Assembly (NCBI RefSeq): GCF_016863395.1
Contig: NZ_BOOU01000021.1
Coordinates: 1 to 54,923 of the forward strand
Source: Sphaerisporangium rufum
GTDB taxonomy: Bacteria; Actinomycetota; Actinomycetes; Streptosporangiales; Streptosporangiaceae
DNA: 54,923 bases
Reading direction: 5' to 3'
Part shown: positions 1-54,923 of the stretch, piece after piece
Layout of the letters: the number at the start of each line of letters is the position of its first letter
Position numbering within the stretch: the first letter of the stretch is position 1
Position numbers and translations under genes: made by a program
Notes under the pieces: model-generated
Told to the model about the DNA's origin: nothing
The model's input: only the letters and a program-made list of their open reading frames with translations
Databases searched by the model: none

Positions 1-1
1 C

Positions 2-175
2 TGCGGCACCGCCGCGGTGATCACCCCGGTCGGCACGGTGAAGGGCGAGCAGGGCGGCTGGACGGTGGGCGACGGCGGTCCGGGCAAGCTCACAATGCGG
101 CTGCGCGAGGAGCTGGTGGGCGTCCAGTACGGCACCCGCCCGGACCCGCACGGCTGGGTGCACAAGATCTGCTGA
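2..175 (+). CDS. ilvE: Branched-chain amino acid aminotransferase, 3' end only
   Basis: Only the last 57 codons are in the window; the gene enters from the left edge in frame at base 2 and stops with TGA. The visible peptide carries the C-terminal class IV aminotransferase pattern seen in IlvE: GTAAVITPVG, then PGKLTMRLREELVG, then YGTRPDPHGWVHKI. The family transfers the amino group between glutamate and the 2-oxo acids of Leu, Ile and Val, the last step of their synthesis, using PLP. The next pathway gene, cimA, lies about 1 kb downstream on the same strand, and leuC/leuD follow at 16-18 kb, so the branched-chain genes are loosely clustered. The catalytic lysine is outside the window. Confidence 0.9.
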   Translation, partial: CGTAAVITPVGTVKGEQGGWTVGDGGPGKLTMRLREELVGVQYGTRPDPHGWVHKIC

Positions 176-186
176 GCGGGCGCGGC

Positions 187-212
187 GCCCGGCGGGGCCG
201 TCCCCGCCGGGC
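187..212. terminator. Bidirectional hairpin terminator between ilvE and the methyltransferase
   Basis: A perfect inverted repeat with arms GCCCGGCGGGG and CCCCGCCGGGC and a 4-base loop lies between two convergent genes. There is no T-run, as is common for actinobacterial terminators. Confidence 0.7.
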
Positions 213-217
213 CGCTG

Positions 218-245
218 TTCAGTGCTTGCGATTCAGTGCTTGCGG
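218..245. repeat. 14-bp tandem duplication at the stop of the O-methyltransferase
   Basis: TTCAGTGCTTGCG occurs twice back to back (218-231 and 232-245, the 14th base differing). The duplication reproduces the codons Arg-Lys-His-stop of the minus-strand gene just beyond its stop, as expected from replication slippage. Confidence 0.85.
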
Positions 246-892
246 ACCAGGGTGAGCCCGTCGGCGATCGGCAGCAGGGTGCTGGTCACCCGCGGATCGT
301 TGATCACCAGGTCGTTGAACTCGCGCATCGTGGCGGCCTCCCCGTCGGTGTAGTCGGCGACGCTGCCGTGCCGCAGGGTGTTGTCCACCAGGATCAGCCC
401 GCCGGGCGCCAGCCGGGACATGATCTCCTGGTAGTAGCCGGGATAGCCCGCCTTGTCGGCGTCGACGAACGCCAGGTCGATCTGCGGGCGCACCGGGAAC
501 TCGCGCAGGGTCTCGGCGGCCGGGCCGATCCGCAGCTCGATCCGGTCGGCCACCCCGGCCTTCTCCCAGTACTTGCGGGCGACCGACGTCCACTCCTCGC
601 TGACGTCGAAGCAGGTGAGCCGGCCGTCCTCCGGCAGCCCGCGGGCCAGGCAGATCGCCGAGTACCCGGTGAAGGTGCCGACCTCCACCACGTTGCGGGC
701 CCCGCTGATCTGAGTGATCATCGTCAGGAAGGTGCCCTGCTCGCGGGAGATCTGCATGGTGGCGCCGTCCCCGGCGACGGTGCGGGTCTCCTCGGCCAGC
801 TGCAGCAGCAGGTCGTCCGGGGCGGTGGTGTGCTCGACGATGTAGTTGGCGACATCGGTGTTGAGGAACGAGAAAGCCTTCATGGGCGCCAT
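233..892 (-). CDS. Class I SAM-dependent O-methyltransferase (caffeoyl-CoA OMT-like)
   Basis: Product of 219 residues. It shows the methyltransferase family 3 layout: motif I VVEVGTFTGYSAICLA (about residues 67-82), an acidic ribose-binding Asp after LTCFDVS, the metal/substrate motif LAFVDADKAGYPGYY, and the GGLILVDNTL strand typical of cation-dependent catechol or caffeoyl-CoA O-methyltransferases. Such enzymes methylate hydroxyls on small phenolics; the substrate here is unknown. The start is the ATG at 892, two codons before a second ATG; the frame stays open further upstream, but homologues begin near this point. The gene is convergent with ilvE and divergent from the cimA leader, with which it shares an upstream region carrying an inverted repeat at 984-1008. 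Confidence 0.85.
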   Translation of the reverse strand: MAPMKAFSFLNTDVANYIVEHTTAPDDLLLQLAEETRTVAGDGATMQISREQGTFLTMITQISGARNVVEVGTFTGYSAICLARGLPEDGRLTCFDVSEEWTSVARKYWEKAGVADRIELRIGPAAETLREFPVRPQIDLAFVDADKAGYPGYYQEIMSRLAPGGLILVDNTLRHGSVADYTDGEAATMREFNDLVINDPRVTSTLLPIADGLTLVRKH

Positions 893-983
893 TCTGTCCC
901 GGAGGCGGCCCCGCCGGGCCGGTGACGCGCCCGGGCGTCTCCGGCCGGGAGCAGACACGCCGGTCCGGATGATGAGATCGATG

Positions 984-1008
984 TGCCACATGGTGACCGG
1001 ATGTGGCA
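984..1008. promoter_or_regulatory. Inverted repeat, candidate operator between O-methyltransferase and cimA leader
   Basis: TGCCACAT, nine bases, ATGTGGCA: a perfect 8-bp dyad in the divergent upstream region, ending 14 bases before the leader-peptide ATG. Size and spacing fit a homodimeric repressor site. The binding protein is unknown. Confidence 0.45.
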
Positions 1009-1022
1009 GACTGCGGAGCACC

Positions 1023-1064
1023 ATGTTCTACGGTCTGCTCATTATCAGCAGGCGCGCTGGCTGA
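1023..1064 (+). CDS. Leader peptide of the cimA attenuator
   Basis: A 13-codon open frame, MFYGLLIISRRAG, begins with ATG 4 bases after GGAG (1015-1018). Codons 5-8 are CTG CTC ATT ATC, i.e. Leu-Leu-Ile-Ile in a row, rare by chance and typical of control codons in branched-chain attenuators. ATT is a rarely used codon in such a GC-rich genome. The stop lies inside a 10-bp hairpin, and a U-tract terminator follows at 1086. CimA makes the first dedicated intermediate of the threonine-independent isoleucine route, so control by charged tRNA-Ile/tRNA-Leu would make sense. Expression and regulation are inferred, not shown. Confidence 0.65.
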   Translation: MFYGLLIISRRAG

Positions 1065-1085
1065 ACCGGGACACCGCCAGCGCGC
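1052..1085 (+). promoter_or_regulatory. Leader hairpin in front of the cimA attenuator
   Basis: GCGCGCTGGC (1052-1061) and GCCAGCGCGC (1076-1085) are perfect complements with a 14-base loop. The 5' arm covers the last codons of the leader peptide, so a ribosome reading the leader would open it. It abuts the terminator stem at 1086 without overlap, so how the two would interact is not obvious. A smaller hairpin (CTGCT 1035-1039 with AGCAG 1047-1051) spans the control codons. Confidence 0.55.
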
Positions 1086-1116
1086 AGACCTCTCACGTCC
1101 GTGAGGGGTCTTTTTG
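1086..1116 (+). terminator. Intrinsic terminator (attenuator) upstream of cimA
   Basis: AGACCTCTCAC / GTGAGGGGTCT forms an 11-bp stem (one G-T pair) with a GTCC loop, followed by TTTTTG. A textbook U-tract terminator 80 bases before a start codon, behind a leader peptide, indicates premature termination control. Confidence 0.85.
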
Positions 1117-1192
1117 TTTGGGGGCCCGGCTCGCGGCCTCGGTGCGACAGGCGCGCGGCGACGAACGCCACCCCACTAGGAGACGAGAAACC

Positions 1193-2791
1193 ATGGCCGA
1201 CGACCGATTCCATGTGTACGACACGACCCTGCGGGACGGGGCGCAACAGGAGGGCCTGTCGCTCACCGTCGCCGACAAGCTCGCCGTCGCTCGGCACCTG
1301 GACGAGCTGGGCGTCGGCTTCATCGAGGGCGGCTGGCCCGGCGCCAACCCCAAGGACACCGAATTCTTCCGGCGGGCTCGGACCGAGCTCGACCTGAAGC
1401 ACGCGCAGCTCGCCGCGTTCGGCGCGACCCGCCGAGCCGGAGTGCAGGCCGCCGACGACCCATTGGTGGCCGCGCTGCGCGAGTCCGGCGCGCCGGTCGT
1501 GACCCTTGTCGCCAAGAGTCACGACCGGCACGTCGAGCTGGCCCTGCGGACGACGCTCCAGGAGAACCTGGCGATGATCCGCGACACCGTCTCCCATCTG
1601 CGGGCGGAGGGACAGCGGGTCTTCCTGGACGCCGAGCACTTCTTCGACGGCTACAAGTCCAACCCGGCCTACGCGCTGGAGGTGCTGCGCACCGCCGCCG
1701 AGGCGGGCGCGTCGGTGGTCGCGCTGTGCGACACCAACGGCGGCATGCTGCCCGACGAGCTCGCCGACGTCGTGCACGAGGCGGCCGGCACCGGGGCCCG
1801 GGTCGGCATCCACTGCCACGACGACACCGGCTGCGCGGTGGCCAACTCGCTGGCGGCGGTGCGGGCCGGCGCCACCCACGTGCAGGGCTGCGCCAACGGC
1901 TACGGCGAGCGGTCCGGCAACGCCAACCTGTTCACCGTGGTCGCCAACCTCCAGCTGAAGCGCGGCTTCGACCTGGTGCCGGACGCGGCGCTGGCCGAGA
2001 TGACCCGTATCGCGCACGCGATCACCGAGATCACCAACGTCACGCCCAACTCCCACCAGCCCTACGTCGGGGTCTCCGCCTTCGCCCACAAGGCCGGCCT
2101 GCACGCCAGCGCGATCAAGGTCGACCCCGACCTGTACCAGCACATCGACCCGGCCCAGGTCGGCAACGACATGCGGATGCTCGTCTCGGACATGGCCGGC
2201 CGCGCCTCGGTGGAGCTCAAGGGCCGGGAGCTCGGGTACGACCTGTCCGCCGAGCAGTCCCGCGAGCTGGTCGACCGGGTCAAGGACCTGGAGGCCAAGG
2301 GGCACACCTTCGAGGCGGCCGACGCCTCCTTCGAGCTGCTGCTGCGTGACACCGTCACCGGCGAACGGCCCCGGCACTTCACCGTGGAGTCGTGGCGGGT
2401 GATCGTCGAGCGGCCCGCCGGCGGCCAGGTGGTCAGCGAGGCCACCGTCAAGCTGTACGCCAAGGGTGAGCGCATCGTGGCCACCGGCGAGGGCAACGGC
2501 CCGGTGAACGCGCTGGACCGCGCCGTCCGGCTGGGGCTGGAACGGCTCTACCCCGAGCTCGCCTCGGTGGAGCTGACCGACTTCAAGGTCCGCATCCTGG
2601 AGGGCTCGCACGGCACCGGCGCGATCACCCGGGTGCTGATCACCTCCAGCGACGGGACCGGCGAGTGGGCCACCGTCGGGGTGGACGAGAACATCATCGA
2701 GGCCTCCTGGCAGGCCCTGGAGCAGGCGGTCACCTACGGCCTGCTGCGCGCCGGCCACACCCCCGACCGGGTGGCCGGCCCGTCCACCTGA
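1193..2791 (+). CDS. cimA: (R)-citramalate synthase
   Basis: Product of 532 residues. It condenses acetyl-CoA with pyruvate to give citramalate, entering isoleucine synthesis without threonine; LeuC/LeuD (encoded at 16-18 kb) then act on the product. The N-terminal HMGL-like TIM barrel shows DTTLRDGAQ (10-18) and the metal-binding GIHCHDDTG; the C-terminal third is a LeuA-type allosteric dimerisation domain (SWRVIVERPAG, then a conserved VNALDRAVR stretch). The early GGWPGANPKD matches the CimA branch of the family rather than 2-isopropylmalate synthase. Start ATG has AGGAGA 9 bases upstream; an in-frame upstream extension would read through the terminator and is rejected. Isoleucine is the expected feedback inhibitor. 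Confidence 0.92.
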   Translation: MADDRFHVYDTTLRDGAQQEGLSLTVADKLAVARHLDELGVGFIEGGWPGANPKDTEFFRRARTELDLKHAQLAAFGATRRAGVQAADDPLVAALRESGAPVVTLVAKSHDRHVELALRTTLQENLAMIRDTVSHLRAEGQRVFLDAEHFFDGYKSNPAYALEVLRTAAEAGASVVALCDTNGGMLPDELADVVHEAAGTGARVGIHCHDDTGCAVANSLAAVRAGATHVQGCANGYGERSGNANLFTVVANLQLKRGFDLVPDAALAEMTRIAHAITEITNVTPNSHQPYVGVSAFAHKAGLHASAIKVDPDLYQHIDPAQVGNDMRMLVSDMAGRASVELKGRELGYDLSAEQSRELVDRVKDLEAKGHTFEAADASFELLLRDTVTGERPRHFTVESWRVIVERPAGGQVVSEATVKLYAKGERIVATGEGNGPVNALDRAVRLGLERLYPELASVELTDFKVRILEGSHGTGAITRVLITSSDGTGEWATVGVDENIIEASWQALEQAVTYGLLRAGHTPDRVAGPST

Positions 2792-2900
2792 GCGCGGAGC
2801 CGGCCCGGGACGGCCACCGGCGGTCCGGGCTTCCGGCGGCACCCCGGCGGCATGGGATGGCCGGACTCGGGCCGGTGGCGAGCCCGGGCCCGGCCCGCCG

Positions 2901-3725
2901 TCAGCGGCGGCGCGCGGTGACCAGGAGATACTCCCAGTCGAGCACGGTGGCCCCGCTGCCGCGGTCGTGGCGGCGGGCCAGCTCGGTCAGGTCCCGGTCC
3001 AGCGCGGCCACCCGCTCGGCGTCGCCGGCCAGGCCCCGGTAGGCGGCGACCGTCGGGCCGTAGTTGTTCTTGAAGAAGTCGCGGAAGCCGGCCGGGTCGG
3101 CGAACCGGTCCACGGTGACCGCCGCCCGGCGGGCGACCAGATCGGCCACCCCGTCGCCGAGCAGGTCGCGCACGTGCGCCTCGTCGCCCCACAGCGGCGG
3201 CGGCTGCGCGCCCGGCGGCGGCGCCGGCACGTACGGCCGCATCGCGGCGAACATCTGGCCGATGAAGCCCTGCGGCGTCCAGCTCAGCAGGCCGATCGTG
3301 CCGCCCGGGCGGCAGACCCGCACCAGTTCGGCCGCGGCGGCCCGGTGGTGTGGCGCGAACATCACCCCGACGCAGGACAGCACCACGTCGAACGCGCCGT
3401 CGGCGAACGGCAGCGCCTCGGCGTCGGCCTCCCGCCACTCGAGCGCCGCGCCGCGCCGGGCGGCCACGTCCCGGCCGGCCGCCAGCAGCTCCGGCGTCAG
3501 GTCGCAGGCCACCACGTCCGCGCCCGCCAGCGCCGCCGGGATCGCGGCGTTGCCCGTCCCGGCCGCCACGTCCAGCACCTTGTCGCCCGGCCGGACACCG
3601 CAGGCCGCCACCAGGGTGGCGCCCAGTTCCGGGATCACCTCGCCGGCCACCGCGGGGTAGTCGCCGAGTGCCCACATCGCCCGGTGCCGGGCCTTCAGCT
3701 CCCCGCCATCGATCTTGATCGTCAT
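2901..3725 (-). CDS. Class I SAM-dependent methyltransferase
   Basis: Product of 274 residues with a UbiE/MenG-like Rossmann fold. Motif I VLDVAAGTGNAAIPAA lies near residues 50-65, followed by the acidic loop ACDLTPELL, a motif II/III region ADAEALPFADGAFDVVLS and the post-motif LVRVCRPGGTIGLLSW. Small-molecule methylation is likely; the substrate cannot be told. Start ATG has GGGAGG about 5 bases upstream. It is transcribed away from the HxlR-type regulator at 3854 with a shared 128-bp control region holding three GTAC motifs, so the regulator probably controls it. Confidence 0.85.
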   Translation of the reverse strand: MTIKIDGGELKARHRAMWALGDYPAVAGEVIPELGATLVAACGVRPGDKVLDVAAGTGNAAIPAALAGADVVACDLTPELLAAGRDVAARRGAALEWREADAEALPFADGAFDVVLSCVGVMFAPHHRAAAAELVRVCRPGGTIGLLSWTPQGFIGQMFAAMRPYVPAPPPGAQPPPLWGDEAHVRDLLGDGVADLVARRAAVTVDRFADPAGFRDFFKNNYGPTVAAYRGLAGDAERVAALDRDLTELARRHDRGSGATVLDWEYLLVTARRR

Positions 3726-3790
3726 GCCGCCTCCCTCGTCCGCCGCCCCTGCCGGCGGCCTGGGAACGACGTTAGGAGCCGGTGGCCCCG

Positions 3791-3812
3791 GTACCTAGTA
3801 CAGGATCTGTAC
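3791..3812. promoter_or_regulatory. Candidate HxlR operator (GTAC repeats)
   Basis: GTAC occurs three times in 22 bp (3791, 3798, 3809). The last two form a 15-bp dyad GTACAG-GAT-CTGTAC. The site sits about 40 bp before the regulator start and 75 bp before the methyltransferase start. HxlR-family regulators such as YodB/HypR are known to bind TAC/GTA dyads, so this is a good operator candidate. Confidence 0.55.
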
Positions 3813-3853
3813 CGTTACTCCCGCCGGCCGGATCCCGCCCCTAACCTGGGGGC

Positions 3854-4552
3854 ATGGGCTCCTCGTACCACCAGTTCTGCCCGGTGGCCAAGGCGATGGA
3901 ACTGCTCGACGAGCGGTGGACGCTGCTGATCGTCCGCGAGCTGGTGACCGGCTCGCAGCACTTCAACCAGCTGCGCCGCGGCCTGCCCCGGATGTCGCCG
4001 GCGCTGCTGTCCCGGCGGCTGCACCAGCTGGCCCGGGCCGGTGTCGTCGAGCGCCGCACCGAGGACGGCCACGTGCGGTACGTCCTCACCGAGGCCGGGC
4101 GCGAGCTGCGCCCGGTGGTCGAGGCGCTCGGTGCCTGGGGCACCCGCTGGATCGGCGAACTCGGTGACGAGGATCTCGACCCCAAGCTGCTGCTGTGGGA
4201 CATGCACCGCAACGTCGACCACGCCGCCGTCCCCGCCGGGCGGACGGTGATCTACTTCCGCTTCCCCGGCGCGCCGGCCGGCCTGCGCGACTGGTGGCTC
4301 ACCATCACCGGCGGGGACGCCGACGTGTGCGACGCCGATCCCGGCCACCCGGTGGACGTGACGGTGACCGCCGGGCTGCGCGCCCTGGTCGATGTGTGGC
4401 GCGGCGAGCTGACCTGGGACGACACCCTGCGGACCGGCGAGGTGCGGCTGGCGGGCCCCGAGCCGCTGCGCCGCGCGCTGCCCACCTGGTTCACCCTCCC
4501 CCCGTTCGCCGCCATCCCCCGCCCCGCCCACCGCCTCCCCGCCCGCCCCTGA
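3854..4552 (+). CDS. HxlR-family regulator with C-terminal SCP2-like domain
   Basis: Product of 232 residues. Residues 8-100 are an HxlR winged helix: CPVAKAMELLDERWTLLIVRE, then FNQLRRGLPRMSPALLSRRL, wing RTEDGHVRYVLTEAG. Family members have a conserved N-terminal Cys (Cys9 here), in some cases redox sensitive. The C-terminal 110 residues (VIYFRFPGAPAG, ITGGDADVCDADPG, TAGLRALVDVWRGELTWDD) look like an SCP2 sterol-carrier-type ligand pocket, a fusion found in many actinobacterial HxlR proteins and suggesting a hydrophobic effector. It is divergent from the methyltransferase at 2901 and probably controls that gene and itself. Confidence 0.87.
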   Translation: MGSSYHQFCPVAKAMELLDERWTLLIVRELVTGSQHFNQLRRGLPRMSPALLSRRLHQLARAGVVERRTEDGHVRYVLTEAGRELRPVVEALGAWGTRWIGELGDEDLDPKLLLWDMHRNVDHAAVPAGRTVIYFRFPGAPAGLRDWWLTITGGDADVCDADPGHPVDVTVTAGLRALVDVWRGELTWDDTLRTGEVRLAGPEPLRRALPTWFTLPPFAAIPRPAHRLPARP

Positions 4553-4670
4553 TCGCGAGTTCGGCGGCGTCGGCACGAGCGGCCGGTCAGGACAAGGAGC
4601 CGGGTCGGCGCGGGAAAGCGGTTCGCCGGCTCGCGACCATCGGATGCTGCAGCGCTTGGAGCGGAGGCCT

Positions 4671-4686
4671 GGTACCTTTGGGTACC
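4671..4686. promoter_or_regulatory. Paired GGTACC sites upstream of the RHH gene
   Basis: GGTACC-TTTG-GGTACC lies immediately before the Shine-Dalgarno GGAGG of the small RHH-like gene. Two identical palindromes 10 bp apart (one helical turn) are the pattern expected for an autorepressing ribbon-helix-helix antitoxin. Confidence 0.5.
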
Positions 4687-4696
4687 GGAGGTGACT

Positions 4697-4963
4697 ATGG
4701 CCGGCTCGAATGTGGCTCCGCTGAAGGTGGACGCGGAAACCGATCGCCTGATCTCTCATGGGGCACACTTCCTCCACGTGACGAAGAAGGAATTCGTGGC
4801 GCAGGCTGTACGTGTCTACCTGAAGATTCGGCAGGCTGAGTTGCACGCCGCCATGCAGGAGGCGATGGCACAGTTGGACGGCAGCCATGCCGCCCGGGTA
4901 GAGCTCGTCTCAGGGCTGACCAAGGAGCAGATAGCGGAGCTCGGCGGCGTGGAGGAAGGGTGA
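4697..4963 (+). CDS. Small ribbon-helix-helix-like protein, putative antitoxin
   Basis: Product of 88 residues. The N-terminal half reads like an RHH fold: a short beta strand VAPLKVDAE, helix TDRLISHGAHFL, a turn HVTKKEF, helix VAQAVRVYLK. The rest is a charged helix ending in TKEQIAELGG, suitable for binding a partner. ATG is chosen over the GTG two codons earlier because GGAGG is then 5 bases upstream. It shares GTGA with the next gene, so the two are translationally coupled. Codon use is clearly less GC-biased than the neighbours (GAA, GCT, CAT and TCT codons are frequent), which suggests transfer. The antitoxin role is inferred from size, fold and layout. Confidence 0.6.
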   Translation: MAGSNVAPLKVDAETDRLISHGAHFLHVTKKEFVAQAVRVYLKIRQAELHAAMQEAMAQLDGSHAARVELVSGLTKEQIAELGGVEEG

Positions 4964-5721
4964 ACCCCACTCGTCCTACCGTCCGTTGCCTGCGCGAAGA
5001 TCTCGGGATCACCAAGCTGCCGCCCGCCCGCATGCCGTTGGACGAGATCGATCATCCGTTGATCCGGAAGGCGTCCGCCCAGTTCGCGGGGGACGGTTCT
5101 GGGGAGCGAATCGCCTCGGTGGACGATAACGTGCTGCTCAAGGTCAAGATTCAACGCTGGCGCGGAGCGGTGTGGCCGGACAACCGAGGGCCATGGCTGG
5201 TCGCCGCCGGGCGGAGAGAAGACGGCAGCCCTGATGATTTCTACGCGGTGCTCGCGGAACGTGGACGGCAGGCGCGCAAGGCTTACAACGGCTCGCACAC
5301 CCGTACGCTGACCACTGACACCTACACCGATGGTCTCCTTCCCGGTCCACTCGACGAGGCCCGCCTTCGGCTCGAAGAGGCCGAGCGCCTCGTGGTCCGG
5401 ATGGAGGTGTGCGTTCGCAGCCTGGTCGTCCAAGCTCTGCTGAGCGGTCGTGAGCAACGCGAGGATCTGTCCGGTTGCACGCTGGCCGTCCTGGTGCGTG
5501 CGGACGAGGGTCATGAAACCTATGTCGGGATCCGCATCATCGGCAGACTCGCCATCGCCGAACAGGCTGCAATCCTGGACGCCGTACCCGGCTGTGATCG
5601 TGACAGCTGGTATCCCGACGTCATGCCACATCGAGACCTGGAGTGGGGCGAGGTCGTCTGGTCCAACCTGATGGACCCTGTCGCCGCTGCCACCCTCCTG
5701 GCCGAGCCTTCGCCGGAGTGA
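4960..5721 (+). CDS. Unknown protein coupled to RHH-like gene, putative toxin
   Basis: Product of 253 residues from a GTG start overlapping the upstream stop (GTGA). I do not recognise the family. The protein is soluble, without signal peptide or membrane segment. It has a basic, Trp-rich stretch VKIQRWRGAVWPDN near residue 65, a helical amphipathic region LDEARLRLEEAERLVVRME around 128-146, and a Trp-rich end DSWYPDVMPHRDLEWGEVVW. Base composition is lower in GC than flanking genes (35 of the 60 bases at 5281-5340 are G or C). Together with the upstream gene and the paired GGTACC sites it forms a compact two-gene module with toxin-antitoxin architecture. A regulator plus effector of another kind is equally possible. 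Confidence 0.55.
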   Translation: MNPTRPTVRCLREDLGITKLPPARMPLDEIDHPLIRKASAQFAGDGSGERIASVDDNVLLKVKIQRWRGAVWPDNRGPWLVAAGRREDGSPDDFYAVLAERGRQARKAYNGSHTRTLTTDTYTDGLLPGPLDEARLRLEEAERLVVRMEVCVRSLVVQALLSGREQREDLSGCTLAVLVRADEGHETYVGIRIIGRLAIAEQAAILDAVPGCDRDSWYPDVMPHRDLEWGEVVWSNLMDPVAAATLLAEPSPE

Positions 5722-5827
5722 GCCTGTGACGTCAGCCGCACCGATCTCCGCCACATCACAAGTTGCCGGACGCGGATGATCGTGCCGACCGGCCCTCCGG
5801 TGACGCCGCCCTATGCCGAGCCCATGT

Positions 5828-5870
5828 GGCAATAATAAGTCCGCCTATTATAGCTGGACTTATTATTGCC
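5828..5870. repeat. AT-rich 43-bp near-perfect palindrome
   Basis: GGCAATAATAAGTCC (5828-5842) and GGACTTATTATTGCC (5856-5870) are perfect 15-base arms. Allowing two mismatches the dyad extends through CTAT/ATAG to a single central T. It lies between convergent genes, so a bidirectional terminator is possible, but arms this AT-rich are unlike every other hairpin in the window, and the symmetry to the centre also suggests a protein-binding or recombination site at the border of the transferred module. Confidence 0.8.
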
Positions 5871-5895
5871 CCGGGGCAGCCGGCGTTGCCGCCGG

Positions 5896-7590
5896 TCAGG
5901 ACAGGGTGCCGGTGGGGGTGGCGCGGAAGGTGGTCCGGCCGTCGGAGGTGCCGACGGTGACCTTCCCGCCGGCACAGCTCACCTGAGGGTCGCCGGTGCC
6001 GGGGACCACCACGGTGAGCAGCGACCCGGCGGCCGGGGAGACGATCACCGAGGCCGGCACCTTGCGCATATACGAGGGGGAGATCCACCCCTGGTAGGGG
6101 TTCGTCGCGCCGCGCACCACCGACTGGCCGGACACCGGCCGGCAGGACGGCATGGCGAGCTGCACGACCGTGGCCTGCCAGCCCGCCTTGTCCTTCACCA
6201 CGATCCGCCCGCCGGAGGTGGACACCGGCGTCAGCGCCGGGTCCAGGTGCCAGTAGGAGCGCGCCTTCGCGCCGGACGGCACGGTGTCCAGCACGGCCAG
6301 CACGTCCTGGCCGTGGTTGACCAGCACCGACCGGGTGCGGGTGACGCCGTAGGCCTTGTCGGTGAGCCGGTAGGACTGCCGGTCCTCGCCGAGCGACGAG
6401 GCGGCCAGCGTGGTGGCGGTGCGCGGGCGCAGCGGCCGGCCCTGCACCACCGGCACGTTGTGCGCCTCGGGGGTGACCGTCCAGTAGCGGTAGGCGTTGC
6501 GCTCGTAGGAGTGGAAGCCCGCCTCGACCAGCACGTCCCGGCCCTGGGCGTAGTAGGTCACGCCCAGGTGGTCCTCGTGGCCGTGGTGCTTCCTGCCCGG
6601 CCCGAACCTGATCGAGTAGTACGCCGACTTCGGGTCGTCCCAGGCGGTGCGGCCGAAGGCGTAGCCGGCCCGGAACACCTGCACCGTCTTCGACGGGCGC
6701 TCGTGGTCCCCGGGCCGGACGTCGGCGCCGCCGTCGCCGATCGGCACCATGAACCCGCTGGGCCGGGTGGCGTGCGCGATGTACGACTCCAGCGACTTCC
6801 ACCGCCTGGTGATCTCCGCGGGCACCGCGCGGCGGCAGTCCTTGATCGACTCCATGGCGACCTTGAGCCGCTCGTGGACGTACATGCCGTACCGGGGGGC
6901 CTGCTCCTGCAGGGCGCCCTGGGCGTCGACGTCCAGCTTGACGGTGCCGGTCATCCGCCGCACGGCCAGGCCGGCCCACTCGTCGTGCCCGGTGCGGCAG
7001 CCGATGCGCAGCAGCGCGATGTCCTGGTCCAGCCCGTGGTTATGACCCTTCTCGTACAGCTTGGGGTCGGCGAGCACCCGGGCGTGCGCCACCATGGCGC
7101 CGCTGAGCCAGCCGGCCGACACGTGCCGGCTCAGGCACACCAGCACCGGGGCGCGCAGCGCGACGGGGTGCTCCTCCCAGGCGTACCGGCTGGTCCGCGC
7201 CCCGCCGCGCGGGTTGCTCTCCACCCAGTCGCGGATCACCTCGGTGGCCCGGTCCAGGTAGCGCCGCTCGCCGGACAGCTCGTAGTCGGCGACCAGCCGG
7301 CCGGCCCAGCGCAGCGAGGAGAACACCATGTCCCAGGAGCGGTTCTTGTACGGGCTCCGGTTCCAGTCGATCCGCTTGCCGATCTTCACCGGCGGCAGGT
7401 CGAGGAACTGCACCTCGCCGGACATGACCTGCTCGGAGGTGGGGGTGGCCGGCAGCCAGTCGCCCTGGCACTCGGCGGTGCGCTTGGCGGCGGACGCGCT
7501 GCGGGCGGTGGCCGGCGCGGCCGGGGCGAACGCGCCCGCGATCAGCAGCGCGGAGGCGAGAAGTCCGAGGGCACGGGTGCGGCGGCGCAC
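5896..7590 (-). CDS. Secreted heparinase II/III-family polysaccharide lyase
   Basis: Product of 564 residues from a GTG start with GGA 6-8 bases upstream. An N-terminal signal peptide (MRRRTRALGLLASALLIAG, then APAAPATA) predicts Sec export. Residues about 90-310 form an (alpha/alpha) barrel like the alginate lyase superfamily (NRSPYKNRSWDMVFSSLRWA, YEKGHNHGLDQDIALLRIG with the conserved Asn-His). From about 320 the heparinase II/III beta-sandwich follows (FGPGRKHHGHEDHLGVTYYA, with His likely binding metal or taking part in catalysis; TVTPEAHNVPVV). Family members cleave uronic-acid polysaccharides by beta-elimination; the substrate is unknown. It stands alone, without transporter or sugar genes beside it, so it probably acts outside the cell on environmental polymers. 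Confidence 0.87.
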   Translation of the reverse strand: MRRRTRALGLLASALLIAGAFAPAAPATARSASAAKRTAECQGDWLPATPTSEQVMSGEVQFLDLPPVKIGKRIDWNRSPYKNRSWDMVFSSLRWAGRLVADYELSGERRYLDRATEVIRDWVESNPRGGARTSRYAWEEHPVALRAPVLVCLSRHVSAGWLSGAMVAHARVLADPKLYEKGHNHGLDQDIALLRIGCRTGHDEWAGLAVRRMTGTVKLDVDAQGALQEQAPRYGMYVHERLKVAMESIKDCRRAVPAEITRRWKSLESYIAHATRPSGFMVPIGDGGADVRPGDHERPSKTVQVFRAGYAFGRTAWDDPKSAYYSIRFGPGRKHHGHEDHLGVTYYAQGRDVLVEAGFHSYERNAYRYWTVTPEAHNVPVVQGRPLRPRTATTLAASSLGEDRQSYRLTDKAYGVTRTRSVLVNHGQDVLAVLDTVPSGAKARSYWHLDPALTPVSTSGGRIVVKDKAGWQATVVQLAMPSCRPVSGQSVVRGATNPYQGWISPSYMRKVPASVIVSPAAGSLLTVVVPGTGDPQVSCAGGKVTVGTSDGRTTFRATPTGTLS

Positions 7591-7741
7591 GGCGGTTCCT
7601 TCACCAGGGGAGCGGGGGGCGGATCATACTCAGCAAATCCCATCAAAATGGTCAAGCCGGCCAAGCCGCATCCGGTAGATCGTTAGCAACCAGATGCCGA
7701 TCTCCCAAGATCCCCCCAGCGAACCTCCACGCGGGCGGGAC

Positions 7742-8158
7742 TCAGTCGCGGTGGCCGGTGTGCTGCACGACCTCGAAGCTCCACAGCTCCGCGCCGGTGG
7801 CCGCCGGACCGCCCTGCCCATGCCCGTGCCCCTGGGCGGCGCCATGGCCGTGTCCCTGAGGTCCCTGAGGTCCCTGAGCCGGCGCCTCGGCGTGCCCGTG
7901 CCCCTGGGCGGCGTCGGCGGCCGCCCGGGCGTGCCCGGCCTGGAAGGCCGCGCTGCGCTGCCAGGCCAGGAAGTCCTCCTCCGAGCGCCAGCGCGTGTAG
8001 ACCAGGTAGCGGTCGGTGCCGTCCACCGGCCGCAGCAGCTCGAACCACTCGAAGCCGTCCGCCGACTCCACCATGCCCGCCCGGCCGGCGAACCGGCGCT
8101 CCATCTCCTCGCGCATCCCGGCCGGGACGGTCAGCACGTTGATCTTCACAACGGACAT
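7742..8158 (-). CDS. Antibiotic biosynthesis monooxygenase domain protein with His/Gly-rich insert
   Basis: Product of 138 residues. The N-terminal 75 residues are an ABM ferredoxin-like fold close to actinobacterial HmoB/MhuD-type heme monooxygenases: VVKINVLTVPAGMREEMERR, GFEWFELLRPVDGTDRYLVYTRW. After FLAWQRSAAFQAGH comes a low-complexity stretch of about 35 residues rich in GHGH, QGP and AQG repeats, then the usual C-terminal strand ATGAELWSFEVVQ. The insert sits where heme-degrading relatives have a flexible loop and could bind metal or heme. At DNA level it is built of short direct repeats (GTCCCTGAG three times near 7859). Start ATG has GAGGAG 5 bases upstream. Heme degradation is a family inference. 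Confidence 0.8.
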   Translation of the reverse strand: MSVVKINVLTVPAGMREEMERRFAGRAGMVESADGFEWFELLRPVDGTDRYLVYTRWRSEEDFLAWQRSAAFQAGHARAAADAAQGHGHAEAPAQGPQGPQGHGHGAAQGHGHGQGGPAATGAELWSFEVVQHTGHRD

Positions 8159-8293
8159 GTCGCTCCTCGTCAGCGTCTGCGGGCGGGCCGCCGGCCCGGG
8201 TACCAGACACCCTATGGCGGCCGGACCCCGGGCCGGCGGGCGGCGCCCCGCCGGTTGGCGTGGCCGGTTTCCGGGCGGCACTAGCCTTGGGGG

Positions 8294-9070
8294 GTGCGTA
8301 TCGCAAGGTTCTCCACAGGTGAAGGCGTCGCGTTCGGCGTGGTCGAGGGCGCGCAGGGCGAGGAGTTCGTCTCCCGGATCGCCGGGCACCCGTTCGGCGC
8401 GGTGCAGTTCACCGGCGAGCGCTACCCGCTGGCCGAGGTGCGCCTGGTGACGCCCATGCTGCCCAGCAAGGTCGTCGCGGTCGGGCGCAATTACGCCGCG
8501 CACGCCGCGGAGCTGGGCAACGAGGTCCCCGAGCAGCCGCTGATCTTCCTCAAGCCGTCCACCTCGGTGATCGGCCCCGGTGAGGCCATCGCCTACCCGC
8601 ACAAGCTCACCGAGCGGGTCGACTATGAGGGCGAGCTGGCCGTCGTGATCGGGCGGCTGTGCCGGGAGGTCCCGGCCGAGCGGGCGCACGAGGTGATCTT
8701 CGGCTACACCTGCGCGAACGACGTCACCGCGCGCGACCTGCAGCAGGCCGACGGGCAGTGGACCCGGGCCAAGGGCTTCGACACCTTCTGCCCGCTCGGC
8801 CCGTGGATCCAGACCGAGCTCGACCCGGCGGACCTGGCGATCACCACCACCGTCAACGGCGAGCTGCGGCAGACCGCGCGCACCTCCCAGCTCGTGCACG
8901 GCATTCCCCAGCTCATCGCGCACATCACCGACGTGATGACCCTCATCCCCGGCGACGTCATCCTCACCGGCACGCCGGAGGGGGTCGGCCCGCTCGCCGA
9001 CGGCGACGAGGTCAGCGTCGGCATCGAAGGCATCGGCACTCTGACCAACCGGGTGGTTCCCCGTGACTGA
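8294..9070 (+). CDS. Fumarylacetoacetate hydrolase family protein
   Basis: Product of 258 residues from GTG. It has the short N-terminal domain followed by the FAH core from about residue 58: [28 protein letters not shown], the metal-binding [12 protein letters not shown] (two acidic ligands), [13 protein letters not shown], then [18 protein letters not shown]. Family members hydrolyse or decarboxylate 2-oxo-diacids such as fumarylpyruvate or oxaloacetate in aromatic degradation; the exact substrate is uncertain. It overlaps the gltX start by 8 bases, so the two are cotranscribed, an arrangement conserved in actinobacteria. Confidence 0.88.
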
Positions 9071-10478
9071 TCGAAACGGCTCGGCCGGACCGGCGCTGCG
9101 GGTGCGGTTCGCGCCCTCGCCCACCGGCATGTTCCACGTCGGCGGCGCCCGCTCCGCCCTGTTCAACTGGGCGCTGGCCGAGCAGGCCGGCGGCCGGTTC
9201 GTGCTGCGCATCGAGGACACCGACGCAGCGCGCAACCGGCCGGAGTGGACCGAGGGCATCATCTCCGCCCTGGCCTGGATCGGCGTCAACGGCGACTCCC
9301 CGGTCTTCGAGGGGCCCTACTTCCAGTCGGCGTACGAGGAGCAGCACCGTGCCGCCGTCACCAGGCTGCTGGCCGCCGGCCGCGCCTACCACTGCACCTG
9401 CACCCGGGACGACGTCAAGGCGCGCACCGGCTCCCAGCACCAGGGGTACGACGGCCACTGCCGCGAGCGCGGCCTGACCGAGGGCGCGGTCCGCTACCGC
9501 ACCCCCGACCAGGGCGTGACCGTGGTGGACGACCTGGTGCGCGGCCGGGTGGAGTTCCCCAACGACGCCATCGAGGACTTCGTCGTCGCCCGCGGCGACG
9601 GCTCCCCGCTGTTCGTGCTGGCCAACGTGGTCGACGACATCGAGATGCGCATCACCCACGTGGTGCGCGCCGAGGAGCACCTGTCCAACACCCCCAAGCA
9701 GCAGCTGCTGTGGGAGGCGCTGGGCGTCGCGCCGCCGGTCTGGGCGCACATCCCGGTCATCGTCAACGAGAAGCGGCAGAAGCTCTCCAAGCGCCGGGAC
9801 AAGGTGGCGCTGGAGTCCTACCGGGACGAGGGCTACCTGCCCGAGGCGATGGTCAACTACCTGATGCTGCTCGGCTGGGGGCCGGGTGACGACCGCGAGA
9901 TCATGCCGTGGTCGGAGATGATGCCGCTGTTCCGGCTCGCCGACGTGAACCCCTCGCCGGCGTTCTTCGACGAGAAGAAGCTGCGGGCGTTCAACGGCGA
10001 GTACATCCGGGCGCTGCCGGCGGAGGTGTTCGCCGCCCGGTGCGAGCCGTGGCTGGAGCCGGACTGGAGCCGGGAGATCTTCGCCAGGGTGGCGCCGCTG
10101 GCCCAGACGCGCATCGCGGTGCTGTCGGAGATCCGGGCCAACGTCGACTTCCTGTTCCTCGACGAGCCGGTCTTCGACCAGCCGAGCTGGGACAAGGCGA
10201 TGAAACCGGGCGCCGAGGCCATCCTGGCCGGTTACCTGGCCCGGCTGGAGACCGTCTCCTTCGATCCGGAGTCGCTGAAGGAGGCCCTCACGGAGGTCGG
10301 CGCCGAGCACGGCCTGAAGCTCGGCAAGGCGCAGGCCCCGGTCCGGGTCGCGATCACCGGCCGTACCGTCGGGCTGCCGCTGTTCGAGTCGATCGAGGCG
10401 CTCGGCCGCGAGCGGGCCGTCGACCGGCTGCGCGCCGCCCTCGGCCGGCTGGCGGCCGCGCCCGCACCCACCGGCTGA
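9063..10478 (+). CDS. gltX: Glutamyl-tRNA synthetase
   Basis: Product of 471 residues from a GTG start inside the end of the FAH gene. Class I synthetase signatures are present: [19 protein letters not shown] (HIGH motif as HVGG at 25-28) and KLSKRRDKV (KMSKS-type loop, about 240-248). The middle contains [15 protein letters not shown], the catalytic fold characteristic of GluRS. Actinobacteria generally lack GlnRS, so this enzyme is expected to charge both tRNA-Glu and tRNA-Gln, the latter being corrected by GatCAB. One tRNA-Gln and two tRNA-Glu genes follow 2.3-2.7 kb downstream. Length is normal for the bacterial enzyme. Confidence 0.96.
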
Positions 10479-10528
10479 CCGGACGCGTCCGCCCGGAACT
10501 CACGGGCCGACCGGACGCGTCCGCCCGG
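10477..10528. repeat. Two direct copies of a 20-bp GC-rich repeat after gltX
   Basis: GACCGGACGCGTCCGCCCGG occurs at 10477-10496 and 10509-10528, each with the palindrome GGACGCGTCC at its centre. The first copy overlaps the gltX stop. It may help terminate between the convergent gltX and peptidase genes. Confidence 0.8.
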
Positions 10529-10560
10529 CGCGCCCCGGCCCGGCCGGGTCGCGCCGGTGA

Positions 10561-12555
10561 TCAGAGCAGGCCGCGGCGCTCCAGCAGCGGCTCGATGCGC
10601 GGGTCGCGGCCGCGGAACGCCCGGAAGGCCTCCATCGGCGGCAGCGAGCCGCCCCGCGACAGCAGGGCGCGGCGGAAGATGTCCCCGTTCTCCCGGGTCA
10701 GGCCGCCGTTCTCCTTGAACCACTCCACGGTGTCGGCGTCCAGCACTTCGCTCCAGATGTAGGAGTAGTAGCCCGCGCTGTAGCCGCCCGCCCAGATGTG
10801 CGCGAAGTAGGTGCTGCGGTAGCGCGGGGGCACCAGTGGCAGGTCCACGTTCGCCGCGCGCAGCGCCCGCCGCTCGAACTCCTCGGCGTCCTGCGGGTCC
10901 TGCTCGAAGGTGTGCCAGGCCCAGTCGAGCAGGGTGGCGGCCAGGTACTCCACGGTGGCGTGTCCCTGGTTGAACTTCCGCGCCTCCAGCATCCGCTCCA
11001 GCAGGTCGCCGGGCATCGGCTCGCCGGTCTGGTGGTGGCGGGCGTAGTTCGCCAGCACCGACGGCCAGACCGCCCACATCTCGTTGACCTGGGAGGGGTA
11101 CTCCACGAAGTCGCGCGGCACCGCGGTGCCGGAGAAGCGCGGGTAGCCGACGTCGGAGAACAGGCCGTGCAGCGCGTGCCCGAACTCGTGGAACATGGTG
11201 ACGACCTCCTCGAAGGTCATCAACGTGGGCTGCCCGGCCGGCGGCTTGGCGATGTTGAGGTTGTTGACCACGACCGGCCGGGTGCCCTCCAGCGCGGACT
11301 GCCGCACCAGGCTGTTCATCCAGGCGCCGCCACGCTTGGACTCGCGGGCGTAGAAGTCGCCGAGGAACAACCCGAGCGGCGAGCCGTCCTCGTCGAACAC
11401 CTCGAAGACCCGCGCGTCGGGGTGGTGGCCGGTCAGGTCGGGGCGTTCGGTGAAGGAGATCCCGTACAGCTCGTGCGCGGCGTGGAAGACCCCGTCGCGC
11501 AGCACCCGGTCCAGCTCGAAGTACGGGCGCATCTGCCGGCCGTCGACCTGGTGGCGGGCCGCGCGCACCTTCTCGGCGTAGAACGACCAGTCCCAGGCGG
11601 CGATCTCGAACCCGGCCTCCTCGCGCAGCTCGTCGGCCTCCCGGTGCGCGTTGGCCACCGCCGCGGGCACCAGCTTGCCGAGCATCTCGGTGACCGCGCG
11701 GGTGTCCGGCGCGGTCTGGTCGGCCACGACGTACTCGGCGTGGTCGGCGTAGCCGAGCAGCCGGGCCCGCTCGGCACGCAGCCGCGCCATCCGCACCACG
11801 AGCTCGGAGTTGTCCGGCAGGCCGCGCCCGATCGACGCCCGGTGCACCTGCTCGCGCAGGTCCCGGTCGGCCAGCTCGGCCAGCACCGGCTGCCCGGTGG
11901 GCAGCACCAGCGACAGGACGTGACCGCCGGGCAGCCCGCGGGCGCGGGCGGTCTCGGCGGCGGCCCGGATCGCGTCCTCCGACAGGCCGGCCAGCCGCGC
12001 CTCGTCGTCGACCACGACGGCCGACGCGTTGGTGTGCGCGAGCAGGTTCTGCTCGAAGCGGGTGGCGAGCGTGGACAGTTCCTCGTTGACGGCCTTCAGC
12101 CGCTCCTGGTCCCGCGGCGCCAGCTCGGCGCCGGCCCGGACGAAGTCGGTGACGTACCGCTCCAGCAGCCACCGCTGCTCGGCGGACAACCCGCCGGCGG
12201 GCACCGCCCGGATCCGGGCGAACAGCCGCCCGTTCAGGTGGATCGCGTCGTGGTGCTGGGCCAGCCGCGGGGTGACCTCCTGCTGGATCCGCTGCACCTC
12301 GGGGTTGGTGTGCGAGGACGCCTGGTTGAAGAAGACCGTGCTGACCCGGTCCAGCAGCTCTCCGGAACGCTCGAGGGCCACCACGGTGTTGTCGAACGTG
12401 GCCGGCTCGGGGGCGCCGGCGATGGCCTCGACCTCGGCGAGCTGCTCGGCCATGCCCCGCTCGAAGGCCGGCAGGTAGTGCTCCTCCCGGATGTCGGCGA
12501 ACGGTGGCAGCCGGTAGGGCAGGGGGCTCGGGGCGAAGAAGGGGTTCTCGGTCAA
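10561..12555 (-). CDS. M3 family metallopeptidase (peptidyl-dipeptidase Dcp-like)
   Basis: Product of 664 residues from a TTG start with GAGGAG about 8 bases upstream. It is an oligopeptidase of the thimet/Dcp family: zinc motif HEFGH at 456-460, with the third ligand region downstream in GTAVPRDFVEYPSQVNEMW, and the substrate-loop glycines and tyrosines in FAHIWAGGYSAGYYSYIW. No signal peptide is seen, so it is cytosolic and probably degrades short peptides from protein turnover, removing C-terminal dipeptides if Dcp-like. It is convergent with gltX, and its 5' end faces the tRNA-Gln promoter. Confidence 0.92.
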   Translation of the reverse strand: MTENPFFAPSPLPYRLPPFADIREEHYLPAFERGMAEQLAEVEAIAGAPEPATFDNTVVALERSGELLDRVSTVFFNQASSHTNPEVQRIQQEVTPRLAQHHDAIHLNGRLFARIRAVPAGGLSAEQRWLLERYVTDFVRAGAELAPRDQERLKAVNEELSTLATRFEQNLLAHTNASAVVVDDEARLAGLSEDAIRAAAETARARGLPGGHVLSLVLPTGQPVLAELADRDLREQVHRASIGRGLPDNSELVVRMARLRAERARLLGYADHAEYVVADQTAPDTRAVTEMLGKLVPAAVANAHREADELREEAGFEIAAWDWSFYAEKVRAARHQVDGRQMRPYFELDRVLRDGVFHAAHELYGISFTERPDLTGHHPDARVFEVFDEDGSPLGLFLGDFYARESKRGGAWMNSLVRQSALEGTRPVVVNNLNIAKPPAGQPTLMTFEEVVTMFHEFGHALHGLFSDVGYPRFSGTAVPRDFVEYPSQVNEMWAVWPSVLANYARHHQTGEPMPGDLLERMLEARKFNQGHATVEYLAATLLDWAWHTFEQDPQDAEEFERRALRAANVDLPLVPPRYRSTYFAHIWAGGYSAGYYSYIWSEVLDADTVEWFKENGGLTRENGDIFRRALLSRGGSLPPMEAFRAFRGRDPRIEPLLERRGLL

Positions 12556-12725
12556 CGCTCGGGCTCCTCACGTGGCGAAGGTTCTCGTCAGCAGCGTTAC
12601 ACAGCGCGCCGCCATGAGCACGCCCCGGGCGGCCGCCAGGCCGCCGCCGGGCGGCGCGGGGGGCCGGCCGGTCCGGCGCGCGCACCGGCCGCCACCAGGC
12701 CGGATCGGGCGTCCGGCCAATCGTT

Positions 12726-12755
12726 TTGGTCTTGGCCGCCAAGCTGGGCTATTCT
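12726..12755 (+). promoter_or_regulatory. Promoter of tRNA-Gln
   Basis: TTGGTC (12726-12731) and TATTCT (12750-12755) are separated by 18 bases and lie 43 bases before the tRNA. This is a reasonable housekeeping-sigma promoter for a stable RNA. Confidence 0.5.
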
Positions 12756-12798
12756 TTCGGAGGTCGCAAGCGAGCCCGCAGGCAGGGGTCGCGAGCAA

Positions 12799-12870
12799 TG
12801 GGGTATGGGGTAATTGGCAGCCCGGCTGATTCTGGTTCAGCTAGTCTAGGTTCGAGTCCTGGTACCCCAG
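12799..12870 (+). tRNA. tRNA-Gln (anticodon CTG)
   Basis: A full cloverleaf can be folded: acceptor TGGGGTA / TACCCCA with discriminator G at 12870, anticodon arm GCTGA-TTCTGGT-TCAGC with anticodon CTG, and T arm with the loop TTCGAGT. CCA is not fully encoded. With no glutaminyl-tRNA synthetase expected in actinobacteria it would be charged with Glu by the nearby GltX and then amidated. Confidence 0.95.
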
Positions 12871-12887
12871 CAGGGTTCCTGCGCGTG

Positions 12888-12919
12888 CGCCTATGTCCGA
12901 CGAGGGCATAGGCGTTTTT
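12888..12919 (+). terminator. Terminator after tRNA-Gln
   Basis: CGCCTATG / CATAGGCG stem with an 11-base loop and TTTTT directly after it. Confidence 0.85.
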
Positions 12920-12978
12920 CGCGTTCATCCGGCCGGCGCGGGTGCCCGGGTCGGCCGCAGGGCGCGGGCGATCTGGTT

Positions 12979-13006
12979 TTGCCGCACTCTGGGGGTGCGG
13001 TAGAGT
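12979..13006 (+). promoter_or_regulatory. Promoter of the tRNA-Glu pair
   Basis: TTGCCG (12979-12984) and TAGAGT (13001-13006) with a 16-base spacer, 67 bases before the first tRNA-Glu. A GC-rich stretch follows, as in stringently controlled stable-RNA promoters. Confidence 0.5.
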
Positions 13007-13073
13007 TACGCCCGTTGCCGAGACGCCCCCCGGGGCGGCCCGCCGGCCCGGAACCCGGGCCAGGCAGCAGCTC

Positions 13074-13146
13074 GGTCCCGTCGTCTAGTGGCCTAGGACG
13101 CCGCCCTCTCAAGGCGGTAACGCCGGTTCGAATCCGGTCGGGACTA
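13074..13146 (+). tRNA. tRNA-Glu (anticodon CTC), copy 1
   Basis: Acceptor GGTCCCG / CGGGACT with a G-U first pair, as in mycobacterial tRNA-Glu; D arm GTC...GAC; anticodon stem CCGCC / GGCGG with loop CTCTCAA (anticodon CTC); T loop TTCGAAT. Discriminator A is followed by an encoded CCA (13147-13149). Confidence 0.95.
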
Positions 13147-13183
13147 CCACGGTCGCCTGGTACGGCACCGTGATCATCCACCT

Positions 13184-13256
13184 GGCTCCGTCGTCTAGTG
13201 GCCTAGGACGCCGCCCTCTCAAGGCGGTAGCGCCGGTTCGAATCCGGTCGGGGCTA
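13184..13256 (+). tRNA. tRNA-Glu (anticodon CTC), copy 2
   Basis: Nearly identical to copy 1, 37 bases downstream. The acceptor is GGCTCCG / CGGGGCT: the third pair changed from T-A to C-G on both strands and the fourth from C-G to T-G, so pairing is kept. Variable-loop GGTAGCG replaces GGTAACG. CCA is encoded at 13257-13259. The tandem copies suggest a duplication followed by compensatory drift. Confidence 0.95.
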
Positions 13257-13269
13257 CCACAGGTCGATG

Positions 13270-13301
13270 AAAACCCCCGGAAGCGTGCTTCCGGGGGTTT
13301 T
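13270..13301 (+). terminator. Terminator after the tRNA-Glu pair
   Basis: AAAACCCCCGGAAGC / GCTTCCGGGGGTTTT is a perfect 15-base inverted repeat with a 2-base centre (a 6-base loop once the inner pairs open). The flanking A and T tracts make it usable in both directions. Confidence 0.9.
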
Positions 13302-13375
13302 CGCGTTCGCCGGCCCGCGGCCGCCGTGTCGCGTTCCCGGTGCCGGGCCGCCGGTGGGGCGGCCCGGCACCGGGG

Positions 13376-15121
13376 TCAGCGGGCGGCCGGGGCGCCCGCG
13401 GAGCGGGCCTTGAACAGCGCGCGCTTGGCGGCCTTGGCCACCTGGCGGTCGGGGTGCGACTCGGTGATCAGCTCCAGCAGGTCCGCCACGTTCGGATGCG
13501 GCACCTTCCAGATCACCTCCAGCAGGTTGGTGAGCACCGGGGTGGGCCCTATGTCGTGCAGGCTGCTGACGAACTCCGGCGTGCCGAGCCCCGCGGAGAT
13601 GGTCCACATGTCGAGGATGAGCCAGTGCGTGTCGGCCTGGCTGGGCTCCGGGGCGTCCTCGACGCCGAGCTGGGCCAGGTGGGTGGCGGCGTACGGGCGC
13701 AGCGAGGGTTCCTCCAGCGCCCGCCGCCAGGCCGGGACGGCGACCGGGCCCAGCGTGCCGACCAGGCTGGCGGCCTGGACGCGGATGAGCGCGTCGGCCT
13801 CGTCCTCCGCGGCGGCCGCCAGCAGCTCCTCGGCGGCGGTGGCCGGCTCGCGGCGCTGCATCCAGGCGGCGAACTCCGCGTCGGCCTCCTCCTCGGGCAG
13901 GTCGGCGCTGAGCGACAGCAGGTCCAGGGCGGTCATCGCCTCGATGGCCGGCCGGGCGTCCACCTCGACGTCGTCGTCGTCCAGCAGGTGCACGACGCCC
14001 TCGGTGCCGAGCGCGGTGAGGCGGATCGCCTCGCCCTCGACGGTGACCATGCCGTAGCCGGCCAGCCAGCTCACGCAGGAGGCGAGCGGGTCGTCCAGCT
14101 CGGCCCAGGCGGACGGGCCCAGGTCGTCGTACTCGGCGGCGGCCTCGGCCAGCTCGGCGCGCAGCTCGGGCAGCGAGCGCTCGCCGCCGGCGACCAGCAA
14201 CCGGATCAGCAGCGCGCGGGTGAGGCCGGACAGGGCCAGGGTGAGGTCGTCGTCGTCCAGCTCTGGATCGCCGTAGTCGACCGAGTGCAGCCCCAGCATC
14301 CACAGGTCAAGGACGTCGTCGTCGTTCTCGAACGGCCAGGCGGCGGTGTCCTCGTCGACGCTGACGGTGTCCTCGCCGTCGGGGGTGAGGAACTCCAGGT
14401 CGACGGCCAGGTTCCACAGGTTCCACAACGCGGGCACCGACTGGGCCAGCGGCGTGCCGGACGGCTCGGGCAGGCCGGTGACCGCGAGCGCCTCGCGGAT
14501 CTCGTCGTCACCGAGGAGGGTCTCCTCGCCGACCTTGCGGGACTCGCCGACCCACAGGGCCAGCGCGGCGGCGGTGCGGATCAGCGGCACCTCGCGGACG
14601 GCCGCGGCCAGCTCGGCGTCCGGCCGCAGCCGGATGGTGGGCAGCTCGGCCAGCTCGTCGGCGAACGGCTCGAAGTCGCCGAGCCCTTCGACCTCCTCCT
14701 CGTCGAGGTCCTCGTCGTCCTCCTCGTCCCACTCGCGCTCGCCGGCGGCCTCCTCCATGGCCTCCACGAAGTCGTCCTCGACGGCGTCGAGCTCCTCCAG
14801 CAGGTCGGTGAGCGAGTCGGAGCCGGCGGCCAGCCGGCCGGTGCCGGCCAGGAAGGTGAGGTAGGCGCGCACCGCCGGCACCATGCCGTCGGCCGCGGCC
14901 TCCGGGTCCTCGGCCACCTGCGGCATGCGGTCGACCAGCACCCGCCGCAGGTCGGCGCGCTTCCAGACGCGCGCGTCGTCCCGAGCGACCAGCCGGTGCC
15001 AGAGCGCGACGGAGCCCACCAGGTCGGGATCGGCGTCCGGCGCGTTGCCGGGCGCCCAGAGAATGAACTCTTGAAGGAGGGGACGCAGCTCCGCCGCCGC
15101 CGCCTCGATGCGATCTGTCAC
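13376..15121 (-). CDS. Large acidic protein with HEAT-like C-terminus, unknown function
   Basis: Product of 581 residues from GTG. No catalytic motif is recognised. The protein is extremely acidic, with clusters such as REWDEEDDEDLDEEEVEG (about 135-152), and has no membrane segment. The C-terminal 150 residues consist of short helical pairs with conserved Ala/Leu (IRVQAASLVGTLGPVAVPAWR, YAATHLAQLG, NLLEVIWKVPHPNVADLLELI), similar to HEAT/ARM repeats, suggesting a protein-interaction scaffold. Proteins of this kind sit between the tRNA-Glu genes and ndgR in several actinomycetes, from general memory of this locus. The role is unknown. Confidence 0.75.
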   Translation of the reverse strand: MTDRIEAAAAELRPLLQEFILWAPGNAPDADPDLVGSVALWHRLVARDDARVWKRADLRRVLVDRMPQVAEDPEAAADGMVPAVRAYLTFLAGTGRLAAGSDSLTDLLEELDAVEDDFVEAMEEAAGEREWDEEDDEDLDEEEVEGLGDFEPFADELAELPTIRLRPDAELAAAVREVPLIRTAAALALWVGESRKVGEETLLGDDEIREALAVTGLPEPSGTPLAQSVPALWNLWNLAVDLEFLTPDGEDTVSVDEDTAAWPFENDDDVLDLWMLGLHSVDYGDPELDDDDLTLALSGLTRALLIRLLVAGGERSLPELRAELAEAAAEYDDLGPSAWAELDDPLASCVSWLAGYGMVTVEGEAIRLTALGTEGVVHLLDDDDVEVDARPAIEAMTALDLLSLSADLPEEEADAEFAAWMQRREPATAAEELLAAAAEDEADALIRVQAASLVGTLGPVAVPAWRRALEEPSLRPYAATHLAQLGVEDAPEPSQADTHWLILDMWTISAGLGTPEFVSSLHDIGPTPVLTNLLEVIWKVPHPNVADLLELITESHPDRQVAKAAKRALFKARSAGAPAAR

Positions 15122-15192
15122 TCCGCCAGGCTAGTGCTTGGCGGCGGCCGTCTCTAATCACTTGATGCGGCTCGCCGCCGCCCGGCCGGTGA

Positions 15193-15909
15193 TCAGTTGG
15201 CCCGGCGCATGGCCTCGGTGATCCGCTCGGCGGCGGCCACGACCGGGGCGGCGTGCATCCGCCCGGGGGTGCGGGTCAGCCGCTCGATCGGCCCGGAGAC
15301 CGACACCGCCGCGATGACCTTTCCGCCGGACCCGCGGATCGGGGCCGAGACGCTGGCCACGCCCTGCTCGCGCTCGCCGACGCTGTGGGCCCAGCTGCGC
15401 CGGCGCACGCTCGCCAGGGTGGCGGCGGTGAACTTGGCGCCGCGCAGGCCGCGGTGCAGCCGGTCGGGCTCCTCCCAGGCGAGCAGCACCTGGGCCGCCG
15501 AGCCGGCGGTCATCGGCAGCGAGGACCCGACCGGTACGGTGTCGCGCAGGCCGCTGGCCCGCTCGGCGGCGGCGACGCAGACCCGCTCGTCGCCCTGCCG
15601 GCGGTACAGCTGCGCGCTCTCGCCGGTGATGTCGCGCAGGTGCACCAGCACCGGGGACGCCACGGCCAGCAGTCGGTCCTCGCCGGCCGCGGTGGACAAC
15701 TCCGACAGCCGCGGGCCGAGGATGAAGCGTCCCTGCGTGTCGCGGGAGACGATCCGGTGGTGTTCCAGGGCGACCGCCAGCCGGTGGGCGGTCGGCCGGG
15801 CCAGGCCGGTGGCCTGGACCAGCTGGGCCAGGGAGGCCGGGCCCGCCTCGAGGGCGTTGAGCACGAGGACGGCCTTGTCGAGTACGCCGACTCCGCTAGA
15901 GTTGTCCAT
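15193..15909 (-). CDS. ndgR: IclR-family regulator of amino-acid metabolism (NdgR-like)
   Basis: Product of 238 residues beginning [20 protein letters not shown], the signature start of Streptomyces NdgR; the upstream in-frame extension is not conserved and would run into the operator region. The N-terminal winged helix ([22 protein letters not shown]) precedes the IclR effector domain (residues about 80-235; [32 protein letters not shown]). NdgR homologues control leucine and methionine genes and bind between themselves and leuC. Here the gene is divergent from leuC with 134 bp between the starts, and two copies of a 17-bp motif lie in that gap. Confidence 0.93.
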
Positions 15910-15922
15910 ACGTCGATACTGA

Positions 15923-16009
15923 CGTCTCGCTATCCGAGATGCAACTGGCATCTCCCGCCGGGGCGGATAGGCTGTCCATATCCCGAAATTATCGTCTTAT
16001 CATACGAGA
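15923..16009. promoter_or_regulatory. Two candidate NdgR operators in the ndgR-leuC gap
   Basis: CGTCT-N4-AT-N-CGAGA occurs at 15923-15939 (CGTCTCGCTATCCGAGA) and 15993-16009 (CGTCTTATCATACGAGA), exactly 70 bp apart, about seven helical turns. The first copy overlaps a perfect dyad GAGATGC-AACTG-GCATCTC (15936-15954). Position between the regulator and its likely target supports an operator role. Confidence 0.6.
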
Positions 16010-16043
16010 CATCGGGGGATGTAACGCAAGGAGGCGTTCACAC

Positions 16044-17420
16044 ATGGGTCGCACACTGGCCGAGAAGGTATGGGAACAGCACGTCGTCCGGCGGGCCGAC
16101 GGGGAGCCCGACCTGCTGTACATCGACCTCCACCTCGTGCACGAGGTGACCAGCCCGCAGGCGTTCGACGGCCTGCGCATGGCCGGGCGCAAGGTGCGGC
16201 GGCCCGACCTGACCATCGCCACCGAGGACCACAACGTGCCCACGGTGCTCGGCCCGATCGCCGACCCGGTGTCCAAGGCGCAGGTCGAGACGCTGCGCAA
16301 GAACGCCGCAGAGTTCGGCGTCCGGCTGCACCCGATGGGCGACGCCGGCCAGGGCGTGGTGCACATCATCGGCCCGCAGTTCGGCCTCACCCAGCCCGGC
16401 ATGACGATCGTCTGCGGCGACTCGCACACCTCCACGCACGGCGCGTTCGGCGCCCTGGCGTTCGGCATCGGCACCTCCGAGGTGGAGCACGTGCTGGCCA
16501 CCCAGACGCTGCCGGCCTACCGGCCGAAGACCATGGCCATCGAGGTCTCCGGCGAGCTGCCCTACGGCGTCACCGCCAAGGACCTGATCCTCGCCGTGAT
16601 CGCCAAGATCGGCACCGGTGGCGGCCAGGGACACGTCGTGGAGTACCGCGGCGCCGCGGTCCGCGCGCTGTCCATGGAGGGCCGGATGACGGTCTGCAAC
16701 ATGTCGATCGAGGCCGGCGCCCGGGCCGGCATGATCGCGCCGGACGAGACGACGTTCGCCTACCTCCAGGGCCGCCCGCACGCCCCCTCCGGCGCCGACT
16801 GGGACGCCGCGGTGGAGTACTGGCGCTCGCTGCGCACCGACGACGACGCGGTCTTCGACACGGTGGTCGAGATCGACGCCTCGGCGCTCACGCCGTTCGT
16901 CACCTGGGGCACCAACCCGGGGCAGGGCGCGCCGCTGGACGCCGTGGTGCCCGAGCCGGACGACACCCCCGACCCGGCGGCGGCCCGCCGCGCGCTGGAG
17001 TACATGGGCCTGCGCGCCGGCACCCCGCTGCGCGAGGTCGAGGTGGACACCGTGTTCGTGGGGTCGTGCACCAACGGCCGGCTGGAGGACCTGCGCGCGG
17101 CGGCCGAGGTGCTGCGCGGGCGCACGGTCCGCACCCGCACGCTCATCGTCCCCGGTTCCATGCAGGTGCGGGCCGAGGCGGAGGCCGAGGGCCTGCACGA
17201 GGTGTTCCAGGCGGCGGGAGCCGAGTGGCGCCAGGCCGGCTGCTCGATGTGCCTGGGCATGAACCCCGACACCCTCGCGCCGGGCGAGCGCAGCGCCTCC
17301 ACCTCCAACCGCAACTTCGAGGGCCGCCAGGGCAAGGGCGGGCGCACCCACCTGGTGTCTCCGGCGGTCGCCGCCGCCACCGCCGTCACCGGCCGTCTCA
17401 CCGCGCCCGCCGACCTGTAA
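16044..17420 (+). CDS. leuC: 3-isopropylmalate dehydratase large subunit
   Basis: Product of 458 residues starting [13 protein letters not shown], with GGAGG 9 bases upstream. Aconitase-family features include [18 protein letters not shown], the [19 protein letters not shown] block, and the 4Fe-4S cysteines in [14 protein letters not shown] and [12 protein letters not shown]. With LeuD it isomerises 2-isopropylmalate to 3-isopropylmalate, and the same enzyme is used on citramalate in the CimA route. It forms an operon with leuD, 14 bases downstream, divergent from ndgR. Confidence 0.97.
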
Positions 17421-17434
17421 GGAGCCTTTCGACC

Positions 17435-18022
17435 ATGGACGCCTTCACCACGCACACCGGCCGGGCCGTGCCGCTGCGCCGCAGCAACGTCGACACCGAC
17501 CAGATCATCCCCGCCGTGTGGCTCAAGCAGGTCAGCCGGACCGGCTTCGAGAAGGGCCTGTTCGCCGCCTGGCGCGAGGACCCGTCGTTCGTGCTGAACG
17601 ACCCGGCCTACGCCGGCGCCTCCGTGCTGGTCGCCGGCCCCGACTTCGGCACCGGCTCCTCCCGCGAGCACGCGGTGTGGGCCCTGCAGCAGTACGGCTT
17701 CCGGGCGGTCATCGCGGCCCGGTTCGGCGACATCTTCCGCAACAACGCCACCAAGATGGGGCTGCTGCCGGTGGTGCTGCCCGCGGCCACCGTGGAGGCC
17801 CTGCAGGCCGCCGCGGAGGCCGACCCGGCCACCGAGGTGACCGTCGACCTCCAGGCCCGCCAGGTGCGCTGGGGGAGCGAGACCGCCGGCTTCGAGATCG
17901 ACGACTACACCCGCTGGCGGCTGCTGGAAGGGCTGGACGACATCGGGCTGACCCTTCGGCACGCCGAGGAGGTGGCCGCCTACGAGGGCGGCCGGCAGCG
18001 GTGGCTGCCGACGACCGTCTGA
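17435..18022 (+). CDS. leuD: 3-isopropylmalate dehydratase small subunit
   Basis: Product of 195 residues. It shows the swivel-domain signature: [18 protein letters not shown] at 16-33, [20 protein letters not shown] and [20 protein letters not shown]. It partners LeuC in the cytosol. The stop codon of leuC is part of the Shine-Dalgarno TAAGGAG for this gene, indicating tight translational coupling. A strong hairpin at 18045 closes the operon. Confidence 0.97.
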
Positions 18023-18044
18023 CCGGCGCCCCGGGCGGACGGGC

Positions 18045-18080
18045 CGGCACGGCGGGCGGGCGACGCCCCCCGCCGTGCCG
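18045..18080 (+). terminator. Terminator of leuCD
   Basis: CGGCACGGCGGG / CCCGCCGTGCCG, 12 perfect pairs with a 12-base loop, 23 bases after the leuD stop. No T-run. Confidence 0.7.
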
Positions 18081-18401
18081 TCCGGCGCCGGAATGGACGC
18101 GGCTATGCGGTGATACCTGGTGATCTGCCACCCCACCTGGGGCGATATCGGCCGCCCGCGCACCCGTCCGGCGGCCCGCCGGACGGCCGGATCCGACACG
18201 CCGAGCAGGCGCAACATCGCGGAATGTGATTGAGTCCTGGCCGCCTGTCCCCTAATTTCAAGCGGGTAAGGGGTTTCTGACCGTTGACCGGTGGGTGCGT
18301 GCCGAAACCCCGTGCTACGCACACCGGGTGAGACGGGGTCGCGCGCCAGCGACGGCGACGCTCACCCGTTGGACAGCGGTGATCAGGGGGAGCAGAGCTA
18401 G
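18081..18401 (+). other. Gene-free leader region of hup
   Basis: About 320 bases without a plausible gene. It contains CCCCT / AGGGG (18249-18273) and a bulged hairpin CCGGTG-GG-TGCGT with ACGCA-CACCGG (18288-18327) just before the hup Shine-Dalgarno, so the hup mRNA may have a folded 5' leader. No convincing -35/-10 pair was found. Confidence 0.4.
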
Positions 18402-18701
18402 ATGAACAAGCGAGAACTCGTGGACGCGATCGCAGATCGGGTCGGCGACAGGAAGACCGCGACCGAGGCCGTGAACGCGATCATCGAGGCCATCCAGCAC
18501 GCCGTCGCGAACGGGGAGAAGGTCTCGATCACGGGCTTCGGCGCGTTCGAGATGGCGCACAAGCCGGCCCGGCAGGCCCGTAACCCGTCGACCGGCGAGC
18601 CCATCAAGGTGGCGGAGAGCTGGGGCCCCAAGTTCCGGCCCGGCGCCGACTTCAAGGAGCTGGTGAACACCTCCGGGAAGAAGGCGTCCAGGAAGAAGTG
18701 A
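18402..18701 (+). CDS. hup: HU family DNA-binding protein
   Basis: Product of 99 residues with the full HU fold: MNKRELVDAIADRVGDRK, ISITGFGAFEM-type core (here VSITGFGAFEMAHK) and the DNA-binding arm ARQARNPSTGEPIKVAES followed by FRPGADFKELVN. HU dimers bend and compact DNA. In many actinobacteria the gene at this position next to leuCD encodes a version with a long Lys/Ala-rich tail (HupB/HupS); here the tail is only about ten residues (TSGKKASRKK). A good Shine-Dalgarno GGGGGAG lies 9 bases before ATG. Confidence 0.96.
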   Translation: MNKRELVDAIADRVGDRKTATEAVNAIIEAIQHAVANGEKVSITGFGAFEMAHKPARQARNPSTGEPIKVAESWGPKFRPGADFKELVNTSGKKASRKK

Positions 18702-18718
18702 CCGTTCCACCAGTGCCG

Positions 18719-18750
18719 GCGCCCGGTCACCCGTCAGGGGGGCCGGGCGC
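18719..18750. terminator. Hairpin terminator between hup and the cold-shock-like gene
   Basis: GCGCCCGG / CCGGGCGC, 8 perfect pairs with a 16-base loop, between two convergent genes; it overlaps the 3' end of the minus-strand gene. Confidence 0.6.
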
Positions 18751-18972
18751 TCGCGTGCCGGGGGGCGGCGGCTCCGGAAGCGGGAAGCCGGCCAGGGTGA
18801 TCGCGGTGACGGCGCCGCCGGCCACCCGGATGTTCACCCGCTGGCCGGAGCGCAGCAGCCGCAGCGGGCTCGCGTCGAAGGCGGCCGCGCCGAACGGGAT
18901 CTCGGCGCCGTCGTCCAGCAGGACCGAGCCGGCGCGGGCCGCCGGGTCGAACGCGCGTACGGTGCCCTGCAC
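18727..18972 (-). CDS. Small cold-shock-domain-like (OB-fold) protein
   Basis: Product of 81 residues from GTG at 18972. The sequence QGTVRAFDPAARAGSVLLDD, then GAEIPFGAAAF and LRLLRSGQRVNIRVAGG, follows the strand order and Gly/Phe spacing of cold-shock domains (compare GTVKWFN and the final VNFEV strand), but lacks the RNP1 aromatic residues in canonical form. A Pro-rich tail ends the protein. A similar small gene beside hup is seen in related genomes from memory. A longer in-frame extension upstream is possible but overlaps the TetR gene. RNA or DNA binding is an inference from the fold. Confidence 0.6.
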   Translation of the reverse strand: MQGTVRAFDPAARAGSVLLDDGAEIPFGAAAFDASPLRLLRSGQRVNIRVAGGAVTAITLAGFPLPEPPPPGTRAPGPPDG

Positions 18973-19028
18973 GCCGGCCAGTCTAGCCCCGGGCACGCGC
19001 GAGGCCGCGGCGGCACGGTCCGGCGGCG

Positions 19029-19796
19029 TCACGGCTCCCGCGGGTCGCCCGCCGCGGCGCCGCCGGGCGGCCGCTCGATGTAGGAGGCGAGACCGCGCAG
19101 GATGATCTCCAGGCCCAGGTCGAACCGCTGGTCGTTGTTCTCGGCGAAGAAGTCCGCCGACAGCTCGACCAGGTTGGGGAAGCGGTCGGGCGGCAGCTCC
19201 TCGAAATAGCCCTGGATGGTGGCGCGCATCTCGTCCCAGCTGGCCAGCTCGGCGGTGCGCCGGCGGTCCTCCCACATCTGCTCCTCCAGCACGAAGGCGT
19301 CGGTGTAGGTGGCCAGCAGGTCGCCGGCGGTGGCCGCCAGCCGGGGCGGCAGCCCGGCCGCCCGGAAGATGGCGATCAGGCGTTCCATGTACGGGAACAG
19401 CTGCGGGGTGAACGGCAGCCCGGACATGGACACCTTGGCCATGTCCCGGTGGGCCAGCAGGCGGGCCCGGCCGCTGCGGGCGAACTCCTTGAGCTGCTCC
19501 TGCCAGTGCTCGGGGTCGGCGTCGGGCAGCGGATACTCCCGGAACAGCCGCTCGTACATCAGCTGCAGCAGCTCGTTCTTGCTCGCGACGTGCGCGTACA
19601 GCGCGGAGACCGCGACGCCGAGCTCGCCGGCGACCTGGCGCATGCTGAGCCGGTCGAACCCGTCCCGGTCCAGTACGTCGTAGGCGGCGTCCACGATGCG
19701 GTCGCGGGTGAGCGGGACGCGTGCCGGGGCCTGCCTCCGCCGCGAGCGCGCCCACGGGGGCGGCGGCACGGAGTCGTCCTGCTCCGGATCGCTCAT
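19029..19796 (-). CDS. TetR-family regulator of the adjacent MFS exporter
   Basis: Product of 255 residues. After a disordered 27-residue head (SVPPPPWARSRRRQAP) comes a TetR helix-turn-helix: LTRDRIVDAAYDVLDRDGFD, LSMRQVAGELGVAVSALYAH, VASKNELLQLMYERLF. The C-terminal ligand domain resembles the TetR_C class of drug-sensing repressors. It is divergent from the 14-TM exporter at 20064 across 267 bp that hold several GAACA/TGTTC dyads, the usual arrangement of a repressor controlling an efflux pump and itself. Confidence 0.9.
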   Translation of the reverse strand: MSDPEQDDSVPPPPWARSRRRQAPARVPLTRDRIVDAAYDVLDRDGFDRLSMRQVAGELGVAVSALYAHVASKNELLQLMYERLFREYPLPDADPEHWQEQLKEFARSGRARLLAHRDMAKVSMSGLPFTPQLFPYMERLIAIFRAAGLPPRLAATAGDLLATYTDAFVLEEQMWEDRRRTAELASWDEMRATIQGYFEELPPDRFPNLVELSADFFAENNDQRFDLGLEIILRGLASYIERPPGGAAAGDPREP

Positions 19797-19909
19797 GCGT
19801 CATCGCCCTTTCGCGCCCTCGGATGGTCCCGAGGAGTCTAGTCGGCCACCCTCCGGCCGCCCGCGCACCGCGGGCCCGGCCGCCCACGCACGTCGGTGAA
19901 CGAGAATTC

Positions 19910-20018
19910 GCGATATATCTTGTCAGGGGGAGTCTTGCGACATATCTTAAGAACAGCGCACTTTGCATAGTACGCTGTTCAATGATAGAACAACGCTCAG
20001 TCTATTGAACAGTGTTCA
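19910..20018. promoter_or_regulatory. Operator cluster between TetR and MFS genes
   Basis: Inverted GAACA/TGTTC elements recur: GAACAGCG (19951-19958) with CGCTGTTC (19973-19980); TGTTC-AATGATA-GAACA (19976-19992); and the compact dyad TGAACA-G-TGTTCA (20006-20018). Upstream, GCGATATATCTT (19910) and GCGACATATCTT (19937) form a direct repeat 27 bp apart. The strip is AT-rich compared with its surroundings and must contain both promoters. Confidence 0.6.
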
Positions 20019-20063
20019 TCTCTACGGCGCCGAGCCGGCGCGCACACCCCCTGGAGGAATCCC

Positions 20064-21776
20064 ATGACCAGCGTCGACACCGGTGTCCAGCCGGCTCCGC
20101 CCGGCGCCGCCCCGCCGTACCGATGGCGGTGGGCCGCTCTCTTCGTGATCCTCGCCGCCGAGGTCATGGACCTGCTGGACGCGACGGTCACCAACATCGC
20201 CGGCCCCACCATCCGGGGTGACCTCGGCGGCAGCGCCGCCGTCATCCAGTGGCTCGGCGCCGCCTACACCCTGGCCATGGCGGTCGGCCTGATCACCGGC
20301 GGGCGGCTCGGCGACATCTTCGGCCGCAAGCGGATGTTCCTCCTCGGCGCCGCCGGGTTCACCGCCGGCTCGCTGCTGTGCGCGGTGGCCCAGGAGCCCT
20401 GGCAGCTGGTCGCCGCCCGGGTCGTCCAGGGTCTGTTCGGCGCGGTCATGCTGCCCCAGGGCCTCGGCATGATCAAGGAGATGTTCCCGCCCGAGGAGAT
20501 GCAGAAGGCGTTCGGCCTCTTCGGTCCGGTCATGGGCCTTTCCTCGGTCGGCGGTCCGACGCTGGCCGGCTGGCTGGTCGAGGCCGACCTGCTCGGCACC
20601 GGCTGGCGCATGATCTTTCTGATCAACCTGCCGCTCGGGCTGGCCGCCGTGCTGCTCGGCCTGCGGTTCCTGCCCGAGTCCCGCTCTCCGCGACCGCCGC
20701 GGCTGGACATCCCCGGGGCGATCCTGGTCTCGGCGGCCGGCCTGCTGCTGGTCTTCCCCCTGGTGCAGGGCCGCGAGTACGACTGGCCGCTCTGGTCGTT
20801 CCTGATGATCGGCGCCTCGGTCCTGGTCTTCGTGCTCTTCGGCCGCTACGAGGCCCGGCGCGGCCGGGCCGGCGGCGACCCGCTGGTCGTTCCCGGCCTG
20901 TTCCGCAAGCGTGCCTTCACCGGCGGGCTCGTCCTCGGCCTGGTGTTCTTCGCGGCCATGATCGGCTTCGTGCTGTCGCTCAACCTGCACACCCAGATGG
21001 GCCTGGGGTACTCCACCCTCAAGGCCGGCGTGTCGATGATCCCGTGGTCGCTCGGCATGGTGATCGGCTTCGGCATCGCCCAGCCGCTGCAGAAGTTCGG
21101 CCGCGGGCTGCTCCAGGGCGGAACGGTCGTCATGGCCCTCGGCGTGCTCGCGCTCGTCGTCACGCTGAACATGGCCGGCACCGGCCTGACGCCGTGGCAG
21201 CTGGCCCCGGCGCTGGCGCTGACCGGCATCGGCATGGGCGCGATGATGGCGCCGTTCTTCGACATCGTGCTGGCCGGCGTGGAGGATCACGAGACCGGCT
21301 CGGCCTCCGGCAGCCTGACCGCCGTCCAGCAGCTCGGCGGCGCGTTCGGCGTGGCCCTGCTCGGCACGGTGTTCTTCGGCATGATCGGTGGTGGGGTCAC
21401 CGGGGCGGCCGACGACCAGGCGCCGCGGCTGCGCACCGCGCTGGCCGCCGCCCAGGTGCCCGCGCCGGCGCAGGACCGGTTGGTCGCCGGGCTGCGTGCC
21501 TGCGGCCGCGACCGGGTGGTGGCCGAGGACCCGGCCGAGATGCCCGCCTCCTGTGACCGGCTGGTGGCCGAGGCCCGGGCCGCCGCGCCGACCCCGCAGG
21601 CGGCCGCGGACATCGCCCGGGCGCTCAACGACAGTGGGCGCCGGTCGGTCCAGGAAGGCTCGGCGAGCGCGATGAAGTCCGTCCTGTGGCTGGTGGACGG
21701 CATGTTGCTGCTCGTCCTGCTGATCTCCTTCCTGCTGCCCCGCCACGCCCGGGAGAACGGCGGCCCCGGTCACTGA
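20064..21776 (+). CDS. MFS drug exporter, DHA2 (14-TM) family
   Basis: Product of 570 residues in the inner membrane. The DHA2 motif LLDATVTNIAGPTI lies in the first helix, followed by GLITGGRLGDIFGRKRMFL (motif A) and VVQGLFGAVMLPQG (motif B/C region). About fourteen hydrophobic segments can be counted, the last near LLLVLLISFLLP. Such proteins export cationic dyes, antibiotics or biosynthetic products by proton antiport. The large loop before the last helix (about residues 455-535) is soluble and Ala-rich with cysteines (RACGRDRVV, PASCDR). Expression is presumably repressed by the divergent TetR protein. Confidence 0.92.
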   Translation: MTSVDTGVQPAPPGAAPPYRWRWAALFVILAAEVMDLLDATVTNIAGPTIRGDLGGSAAVIQWLGAAYTLAMAVGLITGGRLGDIFGRKRMFLLGAAGFTAGSLLCAVAQEPWQLVAARVVQGLFGAVMLPQGLGMIKEMFPPEEMQKAFGLFGPVMGLSSVGGPTLAGWLVEADLLGTGWRMIFLINLPLGLAAVLLGLRFLPESRSPRPPRLDIPGAILVSAAGLLLVFPLVQGREYDWPLWSFLMIGASVLVFVLFGRYEARRGRAGGDPLVVPGLFRKRAFTGGLVLGLVFFAAMIGFVLSLNLHTQMGLGYSTLKAGVSMIPWSLGMVIGFGIAQPLQKFGRGLLQGGTVVMALGVLALVVTLNMAGTGLTPWQLAPALALTGIGMGAMMAPFFDIVLAGVEDHETGSASGSLTAVQQLGGAFGVALLGTVFFGMIGGGVTGAADDQAPRLRTALAAAQVPAPAQDRLVAGLRACGRDRVVAEDPAEMPASCDRLVAEARAAAPTPQAAADIARALNDSGRRSVQEGSASAMKSVLWLVDGMLLLVLLISFLLPRHARENGGPGH

Positions 21777-21790
21777 CCGCCGCCCGGACG

Positions 21791-21815
21791 CCGGGACCGC
21801 CGCTAGCGGTCCCGG
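21791..21815. terminator. Bidirectional terminator between MFS gene and cofC
   Basis: CCGGGACCGC / GCGGTCCCGG with a 5-base loop; it contains the stop codon of the minus-strand gene. Confidence 0.7.
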
Positions 21816-22504
21816 TCCGGCGGCCAGGCCGCCGACTCCCGCAGGGTCGCCACCACGGCCGCGGTGTGCGGGCCGACGCCCAGGGCGAGCGCGGCGGCCA
21901 GGTCGGCCGGGGTGTCGACGTCCCGGCGGACCGAGGGCACGCCGGGCACGGCCAGCTCCTTCGCCCCGCCGGCCAGGTGCCGGGCCCGGGACTCGCCGCC
22001 GAATCCCGGGGTGAACGCCACCCCCGGGCGTACCCCGTAGAACGTGGTGCCGATCTCCGCCGCGTCCGGCAGGAACGCGCTGTCGAACTCCCCGGCCGCC
22101 GCCAGCACCGCCGCCAGCTCCGCGGGCCGCAGCGCGGGCAGGTCGGCCTGCAGCGCGCCCACCGGCCCGGCCGGCGCCAGCCGGGCCGCCTCGGCGCCGC
22201 CGTGCCGCAGCGCGGCGTTCAGCCCGGCCAGCGGGTCGGGCACCACGCGGGCGCCGAGCGCCGCCAGCGCCGCCGCCGGCACCGGATCACCGGTCACCAC
22301 CACCACCCGCGCCACCGCCGGGCAGGCCAGGGCCGCCGCCACCGTGTCGCAGGCGATCGCCACCGCCAGGGCGGCCCGGTGCGGCCCGGTCGCGGCCGCC
22401 AGCCGGGTCTTGGCGGCGAGCAGCGTCTTCACCGGCACCACCAGGGTCCAGCCGGGGGGCCCGGGACGCCCGCCGGGATTCGTACCGCGCATAGCCTTAA
22501 GCAT
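21803..22504 (-). CDS. cofC: Phosphoenolpyruvate/2-phospholactate guanylyltransferase (F420 synthesis)
   Basis: Product of 233 residues. It matches CofC/FbiD: WTLVVPVKTLLAAKTRLA near the start (nucleotide-binding loop with Lys-Thr-Arg), VVVVTGDP, VVPDPLAGLNAALRHG, GALQADLPALRP (the Asp pair binding metal), PGFGGESRARHL and RDVDTPADL. The enzyme activates phosphoenolpyruvate or 2-phospholactate with GTP, the first step of coenzyme F420 side-chain assembly. The start is uncertain: ATG 22504 has GAGG close by, and ATG 22492 is equally possible. It is divergent from plsC, an arrangement known in other actinomycetes. Confidence 0.88.
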   Translation of the reverse strand: MLKAMRGTNPGGRPGPPGWTLVVPVKTLLAAKTRLAAATGPHRAALAVAIACDTVAAALACPAVARVVVVTGDPVPAAALAALGARVVPDPLAGLNAALRHGGAEAARLAPAGPVGALQADLPALRPAELAAVLAAAGEFDSAFLPDAAEIGTTFYGVRPGVAFTPGFGGESRARHLAGGAKELAVPGVPSVRRDVDTPADLAAALALGVGPHTAAVVATLRESAAWPPDRDR

Positions 22505-22569
22505 CGCGCCTCGACATCCTGTGCGGCCAACCGGGAGACTGAGGGCGCCCGCATGACTTGGAGGAGTCG

Positions 22570-23286
22570 ATGAGCCGCCCCGGACGCCCGCCCATCCACT
22601 GGGAAGCCCTGGTCGTGATGATCGTGAAGACGGTGCTGTACCTCTTCACCAAGCGCGACTGGCGGGGCGCCGAGCACCTGCCGCGGCAGGGCGGTGTGAT
22701 CATCGCGGCGAACCACCTGTCCTGGACCGACCCGCTGATGCTGGCGCACTACGTCTACGACGGCGGCCGCTGGCCGGTCTACCTGGCCAAGTCCGGAGTG
22801 TTCGACATCCCGGTGATCGGGTCGATCATCCGCAAGTGCAAGCAGATCCCGGTGTACCGCGGCAGCACCGACGCGGCCCGCTCGCTGCGGCACGCCGAGG
22901 ACGCGCTGCGCGAGGGCGCCAGCGTGATCTTCTATCCGGAGGGCACGATCACCCGCGATCCCGACCACTGGCCGATGGCCGGCAAGACGGGCGTGGCCCG
23001 GCTCGCGCTGGCCACCGGCGTGCCGGTGATCCCGGTCGCGCACTGGGGTGCCCAGGAGCTGCTTCCGTACGGGGGCAGGCGCCCTCGGCTGTTCCCGCGC
23101 AAGACGTTCCACGCGCTGGCCGGCCCGCCGGTCGACCTGTCGCGCTACCAGGGGCAGCCGATGCGCGGCAAGGTGCTGCAGGAGGCCACCGCCGACATCA
23201 TGGCCGCCATCACCGCCCAGCTGGCCGAGCTGCGCGGCGAGAAGGCCCCCGACGACCCGTTCCAGGCCGAGACCCGTGCGGGGTGA
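22570..23286 (+). CDS. plsC: 1-acyl-sn-glycerol-3-phosphate acyltransferase
   Basis: Product of 238 residues. Acyltransferase motifs are in order: ANHLSWTDPLML (H-x4-D catalytic pair), PVYRGSTDAARSL (substrate Arg), VIFYPEGTITRD and VPVIPVAHWGAQELLP. A hydrophobic stretch VVMIVKTVLYLFT near the start suggests membrane association. It acylates lysophosphatidate to phosphatidate. ATG is preceded by GGAGGAG at 5 bases. gpsA, which supplies glycerol 3-phosphate, follows 60 bases downstream, so the two steps of phospholipid precursor supply are together. Confidence 0.92.
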   Translation: MSRPGRPPIHWEALVVMIVKTVLYLFTKRDWRGAEHLPRQGGVIIAANHLSWTDPLMLAHYVYDGGRWPVYLAKSGVFDIPVIGSIIRKCKQIPVYRGSTDAARSLRHAEDALREGASVIFYPEGTITRDPDHWPMAGKTGVARLALATGVPVIPVAHWGAQELLPYGGRRPRLFPRKTFHALAGPPVDLSRYQGQPMRGKVLQEATADIMAAITAQLAELRGEKAPDDPFQAETRAG

Positions 23287-23346
23287 CGCCGGCCGCCCGG
23301 CTGCGGGTGGCGTCACGCGGTGGCGCGGTGCGCGTACGGTGTGCCC

Positions 23347-24354
23347 ATGACCAAGGCCGCGGTTCTGGGAACCGGTTCCTGGGGGACCACCTTCGCCATG
23401 ATCCTCGCGGAGGCGGGTACCCGGACCACGCTGTGGGGCCGGCGCGCCGAGGTGGTGGAGGCCATCGACCGCGCGCACGAGAACCCCGAGTACCTCCCCG
23501 GCGTGCGGCTGCCCACTTCGCTGCGGGCCACCACCGACCCGGCCGAGGCGATCGACGGCGCCGACTTCGTGGTGCTGGCCGTGCCGTCGCAGACGCTGCG
23601 CGGCAACCTGGCCGGCTGGGCGCCGCTGCTGCCGCCGCGCGCGGTGCTGGTCAGCCTGATGAAGGGCATCGAGCTGCGCACCTGCAAGCGGATGAGCGAG
23701 GTCATCTGCGAGGTGGCCGAGGTGCCCGCCGAGCGGGTCGCCGTCGTCTCCGGGCCGAACCTGGTCGGCGAGCTGGTCCGGCGGGAGCCGGCCGCCACGG
23801 TGGTGGCCGCCTGCGACGACACGGTGACCGCGCGGCTGCAGGACGCCTGCCACCTGCCGTGGTTCCGGGCCTACACCAACGCCGACGTGGCCGGGGTGGA
23901 GCTCGGCGGCGCGGTCAAGAACGTCATCGCGCTCGCGGTGGGCGTCGCGGCCGGAATGGGGCTCGGTGACAACATCCGGGCCACCCTGATGACCCGCGGG
24001 CTGGCCGAGATCGCCCGGCTGGGCGCGGCGGTCGGCGCCGACCCGCACACCTTCGCCGGCCTGGCGGGCATGGGCGACCTGGTGGCGACCTGCACCTCCC
24101 CGTTGTCGAGGAACCGCACCTTCGGCGAGAATCTCGGCCGGGGCATGACCATGGCCGAGACCATCGCGGCGACCAGGCAGACCGCCGAGGGGGTCAAGTC
24201 CTGCGAGTCGGTCCTGGACCTGGCAAGGAAGCACGACGTGGAGATGCCGATCACCGAGGTGGTGGTGGGCGTCGTCCATGACGGAATGACTCCCAGCGAG
24301 GCCGCGATGCTGCTGATGTCGCGGACTCCCAAGCCGGAACGGTACGGCGTGTGA
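23347..24354 (+). CDS. gpsA: Glycerol-3-phosphate dehydrogenase [NAD(P)+]
   Basis: Product of 335 residues. The N-terminal Rossmann motif is AVLGTGSWGTTFA at residues 5-17; the catalytic and substrate-binding part carries SLMKGIELRT, VVSGPNLVGELV, GVELGGAVKNVIALAVGVAAG (with the conserved Lys) and GDLVATCTSPLSRNRTFG. It reduces dihydroxyacetone phosphate to sn-glycerol 3-phosphate for lipids. It overlaps the next gene by GTGA, so the cystathionine-lyase-like enzyme is translationally coupled. Confidence 0.96.
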   Translation: MTKAAVLGTGSWGTTFAMILAEAGTRTTLWGRRAEVVEAIDRAHENPEYLPGVRLPTSLRATTDPAEAIDGADFVVLAVPSQTLRGNLAGWAPLLPPRAVLVSLMKGIELRTCKRMSEVICEVAEVPAERVAVVSGPNLVGELVRREPAATVVAACDDTVTARLQDACHLPWFRAYTNADVAGVELGGAVKNVIALAVGVAAGMGLGDNIRATLMTRGLAEIARLGAAVGADPHTFAGLAGMGDLVATCTSPLSRNRTFGENLGRGMTMAETIAATRQTAEGVKSCESVLDLARKHDVEMPITEVVVGVVHDGMTPSEAAMLLMSRTPKPERYGV

Positions 24355-25604
24355 CTTCATCGCGGCGGTTACGCAGGAAGGCCGGCGAGAACACCCGGGC
24401 GGTGCACCTGCCGCCCGCCCCGCCCGCCGGCCGGTTACCGATCGGCCTGCCTGTGTGGCGGTCGGCGACCTGGGGTTTCGACGGTTCGGCCGAGTACGCC
24501 GACGTGCTCGGCGACCGGGCACCGGGCTTCGCCTACAGCAGGATCGACAATCCGACGGTGGCCGCCTTCGCCGCGGGCATCGCCTCGCTGGAGGGCGCCG
24601 CCGCCCCCGAGGACGTGGCGGGGCAGGCGTTCCCGTCCGGGATGGCCGCGGTCAGCGCGGTGTTCATGACCTTCCTGCGGGCCGGCGCGCACGTCGTCGC
24701 CCCCGCGCCGGTGCACGGCGGCACCCACGCGCTGCTGGCCGGCGTGCTGGCGCGGTTCGGGGTCACCGCCGACTTCGTGGACTTCTCCGACCTGCGCCGG
24801 GTGCACGCGGCCGTCCGCCGGCAGACCAAGATCATATATGCCGAGACGCTGGGCACCACCACGATGGCGGTGGCCGACATCCGCGGGCTGTACCGCATCG
24901 CGCGGGACGCCGGCGCGCTGCTGGTGGTCGACTCCACCTACGCCACGCCGGTGGTGTGCCGGCCGCTGGAGCACGGTGCCGATCTGGTCGTCCACTCGGC
25001 GACCAAGTTCATCGGCGGGCACGACGACTGCGCCGGCGGCGCGGTGGTCGGCCGGCCCGACCTCATCGCCCACGTCCGTGACGTGCGGGTCGACACCGGG
25101 GCGGCGCTGGCGCCGGACGAGGCCTTCCTGCTGCGCCGGGGGCTGTCCACCCTGCCGCTGCGGGTGCGGCGGATGTGCGCGACCGCGATGGTGTTCGCCG
25201 CGGCCGTGGCCAAGCATCCGGGCGTGCGCCGGGTCGACTACCCGGGCCTGCCCGACCACCCGGGCCACCAGCTCGCCCGCCAGCTCTTCGACGCCGGCCC
25301 GGAGGGCACCCGGTTCGGCGCCTGCGTCTCGGTGATCCCCTACGGCGGTTACGAGGCGGGGGTGATGCTGGCCGACACGCTGCGGACGGCGCGGATCGCC
25401 GCCTCGGCCGGCGGCGCGCAGACCAAGGTGGTGCACCTGGCCTCCGCCGCCCGCGGCCGGCTGGCCGAGGCGGGGCCGGCCGGCGCGGGCACCGACCCGG
25501 GCGCGGTCCGCTTCGCGGTCGGCCTGGAGGACGCCGAAGATCTGATCGCGGACGTCACCGGAGCCCTCGACGGGCTGCGCTCCGGACCCGCCGCCCGCGG
25601 CTGA
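24351..25604 (+). CDS. Cys/Met metabolism PLP-dependent enzyme (cystathionine gamma-lyase/synthase family)
   Basis: Product of 417 residues from GTG. It has the fold-type I signatures: YSRIDNPTVAAFAAGIASLEG, FPSGMAAVSAVFMTFL (phosphate-binding), YAETLGTTTMAVADI, VVDSTYATPVVCRPL and the PLP lysine in VHSATKFIGGH. Members split or build thioethers such as cystathionine, homocysteine or methionine; which reaction applies is not clear. The position between gpsA and ddl is conserved in actinomycetes. Confidence 0.88.
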   Translation: MTSSRRLRRKAGENTRAVHLPPAPPAGRLPIGLPVWRSATWGFDGSAEYADVLGDRAPGFAYSRIDNPTVAAFAAGIASLEGAAAPEDVAGQAFPSGMAAVSAVFMTFLRAGAHVVAPAPVHGGTHALLAGVLARFGVTADFVDFSDLRRVHAAVRRQTKIIYAETLGTTTMAVADIRGLYRIARDAGALLVVDSTYATPVVCRPLEHGADLVVHSATKFIGGHDDCAGGAVVGRPDLIAHVRDVRVDTGAALAPDEAFLLRRGLSTLPLRVRRMCATAMVFAAAVAKHPGVRRVDYPGLPDHPGHQLARQLFDAGPEGTRFGACVSVIPYGGYEAGVMLADTLRTARIAASAGGAQTKVVHLASAARGRLAEAGPAGAGTDPGAVRFAVGLEDAEDLIADVTGALDGLRSGPAARG

Positions 25605-25677
25605 TCCGCGGCCGGCCCGCCACGCGGTGGTACCTGACAAGCGGGGACGACCTGGGCACACGGTAGATTCGGGAATC

Positions 25678-26793
25678 ATGAACGAGCAGCACGAGTCACG
25701 GCCCCGGATCCGGGTGGCGGTCGTCTTCGGCGGGCGCAACTCCGAGCACGCGGTCTCCCTGCTGGGCGCGGGCAACGTCCTTTCGGCCATCGACCGCGCG
25801 AAGTACGACGTCGTCCCCATCGGGATCGGCACCGACGGCCGCTGGGTGCTGGCGCCGGACGACCAGCGCTTCGAGATCGAGGGCACCGAGCTGCCCTCGG
25901 TCGACGCGAGCGGCACCGAGGTGGCGCTCCCTTCAGGTGCGGGGGCGCTGGTGACCCTGGAACCGGGGCGGATCCCCGACTCGCTCGGCCAGGTGGACGT
26001 GGTCTTCCCGATGCTGCACGGTCCCTTCGGGGAGGACGGCACCATCCAGGGGCTGCTGGAGATGGCCGGGGTGCGCTACGTGGGCTCCGGCGTGCTGGCC
26101 AGCGCGGTGGGCATGGACAAGGCCTACATGAAGGCGGTGCTCGCGGCGGCCGGGCTGCCGGTGGGCCGCTACGTCGTGGTGCGCGACCGCGACTGGCGGT
26201 TGGAGCGCGAGCGCGTCCTGAAGGAGATCGAGGATCTCGGCCTGCCGGTCTTCGTCAAGCCATCCCGGGCCGGCTCCAGCCAGGGCATCTCCCGGGTGGA
26301 CGGCGCCGAGACCCTGGAGCGGGCGATCGAGCTGGCCCGCGAGCACGACCCCAAGGTGCTGGTCGAGGCCGCCATCGACGGCCGGGAGATCGAGTGCGCG
26401 GTGCTGCAGTCCCCCGGGGACGAGCCGCCGGGTGCCAGCGTGCCCGGCGAGGTGCTGGTGAACGACCAGCATGATTTCTACGATTTCACGGCCAAGTACA
26501 TCGGTTCCGACATCGAGCTGCGGGTGCCGGCCGACCTGCCGGAGCAGGTGGCCGAGGAGCTGCGCCGGATGGCGGTGCGCGCGTTCGAGGCGCTCGGCTG
26601 CGAGGGGCTGGCCCGGGTGGACTTCTTCTACACCGCCGACGGCCGGCTGCTGCTGAACGAGATCAACACGATGCCCGGGTTCACCGCGATGTCGGTGGCG
26701 CCGCAGCTGTGGGCGGCCTCCGGCGTGTCGTACTCCGAGCTGGTGGACCGGCTGATCCGGCTGGCGCTGGACCGGCCGGCCGGGCTGCGCTGA
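25678..26793 (+). CDS. ddl: D-alanine--D-alanine ligase
   Basis: Product of 371 residues with the ATP-grasp signatures: RVAVVFGGRNSEHAVSLLGA at 10-29, FPMLHGPFGEDGTIQG, VFVKPSRAGSSQGISRV, GREIECAVL and the metal site FFYTADGRLLLNEINTMPGF. It makes the D-Ala-D-Ala dipeptide of peptidoglycan in the cytosol. The N-terminal HGPFGEDG loop fits D-Ala rather than D-lactate specificity by general appearance (inference), so no sign of vancomycin-type resistance. ATG lies about 75 bases after the previous gene. Confidence 0.96.
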   Translation: MNEQHESRPRIRVAVVFGGRNSEHAVSLLGAGNVLSAIDRAKYDVVPIGIGTDGRWVLAPDDQRFEIEGTELPSVDASGTEVALPSGAGALVTLEPGRIPDSLGQVDVVFPMLHGPFGEDGTIQGLLEMAGVRYVGSGVLASAVGMDKAYMKAVLAAAGLPVGRYVVVRDRDWRLERERVLKEIEDLGLPVFVKPSRAGSSQGISRVDGAETLERAIELAREHDPKVLVEAAIDGREIECAVLQSPGDEPPGASVPGEVLVNDQHDFYDFTAKYIGSDIELRVPADLPEQVAEELRRMAVRAFEALGCEGLARVDFFYTADGRLLLNEINTMPGFTAMSVAPQLWAASGVSYSELVDRLIRLALDRPAGLR

Positions 26794-26818
26794 GCCGGCG
26801 GCCGTGGACGGGGGAGGG

Positions 26819-27274
26819 TCAGCCGGGGAACGCCGCGCTGACCGGGGCGGCCAGATCGACGAGCACGGCGGCGGCCTGGTGCTCGCGGGAGATGGTCACC
26901 TCGACGTACCCGCCGCGGGCCAGGGCCGTGAAGAGCGCCGGCCGGGCGGGGTCGGCGTACCAGGGAACCCCGTTGATCTCCGGGACCTGCTGGTAGGGGT
27001 CGAGCCGGGCCGGGCGGGGCACCCCGCAGCGCAGGGTGATCTCTCCTTCGCCCCAGACCGCCACGTAGGGCGAGGGCGGGTCGCTGCGGCCGCGTTCGGC
27101 GCCGTCCAGGGTGCGCGGCAGCCGGTCGCCCAGCGCCGCGCAGGCGGCCGCCGTGGCGCCGCGCGGTGCCGGCGGGTCCACCCGTACCGTGCCGCCGCAC
27201 CCCGCGAGCACCATCATGGCGATCATGATCGCGGCGGCCGGCGCGCCGACGCCGGCCCTGGCGACCCCGAACAT
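26819..27274 (-). CDS. DUF3515 family lipoprotein
   Basis: Product of 151 residues. The N-terminus is a lipoprotein signal ending in a lipobox LAGC (Cys about residue 26). The mature part follows the DUF3515 pattern: CAALGDRLPRTLDG, YVAVWGEGEITLRCGVPRP (conserved Cys), EINGVPWYADP and FTALARGGYVEVTI. It should sit on the outer face of the membrane; the function of the family is unknown. The Shine-Dalgarno GGGGGGAG is adjacent to ATG. This gene between ddl and the Lrp-like gene is conserved in actinomycetes. Confidence 0.87.
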   Translation of the reverse strand: MFGVARAGVGAPAAAIMIAMMVLAGCGGTVRVDPPAPRGATAAACAALGDRLPRTLDGAERGRSDPPSPYVAVWGEGEITLRCGVPRPARLDPYQQVPEINGVPWYADPARPALFTALARGGYVEVTISREHQAAAVLVDLAAPVSAAFPG

Positions 27275-27298
27275 GCTCCCCCCGCAGGTGGCCGGCGC

Positions 27299-27532
27299 TC
27301 AGATATGGACGATCGGGCAGGTCAGCGTCCGCGTGATCCCTTCGATGGACTGGATCTGCGCGACGACGAGCTTGCCCAGCTCGTCCACGTTGTTCGCCTC
27401 GGCGCGGACGATCACATCGTACGGGCCGGTGACGTCCTCGGCCTGGGTCACCCCGGTGATCACCTTGATCGCTCCGGCGACCTCGGCGGCCTTGCCGACT
27501 TCGGTCTGGATAAGGATGTAGGCCTGCACCAT
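27299..27532 (-). CDS. Stand-alone Lrp/AsnC ligand-binding (RAM) domain protein
   Basis: Product of 77 residues: VQAYILIQTEVGKAAEVAGA, GVTQAEDVTGPYDVIVRAEA and VVAQIQSIEGITRTLTCPIV. This is the effector domain of Lrp/AsnC regulators without a helix-turn-helix. Stand-alone RAM proteins bind amino acids as octamers and may modulate full-length Lrp proteins. GGGAGG lies 7 bases before ATG. It is divergent from thiL, and a 16-bp palindrome separates them. Confidence 0.9.
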   Translation of the reverse strand: MVQAYILIQTEVGKAAEVAGAIKVITGVTQAEDVTGPYDVIVRAEANNVDELGKLVVAQIQSIEGITRTLTCPIVHI

Positions 27533-27599
27533 CAACGTCCTCCCGGCGGGCGAGCTGCGTAAGTGCGGTATCTGGATCAGTGCCGAATCGCCACCGTAC

Positions 27600-28568
27600 A
27601 TGGAACACACCTGGAGGTGTGATATCAGAGTCGCAGATCTTGGCGAATTCGGGATTATTGCCCGTGTTGCTGGGCGTTTGCCGCAACTTCCGGCGGTTCT
27701 CCTCGGTCCGGGCGACGATGCCGCCGTGCTCCGCGCCCCCGATGGGCGAGTCGTCGTGACGACCGACCTCCTACTCGAGGGTAGGCACTTCCGCTGCGAT
27801 TGGTCCAGCCCGTACGACATCGGCCGCAAGGCGGCGGCGCAGAACCTCGCCGACGTGGCCGCCATGGGGGCCCGGCCGACCGCGCTGGTCGTCGGGCTCG
27901 GCCTGCCGGGCGAGCTGCCGGTGGAGTGGCTGGACGGCCTGGCCGACGGCCTGCGCGACGAGTGCCTGCCGGCCGGGGCGAGCGTGGCCGGCGGCGACAT
28001 CTCCCGGTCGGAGAGCGTGGTGCTCGGGGTGACCGCCCTCGGCGACCTCGGCGGGCGCCCGCCGGTCACCCGGTCCGGCGCCCGGCCGGGTGACGTGGTG
28101 GCCTTCGCCGGCCGGCTCGGCCACGCCGCGGCCGGGCTGGCGCTGTTCCTGGCCGGCCGGGACGACCTCCCCTACCCGGACCTGGCGGCCGCCCACCGCC
28201 ACCCGCGGCCGCCGTACGACTGCGGGCCGGCGGCGGCCGGGCTCGGTGCCACCGCGATGGCCGACGTGAGCGACGGGCTGGTGCAGGACCTCGGGCATAT
28301 CGCGGCCGCCAGTGGTGCCGGCGTCGTGCTGGACCCCGGCGCGCTGCCGGTGCCCGAGCCGCTGCCGGCCGCCGCGGCCGAGCTCGGCGTGGACCCGCTC
28401 GGCTGGGTCCTGGCCGGCGGTGACGACCACGCGCTGGTCGCCACCTTCCCGGCGGACGCCGTGCTGCCCGGCGAGTGGCGGGTGATCGGTGAGGTGGTCG
28501 CCGGGCAGGGTGTGCAGGTCAGCGGGTACGACCGGCCGGAGGGTGGCTGGGATCACTTCCGTGAATAA
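27600..28568 (+). CDS. thiL: Thiamine-monophosphate kinase
   Basis: Product of 322 residues if begun at ATG 27600. PurM/ThiL-like motifs: LGEFGIIARVAG, LLGPGDDAAVLRAP, VVTTDLLLEGRHF, IGRKAAAQNLADVAAMGA and GGDISRSESVVLGVTALG. It phosphorylates thiamine monophosphate to the active diphosphate. The start is odd. ATG 27600 has no Shine-Dalgarno, while a strong GGAGG (27613-27617) sits 6 bases before an in-frame ATC (27624), exactly where family members usually begin. So a leaderless ATG or a non-canonical AUC start are both possible. Confidence 0.93.
   Translation: MEHTWRCDIRVADLGEFGIIARVAGRLPQLPAVLLGPGDDAAVLRAPDGRVVVTTDLLLEGRHFRCDWSSPYDIGRKAAAQNLADVAAMGARPTALVVGLGLPGELPVEWLDGLADGLRDECLPAGASVAGGDISRSESVVLGVTALGDLGGRPPVTRSGARPGDVVAFAGRLGHAAAGLALFLAGRDDLPYPDLAAAHRHPRPPYDCGPAAAGLGATAMADVSDGLVQDLGHIAAASGAGVVLDPGALPVPEPLPAAAAELGVDPLGWVLAGGDDHALVATFPADAVLPGEWRVIGEVVAGQGVQVSGYDRPEGGWDHFRE
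27606..27621. promoter_or_regulatory. 16-bp palindrome covering the Shine-Dalgarno before thiL
   Basis: CACACCT-GG-AGGTGTG is perfectly symmetrical and contains GGAGG. It could hide the ribosome site in a hairpin or bind a regulator between the Lrp-like gene and thiL. Confidence 0.5.
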
Positions 28569-28642
28569 CGAGAAAATTGTGACGTGCATGTGTTTAAGGT
28601 GTTATGAAGTGGGGCGCTAGGTTTCTACAAGGAAGGCGCTTC

Positions 28643-30811
28643 ATGGGACGGGGACGACGTCAGAAGTCATCCCGGGGCCGGGGGGCCGGCGACGAGCAGC
28701 CGGACGGCTACCAGGACGGGTGGGGTGACGACGAGCGCGGCACCCGGGAGTGGCTGGGCGAGGACGACGAGCCGGGCTGGCTGGACGACCCGGAGGACGC
28801 GCCGGCCGCGGAGCCGCCGCCGCGCTCGCGCTCGGCGGCCTGGGACGCGCCCGCGCCGGCCTGGCCGAGCGCCTGGGACGACGACTCCGCGTCCGGCGGC
28901 ACCCCGCCAGGCGACCCGCGGGACACCGGCACCCCGCCAGGCGACCCGCGGGACACCGGGGTCCCGGACGGCGGCACCTACCGCCTGCCCGCCCCCGCCA
29001 CCGGCGATGTGTTCACCCCGCCGGCCCGCCAGGCCGCGTCCGGGCCGTTCCCGGCCGCCGGCGGCGACGTGTTCGATCCGGCGCCCGGCGAGCCGCCGGC
29101 GGCGCGCCGCCCGGGCGAGGATGATCTGCTCGCCGCCCGCCGCAGGGCCGGCGACGACCCCACCGCGGTACTCGGCCGCTCCGGAAATGATCCGCTGTCT
29201 TCCCCCGGCTTCCCGGACCCGCTGACCGGCGTCCCGGACGCCGCCTTCCCCGCCGGTTCCGGATCGCCGGGGGGCTCCGGATCCGCCGAGGACCCGCCGT
29301 TCCCCGCGTCCGGCGCGGACGACCTGTTCGCGCCGCGCGGGCGGGCCGGAGCCGACCCCTACCCGGCCGCGGGCCGGGCCGGCGCCGGGCCGGCGCCCGG
29401 CGGGGACGACGTGTTCGCCGCGCCGCGCCGGGAGACCGGCACCTACATCATGCCGGAACCGGCGGCCGGCCCGGCCTTCCCGCCGCCCGCCGACCGGCGG
29501 CCGGGCCCCGAGGCGCCCGGCGCCTTCCTCGGCGACCATCCGGCCGCCGTGGATCGTCCCGGATCGCCGGCCGGCGACCTCTGGCCGGACGCCGCGACCG
29601 GCGTCCTTGCGGCCGTGGAGCAGCCCGGCCGGCCGGCCGCCCCGCCCGCGCCGGGAGCACCCGCGCACGATCGGACGCCCGGCGCCTCCGGCCACCTGGC
29701 GGGCGATCCGGTGCCCGCCGGCGTCCCGGACGGCCACGAATCCGAATGGGCGCCCGGTGGCCCGGCGGCGTTCGCCGGTGATCGCGACCCCGGCCGCCCG
29801 GAGTCCGGCGACGGCGACGGCGACGACGGCCTGGTGCGCGTGGGTGACGGCCCCGGCTACCTGCCCGCGGACCGCGGCGCGCCCGCCGGCGACCTGACCT
29901 CGTTCGCGCTCCGCGACCGCCGGCGCCGGCGCGGCGGTGACGCGGAGGCCGGCGAGCCCGGCGACGCCCCGCCCGGCCGCGGCCGGCGGCGCGGCGCCGG
30001 CGCGGCGGACCGCCCCGGCGGCCGCAACGGGCGCCGGCTGGCCATGTTCTCCGCGCTGGCGGTGGCCGTCGCGGTGGCCAGCGTCGTCGTCGGCGTCAAG
30101 CTCTCCTCCGGGCTGCGGCTCGACGAGGACAAGTGCCCGTCCGGCCAGGACTGCGTGGCCATCGCCGAGGGCCGGCCGTCGGCCGGTGCGGTGCCCACCC
30201 CGGCGGAGACCGGCTCCGCCGACCCCGGAGAGTCGGCCACCCCCACCCGGACCCGCGGCGCGGACCGGACCGCCACGGCGCGCCCGTCGCGCCGCCCGGC
30301 GCCGACGGCCACCGCGCGCCCGACCCGGCCGCGGGTGTCCGCCACGCCCCGGCCCAGCCGCAGCACCCGGCCACCCGCCGACGACCCCGACCTGCTGGAC
30401 CCGCCGCGGGACCGGCCGGAGCCGTCGAGCTCGCCCGACGCCACACCGAACGACCCCGACATCTCGCCGGGGCGGGTGGCCGTCGGGTTCGCGGTGGCCG
30501 AGTCCTCGCCGGACGGGTACACCGGGCGGTTGACCATCACCAACACCGGTCCGGTGCTCGCCGGATGGGGACTGCGGGTGGAGGTCGGCGGCGACGTCAT
30601 CGACGTCACCGGGGCGAACTGGACCCAGGACGGCGCGGAGCTGGCCCTGACCTCCGAGACGTCGCTGGCACCGGGCGAGCGGGCGGTCGTCACGTTCACC
30701 GCCGACGGCGACTCCGCGCCGCCCGGCGGCTGCGAGCTGGACGGCGGCACCTGCGAGGTCGACATGGGGAGCCTGGTGGCCCCGGAGGGGGAGACCCAGG
30801 CCGCCGGCTGA
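28643..30811 (+). CDS. Membrane-anchored protein with disordered repeat region and CBM2-like C-terminal domain
   Basis: Product of 722 residues; I do not know a characterised homologue. Residues 1-465 are disordered, rich in Pro, Ala, Gly and Asp, with a loosely repeated motif of the form (G/A)DD(V/L)(F/L)xxxR. A single membrane helix ([20 protein letters not shown]) begins near 466. Then comes a Thr/Pro/Arg-rich linker with many TAR/PTR units, and a final domain of about 95 residues resembling a family 2 carbohydrate-binding module: [35 protein letters not shown], then [12 protein letters not shown]. Two cysteines ([12 protein letters not shown]) could form a disulfide. The N-terminus is predicted cytosolic and the CBM-like part outside. 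ATG 28643 is chosen for its GGAAGG; ATG 28604 in the same frame is an alternative. It is followed by a strong terminator. Confidence 0.75.
28898..28957 (+). repeat. 30-bp perfect tandem repeat inside the membrane protein gene
   Basis: Two identical 30-base units, each encoding [10 protein letters not shown], lie back to back. Being in frame and perfect, the copy number may vary between strains. Confidence 0.9.
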
Positions 30812-30817
30812 ACCGGC

Positions 30818-30850
30818 GTCCCCGCGGCGCCGCCGCGGGGACGTTTTGGT
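30818..30850 (+). terminator. Terminator after the CBM2-like membrane protein
   Basis: GTCCCCGCGGC / GCCGCGGGGAC, 11 perfect pairs with a 3-base loop, followed by GTTTTGGTTT. Confidence 0.85.
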
Positions 30851-30861
30851 TTGATAGGCGG

Positions 30862-31665
30862 ATGACCACCCCACCGCGCGTGCTGACGATCGCCGGCTCC
30901 GACTCCGGTGGCGGCGCCGGCATCCAGGCCGACCTGAAGACCATGCTCGCCATCGGCGTGCACGGCATGAGCGTGATCGCCGCGGTGACCGCGCAGAACT
31001 CCCTCGGCGTTCAGGGGTACTGGGAGCTGCCCGCCGAGGCGGTGCGCGCCCAGCTCGACTCGGTGCTCGGCGACATCGGCGCGCAGGCGGTCAAGACCGG
31101 GATGCTCGCCTCGCCGGAGCTGGTCGCCGTGGTGGCCGGGCGGCTGGCCGGGGAGCCGGCCCCGGTGGTGGTCGACCCGGTCGGGGTCTCCAAGCACGGC
31201 GACCCGCTGCTGGCCCCCGAGGCGGTCGAGACCGTGCGCACCCGGCTGCTGCCGGTGGCCACCGTGGTCACCCCGAACCTGTGGGAGGTCGAGCAGCTCA
31301 CCTCGGTCAAGGTCGAGGACGAGGAGGGCCTGCGCCCGGCCGCCGAGGCGGTACTGGAGTTCGGGCCGGCCTGGGTGCTGGTCAAGGGCGGCCACCTGCC
31401 GGGCCGCCCGGTGGACCTGCTCACCGACGGCTCGCGCGAATTCCGGTTCGCCGCCGAACGACACGACAACCGGCACACCCACGGCACCGGCTGCACGCTC
31501 GCCTCGGCCATCGCCGCGCACCTGGCGCTCGGCGCCGAGGTCCCCGAGGCGGTCGGCCTGGCGAAGGAGTACGTGACCGGGGCCATCGCCCGGGGCTTCC
31601 CGCTCGGTGCCGGCATCGGCCCGGTCGATCACGCCTGGCGGTGGCGCGGTGCGGACCCCGGCTGA
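30862..31665 (+). CDS. thiD: Hydroxymethylpyrimidine/phosphomethylpyrimidine kinase
   Basis: Product of 267 residues. Ribokinase-like signatures: [20 protein letters not shown] at 7-26, [55 protein letters not shown] and the anion hole [18 protein letters not shown]. It performs the two phosphorylations of the thiamine pyrimidine. The N-terminus follows only 11 bases after the previous terminator, and no Shine-Dalgarno better than AGGCGG is seen. With thiL 2.3 kb upstream it forms a loose thiamine group. Confidence 0.95.
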
Positions 31666-31697
31666 GCGCGATGCCCGCTGACCGTCCGGCAACGGAA

Positions 31698-31729
31698 CAG
31701 CCCGCCGCCCCGGACGGGACGGCGGGCTG
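31698..31729. terminator. Bidirectional hairpin between thiD and rpmB
   Basis: CAGCCCGCCG / CGGCGGGCTG, 10 perfect pairs with a 12-base loop, between convergent genes. No T-run. Confidence 0.6.
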
Positions 31730-31743
31730 CCGGAAAGCTCAGG

Positions 31744-31935
31744 TCAGCGGGTGACCTTACCCGCCTTGATGCAGGAGGTGCACACGTTCAGCCGCTTCGG
31801 CGTGCTGCCCACCATGGCGCGGATGCGCTGGATGTTGGGGTTCCAGCGGCGGCGGGTGCGGCGGTGCGAGTGCGAGATGTTGTTGCCGAAGGTCGGCCCC
31901 TTGCCGCAGACGTCGCAGACGGAAGCCACGGTCAT
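31744..31935 (-). CDS. rpmB: 50S ribosomal protein L28
   Basis: Product of 63 residues, the full length of actinobacterial bL28: ASVCDVCGKGPTFGNNISHS, RTRRRWNPNIQ, then LNVCTSCIKAGKV. The two CxxC pairs (Cys7/Cys10 and Cys52/Cys55) make it a zinc-binding C+ form, so a zinc-free paralogue may exist elsewhere in the genome. TAAGGAG lies 5 bases before ATG. It is divergent from the YloV gene. Confidence 0.97.
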   Translation of the reverse strand: MTVASVCDVCGKGPTFGNNISHSHRRTRRRWNPNIQRIRAMVGSTPKRLNVCTSCIKAGKVTR

Positions 31936-32173
31936 CGCTCCTTAGATCAGTCAATAGGCCCGAAACCGAGGTAGAAGCGGCGGTCGGGCATGCCGGGACA
32001 ACCGGCTGGCCACACGAGGGTATCCGATGTCGGCTGGTGCGCGCCAAACGGGGAACCGGCGAACGGGGATAATCTCGTTACACCAACCGTAGCGCATCCG
32101 CGGCGTCCCGCGGTCATCCGCGGACGTCCCGGCCGGGCACGCGGCCCGGGCACCGGCTCACCAGGAGGGTCAC

Positions 32174-33784
32174 ATGGCAGCGGAGCCCGCCGCCCCCGGC
32201 GGGGCCGTCCCGGCCCTTGAGGTGCTGGACGCGGCCGCGGTGCGCCGCTGGTCGCGGGTCTGTGCCGACACCCTCGGCCGCGCCCGCGCCGACATCGACG
32301 CGCTCAACGTCTTTCCCGTCCCGGACGGCGACACCGGCACCAACCTGCACCTGACCATGCTCTCGGCCGCCGAGGCCCTGGACGGGCTGCCCGCCGACGC
32401 CGACGCCGAGCTCACCTGGCGCACCCTGGCGCACGGGGCGCTGCTCGGCGCGCGCGGCAACTCCGGCGTGATCGTCAGCCAGGCGCTGCGCGGCATGGCG
32501 GAGGTGCTCCGGCAGGCCCGGGGCACCGGCCGCGACCTGCGCGGGGGCCTGGCGCGGGCCGCCGAGCTGGCCCGCGGATCGGTGGCCCGCCCGGTCGAGG
32601 GCACCGTCCTCAGCGTGCTGAGCGCGGTGGCCACCGCCGCGCAGTCCGCCTCCGACGAGCTGGCCGAGGTGGCGCGCTCGGCCGCCGCCGCGGCGCGCGG
32701 CGCGCTGGCGCGCACCACCGGCCAGCTGGACGTGCTGGCCCGCAACGGCGTCGTGGACGCCGGCGCCGCCGGGCTGACCCTCATCGTGGAGAGCCTGGCG
32801 GCGGTGGTCACCGGCTCCTATGCCGGCCGCCACGAGATCCCGGCGCCCGCCGCCCGGCCGCAGCCGGCGGAGATCGAGCCGGCCGGCCCCGGCTACGAGG
32901 TGATGTACCTGCTGGACGCCGGGGACGCCGCGGTGGCGGCGCTGCGCGCCGAGCTCGACGGGCTCGGTGACTCGCTGGTCGTGGTGGGCGGGGACGGGCT
33001 GTGGAACGTGCACGTCCACGTGGACGACGCCGGCGCGGCGGTCGAGGCCGGCCTGCGTGCCGGGCGGCCGCACCGGATCAAGATCACGCACCTGGGGGCG
33101 CCCGGCCGGCCGCACCGCGCCGGCCGCGGCCGGGGCGTCGTCGCGGTGGCGGCGGGCGACGGCATCGCCCGCCTCTTCGGCGCGGCGGGCGCCGTGGTGG
33201 TGCGCCGCGAGCCCGGGACCACCCCGCCGGCCACCGAGGTGCTGGCCGGCATCCGGCGGGCCGGCGCGGAGGTCGTGGTGCTGCCCAACGACGTGGCCGT
33301 CACCGCCGTCGCCGGGGCCGCCGCGGAGATCGCCCGCGAGGAGGGCGTCACGGTGTCCGTACTGCCCACCAAGGCGACCGTGCAGGGCCTGGCCGCGCTC
33401 GCCGTGCACGACCCGCTGCGCCGGTTCGACGACGACGTGGTGACGATGACCGGCGCCGCCGGGCACACCCGGCACGGGCACGTCTGGGTCGCCGACCGCG
33501 AGGCCATGACCAGCACAGGGCTGTGCCGCCCCGGCGACGTGCTCGGCGTGGTGGACGGCGACGTGGCGCTGATCGGCGCCGAGGTGGCCGCCGTCGCGGT
33601 GGAGGTGGCCGCCCGGCTGCTCTCGGCGGCCAGCGAGCTGGTCACCCTCATCGTGGGCCGGGACGCCGGCGGGGGCTTGGCGCGGGTCGTCCAGGAGTAC
33701 CTGGGCCGGGCCCGCCCGGACGTGGAGGTCGTCGTCTACCACGGCGGGCAGGGCGGGTACCCGCTGCTCATCGGGGTCGAATGA
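32174..33784 (+). CDS. DAK2-domain protein, YloV/FakA-like
   Basis: Product of 536 residues. Residues about 25-215 are a DhaL/DAK2 kinase domain with the metal-binding NVFPVPDGDTGTN and GALLGARGNSGVIVSQ; the remainder holds the YloV middle and C-terminal domains (YEVMYLLDAGD, DSLVVVGGDGLWNVHVHVDD, VEVVVYHGGQGGYPLLIGVE). In Firmicutes the homologue FakA phosphorylates fatty acids carried by FakB; the actinobacterial role is not established. It lies immediately before recG as in most Gram-positives. AGGAGG precedes ATG by 5 bases. Confidence 0.9.
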   Translation: MAAEPAAPGGAVPALEVLDAAAVRRWSRVCADTLGRARADIDALNVFPVPDGDTGTNLHLTMLSAAEALDGLPADADAELTWRTLAHGALLGARGNSGVIVSQALRGMAEVLRQARGTGRDLRGGLARAAELARGSVARPVEGTVLSVLSAVATAAQSASDELAEVARSAAAAARGALARTTGQLDVLARNGVVDAGAAGLTLIVESLAAVVTGSYAGRHEIPAPAARPQPAEIEPAGPGYEVMYLLDAGDAAVAALRAELDGLGDSLVVVGGDGLWNVHVHVDDAGAAVEAGLRAGRPHRIKITHLGAPGRPHRAGRGRGVVAVAAGDGIARLFGAAGAVVVRREPGTTPPATEVLAGIRRAGAEVVVLPNDVAVTAVAGAAAEIAREEGVTVSVLPTKATVQGLAALAVHDPLRRFDDDVVTMTGAAGHTRHGHVWVADREAMTSTGLCRPGDVLGVVDGDVALIGAEVAAVAVEVAARLLSAASELVTLIVGRDAGGGLARVVQEYLGRARPDVEVVVYHGGQGGYPLLIGVE

Positions 33785-33798
33785 CCTGCGGTGCCACC

Positions 33799-34030
33799 CG
33801 CGCGCAGGCGCGGCCGGCCGGGGCCCGTCCCGGGCCGGCCGCGCCCGCGCCAGGCCGGACGGCCGGGCCCGCCGGGTGCCTGCCCCGGCCGGGCGCGCCT
33901 CGCCCCCGCACGGGCCGGATGGCCGGGGCCGCCGGGGCCTTCCCCGGCCGGTCGCGCCCCGGCCCCGCGCGGGCCGGATGACCGGGACCGGGGGCCGGGC
34001 CGGACCCGTCCCGGCGGCCGGACGCGGCGC
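33799..34030. repeat. Degenerate 60-bp tandem repeats between YloV gene and recG
   Basis: A unit starting GGCCGGAC/GGCCGGAT repeats at 33853, 33913 and 33972, with spacings of 60 and 59 bases and related sequence before and after. The stretch is almost pure G and C and contains no credible gene; it fills the whole 288-base gap between the two genes. Confidence 0.7.
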
Positions 34031-34072
34031 CGGGCGTGCCGCCGTCGGCCCGGGACGGTACAACTGGGTGGC

Positions 34073-36268
34073 GTGACACGTTTCGACGAGCCGCTCGGCA
34101 AGGTGCTGGACCCCAAGACGGTCAAGCCGCTGGAGAGCTCGCTCAACATCACCACCGTGGGCGAGCTGCTGCGCCACTACCCCCGACGCTACGCCGAGCG
34201 CGGCGAGCTCACCACCCTGGACGCGCTGGAGGCCGACGAGCACGTCACCGTGGTCGGCGAGGTCTCCCGGGTGATGCGCCGGCCGATGCGCAACCGATCG
34301 GGCACCTGGCTGGAGGTCGAGGTGGCCGACGGCCGGCGCAACAAGATCTACCTGTCCTTCTTCGGCCGGGTCTCGCACGTGGTGGAGACCCGGCTGCAGC
34401 CGGGCACCCGCGCGATGTTCTCCGGCAAGGTCGGGCGCTTCGGCCGCGGCGAGAAGGCCAAGTGGCAGCTCAACCACCCCGAGTTCGAGCCGCTGGAGGA
34501 GGCCGGCGACACCTCGGCCGCCGAGTTCGCCGCGGCGCCGGTGCCGATCTACCCGGCCGCGGCCGGCGTGACCTCGTGGGTGATCCGCCGGGCGATCGGC
34601 GTGGTGCTCGACACGCTCGGCCCGCTGCCCGACCCGCTGCCCGGCGAGCTGCGAGCCCGGCACCGGCTGGCCGGCCTGGCCGACGCCATCGAGGCGGTGC
34701 ACCGGCCGCGCGACCAGGGCGACGTCGCCCGGGCCCGCCACCGGCTGAAGTTCGACGAGGCCTTCGTGCTGCAGGCCGTGCTGGCCCGGCGCCGCCAGGC
34801 GGCGGCCGCCTGGCCGGCCCGGCCCCGCCCGCGCCGGGCCGGCGGCCTGCTCGCCGACTTCGACGCGCGGCTGCCGTTCGAGCTGACCGAGGGGCAGGTC
34901 GAGGTCGGCGAGGAGATCGCCGCCGAGCTCGGCCGCGACCATCCCATGCACCGGCTGCTGCAGGGCGAGGTGGGCGCGGGCAAGACCGTGGTGGCGCTGC
35001 GGGCGATGCTCCAGGTGGTCGACGCGGGCGGCCAGGCGGCGCTGCTCGCGCCCACCGAGGTCCTGGCCCAGCAGCACCACCGGTCCATCACCCGGATGCT
35101 CGGCGACCTGGCGGCCGGCGGCGTGTTCGGCGGCACCGCGGTCACCTTGCTCACCGGGTCGATGGGCGCGGCGGCCCGGCGCGCGGCCCTGCTGGACGCC
35201 GCCTCCGGCGCGGCGGGCGTGGTGGTCGGCACGCACGCGCTGCTGCAGGAGCACGTGCAGTTCGCCGACCTCGGGCTGGTCGTGGTGGACGAGCAGCACC
35301 GCTTCGGCGTGGAGCAGCGCGACGCGCTGCGCGAGAAGGCGGGGGAGGGCCGGCCGCACGTGCTGGTGATGACGGCCACCCCGATCCCGCGCACCGTGGC
35401 CATGACCGTGTTCGGCGACCTGGAGGTCTCCACGCTCACCCAGCTGCCGGCCGGCCGGGCCCCGATCACCACCCACGTGGTGCCCGCGGCCGACAAGCCG
35501 CACTACCTGGAGCGCACCTGGGAGCGGGTCCGCGAGGAGGTCGGCCTGGGCCGCCAGGCGTACATCGTGTGCCCGCGCATCGGCGACGCCGAGGGCGACG
35601 AGGGCGACCTGGCCGGCGCGGACGAGGGGGCGGCCGGCGAGGGGGAGGAGCGGCGGCCGCCGCTGGCGGTGCTTGAGGTCGCCCCGATGCTGGCCGAGGG
35701 CCCGCTGGCCGGGCTGCGGGTCGAGGTGCTGCACGGCCGGCTGGCCCCCGAGGAGAAGGACGCGGTGATGCGCGCCTTCACCCGCGGCGAGGTCGACGTG
35801 CTGGTCGCCACCACGGTGATCGAGGTCGGGGTGGACGTCCCGAACGCCTCGGTGATGGTGATCATGGACGCGGACCGCTTCGGCGTCTCCCAGCTGCACC
35901 AGCTGCGCGGCCGGGTGGGCCGGGGCGGGCTGCCCGGCCTGTGCCTGCTGGTCACCGACTTCCCGCCGGAGACCCCGGCCCGGGCCCGGCTGGACGCGGT
36001 CGCCGCGACCCTGGACGGCTTCGAGCTGTCCCGGGTCGACCTGGAGCAGCGCCGCGAGGGTGACGTGCTGGGCGCCGCCCAGTCGGGCCGCAGGTCGTCG
36101 CTGAAGATGCTGCGGCTGCTGCGCGACGAGGACGTCATCCGGGAGGCGCGCGAGGAGGCGGCCCGGCTGCTGGCCGGCGACCCGGAGCTGGCGGCGCATC
36201 CCGCGCTGCGCGCGGAGCTGGACCGGGTGCTCGGCGACGCCCGGGCGGAGTACCTGGAGAAGGCCTGA
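34073..36268 (+). CDS. recG: ATP-dependent DNA helicase RecG
   Basis: Product of 731 residues from GTG 34073. The N-terminal wedge/OB domain includes LLRHYPRRYAERGEL and VVGEVSRVMRRP; helicase motif I is QGEVGAGKTVVAL (297-309), motif II DEQHRFG (406-412), then VMTATPIPRT, DVLVATTVIEVGVDVPNA and the RecG-specific LHQLRGRVGRGG. It remodels stalled forks and Holliday junctions. A longer frame upstream runs through the tandem repeats and is not credible. An acidic insert (DAEGDEGDLAGADEGAAGEG, about 504-523) sits between helicase motifs. Confidence 0.95.
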   Translation: MTRFDEPLGKVLDPKTVKPLESSLNITTVGELLRHYPRRYAERGELTTLDALEADEHVTVVGEVSRVMRRPMRNRSGTWLEVEVADGRRNKIYLSFFGRVSHVVETRLQPGTRAMFSGKVGRFGRGEKAKWQLNHPEFEPLEEAGDTSAAEFAAAPVPIYPAAAGVTSWVIRRAIGVVLDTLGPLPDPLPGELRARHRLAGLADAIEAVHRPRDQGDVARARHRLKFDEAFVLQAVLARRRQAAAAWPARPRPRRAGGLLADFDARLPFELTEGQVEVGEEIAAELGRDHPMHRLLQGEVGAGKTVVALRAMLQVVDAGGQAALLAPTEVLAQQHHRSITRMLGDLAAGGVFGGTAVTLLTGSMGAAARRAALLDAASGAAGVVVGTHALLQEHVQFADLGLVVVDEQHRFGVEQRDALREKAGEGRPHVLVMTATPIPRTVAMTVFGDLEVSTLTQLPAGRAPITTHVVPAADKPHYLERTWERVREEVGLGRQAYIVCPRIGDAEGDEGDLAGADEGAAGEGEERRPPLAVLEVAPMLAEGPLAGLRVEVLHGRLAPEEKDAVMRAFTRGEVDVLVATTVIEVGVDVPNASVMVIMDADRFGVSQLHQLRGRVGRGGLPGLCLLVTDFPPETPARARLDAVAATLDGFELSRVDLEQRREGDVLGAAQSGRRSSLKMLRLLRDEDVIREAREEAARLLAGDPELAAHPALRAELDRVLGDARAEYLEKA

Positions 36269-36301
36269 GAGCGGGGATCGCGAGGGGGGAGTCACGAAGA
36301 A

Positions 36302-36435
36302 TGACCCAGGGCCCAGCCTTGGGACGGCCTCCCCCCGAATGCCGTCCCCGGCTGGGCCCACCCTCGGGTCAGGTGCCGAGGGCACCGGCGCGCGGAAGGG
36401 CTCACGATCGCGCCGGTCGGCCTTCCCCTGGGTCA
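36302..36435 (+). ncRNA. Candidate structured RNA between recG and rsmD
   Basis: A closing stem TGACCCAGG (36302-36310) / CCTGGGTCA (36427-36435) encloses three hairpins. P1 is GCCCAGCC-TT-GGGACGGC with GCCGTCCC-C-GGCTGGGC (36311-36357) and a loop containing CCCCCC. P2 is GGTGCC-GAG-GGCACC (36372-36386). P3 is CCGGCGCG / CGCGCCGG (36385-36416). The P3 loop has GGAAGG (36394-36399), which can pair with CCTTCC (36421-36426) as a pseudoknot. All helices are perfect apart from the P1 internal loop. Such nesting is hard to get by chance even at this GC content, but no known class is identified, and strand and function are unproven. Confidence 0.5.
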
Positions 36436-36568
36436 CCATGAAGGCCGCAGAACTCATCATGTGGGGTCCGGCGGCCGGACGGAACGACCCTTGCGCATTC
36501 CTCGCCGACACTTGCCCACTCTTGACCCGGCCGGGCCCGCCGGCGGCCGTGGCGGCGACAATGGGCGG

Positions 36569-37138
36569 ATGACCCGAGTCATCGCAGGCACCGCGGGCGG
36601 CCGGCGGATCGCCGTCCCGCCGGGCAAAGGCACCCGCCCGACCAGTGATCGCGCCCGGGAGGGCCTGTTCGCCACCATCGGGTCGCTGCTCGGGCCGCTG
36701 GACGGCGCCCGGGTGCTCGACCTGTACGCGGGGTCGGGCGCGGTGGGCCTGGAGGCGCTGTCCCGCGGCGCCGCGCGCGCGACGCTGGTGGAGTCCGACG
36801 GCCGGGCGCTCCGGACGATCAGGGAGAACGTCGCGCGGCTCGGCCTGCCCGGCGCCACGGTGGTGGCCGACCGGGTCGAGCGGGTGGTCGCGGCCCGGTG
36901 CCCGGAGCCGTACGACCTGGTCTTCGCCGATCCGCCGTACGCGGTGGGCGACGAGGCGGTGCGCCTGGTGCTGGAGCGGCTGCGCGACAACGGCTGGCTG
37001 GCGCCGGACGCGCTGGTCGCGGTGGAGCGGGAGTCCCGGGGGGCCCATCTGGCCTGGCCGGACGGGTTGGAGGAGGAGAGGGTCCGCCGCTACGGCGAAG
37101 CGGCCGTTTGGTACGGTCGCGCCGCCGGGAACCAGTGA
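36569..37138 (+). CDS. rsmD: 16S rRNA (guanine(966)-N2)-methyltransferase
   Basis: Product of 189 residues: MTRVIAGTAGGRRIAVPPGK, RPTSDRAREGLFATIG, motif I VLDLYAGSGAVGLEALSRG, ATLVESDGRA and the catalytic LVFADPPYAVGD (DPPY, N2-guanine methylation). It modifies 16S rRNA during 30S assembly. It is followed after 14 bases by coaD, the usual bacterial pair. ATG 36569 begins the conserved N-terminus; the open frame further upstream overlaps nothing conserved. Confidence 0.95.
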   Translation: MTRVIAGTAGGRRIAVPPGKGTRPTSDRAREGLFATIGSLLGPLDGARVLDLYAGSGAVGLEALSRGAARATLVESDGRALRTIRENVARLGLPGATVVADRVERVVAARCPEPYDLVFADPPYAVGDEAVRLVLERLRDNGWLAPDALVAVERESRGAHLAWPDGLEEERVRRYGEAAVWYGRAAGNQ

Positions 37139-37152
37139 AACTGGGGGTACGC

Positions 37153-37629
37153 ATGCGTCGTGTCGTCTGTCCGGGGTCCTTCGACCCCGTCACCAACGGC
37201 CACCTGGACATCATCGGCCGGACCTCGCGGCTGTACGACGAGGTCGTGGTGGCGGTGCTGATCAACGTGGAGAAGAAGAGCCTGTTCACCGTGGACGAAC
37301 GCATCGCGACGCTCGAGGCGGTCACCCGCGAGTACGGCAACGTCCGGGTCGAGAAGTTCTACGGGCTGCTGGTCGACTTCTGCAAGCAGCAGGGCATCCC
37401 GGCCATCGTCAAGGGCCTGCGCGCGGTCAGCGACTTCGACTACGAGCTGCAGATGGCCCAGCTGAACTACCGGATGTCCGGGGTGGAGACCCTGTTCATG
37501 TCGACCAACCCGGAATACTCCTTCCTGTCCTCCAGCAGGCTCAAGGAGATCGCCCGCTACGGCGGCGACGTCTCCGGGCTGGTGCCCGATCTGGTGCGCG
37601 AGATGCTCGTCGAACGGCTGCGCGGCTGA
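37153..37629 (+). CDS. coaD: Phosphopantetheine adenylyltransferase
   Basis: Product of 158 residues: RRVVCPGSFDPVTNGHLDII (nucleotidyltransferase TxGH motif as TNGH at 15-18), VLINVEKKSLFTVDERIA, GLRAVSDFDYELQMAQLN and the second ATP motif YSFLSSSRLKEIARYGGDVS. It makes dephospho-CoA from phosphopantetheine. Length is normal. The Shine-Dalgarno GGGGG lies about 5 bases before ATG. Confidence 0.97.
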   Translation: MRRVVCPGSFDPVTNGHLDIIGRTSRLYDEVVVAVLINVEKKSLFTVDERIATLEAVTREYGNVRVEKFYGLLVDFCKQQGIPAIVKGLRAVSDFDYELQMAQLNYRMSGVETLFMSTNPEYSFLSSSRLKEIARYGGDVSGLVPDLVREMLVERLRG

Positions 37630-37676
37630 GGGCTGGTATTCTCTTCTCTGGCCTTGTATGACGGCGGTGGTTCGCC

Positions 37677-38252
37677 ATGCCTCAAGAGAGCGGGAAGACA
37701 CTGCATAGCCTCGACCCCCGAGCCCCCTGGGTGATCTCCACTCATGACCTGGGGCGACGACCGGGATCTATGCGGGAGACGACCCTCGCCCTCCCGGCGC
37801 CGGAGAACCTCACCGTCGGCATGATCGGCGTCCCCCAGGGCGCCGAGGTCGAGCTGGATCTCCGGCTCGAGGCGGTGATGGAGGGCGTGCTCGTGACGGG
37901 CACGGCGCGGGCTACGCTCAGCGGCGAGTGCTCGCGTTGCCTGGATCCGCTGACTTCGGAGATCGAGGTCGGCTTCCAGGAGCTCTACTTCTACTCGGCG
38001 GAGGATGCCGCCGAGGACGACTCGCTCCTCGACGGCGAACTGCTCGATCTGGAGCCGACGTTCCGGGACGCGGTGGTGCTCGCACTGCCGCTCAGCCCGG
38101 TCTGCCGCGACGACTGTCCCGGGCTCTGTGTGGAGTGCGGGGTCAAGCTGGCGGAGGCCGGTCCCGGTCACCGTCACGAGAAGGTCGACGCACGCTGGGC
38201 GGCGCTGCAGGGCCTGAACAACCAGAACAACGAAAATGACCTGGAGGGTTGA
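37677..38252 (+). CDS. YceD/DUF177 family protein
   Basis: Product of 191 residues. DUF177 features: LARRP-like start ([14 protein letters not shown]), then GEVEL-type core ([20 protein letters not shown]), the first cysteine pair [10 protein letters not shown], and the second cluster [13 protein letters not shown]. The family (YceD in bacteria and plants) is linked to 23S rRNA accumulation and the gene almost always precedes rpmF. Here rpmF starts 1 base after the stop. The four or more conserved cysteines suggest a zinc site. Confidence 0.93.
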
Positions 38253-38253
38253 C

Positions 38254-38433
38254 GTGGCCGTCCCCAAGCGGAAGATGTCGCGGAGCAACACCCGCTCCCG
38301 CCGCGCGCAGTGGAAGACCGCCGCGCCCGCGCTCGTGAACTGCAATCAGTGCCGGTCGCCGAAGCTGCCGCACGTGGCCTGCCCGACCTGTGGCACCTAC
38401 AACCGCCGTCAGGTCATCGAGCCGACGGCCTGA
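38254..38433 (+). CDS. rpmF: 50S ribosomal protein L32
   Basis: Product of 59 residues from GTG with GGAGGG 6 bases upstream: [20 protein letters not shown], then the zinc ribbon [18 protein letters not shown]. Cotranscribed with the YceD gene. Confidence 0.97.
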
Positions 38434-38530
38434 CCGCGCCCGCGGTGGCCGGTGATCCGGCCGGATGCCCGTCATCCGGCCGGGACGACCGTCCGCCGCA
38501 GGCACGTGCGGTGGCGGCTCGCCCGCGGCC

Positions 38531-38573
38531 GTGGTGGATGCCGGAAACGCCGTAATGCCCCGGCGTCCACCAC
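38531..38573 (+). terminator. Hairpin between rpmF and rnc
   Basis: GTGGTGGATGCCGG / CCGGCGTCCACCAC, 14 pairs with one G-T, 15-base loop, followed by GATTTCG. Probably a partial terminator after rpmF; the rest of this 230-base gap is featureless. Confidence 0.6.
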
Positions 38574-38665
38574 GATTTCGGGCATTCCCCTGCGCATTCC
38601 GCCATCGCGACCAAGGTCGTGACGTGCCCCGCCACGGCCGGAGACTTCCCGTCCGAGGAGGAGAC

Positions 38666-39400
38666 GTGGCCGCAGGTGGAAAGCCGGTGTCGATCGAGGT
38701 CGCCCGGGACGAGTTCGAGCGGGTGTTCGGCATCCGGCTGGACGAGGCGCTGCTGGAGCGGGCGCTGACGCACCGCTCCTACGCCTACGAGAACGGCGGC
38801 CTGCCCACCAACGAGCGCCTGGAGTTCCTGGGCGACTCGGTGCTGGGCCTGGTCGTCACCGACACGCTGTTCCGCGGCCACCCCGACCTGCCCGAGGGGC
38901 AGCTGGCCAAGTTGCGGGCCGCGGTGGTGAACATGCGCGCGCTGGCCGACGTGGCCCGCGGCCTCGGGCTGGGCCGGTTCACCCGGCTCGGCCGGGGCGA
39001 GGAGGGCACCGGCGGGCGCGACAAGTCCTCCATCCTGGCCGACACCCTGGAGGCGCTGATCGGCGCCGTCTACGTCGACAAGGGTCTGGGCGAGGCGTTC
39101 CGGGTGGTCCACCAGCTCCTCGATCCGCTGATCGAGCGGTCGGCGTCGCTCGGGGCCGGCCTGGACTGGAAGACCTCGCTGCAGGAGCTGACCGCCGCCG
39201 AGATGCTCGGCGTCCCGGAGTACCACGTCGAGGAGAGCGGGCCCGACCACGCCAAGTCGTTCACCGCGGTGGTCCGGGTCGGCGGGCAGGAGTACGGCTC
39301 GGGTGCCGGGCGCAGCAAGAAGGAGGCCGAGCAGCAGGCCGCCGAGGCCGCGTGGAACGCCATCCGCGCCGGCAGCGAGGCCCGCCGGAAGGCGAGCTAG
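38666..39400 (+). CDS. rnc: Ribonuclease III
   Basis: Product of 244 residues from GTG with GAGGAGGAG just upstream. The catalytic domain has [17 protein letters not shown], the signature [14 protein letters not shown] (Glu and Asp metal ligands) and [17 protein letters not shown]; the C-terminal double-stranded RNA-binding domain shows [15 protein letters not shown] and [18 protein letters not shown]. It cuts double-stranded RNA in rRNA maturation and mRNA decay. mutM follows after 3 bases. Confidence 0.97.
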
Positions 39401-39403
39401 CGC

Positions 39404-40279
39404 GTGCCCGAGCTGCCCGAGGTCGAGGTGGTCCGGAGCGGCCTGGCCCGCTGGGTGGCCGGCCGGACGATCAGCGGGGTGGAGGTCCTGCATCCCCGGG
39501 CGATCCGCCGGCACGCGGCGGGCGCGGCCGACTTCGCCGGCCGGCTGGCCGGCCGCACCCTGCTGTCCGCCGAGCGCCGCGGCAAGTACCTGTGGCTGCC
39601 GCTCGGCGACGGCGCCGCCGCGGGCCCGCCGGGCGAGGCGTTGCTCGCGCACCTGGGCATGAGCGGCCAGCTGCTGGTCACCGAGCCGGGGACGCCACCG
39701 GAGAAGCACCTGCGGGTGCGGTTCTCCTTCGCAGACGACGGCCCGGAGCTGAGGTTCGTGGACCAGCGCACCTTCGGCCACCTGATGGTCACGCCGCTCG
39801 CCGCGCCCGGCCGCCCGGTGCCGGAGCCGATCCTGCACATCGCGGCCGACCCGCTGGAGGAGGCCTTCGACGACGACGTCTTCGCGCTGCGGCTGGCCGC
39901 CCGGCGGACCGAGATCAAGCGGGCGCTGCTCGACCAGTCGCTGATCAGCGGGGTGGGCAACATCTACGCCGACGAGGCGCTGTGGCGGGCCGGCCTGCAC
40001 GGCGGCACGCCCACCCCGACGCTGGCCAGGGACAAGGTGGCCGAGCTGCTGGCCGCGGTGCGCGCGGTCATGGCGGACGCCCTCCGGGAGGGCGGCACGT
40101 CCTTCGACAGCCTCTACGTGAACGTGAACGGCGAGAGCGGCTACTTCGGGCGGTCGCTCAACGTGTACGGGCGGCAGGGCGAGCCGTGCGCCCGGTGCGG
40201 TGGCCCGGTGCTGCGCGAGTCGTTCATGAACCGGTCCTCCTACAGTTGCCCGGCCTGCCAGCCACGGGTTCCGGCATGA
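39404..40279 (+). CDS. mutM: Formamidopyrimidine-DNA glycosylase
   Basis: Product of 291 residues from GTG. The mature N-terminus [13 protein letters not shown] carries the catalytic proline; [10 protein letters not shown] contains the conserved Lys; the H2TH region has [20 protein letters not shown]; the C-terminal zinc finger is CARCG...CPAC with [14 protein letters not shown]. It removes 8-oxoguanine and nicks the strand. Overlaps acyP by ATGA. Confidence 0.96.
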
Positions 40280-40575
40280 CCGGAACACCGGAACCGGACG
40301 CCGGGGAGGTACGGCTCAACGCCTGGGTGCGCGGCCGGGTGCAGGGCGTGGGTTTCCGCTGGTGGACGCGCTGCCGGGCGCTGGAGCTGGGCCTGGTCGG
40401 ATCGGCGTCCAACCTGGCCGACGGCCGGGTGGAGGTGGTGGCCGAGGGGCCACGCCCGGCGTGCGAGCGGCTGCTCGCCCTGCTCAGGGGCGGTGCGACT
40501 CCGGGCCGGGTGGACACGGTCGTCGAGCGCTGGTCGGCCGTTCGAGGTGGTTTCGTCGGATTTGTAGAGCGCTAG
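40276..40575 (+). CDS. acyP: Acylphosphatase
   Basis: Product of 99 residues: [20 protein letters not shown] (phosphate-binding loop with Arg), [18 protein letters not shown] (catalytic Asn) and a C-terminal strand. It hydrolyses acyl phosphates. The ATGA overlap with mutM implies translational coupling. The position before smc is conserved in actinomycetes. Confidence 0.95.
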
Positions 40576-40603
40576 CCACTTCCCAAAAACCCACTAAACG
40601 CGG

Positions 40604-40765
40604 TATATTTGCATGTCGGGAGTGCCCATTGGTGGATTCATGGGGAGCGTTCAACTTGACCGCCTCCAATGCCGGTGCGACTCTTGAGAGGAAACACGCG
40701 CACCCCTCCCGCGGCAAGAAAGTGCGCGAACCAGTCTGGTCACTCAGCGTGGAGGACCCTTAACC
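40604..40765 (+). promoter_or_regulatory. Promoter and leader of the small coiled-coil gene
   Basis: TATATT at 40604-40609 is a strong -10 in an otherwise AT-rich strip; the -35 is unclear. The 150-base leader contains a 24-codon frame (40613-40687) ending in LQCRCDS, then the Shine-Dalgarno GGAGG (40751-40755) of the next gene. Whether the short frame is translated is unknown. Confidence 0.4.
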
Positions 40766-40960
40766 ATGGCGAAGGCTCTACTCGGCCACGTCGGCGGTCT
40801 TGACCCTCGGATGGTCTCGGAAATGCGCCGTCTCCAGCAGCGCATCCGCGACCTCGAGGCCGAGCTCACAAGGCTCCAGGCCCAGAACGACGCTCTCGCG
40901 GCCCAGTCGCGTGATGAGGCGTTCTCGCATCTGCAAGATCGCGAGCCGGCCCTCACCTGA
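40766..40960 (+). CDS. Small conserved coiled-coil protein
   Basis: Product of 64 residues: MAKALLGHVGGLDPRMVSEM, then a heptad-rich helix RRLQQRIRDLEAELTRLQAQ and a polar tail ending DREPALT. The core is a two-stranded coiled coil. Proteins starting MAKALLG-VGG and ending in EPALT are conserved in actinomycetes between acyP and smc (from memory), but no function is known. It has its own promoter-like region and terminator, so it is a separate unit. Confidence 0.75.
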   Translation: MAKALLGHVGGLDPRMVSEMRRLQQRIRDLEAELTRLQAQNDALAAQSRDEAFSHLQDREPALT

Positions 40961-40984
40961 GGTTCGGTACGGCGACACACTGTC

Positions 40985-41018
40985 AGGGACGCCCCGCAAA
41001 GGCGTCCCTTTGTCGTTT
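40985..41018 (+). terminator. Terminator before smc
   Basis: AGGGACGCC / GGCGTCCCT, 9 perfect pairs with a 7-base loop, followed by TTGTCGTTT. Confidence 0.85.
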
Positions 41019-41157
41019 CCGGGGCCCGGTGAACCCGAACACCCTGTCGAACCACGCCGTGCCTCCACCGCGAACCACGCCATCCGACCTGCCCTCACCC
41101 GATAGTCTGCCCGGCAGGGTTCGCCCGGACCGGTGAGCAGAGGGGGAGGCGGCGCGG

Positions 41158-44100
41158 TTGTACCTCAAGCACCTCACGCTGCGCGGCTTCAAGTCCTTCG
41201 CCTCGGCCACCGCGCTGCGCTTCGAGCCCGGCATCACCGCCGTGGTCGGCCCGAACGGCTCGGGCAAGTCCAACGTCGTCGACGCCCTCGCCTGGGTCAT
41301 GGGCGAGCACAGCGCCAAGTCGCTGCGCGGCGGCAAGATGGAGGACGTCATCTTCGCCGGCACCTCCTCGCGGCCGCCGCTCGGCCGCGCCGAGGTCGCC
41401 CTCACCATCGACAACAGCGACGGCGCCCTGCCCATCGACTACACCGAGGTGACGATCAGCCGGCTGATGTTCCGGTCCGGGCAGAGCGAGTACGCCATCA
41501 ACGGCGACACCTGCCGGCTGCTCGACATCCAGGAGCTGCTGTCGGACTCCGGCATCGGCCGCGAGATGCATGTGATCGTCGGTCAGGGCCAGCTGGACAC
41601 CGTGCTGCACGCCGGCCCCGAGGAGCGCCGCGCCTTCATCGAGGAGGCCGCCGGCGTCCTGAAGCACCGCAAGCGCAAGGAGAAGGCGCTGCGGAAGCTG
41701 GACGCCATGCAGGCCAACCTCACCCGGGTGCAGGACCTGGCCGCCGAGCTGCGCCGCCAGCTGAAGCCGCTGGGGCGGCAGGCGGAGATCGCCCGGAAGG
41801 CGGCGGTGATCCAGGCCGACCTGCGCGACGCGCGGCTGCGGCTGCTCGCCGACGACATCGTGCGCCTGCGCGCCCACCTGGAGCGGGAGGCCGCCGACGA
41901 GGCCGCGGTGCTCAGCCGGCGCGCCGAGGTGGAGGCCGGGCTGGCGCGCGGCCAGGGCCGCGAGGCGGAGCTGGAGGCCGCCGAGAGCGCCGCCCAGCCC
42001 CGGCTGGCCGCCGCGCAGGAGACCTACTACCGCCTGGCCGCGCTGAAGGAGCGGCTGAACGGCGTCCGCACCCTGGCCACCGAGCGGCGCCGGCACGCGC
42101 TGGAGGCCGCCGCGATCGACCGGCGCGGGCGCGACCCGGAGGACTACGAGCGCGAGGCCGCCGAGGTGCGCGAGCGCGAGGAGTCGCTCAAGACCGAGCT
42201 GGAGCAGGCCGAGGAGATCCTGGAACAGGCGGTCGGCCGCCGCGCCGACGCCGAGACCGCCCTGGCCGCCGAGGAGCGCCGGCTGGACGCCGCGGCCCGG
42301 GCCGCCGCCGGGCGGCGCGACGCCCTGGCCCGGCTGCGCGGCGAGGTCGCCGCCGCCCGCGGCCGCGCCCGGGCCGCCGAGGAGGAGATCGGCCGGCTCG
42401 CCCGCGCGCTGGAGGAGGCCCGCCGGCGCAGCGAGCGGGCCCGCGAGGAGCGCGACGGAGAGCAGGACGCCGAGCCGGCCGCCGATCCGGGGCTGGCCGG
42501 CGAGCTGGCCGGCGCGCAGCAGGGCGTCGCCGAGGCCGAGGCCGCCGTCGAGCTGGCCCGCGGGACGGCGGAGGAGACCCGGGCGGCGGCCGAGGCGCCG
42601 CGCCGGGCGATGGCCGAGGCCCGGGCCGCCACCGGCGCGGCGCGGTCCGCCGACCAGGAGGCCCAGCGGGCCGTCGCGGCGCTCACCGCCCGGCGGGACG
42701 CGCTGCGGATGGGCCTGGCGGAGGGCGCGGACGCCGGCGCCGCGCTGCTGGCCGCCGGGCCGGCCGGGGTGGTCGGCCCGCTCGCCACCATGATGACCGT
42801 CGAGCCGGGCGCCGAGGCCGCGGTGGCCGCGGTGCTCGGCGCCGCCGCCGAGGCGGTGGCGGTGGAGTCGCTGGCCACCGTCGCCGAGGCGGTCGAGCTG
42901 CTGCGCGCCACCGGCGGCGGCCGGGCCGGCATGGTGGTGGCGGCCGGGACGGCGCCGCCGGCCCTGGAGCCGGTGGACGGCCACCGCTGGGCCGCCGACC
43001 TGGTCACCGCCGCCGAGGCCGTCCGCCCGGCGGTCGAGAGCCTGCTGGCCGGGGTGGTGGTGGTGGACGACGTGGCGGCGGCGACCCGGCTGGTCGAGCG
43101 GCGGCCCGACCTGCGGGCGGTCACCCGGTCCGGTGACCTGGTGGGGGCGTTCTTCGCGCAGGGCGGCTCCGGCGGCGGCTCGGCGGTGCTGCAGATGCGC
43201 ACCGCCCTTGACCAGGCGGTCACCGATCTCGCCGCCGCCCAGGACACCGCCGACCGCGCCGCCGCCGCGCTGGAGACGGCCGCCGAGGCCGAGCGGGCCG
43301 CCCAGCAGGCGGCCGAGGCGGCCCAGGCGCTCGCCGCGCAGGCCCGGTCCGGCGTGGACGCCGCGCAGGCGGAGCTGAGCGCGGCGCGCGCCGCGCTGGA
43401 CCGGCTGCGCGGGCGGCAGCGCGAGGCCGACCAGCGGGCGGCCGCCACGGCCCGCCGGCTGGCCGGGCTGGAGGCGGCCGCGCGGGCCGCCGACGACGAG
43501 TGCGAGCGGCTGGCCCGCAACGTCGCGGCGGCTCAGGAGGCCCGGGAGGGCGACCTGGCCCTGGTGGCCGAGGCCGAGGAGCGGCTCGCCGAGGCCGAGT
43601 ACGCCGAAGAGCTGATCGCCGAGCCGACCACCGAGACGCGGGACGAGCTGGCCGCGGTCTGCGCGGTCACCCGGCAGGCCGAGATGGAGGCCCGGCTGGC
43701 GGTGCGCACCGCCGAGGAGCGGGTCAAGGGCCTGGCGGGCCGGGCCGACCAGCTGGTCCGGGCCGCCGCCCGCGAGCGGGCCGAGCGGGCCGGTGCCGCC
43801 GCGCTGCGCGCCCGGCGCCGCGCCCAGGCCGAGGTGGCCGGTGCGGTCGTCGCCGGCGCCGAGCGGTCGCTGGCCGCGCTGGACGCCTCGCTGGCGCTGG
43901 CGGGACGGGAACGTGACGAGGCCGAGCGGGCCCGCGGCGAGGTCGACGTCGAGCTGAAGGCGGTCCGGCTGCGGGTCCGCGAGCTGGCCGGCGAGCTGGA
44001 CAAGCTGGTGAACCGGGCGCACGGCAACGAGGTGGCCCGTACCGAGCAGCGGCTGCGCCTGGAGCAGATGCAGACCCGGGCGCTGGAGGAGTTCGGCGTC

Positions 44101-44838
44101 GAGATGGAGGGGCTGCTGGCGGAGTACGGCCCCGAGCAGCCGGTGCCGGTCTCCGACGGCCCGCCGGTGCCCTACGTCCGCGACGAGCAGGAGAAGCGGG
44201 CGCGCGTCGCGGAGAAGCAGATGGCGCAGCTCGGCAAGGTGAACCCGCTGGCGCTGGAGGAGTTCGCCGCGCTGGAGGAGCGGCACACCTTCCTCAACTC
44301 CCAGCTGGAGGACCTGCGCAAGACCCGGCGCGACCTGTTGACCGTGGTCAAGGAGGTGGACGAGCGGGTCGAGCAGGTCTTCGCCGCCGCCTTCGAGGAC
44401 GTGGCCCGCGAGTTCGAGGGCATCTTCACCCGGGTGTTCCCGGGCGGGGAGGGGCGGCTGCTGCTCACCGACCCGTCCGACATGCTGACCACCGGGGTCG
44501 AGGTGGAGGCCCGCCCGCCCGGCAAGAAGGTCAAGCGCCTGTCCCTGCTGTCCGGCGGCGAGCGCTCGCTGACCGCGGTGGCGTTCCTCATCTCGATCTT
44601 CAAGGCCCGCCCCTCGCCGTTCTACGTGATGGACGAGGTGGAGGCGGCGCTGGACGACACCAACACCCAGCGGTTGCTCACCCTCTTCGAGGAGCTGCGG
44701 CAGAGCTCCCAGCTCATCGTCATCACCCACCAGAAGCGCACCATGGAGATCGCCGACGCGCTGTACGGGGTCAGCATGCGCGGGGACGGCGTCACCAAGG
44801 TCGTCAGCCAGCGGCTGCGTGACCGGGAGTCGGCCTGA
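41158..44838 (+). CDS. smc: Chromosome partition protein SMC
   Basis: Product of 1226 residues from TTG with GGGGGAGG 9 bases upstream. The N-terminal half of the ATPase has MYLKHLTLRGFKSFASATAL and Walker A GPNGSGKS (31-38), Q-loop VGQGQLDTVLHAG; long Ala/Glu/Arg-rich coiled coils flank a hinge at about 515-650 (AGVVGPLATMMTVEPGAEAA); the C-terminal half has the signature LSGGERSLTAVAFLISI (1131-1147) and Walker B FYVMDEVEAALDD. With ScpA/ScpB it organises and segregates the chromosome. Neighbour of ftsY as in most actinobacteria. Confidence 0.97.
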   Translation: MYLKHLTLRGFKSFASATALRFEPGITAVVGPNGSGKSNVVDALAWVMGEHSAKSLRGGKMEDVIFAGTSSRPPLGRAEVALTIDNSDGALPIDYTEVTISRLMFRSGQSEYAINGDTCRLLDIQELLSDSGIGREMHVIVGQGQLDTVLHAGPEERRAFIEEAAGVLKHRKRKEKALRKLDAMQANLTRVQDLAAELRRQLKPLGRQAEIARKAAVIQADLRDARLRLLADDIVRLRAHLEREAADEAAVLSRRAEVEAGLARGQGREAELEAAESAAQPRLAAAQETYYRLAALKERLNGVRTLATERRRHALEAAAIDRRGRDPEDYEREAAEVREREESLKTELEQAEEILEQAVGRRADAETALAAEERRLDAAARAAAGRRDALARLRGEVAAARGRARAAEEEIGRLARALEEARRRSERAREERDGEQDAEPAADPGLAGELAGAQQGVAEAEAAVELARGTAEETRAAAEAPRRAMAEARAATGAARSADQEAQRAVAALTARRDALRMGLAEGADAGAALLAAGPAGVVGPLATMMTVEPGAEAAVAAVLGAAAEAVAVESLATVAEAVELLRATGGGRAGMVVAAGTAPPALEPVDGHRWAADLVTAAEAVRPAVESLLAGVVVVDDVAAATRLVERRPDLRAVTRSGDLVGAFFAQGGSGGGSAVLQMRTALDQAVTDLAAAQDTADRAAAALETAAEAERAAQQAAEAAQALAAQARSGVDAAQAELSAARAALDRLRGRQREADQRAAATARRLAGLEAAARAADDECERLARNVAAAQEAREGDLALVAEAEERLAEAEYAEELIAEPTTETRDELAAVCAVTRQAEMEARLAVRTAEERVKGLAGRADQLVRAAARERAERAGAAALRARRRAQAEVAGAVVAGAERSLAALDASLALAGRERDEAERARGEVDVELKAVRLRVRELAGELDKLVNRAHGNEVARTEQRLRLEQMQTRALEEFGVEMEGLLAEYGPEQPVPVSDGPPVPYVRDEQEKRARVAEKQMAQLGKVNPLALEEFAALEERHTFLNSQLEDLRKTRRDLLTVVKEVDERVEQVFAAAFEDVAREFEGIFTRVFPGGEGRLLLTDPSDMLTTGVEVEARPPGKKVKRLSLLSGGERSLTAVAFLISIFKARPSPFYVMDEVEAALDDTNTQRLLTLFEELRQSSQLIVITHQKRTMEIADALYGVSMRGDGVTKVVSQRLRDRESA

Positions 44839-44942
44839 GCCCGGCCGGCTCGCGCTGGATATCGCCGCATAGCGGGATACGGGGCGCGGGAAGGGCGAGG
44901 CCGGGCGTGACCATGGCCGGCCGTCTGGAAAACTGACATGTT

Positions 44943-46121
44943 GTGGATGGGTATCTCGGCATCATCGTGATCGTCGCCGTCATCGCCGTGCTGGCGGTGG
45001 GGGGCATGTTCCTGCTCTTCCGGCCGAGCAGGCGGCACGCGCCGCCGGTCCGGCCGCCGGAGGCGCCGATCGCTCCCGAACGGGAGCGGGTCGTACCGCC
45101 GGGGGTGACCGAAGACGACACCGTCACCACCACCGTCCCGCCGCCGGCCCGGCCCGCCGAGCCGGTCGCGCCGCCGAAGCCCGAGATCGAGGTGCCGCCG
45201 CCGTCGGCCGGCCGGCTGGTGCGGCTCCGGGCCCGGCTGGCCCGTTCCCAGACCTCGCTCGGCAAGGGCCTGCTGGAGCTGCTGTCCCGCGACCGGCTGG
45301 ACGACGACGCCTGGGACGAGATCGAGGACACGTTGATCACCGCGGACGTGGGCGTGGCGCCGACCCGCGCGATGGTCGACGAGCTGCGCACCCGGGTCAA
45401 GGTGCTCGGCTCGCGCGACCACGCCGAGGTGCGCGGCCTGCTCCGCGAGCAGCTGCTGGCGCAGATCGGCACCGACCTGGACCGCACCCTGCACACCGCG
45501 CCGCACGGCGAGCGCCCGGCGGTGCTGCTGGTGGTCGGCGTCAACGGCACCGGCAAGACCACGACCACCGGCAAGCTCGCCCGGGCGCTGATCGGCGACG
45601 GCCGCACGGTGCTGCTGGGCGCGGCCGACACCTTCCGCGCCGCGGCGGCCGACCAACTGCAGACCTGGGGCGAGCGGGTCGGTGCCGAGGTGGTGCGCAA
45701 GGACGAGGGCGCCGACCCGGCGTCGGTGGCCTTCGACGCGGTGAGCAAGGGCATGGCGGAAAAGGTGGACACCGTCATCATCGACACCGCCGGCCGGCTG
45801 CACACCAAGACCGGGCTGATGGACGAGCTCGGCAAGGTCAAGCGGGTCATCGAGAAGAAGGCCACGGTGGACGAGGTGCTGCTCGTCCTGGACGCCACCA
45901 CCGGCCAGAACGGCATGCGGCAGGCTCAGGTGTTCGCCGAGGCGGTCAACGTGACCGGCATCGTGCTCACCAAGCTGGACGGCACCGCCAAGGGCGGCAT
46001 CGTGATCTCGGTGCAGCGCGAGCTGGGCGTGCCGGTCAAGCTGGTGGGTCTCGGCGAGGGCCCGGACGACCTGGCCCCGTTCGACCCGGAGGCCTTCGTC
46101 GACGCCCTGCTCGGCGACTGA
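44943..46121 (+). CDS. ftsY: Signal recognition particle receptor FtsY
   Basis: Product of 392 residues from GTG 44943, with no clear Shine-Dalgarno. The N-terminal hydrophobic helix (LGIIVIVAVIAVLAVGGMFL) anchors it, as in streptomycete FtsY; a Pro-rich linker follows, then the N domain (SLGKGLLELLSRDRLDDDAW) and the GTPase G domain: GVNGTGKTTTTGKLA from 199, DTFRAAAADQL, DTAGRLHTK, LTKLDGTAKGG. It docks ribosome-SRP complexes at the membrane. In streptomycetes ffh and rpsP follow within a few genes, but here the downstream genes are unrelated. Confidence 0.96.
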   Translation: MDGYLGIIVIVAVIAVLAVGGMFLLFRPSRRHAPPVRPPEAPIAPERERVVPPGVTEDDTVTTTVPPPARPAEPVAPPKPEIEVPPPSAGRLVRLRARLARSQTSLGKGLLELLSRDRLDDDAWDEIEDTLITADVGVAPTRAMVDELRTRVKVLGSRDHAEVRGLLREQLLAQIGTDLDRTLHTAPHGERPAVLLVVGVNGTGKTTTTGKLARALIGDGRTVLLGAADTFRAAAADQLQTWGERVGAEVVRKDEGADPASVAFDAVSKGMAEKVDTVIIDTAGRLHTKTGLMDELGKVKRVIEKKATVDEVLLVLDATTGQNGMRQAQVFAEAVNVTGIVLTKLDGTAKGGIVISVQRELGVPVKLVGLGEGPDDLAPFDPEAFVDALLGD

Positions 46122-46278
46122 TCACTCCGGTGGCGCCCGGGGCGCCGCCGCTGCTCCGTCCCCGCCCGCGACCGTGGCTTTCCGTCCCGGTCGTGGGCGG
46201 GCGTTCCCGGGACGGACATTGAGGCGCCCCGGCCGCTCGCGCCGGCGCGAGCGGCCTGCCGGGACCAGGGCCGCCGGG

Positions 46279-47352
46279 TCAGCCGGTGAGGAAGGCGCGC
46301 AGGTCGGTCAGCGCGGGGCCGATGTCGATGCCGCGGCCGGCCAGCCACCCGTCGTCGCCGTAGGTGCAGCGGTAGCGCTCGCCGCCGTCGCAGATCAGGG
46401 TGACCACGCTGCCGCGCTCGCCGCCGGCCCGCATCTCCCGGATGAGCCGGACCGCGGCGGCCATGTTGGTGCCGGTGGACCCGCCGACGTCCCGGCCGGT
46501 GACCTCCCGCACCCAGCGCATGGCCGCGATCGAGTGGGCGTCCGGCACCTGGACCATCCGGTCGATCACCGTGGGCAGGAACGACGGTTCCACCCGGGGC
46601 CGGCCGATGCCCTCGATCCGCGATCCGGCGGCGGTCAGCGTGCCGTCGCCGCCGGTCCAGGAGGGGTAGAACGCCGAACCCTCCGGGTCGACCACCGCCA
46701 GCCGGGTCCGGTGCCGGCGGTAGCGGATGTAGCGGCCGATCGTGGCGGAGGTGCCCCCGGTGCCGGCGCCGACGACGATCCAGCTGGGCTCGGGGTGGGG
46801 TTCCAGCGCCATCTGCTGGTAGATGCTCTCGGCGATGTTGTTGTTGCCGCGCCAGTCGGTGGCCCGCTCGGCGTAGGTGAACTGGTCCATGAAGTGGCCG
46901 CCGGTCTCCTGGGCGAGTCGGCGCGACTCCTCGTAGATCGCCGTGGGCTCGTCGACCAGCCGGCACTTACCGCCGTGGAACTCGATCAGCGCGATCTTCT
47001 CCGGCGAGGTGGTCGCCGGCATCACCGCGACGAACGGCAGGCCGAGCAGGCGAGCGAAGTACGCTTCGCTGACCGCCGTCGACCCGCTGGAGGCCTCGAT
47101 CACGGTGGTGGCCGGTCCGATCCACCCGTTGGCCAGGCCGTAGAGGAACAGCGAACGGGCCAGCCGGTGCTTGAGCGAGCCGGTGGGGTGCACCGACTCG
47201 TCCTTCAGATAGAGCTCGACCCCCCAGTGCGACGGCAGGGGGAACACGTGCAGGTGGGTGTCGCAGCTGCGGTTCGCGTCCGCCTCGACCGTGCGGATGG
47301 CCTCGGCGACCCAGTCCCGGGTCGCCGCATTATGGCGGTCCACGTATTTCAT
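46279..47352 (-). CDS. PLP-dependent cysteine synthase/desulfhydrase family protein (Cds1-like)
   Basis: Product of 357 residues. It belongs to the fold-type II beta family: [20 protein letters not shown] with the PLP lysine, [20 protein letters not shown] (asparagine-loop region), [18 protein letters not shown] (phosphate loop) and [20 protein letters not shown] at the end. The sequence resembles mycobacterial Cds1 (Rv3684), which breaks down cysteine to sulfide, pyruvate and ammonia; a synthase activity cannot be excluded. No Shine-Dalgarno precedes ATG, which is 5 bases after the stop of the upstream glycosyltransferase, so translation may be coupled. Confidence 0.85.
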
Positions 47353-47357
47353 GCCGG

Positions 47358-48623
47358 TTACGCTATCGGGCGGCCGGCGAGCTCCTCGAGTTCGATCACC
47401 GCACGGTCGGTGCTCGTCTCGGCGGCGATCTCGGCGGCCAGCCGCCCGGCCTGCCGCCGGTAGGACGGGTCGTCGAGGACCCGGCCGACCGTCCGGGCGA
47501 TCGCCCTGGGCGAGGCGGATCTGCGCATGACCACGCCGGCGCCGGCGATCTCCACCCGGCGCGCCACCTCGGCCTGGTCGCGTCCCAGCGGCACGCAGAC
47601 CAGCGGCACCCCGGCGGCCAGCGACTTCACCACCGTCCCGTGGCCGGCGTGGGTGATCGTCACCGCGGCGTGGCGCAGCGCCGCGCGGTGCGGCGCCGAC
47701 GCGGTGACCAGCACGTTGCCGGGCGCGGGAATCGTCGCCGGGTCCACGGCCGGGCCGGTGGTCATCAGCCCGCGCACCGGCAGGGTGCCGAGGGCCCGGG
47801 CGATGCGTTCCAGCGGCGCGCGCTGGTTCATGTAGGTCGAACTCAGGCCGACCAGCGCGAGCGGTGCCTGGCCGCCGGGTAGTTCCAGTTCCCCGGCCCA
47901 GGCGGGGTCGTCGAGCCGCGGGCCGACGTGGCGTACGCGGGCGGGGAAGCGCCGGCCGGGGTAGTCGAGGGCGCGGGGGGACAGGACGAGGAACCGGTCG
48001 GCGCGGCCGAACGCGTCGACGACCGACTTCACGGGCGGCAGGCCGTGGGCGGCGCGGGCGGCGTTGAGGGGCGGCAGCCCTTTCGCCCACGGGGTGACGA
48101 TCACCTTCATCAGGACGCGGTCGCGCAGCCGCCCGAGCGGCCCGCCGGCGGGCGCGAGCCCGGGACCGAACGGCGGTGCTCCCGGGCTGGGGATGGGATA
48201 GAGGGTCGTGCCGAGCGAGGCCACCCGGACCCCGGCGGCCTCGCCGGCGGTGAGCGCGCCGAGCAGCGTGAAGTCGGCGACCAGCACGTCGGCCCGCCGG
48301 GCGCGCAGCTCGGCCATGGTGTCGCGGGCGTAGTCGGCGGCGGGCCCGCAGGCGATGCGGTCGCGCAGCCGGGCGAACGCCCCCAGCGGGGTGCGGGCCT
48401 CGAAGTCCCGGATGATGTCCTTGGCCGGGTCGGTGATGTCGCCCTGGGGTGCCGTCGTCCAGGCGACCGGCCGCACGCCGGCGGCGGTGACCTCGTCGTG
48501 CAGCGACCTGTCGGCCAGCACCCGGACGTCGTGACCGCGGTCGCGCAGCGCGCGGGCGACCGACAGGGTGGGCGGCACGGCCCCGCCGCCGGACCAGGTG
48601 GCGAACAGGAAGCTCTTACTCAT
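47358..48623 (-). CDS. MGT-type glycosyltransferase (GT1 family)
   Basis: Product of 421 residues of the GT-B fold. The N-terminal acceptor domain begins [20 protein letters not shown] and includes [13 protein letters not shown]; the C-terminal donor domain has [35 protein letters not shown] and the sugar-nucleotide motif [20 protein letters not shown]. Relatives glycosylate macrolides and other small hydrophobic molecules, often for detoxification. It overlaps the TetR gene by 8 bases, so the regulator and enzyme form one transcript. Donor and acceptor are unknown. Confidence 0.9.
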
Positions 48624-49212
48624 CGTTCTTCCTTCGCGGGTCGATCGCGGTGAGCAGGTCGCACATGGCCCGTTCGGCGTCCGGGCGGGGCAGCCCGAGG
48701 TCGCGCCGCCACAGTTTCCACAGGTAGACGTCCGTGGCGGCGTAGTGCAGGGTCAGCGCGTGCGCGCGGGCCGGGCCGGGGGCCGGGAGGCGGTCGGCGA
48801 ACACCTCCGCCAGCCACGCCCGGTGCCGGTCGCGCGCCTGCCCGAGCGCGCGGGCGATCGCCGGGACGCGATCGGCCTGCGCGATCCAGAGCACGTTGGC
48901 GTCGCCGCGGCGTTCGTAGTCGTCGAACAGCACGGTGACGATCTCGGCCACCTGGCCGACCGGCGCCTGGCGGGCGTCCGCCACCTGGCCGGCCAGCCAC
49001 TCGGCGGCGGCGTCGGTGACCCCGTCCTTGCCGTCGAAGTGGTTGACGATCGTCTGCACCGAGACTCCGGCCTCGTCGGCGATGTGCTGCAGGGTGACGT
49101 CGTCGTACCAGCGCCGCGTCCACAGGGCCACCGCGGCCTCGACGATGCGCGCCCGGGTGGCCGCCACGGCCGCCGCGCGAGCACCCATGCGGTACGGGCG
49201 CTTATTTTCCAT
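48616..49212 (-). CDS. TetR-family regulator of the glycosyltransferase operon
   Basis: Product of 198 residues starting MENKRPYRMGARAAAVAATR. The helix-turn-helix is RIVEAAVALWTRRWYDDVTL, then QHIADEAGVSVQTIVNHF; the rest is a helical ligand domain. The further upstream TTG in frame would place the start inside the -35 box and is rejected. The promoter -10 (49220-49225) implies a start of transcription at or next to the ATG, i.e. a leaderless message. A dyad in the promoter spacer suggests autorepression. Confidence 0.88.
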   Translation of the reverse strand: MENKRPYRMGARAAAVAATRARIVEAAVALWTRRWYDDVTLQHIADEAGVSVQTIVNHFDGKDGVTDAAAEWLAGQVADARQAPVGQVAEIVTVLFDDYERRGDANVLWIAQADRVPAIARALGQARDRHRAWLAEVFADRLPAPGPARAHALTLHYAATDVYLWKLWRRDLGLPRPDAERAMCDLLTAIDPRRKNDE

Positions 49213-49219
49213 GGAGTCA

Positions 49220-49248
49220 TAACTATATTCAATTGAAAGAGGTGTCAA
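49220..49248 (-). promoter_or_regulatory. Promoter with built-in operator for the TetR-GT-Cds1 operon
   Basis: On the minus strand TTGACA (49248-49243), 17-base spacer, TAGTTA (49225-49220). The spacer contains the perfect dyad TTCAATTGAA (49228-49237), where a bound TetR dimer would block polymerase. The AT-rich stretch stands out from its surroundings. Confidence 0.7.
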
Positions 49249-49575
49249 GTGAAAATATGATGAGGGACCCGCCTGGGCGCCGGCCGACCGTCCGAAAGGT
49301 GGGGTTATCCAGGGGAAATGTGATGTCTAGCACACTTTCGCCGGTCTTGGCCAGTACGTGTTACGCTTATGAGACTTGTCTGGTTTAGGGGTGTCGTGGT
49401 CCCCCCAGCCGGGCGGCGGGGCGACCCCACTCCGCACCGGTGCAACCTTTGACGGCACCCTTACGGGTGAACCATGAGTATGTGATCGGCCGTCCTTTGG
49501 AGTAAAGCGGTTACCGAGCCTGCATGGGTCCACGCCGGATGGGTAACGGGGGTCAAGCAGGATGAGGGGGAAGAG
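49249..49575 (+). other. Gene-free leader region of the ECF sigma gene
   Basis: No gene is seen in these 327 bases. Short hairpins such as CACCC-TTAC-GGGTG (49475-49488 region) and GC-rich dyads around 49400-49430 occur. The stretch is less GC-rich than coding DNA here, fitting a long regulated 5' leader. I could not fix a promoter; a SigR-type GGAAT...GTT pair was not found. Confidence 0.4.
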
Positions 49576-50172
49576 ATGATCTCGATGACCGAACAGCAGC
49601 GGCAGACGTGGTTCGAACGCGATGTCATGCCCGTGACGAACCAGCTCTTCGCCTCGGCCATGCGTCTCACCCGCAACACCGCCGACGCCGAGGACCTGGT
49701 GCAGGAGACCGTCACCAAGGCGTACACCTCCTACCACCAGTTCCGCCCCGGCACCAACCTGAAGGCGTGGCTGCACCGGATCCTCACCAACAACTTCATC
49801 AACGACTACCGCAAGCAGCAGCGCTCGCCCAAGCTGTCCGCCGCCGAGGACATCGAGGACTGGCAGCTCGCCGCCGCGGAGTCGCACATGTCGACCGGCC
49901 TGCGCTCCGCCGAGACCGAGGCGCTGGAGCAGCTCCCCGACAGCGTGGTCATGAACGCGCTGCGCTCCCTGCCGGAGGACTTCCGGGTGGCCGTCTACCT
50001 CGCCGACGTCGAAGGCTTCGCCTACAAGGAGATCGCCGAGCGGATGGGCACGCCCATCGGCACCGTCATGTCCCGGCTGCACCGCGGCCGCCGGCAGCTG
50101 CGCCGGCTGCTCGAAGGCTACGCCCACGAGGAAGGCGCCATCCGGATGGCGCCGCAGTTCGCGGCGGCCTGA
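49576..50172 (+). CDS. ECF sigma factor, SigR/SigH type, without adjacent anti-sigma gene
   Basis: Product of 198 residues. Region 2 reads [40 protein letters not shown] and [20 protein letters not shown]; region 4 is [40 protein letters not shown]. This pattern is that of SigR of Streptomyces and SigH of Mycobacterium, which answer thiol-oxidative stress under the zinc anti-sigma RsrA/RshA. Normally rsrA starts directly after sigR; here the next gene is a convergent transporter 24 bases away, so this copy is an orphan or a paralogue. Confidence 0.92.
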
Positions 50173-50196
50173 CCGAGCCGGCCTGACCGAGACGGA

Positions 50197-51033
50197 TCAG
50201 CCGCCGGCGATCAGCGCGACGGCGCCGAGGGCCAGGCCGACACCGGCCGTCTGGACGCCGTTCAGCCGCTCGCCCAGCACATATCTGGCCAGCATCAGCG
50301 TGCTGGCCGGATAGAGGGACGCCAGCACCGAGACCAGCACCAGCATCCCGCGCTGTGCCGCCAGCAGGAAGAGCACGTTGGCCGCCATGTCGAAGAGGCC
50401 GGCGGCCACGATCACCGGCAACGACCCCGGCCCGGGCCGCAGGGTGCGGCGCAGGGCCAGGGCGAGGGCGGCGACCAGCACGACCGAGGCCAGCCGGGCG
50501 CCGAACAGCGACCACATGCCCGACCCCTCCGGCACCTGCTTGAGCAGGATGAAGAACGCGCCGAACCCGAGGCCGGAGACCAACGCCTGGACGACCGGCC
50601 CCACGGCGACCCGCCCGCCGCCGGCGCCGGACTGCCGGCTCACCAGCACCACCGCGAGCAGCGCGAGCGCGACCCCGCACAGCGCGACGGCCGTCGGCCG
50701 CTCGCCCATCGCCAGCCCGACGAGCACCGGCAGCGCGGCCGAGGCGGTGGCGGTGGTCGGCGCCACCACCGACATCACCCCGCCGGCCAGGGCGCGGTAG
50801 AAGACCGCGACCGCCAGCGCGCCGCACACTCCGGCGGCCATGCCCCAGCCCAGCGCCGCTGCGCCGAACGCGCCGGGCAGCAGCGGGAACAGCGGGAGCA
50901 CGAACAGCAGCCCGGCGAACTGGCTGATCATAACGACCGAGAGCACGCGGGAGCGCCGGGTGGCCAGGCCGCCGAAGAAGTCCGCCGTGCCGTACACCAC
51001 GGCACAGGCCGTCGCCAGCAGCACTGCCGTCAT
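50197..51033 (-). CDS. DMT-superfamily (EamA) transporter
   Basis: Product of 278 residues with about ten hydrophobic helices in two EamA halves: VVYGTADFFGGLATRR, LPLFPLLPGAFGAAALGWGM, APTTATASAALPVLVGLAMG; second half LFDMAANVLFLLAAQRGMLV, SVLASLYPASTLMLARYVLG. Such proteins export amino acids or other metabolites. GAGGGGG lies 9 bases before ATG. It is divergent from an XRE-cupin regulator with an 84-bp shared control region, the typical arrangement for a regulated exporter. Confidence 0.92.
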   Translation of the reverse strand: MTAVLLATACAVVYGTADFFGGLATRRSRVLSVVMISQFAGLLFVLPLFPLLPGAFGAAALGWGMAAGVCGALAVAVFYRALAGGVMSVVAPTTATASAALPVLVGLAMGERPTAVALCGVALALLAVVLVSRQSGAGGGRVAVGPVVQALVSGLGFGAFFILLKQVPEGSGMWSLFGARLASVVLVAALALALRRTLRPGPGSLPVIVAAGLFDMAANVLFLLAAQRGMLVLVSVLASLYPASTLMLARYVLGERLNGVQTAGVGLALGAVALIAGG

Positions 51034-51062
51034 GCCAGATCCCCCTCAGTGTATTGCTCGAT

Positions 51063-51096
51063 TTGTACAATATATTGGGGTTAACTTGGTGTACAC
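51063..51096. promoter_or_regulatory. Operator region between DMT transporter and XRE-cupin regulator
   Basis: TTGTACAA (51063-51070) and GTGTACAC (51089-51096) are palindromes 26 bp apart sharing TGTACA, with CAATATATTG (51068-51077) between them. On the minus strand CAATATATTG supplies a good -10 with TTGTGT about 17-18 bases upstream. Confidence 0.55.
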
Positions 51097-51117
51097 AAAT
51101 TGCAATAGGCTGTACTC

Positions 51118-51702
51118 ATGCCTGATCCGGCGACGATCACCGCGGCCATCGCGAACAACGTCCGCGCCCAGCGCGCGCACCGTGGCCTGACCCTCGACGC
51201 GCTGGCCGCGCGATCCGGAGTCAGCCGCGGCATGCTGGTGCAGATCGAGCAGTGCCGGACCAATCCCAGCGTCACCACCCTCACCCGCATCGCCGACGCC
51301 CTGGGCGTGACGGTCGCCCGGCTGGTCGAGGTCTCCGACACGCCGGTGGTCCGCGTCGTGCACGCCGCCGACGCCCCCACCCTGTGGCACGGCGAACGCG
51401 GCGGCTCGGCCCGCCTGCTCCTCGGCTCGGACGCCCCGGCCATCCTCGAACTGTGGGACTGGACCCTCGGCCCGGGCGAGCACCACGACGGCGACGCCCA
51501 CCCGGCGGGCACCCGCGAGATGCTCACCGTCATCGAGGGCGAACTGACCCTCGCGGTGTACGGGCAACATCACCTGCTGGCCAAGGACGACTCCGTGCTG
51601 TTCAGCGCCGACCGGCCGCACCGCTACGCCAACGAGTCCGACCGCCCCGCCCGCTTCGTCATGGTCGTCACCGAACCCCGCGAAACCCCCGACAGCGTCT
51701 GA
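51118..51702 (+). CDS. XRE-family regulator with C-terminal cupin domain
   Basis: Product of 194 residues. An N-terminal XRE helix-turn-helix spans residues 13-70 (NVRAQRAHRGLTLDALAARS, GVSRGMLVQIEQCRTNPSVT, TLTRIADALGV); the cupin (about 105-190) shows TLGPGEHHDGDAHPAGTREM, LTVIEGELTLAVYGQHHLLA and FSADRPHRYANES. His and Glu residues in the cupin could bind a metal or ligand. Such regulators often control adjacent DMT exporters or polyamine/amino-acid genes; here the divergent EamA gene is the likely target. Confidence 0.92.
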   Translation: MPDPATITAAIANNVRAQRAHRGLTLDALAARSGVSRGMLVQIEQCRTNPSVTTLTRIADALGVTVARLVEVSDTPVVRVVHAADAPTLWHGERGGSARLLLGSDAPAILELWDWTLGPGEHHDGDAHPAGTREMLTVIEGELTLAVYGQHHLLAKDDSVLFSADRPHRYANESDRPARFVMVVTEPRETPDSV

Positions 51703-51752
51703 TGAGGTAGAGCCTCGGTTCGCGCCGGGCTTACGGGTGGGGGCGCGGTGGC

Positions 51753-52138
51753 GTGACCTCGGGCTCCACGGGGCGGACGGGCGGCGGAGTGAGTTCACGC
51801 TCCATCAGGTGGCCAGGCGGCGGGATGACCTTCGGCTCCGCGGGGGTGGTGAGCGGTGGGGTGTCGGCTTGGGCGCGTTGTGTTTTTTGGCGCTCTCTTC
51901 GTTCGCGCTGCGTTCGGGCGCCTTTAGCCGGTGTTGTTCGTTCGTCGCTCGCAAGCCTTCGTTCCTCAGGCTTGCTCCCTCCTCCTCACAACACCGGCGC
52001 GCCCTAACGCCGGGACGGCGCAGCAGGGGGGTGACCTCATGCTCCGTGGGGCGGACGGGCGGCGGAGTGACCTCATGCTCCATGGGATGGGCGGACGGTG
52101 GATGGATCTCACGCCTTGCGGTGGGAAGCGGTGGGCCC
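51753..52138. repeat. 36-bp tandem repeat units in two blocks
   Basis: A unit starting GTGACCTCATGCTCC recurs at 51753, 51789 and 51825, and again at 52031, 52067 and 52103, each exactly 36 bp apart within a block. On the minus strand a unit reads as a 12-residue Pro-rich repeat close to EVTPPPVRPTEH. The two blocks are out of register (206 bp apart) because a palindromic element lies between them. This looks like a decayed repeat-protein gene rather than a functional one. Confidence 0.75.
51871..52004. mobile_element. MITE-like palindromic element
   Basis: Imperfect terminal inverted repeats GGGCGCG-TTG-TGTT (51871-51884) and AACACCGGCGCGCCC (51990-52004) flank 134 bp. Inside are GGCGC / GCGCC (51889-51922), GCCGGTGTTGT / ACAACACCGGC (51927-51998) and the nested GCAAGCC / GGCTTGC (51951-51975). 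It has no coding capacity, is richer in T and TTCG motifs than its surroundings, and splits the 36-bp repeats. It could be a non-autonomous transposon relic or a REP-like element. Confidence 0.55.
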
Positions 52139-52364
52139 GGGGGCATCGGGCGGGGCGGGTCGCGTCACAAGGGAACGGGTGCTACGGGCGTGTTGCCTGG
52201 GAAATCGCACATTTCGTGATAACTAAGTGAAAGGGAAATGTGGCCGGCTGACGGGGCTCAGAGCCGTCCTTGGTCCCGCGTGATCGCGGTCTCGGGGTAT
52301 CGACGGGGGTCGATCGACATCGCCGCAGGTGGCCCGGGGGCCGGCCGACGATGATCGGAGCGAT

Positions 52365-53900
52365 GTGCGACGTAAGTCAACGCTGGCCGCCGCCGTGTTC
52401 ACCGCGCTGGTGGCGCTGTTACCCCTGTCCCCGGCCGCGAGCGCCGGCACCGGCGAGGGCACCGGAACGGATGTCATCGCCTGGGCGCCCTGCGAGGAAG
52501 AGCCGGCCGTCGAGTGCGGGACGCTGGCGGTTCCCATCGACTGGTCCCGCCCGAAGGGGCCGACCATCGACCTCGCCCTCGCCCGCCGCAAGGCCACCGA
52601 CCCGGCGGCCCGGATCGGTTCGATGCTGATCAATCCCGGTGGTCCCGGCGGGTCGGGCGTCGACTTCGCCTACAGTTCCCCGGACTTCTTCACCGAGGAG
52701 ATCCGGCAGCGTTTCGACCTGGTCGGCTTCGACCCCCGGGGTGTGGGCCGCAGCCATCCGGTCGTCTGCTCGGCGTCCCTGTACAACCGGATGCCGCCTG
52801 CGATCATGACCAGCCAGGCGGACTTCGACCGCTGGACCGGTTATGCCCGGAAGCTGCGCCAGGACTGCCGGGCCCGGACCGGCCCGCTGTACGACCATGT
52901 GGACTCGGTCAACGTGGCGCGGGACATGGACGCGATCCGGGCCGCGCTGGGCGAGGCGAAGCTCACCTACTACGGCGTCTCGTACGGCACGCTGATCGGG
53001 CAGATGTACGCCGAGCTGTTCCCGCACCGGATCCGCGCGATGGCGCTGGACAGCAACATGGACCACAGCCTCGACGTCAAGCGGTTCCTGGACACCGAGG
53101 CGGCCGGGGTGGAGGACGCCTTCGACCAGTTCGTCGGCTGGTGCGACCACGAGGCCGAGTGCGTGCTGCACGGGCAGGACGTCCGGCAGGTGTGGGAGCG
53201 GCTGCTCGCCAAGGCGCGAGCCGGCGAGCTGTACTACCCGGGCGTGCCGGACCGGCCGATGACCGAGTTGCAGGTGCTCTGGCAGGGCGTGCTGGGCACC
53301 GAGGGCCCCGACTGGCGGCTGCTGGCCGAGATGCTGCGCGCACTGGACGGCGGCCCGCTGCCGGACTGGGTTCCGCCGCTGCCCGGCCGCGGCCCCGTGG
53401 CGGGTGAGCTCGCCGAGCTGCCGACCGCGGTCCTCTGCCAGGACTATCGGCTCCCGGTGCGGAACTACCAGGAGTACGCGGCGCTGCTCCGCAGCTCCGC
53501 CCGGCAGGCTCCGGACATGCGGCTGAATCCGATGCCGATCGAGGATCTGCCCGTCTGCCTCGGGCACCCCACCACCAATCCGCAGCACCGGCTGCGCTAC
53601 ACCGGCGACGTTCCGCTGCTGCTCGGCACCACCATGCACGACCCCTCCACGCCGTACTCCTGGACCACCAACGTGGCCCGCCAGCTCGGCCCGAAGGCGG
53701 CACTGCTCATCTACGAGGGCTGGGGTCACCGCATCTACGGCAAGGAGGAGTGCGCCACGGTCCCCATCGACGACTATCTGATCGCGGGTATCGTGCCGCC
53801 GCCCGGCTTCCGCTGCGAGGTCGCGGGCGGGAGCGACACCCTGCGCAAGCCGCCCACCATCACCTGGCCCACCGACGACCTCCCCTGGGCCACCCACTGA
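52365..53900 (+). CDS. Secreted alpha/beta hydrolase, tripeptidyl aminopeptidase (S33) type
   Basis: Product of 511 residues from GTG 52365 with GGAG 4 bases upstream. A signal peptide (RRKSTLAAAVFTALVALLPL, then SPAASAGTG) predicts export. The S33 fold shows SMLINPGGPGGSGVDFAYSS (oxyanion loop), DLVGFDPRGVGRSHPV, the nucleophile elbow LTYYGVSYGTLIG (Ser), and the C-terminal TAP-like part VPLLLGTTMHDPSTPYSW (Asp) and IYEGWGHRIYG (His). Close relatives in Streptomyces (Tap, SlpD, SlpE) remove tripeptides from secreted proteins. No protease inhibitor gene is adjacent. Confidence 0.92.
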   Translation: MRRKSTLAAAVFTALVALLPLSPAASAGTGEGTGTDVIAWAPCEEEPAVECGTLAVPIDWSRPKGPTIDLALARRKATDPAARIGSMLINPGGPGGSGVDFAYSSPDFFTEEIRQRFDLVGFDPRGVGRSHPVVCSASLYNRMPPAIMTSQADFDRWTGYARKLRQDCRARTGPLYDHVDSVNVARDMDAIRAALGEAKLTYYGVSYGTLIGQMYAELFPHRIRAMALDSNMDHSLDVKRFLDTEAAGVEDAFDQFVGWCDHEAECVLHGQDVRQVWERLLAKARAGELYYPGVPDRPMTELQVLWQGVLGTEGPDWRLLAEMLRALDGGPLPDWVPPLPGRGPVAGELAELPTAVLCQDYRLPVRNYQEYAALLRSSARQAPDMRLNPMPIEDLPVCLGHPTTNPQHRLRYTGDVPLLLGTTMHDPSTPYSWTTNVARQLGPKAALLIYEGWGHRIYGKEECATVPIDDYLIAGIVPPPGFRCEVAGGSDTLRKPPTITWPTDDLPWATH

Positions 53901-53913
53901 TCCGTTGCCCCGT

Positions 53914-53960
53914 GCCGGGCCGGTGCCCATGACCTGCACGGTCATGGGCACCGGCCCGGC
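53914..53960. terminator. Perfect 21-bp hairpin terminator between hydrolase and SnoaL gene
   Basis: From G53914 to C53960 all 21 pairs match, with a TGCAC loop; the arms contain CGGGCCGGTGCCCATGACC. It lies between convergent genes and has no T-run. It is the longest perfect hairpin in the window. Confidence 0.85.
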
Positions 53961-54019
53961 CGACGGCCGGCACGTTCCTCGGTTCGGCCCGGCAGGAGCG
54001 CACCGGCCCTCTCGGACGC

Positions 54020-54391
54020 TCAGGTGGTGCCGAACGGGTTGTCGATCAGATAGCGCCAGGCGCCGTCGGCCCCTCGGCGCACCACGTCGGTCGCGGTGCC
54101 GCCGAGCTCGACCTGGTGGCCGTCCGGCCCGGTCCCGGCGATGCGCCAGTCCACGAGGAGCAGCGCGAGGTCGCCGTTCTCCACGACCCGGCGGGGGGTC
54201 ACGCTGATCGGAAGGCCCAGCGACATGTGTTCGGCCAGCGCCTCGCGGAGCTCATGCCCCGCGACGGGCCGGCGCGCGTCGCCGGCGACCAGGACCCCCT
54301 GGGATTCGTACAGTTCTTGGACCGCGTCCAGATCTCCGGTGTTGAACGCGGCGGCGAAGGCGGCCGGGACGTCGGCTGCGGCTTGTGGCAT
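54020..54391 (-). CDS. SnoaL/NTF2-like protein
   Basis: Product of 123 residues. The cone-like NTF2 fold is suggested by VPAAFAAAFNTGDLDAVQEL, YESQGVLVAGDARRPVAGHE, LREALAEHM, LALLLVDWRIAG and GAWRYLIDNPFG. Such proteins act as small hydrolases, isomerases or dimer modules; the role is unknown. ATG 54391 has GGAG 6 bases upstream; a TTG 12 bases earlier is less likely since it is part of that Shine-Dalgarno. It is divergent from an HxlR regulator with a 40-base gap. Confidence 0.85.
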   Translation of the reverse strand: MPQAAADVPAAFAAAFNTGDLDAVQELYESQGVLVAGDARRPVAGHELREALAEHMSLGLPISVTPRRVVENGDLALLLVDWRIAGTGPDGHQVELGGTATDVVRRGADGAWRYLIDNPFGTT

Positions 54392-54431
54392 CGTCATCTC
54401 CAAGTCATCAACGGGTGAGGAGGACGACGTT

Positions 54432-54824
54432 ATGGATGTCGGTCATTGGTCACCAAATGGTGACCAGGGGGCTCGCCCGGCGCATCTGGACCGGCTGGCC
54501 GGTGAGCCGCTGGCCCGGGTGTCCGCCCCGCATGTCGCCTGCCCGGTGGAACGCACGCTGCGCGCGGTCGACGGCCGCTGGACCACGTTGATCATCCGTG
54601 AGCTGCTGCGTGGCCCGCACCGGTTCGGCGAGCTGCGCGACCGGTTGCCGACCCTGAGCGCGAAGGTGCTGACCGACCGGCTCCGGACGCTGGAGGAGCG
54701 CGGCATCGTGTCCCGCACCGCGCTGCGCGGCGCTCCACCGGCGGTCGTCTACGCGCTGACCGAGGACGGGCGCCGCCTGGAGGCGGTACTGGACGCCCTC
54801 TGGGACTGGGGCACCGGACGCTGA
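54432..54824 (+). CDS. HxlR-family regulator
   Basis: Product of 130 residues. After a 35-residue polar head, the HxlR winged helix follows: CPVERTLRAVDGRWTTLIIR, ELLRGPHRFGELRDRLPTLS, AKVLTDRLRTLEERGIV, then wing and VVYALTEDGRRLEAVLDALW. The conserved N-terminal Cys (about residue 37) is the residue sensing oxidants in some family members. GAGGAGG lies about 8 bases before ATG. Likely controls the divergent SnoaL-like gene and itself. About 100 featureless bases remain to the window end. Confidence 0.9.
   Translation: MDVGHWSPNGDQGARPAHLDRLAGEPLARVSAPHVACPVERTLRAVDGRWTTLIIRELLRGPHRFGELRDRLPTLSAKVLTDRLRTLEERGIVSRTALRGAPPAVVYALTEDGRRLEAVLDALWDWGTGR
54448..54465. promoter_or_regulatory. Candidate operator inside the first codons of the HxlR gene
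   Basis: GGTCACC-AAAT-GGTGACC is a perfect 7-bp dyad starting 16 bases after the ATG. It may be the autoregulatory site, or the true start may lie further downstream. Confidence 0.45.
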
Positions 54825-54923
54825 CCCTGGCCTGCCGCTCCCGTGGTGCCGGCGCCGTCCCCCCGACGCCTCCCCGTCCCATGGAGCTCGCGGTGACCCC
54901 GCCGCTTCCCCACCCCAGCGTTC

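Follow-up and report, generated by a model that had tools for sequence, protein, structure and literature searches.

The window, by which we mean the whole 54,923-nt stretch of Sphaerisporangium rufum DNA that was analysed, carries a gene for citramalate synthase, cimA, preceded by a short open reading frame and two hairpins (Table 1). The Leu-Leu-Ile-Ile codons of this leader ORF lie at 1035-1046 by direct reading. The loop of hairpin 1 (1062-1075) contains the leader stop codon and the motif GGAC, and the loop of the terminator hairpin is GTCC (1097-1100). Counting one further A-U pair in the terminator helix places its foot at 1086, so that it follows the end of hairpin 1 at 1085 with a gap of 0 nt. 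The likely ribosome-binding site of cimA is AGGAG at 1178-1182.

Table 1. Features of the cimA leader region, in positions of the window.
Feature	Positions	Strand	Details
Candidate DNA-level operator, GTCYCG-N5-TGAGAYC-like box	963..979	.	GTCCGGATGATGAGATC; weaker copy, upstream of promoter
Extended -10-like promoter element	1002..1012	+	TGTGGCAGACT; hexamer 1007-1012
Leader ORF, 13 codons	1023..1064	+	Peptide MFYGLLIISRRAG; ATG 1023, TGA 1062-1064; predicted (near-)leaderless
Leu codons CTG CTC	1035..1040	+	Lineage-specific
Control codons ATT ATC (Ile-Ile)	1041..1046	+	Conserved
Hairpin 1, 10 bp	1052..1085	+	Arms 1052-1061 (GCGCGCTGGC) and 1076-1085 (GCCAGCGCGC)
Intrinsic terminator hairpin, 11 bp	1086..1111	+	Arms 1086-1096 (AGACCTCTCAC) and 1101-1111 (GTGAGGGGTCT)
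Terminator U-tract	1111..1119	+	TTTTTGTTT
cimA, citramalate synthase	1193..2791	+	532 aa; TIGR00977, 643 bits, cut-off 450

This terminator, which lies between the leader ORF and the gene, was the only one found by a pattern scan of both strands of 850-1250 (1 versus a mean of 0.1 in shuffled sequences), and the leader RNA (1020-1118) folds at -47.0 kcal/mol compared with -31.1 ± 3.3 kcal/mol after shuffling (z -4.8; 0 of 200 as low). Direct reading, terminator scan, fold energy and the RNA model described below all confirm the arrangement given in the initial annotation, a 13-codon leader and a 10-bp hairpin followed by a terminator before cimA. The long ORF upstream, an O-methyltransferase by eye, is encoded on the other strand, so the leader terminator does not end it. 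Three further pairings at the locus were set aside. Pairing of GGTCTGC (1032-1038) with GCAGACC (1084-1090), seen by eye, is lost in relatives such as L005 and L009. A 5' hairpin at 1005-1039, from the minimum-energy fold of 1005-1130, has a 5' arm that mostly precedes the predicted start of transcription. The fold of 1020-1118 also shows a small hairpin at the isoleucine codons (1035-1051), immediately next to hairpin 1, which was not established: it pairs better than shuffled letters do, yet shifting the register by -3 raises the score in both alignments.

The start of the message was examined in 97 aligned cimA elements. Hexamers of the form YANNNT precede the leader start in 35, 28, 5, 3 and 13 elements at gaps of 6, 7, 8, 9 and 10 nt, respectively; each gap between 11 and 30 nt accounts for no more than 3. 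In 50 of the 97 there is an extended -10 pattern that ends 6-11 nt upstream, compared with 0 of 97 for two control ranges, and a -10-type pattern was found in 114 of 123 elements of the family. Because the choice of start codon took the distance from the -10 box partly into account, these peaks are inflated to that extent, and the argument for a leaderless message is partly circular. A sigma-70 consensus scan around the locus, which demands a -35 match, returned no promoter. With the -10 box 6-10 nt before the leader start, the leader looks as if it is translated from a leaderless or nearly leaderless mRNA; the gap of 10 nt in the window leads one to expect a transcript beginning about 3 nt before the ATG. 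Upstream of the leader start there is no enrichment of tetramers resembling a Shine-Dalgarno sequence (7 of 97, against 7 and 3 of 97 in control windows). From the usual spacing between -10 and +1, transcription should start at about 1019-1020, and the GGAG at 1015-1018 falls just upstream of this point. The Shine-Dalgarno sequence assigned to the leader by the initial annotation is therefore not borne out, and is probably promoter DNA rather than message.

Of 120 distinct upstream regions from the family, 88 have a box of the form TCYS-N4-9-SRGAY ahead of the promoter; in 50 shuffles the count averaged 7.8 and never exceeded 14. A similar box, TCTCGGATGGTGAGAC, lies upstream of ilvB in this genome (L200, 1239-1254), and the two boxes could possibly share an unnamed regulator. 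NdgR was considered as the owner of the box and rejected, since its printed motif (PMC4340878, which like all papers cited here by PMC number is represented by part of its text) does not match by eye. A genome search with the full palindrome gave 3 matches versus 1 for a reversed control; it was too strict, missing the boxes of both the window and ilvB, and so carries no information on a regulon.

Elements of the same layout are common upstream of cimA. A first homologue search listed the best 80 cimA loci, across phyla, and a crude script flagged the hairpin and terminator layout in 22 of these; L030, L035 and L044 were added by eye. The window and 22 cimA loci were aligned by sequence only, with no structure imposed, to give a seed of 23 sequences. 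Covariation of the two helices in this alignment was 0.337, compared with 0.139 in shuffled alignments and at most 0.088 in slid pairings, and 11 of the 20 pairs of the two helices were changed on both sides somewhere. In hairpin 1 such changes affect 7 of 10 pairs, both in the seed and in an alignment of 100 elements to the model, and the terminator helix covaries in both alignments as well.

A covariance model built from the seed, this site included, finds the cimA leader in its own genome with E = 4e-19, the only match at E ≤ 1. It matches 205 of 296 sampled genomes of the class and 185 of 200 genomes of the family; in a phylum-wide sample it matches 49 of 296, many of them weakly, and this last count does not extend to the genes downstream. 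cimA itself was detected at E ≤ 1e-100 in 236 of the 296 genomes of the class sample, a figure not paired genome by genome with the element matches, and some genomes (for example G006, G022, G026 and G045) have cimA with no listed element. The 100 elements aligned to the model come from loci already known or matched and measure specificity, not prevalence. In 97 of them cimA lies downstream on the same strand, with its match starting 16-222 nt past the element. Of the other three, two precede ilvB (L127 and L159), and one precedes a short ORF lacking a family match (L125). Leader and upstream letters are identical in the same-genus locus L213 and in Sphaerisporangium album (L003). Upstream of cimA in two Nitriliruptoria (L038 and L043) there are isoleucine codons (ATC ATT ATT and ATC GGC ATC ATT) and a possible hairpin; in the stretch tested the script detected no T-run terminator at either.

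In the translated leaders, methionine and several other residues are followed by one to four consecutive isoleucines, then usually by one more codon or a short tail, and by the stop. Isoleucine, the end product of the citramalate route, is encoded in all 97 cimA leaders, and 88 of the 97 have a run of two to four. Leucine is absent from 39 of the 97, and Leu-Leu-Ile-Ile occurs in only 13. The Leu-Leu pair is common to the window and relatives such as Nonomuraea, Planotetraspora and Sphaerisporangium, and is absent from the leaders seen in Thermobifida, Nocardioides and Acidimicrobiia (L012, L017, L044, L055, L074 and L075). The alignment of relatives proposed in the initial annotation thus yields a leader with isoleucine codons and covarying stems, while the leucine codons turn out to be lineage-specific. 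Likewise, of the Ile/Leu supply that it named as the signal, the isoleucine part is retained and the leucine part is not. The conservation of this small reading frame, whose control codons specify the amino acid that the pathway finally makes, strongly supports the earlier proposal that a translated leader attenuates cimA, and cimA is very probably under isoleucine-sensing attenuation.

The distances between the parts are nearly fixed. From the start of the last isoleucine codon to hairpin 1 the distance is 8 nt in 79 of 97 elements and 8-11 nt in 96; in the exception, L097, the leader (MRHSLIIIGWRVGI) ends in a further isoleucine within the hairpin, and the script counted from that one. The stop codon lies at -5 to -2 relative to hairpin 1 in 57 elements and at +7 to +16 in 40. 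The spacer between hairpin 1 and the terminator is 0 nt in 62 elements, 1 nt in 29, 2 nt in 3 and 4-5 nt in 3, and it is 0 or 1 nt in all 123 elements of the family (110 distinct). The looser spacers of 4-5 nt are those of the Acidimicrobiia L044, L074 and L075; a fourth element from this group, L055, has 0 nt. The abutment of hairpin 1052-1085 on the terminator, flagged as unusual when the locus was first annotated, is therefore a widespread layout (0-1 nt in 91 of 97).

Masking of hairpin 1 by the ribosome was computed with the front edge at A-site +12, counted from the first base of the A site, an assumed value for the ribosome footprint. On average, the fraction of the hairpin 1 5' arm that is masked is 0.13 with the ribosome at the first isoleucine, 0.46 at the last isoleucine and 0.98 at the stop codon (n = 97), where the arm is fully masked in 83 of 97. 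The same order holds with the edge at +9 and +15. The median length of single-stranded RNA between the ribosome edge and the terminator foot is 2 nt at the first isoleucine, 5 nt at the last and 13 nt at the stop; with hairpin 1 unfolded, the distance from the edge to the foot is 26-30 nt.

No conserved, mutually exclusive antiterminator of the trp or his type was found in three tests. Complementarity of the hairpin 1 3' arm to terminator arm 3 was 0.706 in native elements, 0.682 in shuffled and 0.71 in species-swapped ones (74 distinct). The hairpin 1 apex paired with terminator arm 4 at -9.85 kcal/mol natively versus -9.68 kcal/mol when swapped between species (96 distinct). When hairpin 1 was extended outward, it had no nucleotide in common with the terminator in 90 of 97 elements and a single one in 7. 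The textbook antiterminators thus gave no signal above species-swapped controls. In folds of the free RNA the terminator forms with a mean pair probability above 0.97 in all four ribosome states; a single element among the 100 drops below 0.5, and does so in a single state. The suggestion in the initial annotation that the switch may differ from the textbook one is borne out over the 97 elements.

The leader ORF, the conserved isoleucine codons, the -10-like box, the covarying helices, the fixed distances, the adjacency to cimA and the lack of a conserved antiterminator are observed features of these elements, to which the following model adds putative leader translation, a response to isoleucine and a steric block by the ribosome. 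The leaderless or nearly leaderless mRNA would be translated from its 5' end through the isoleucine codons, the last of which lies 8 nt before hairpin 1. When tRNA-Ile is charged, the ribosome would reach the stop codon, its front edge would cover the whole 5' arm and hairpin 1 would melt. The 11-16 nt of slack then left between ribosome and terminator would allow the terminator to close and transcription would stop. When tRNA-Ile is uncharged, the ribosome would wait on the isoleucine codons and hairpin 1 would fold ahead of it. Folded, and 0-1 nt from the terminator, hairpin 1 would use up nearly all of the slack, leaving the medians of 2-5 nt given above. The stalled ribosome, held against the terminator foot, would then form a steric bar to closing of the terminator in the RNA polymerase exit channel, and cimA would be read.

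That a ribosome-block attenuator of this kind sets cimA expression by isoleucine supply is the reading we prefer, with a probability of roughly 0.45. The argument for it runs as follows. A ribosome at the stop codon masks hairpin 1 and one stalled at isoleucine leaves much of it free, so hairpin 1 should act in the starved state. If so, read-through requires that the hairpin, or the ribosome behind it, hinder the terminator, and hairpin 1, at its fixed distance from the control codons and touching the terminator, would take up the slack and press the stalled ribosome against the terminator. Collided ribosome-polymerase complexes have been described, from modelling, as sterically incompatible with pause and termination hairpins (reviewed in PMC7858274). 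In M. tuberculosis ilvB1, alanine in place of the control codons is reported to abolish induction (PMC13236596). Several points count against the block. The terminator is thermodynamically favoured in every ribosome state, as noted above; a ribosome with the last isoleucine codon in its A site already masks about half of hairpin 1, which weakens it; and three of the four Acidimicrobiia elements have spacers of 4-5 nt. The assumed footprint, the partly circular case for a leaderless message and the lack of a promoter in the sigma-70 scan also weigh against it.

Hairpin 1 might instead act as the antiterminator by itself, barring the foot of the terminator from the RNA exit channel until a ribosome at the stop codon melts hairpin 1 and termination follows. 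The same adjacency and masking figures fit this explanation, and its logic runs in the direction proposed for M. tuberculosis ilvB1 (PMC13236596). It predicts read-through without translation, however, and removing the leader start codon of C. glutamicum ilvBNC is reported to reduce expression by 80% (PMC11857589), so that read-through there needs the ribosome. If transferable to cimA, this result favours the ribosome itself as the agent. Adjacent hairpins could also stack rather than clash, and an action of hairpin 1 alone appears improbable. We also consider unlikely the textbook scheme, in which hairpin 1, kept from folding by a stalled ribosome, releases its 3' arm or loop to pair with one arm of the terminator. 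An overlapping antiterminator has been proposed for Corynebacterium ilvB, with a loop-to-right-shoulder pairing in C. ulcerans (PMC10272879) and a 3-nt overlap in C. glutamicum (PMC11857589). In the cimA elements themselves, weak pairing of 3-5 bp between the hairpin 1 3' arm and the top of arm 3 occurs in many single folds, and apex pairing with arm 4 is slightly stronger than in the elements' own shuffles (-9.85 versus -9.14 kcal/mol, mean z -0.34). Both arm pairings are nevertheless no better than their species-swapped controls, the outward extension shares no nucleotide with the terminator in nearly all elements, and upstream pairing of arm 3 is the same with the ribosome at the last isoleucine (0.24), at the stop (0.26) or absent (0.24). 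The greater masking of arm 1 by the stop-codon ribosome than by the stalled one is the reverse of what the textbook scheme requires.

Hairpin 1 could also serve mainly to pause the polymerase while the ribosome catches up, with attenuation arising from timing. It lies just behind the place where the polymerase would pause, and such a function has been proposed for the H1 apex in C. glutamicum (PMC11857589). Pausing alone explains neither the contact between hairpin 1 and the terminator nor the frequent 8-nt distance from the last isoleucine codon, and as the main function we regard it as quite unlikely. A constitutive terminator, making a short RNA or insulating cimA, with an ORF of no regulatory function, is very improbable. 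It could claim the weak match to Atu_C8, a family filed as an sRNA (see below), and the S. coelicolor ilvB leader, in which changing the control codons is reported to have had no effect (PMC1262725, citing earlier work), a result that also stands against the ribosome-block mechanism. The conserved isoleucine codons and stop position, the near-exclusive link with cimA and the opposite orientation of the upstream ORF, which the terminator does not end, all argue against it.

Leaders of the same layout with other codons, found among weaker matches of the covariance model and by direct inspection, precede ilvB, leuA and leuS, and the gap between hairpin and terminator is 0-2 nt in all 14 that were folded. 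Leaders with valine, leucine and isoleucine codons lie before ten ilvB loci (L127, L130 and L159 identified by family search, seven by eye from N-terminal letters), and leucine leaders lie before leuA (L132) and leuS (L134 and L138). The ilvB gene of S. rufum has this layout by eye, with leader codons GTA GTA CTT. These observations, taken with the ribosome-block reading, make it possible, and we propose it tentatively, that Actinobacteria share a widespread attenuator design without an antiterminator, in which the position of the ribosome is read by slack, the hairpin is a retractable spacer, and the codons are retuned (Ile, Val/Leu or Leu) for cimA, ilvB, leuA and leuS.

Some further features of these elements were noted. 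By eye, leuA of S. rufum has a LEU-type leader, MLRGLLLLSCRGEGL (L201, 3358-3405, minus strand). Its codons GGT CTG CTG CTC CTT AGC resemble GGT CTG CTC ATT ATC AGC of the cimA leader, and the two leaders may share an origin. Genome G183 has a second isoleucine-rich leader, MFALVIIM, with hairpin and terminator (L125, 1501-1607, minus strand). The ORF at 1120-1443 on the minus strand of this locus encodes 107 aa that resemble, by eye, a small ACT-domain acetolactate synthase subunit; searches of Pfam and NCBIfam at the chosen cut-offs gave no match for it. Within the family, 87 of 100 distinct elements combine GGAC in the hairpin 1 loop with GUCC in the terminator loop (GGAC only in 3, GUCC only in 7, neither in 3), and the stem pairs next to GUCC covary (family alignment A3). 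This pattern is suggestive of a kissing contact limited to the family, and it is not counted as evidence here.

Among the closest known systems is the ilvB-II motif of Corynebacterium ilvBNC, which likewise has a leader ORF with branched-chain codons, a hairpin and a terminator, and whose transcription start in C. glutamicum is one nucleotide from the leader start codon (PMC11857589; PMC10272879). It differs in that it controls ilvB with mixed I/L/V codons, whereas the common codon of the cimA leaders is isoleucine, and in that its antiterminator overlaps or pairs with the terminator (loop to terminator), neither of which is conserved in the cimA elements. M. tuberculosis ilvB1 (PMC13236596) resembles the cimA leader in its control codons, a hairpin that a stop-codon ribosome can mask, and a terminator; the gene is another and the codons are LVVI, and the likeness is one of description, not sequence. 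The actinobacterial ilvB, leuS, leuA and trp leaders (PMC1262725) and eight S. lividans leader peptides (PMC8079986) belong to the same class of regulator, short and often leaderless. The LEU element, with a run of leucine codons before leuA and a pseudoknot whose base stem pairs these codons with the ribosome-binding site of the gene (PMC1262725), is another matter, given the many cimA leaders free of leucine and the different gene. cimA is not mentioned in the parts of PMC1262725 covered, and neither "citramalate" nor "cimA" occurs in the text of PMC8079986. Leader-peptide attenuation is well known; among the best matches listed in a literature search, none points to its occurrence at cimA by title or the start of the abstract, though the search covered few subscription papers and gives no proof of absence.

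Only tRNAs reach Rfam gathering scores in the window, with no match to a T-box or riboswitch. At E ≤ 10, region 850-1250 matches Atu_C8, nhaA-II (a cis-regulatory motif, on the other strand, E = 4.7), mir-5132 and RNAI. Atu_C8 (RF02502, Rhizobiales) matches weakly over its full length at 1019-1122, with 27.4 bits, below its gathering score of 50. In its printed consensus the codons ATG ATT ATT CTT GTG GTG come before a GCGC hairpin and then a terminator, a layout like that of the cimA leaders; it differs in its annotation as an sRNA and in the low score. By eye this consensus reads as a leader, ATG ATT ATT CTT GTG GTG GGC CCG, with the last valine codon about 8 nt before the hairpin. Atu_C8 may thus be an ilv-type attenuator and not an independent sRNA; a literature search on this family gave nothing relevant.

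With these results the gene for the step at which the citramalate route to isoleucine begins joins those that are likely to be attenuated across a bacterial class, under a sensor tuned to a single amino acid. They also yield a sizeable alignment of switches that show no textbook antiterminator. For some branched-chain leaders the mode of control was given as unknown in 2005, the attenuator parts being missing (PMC1262725). The old puzzle of how actinobacterial branched-chain leaders switch when parts of the attenuator seem to be missing now becomes testable.
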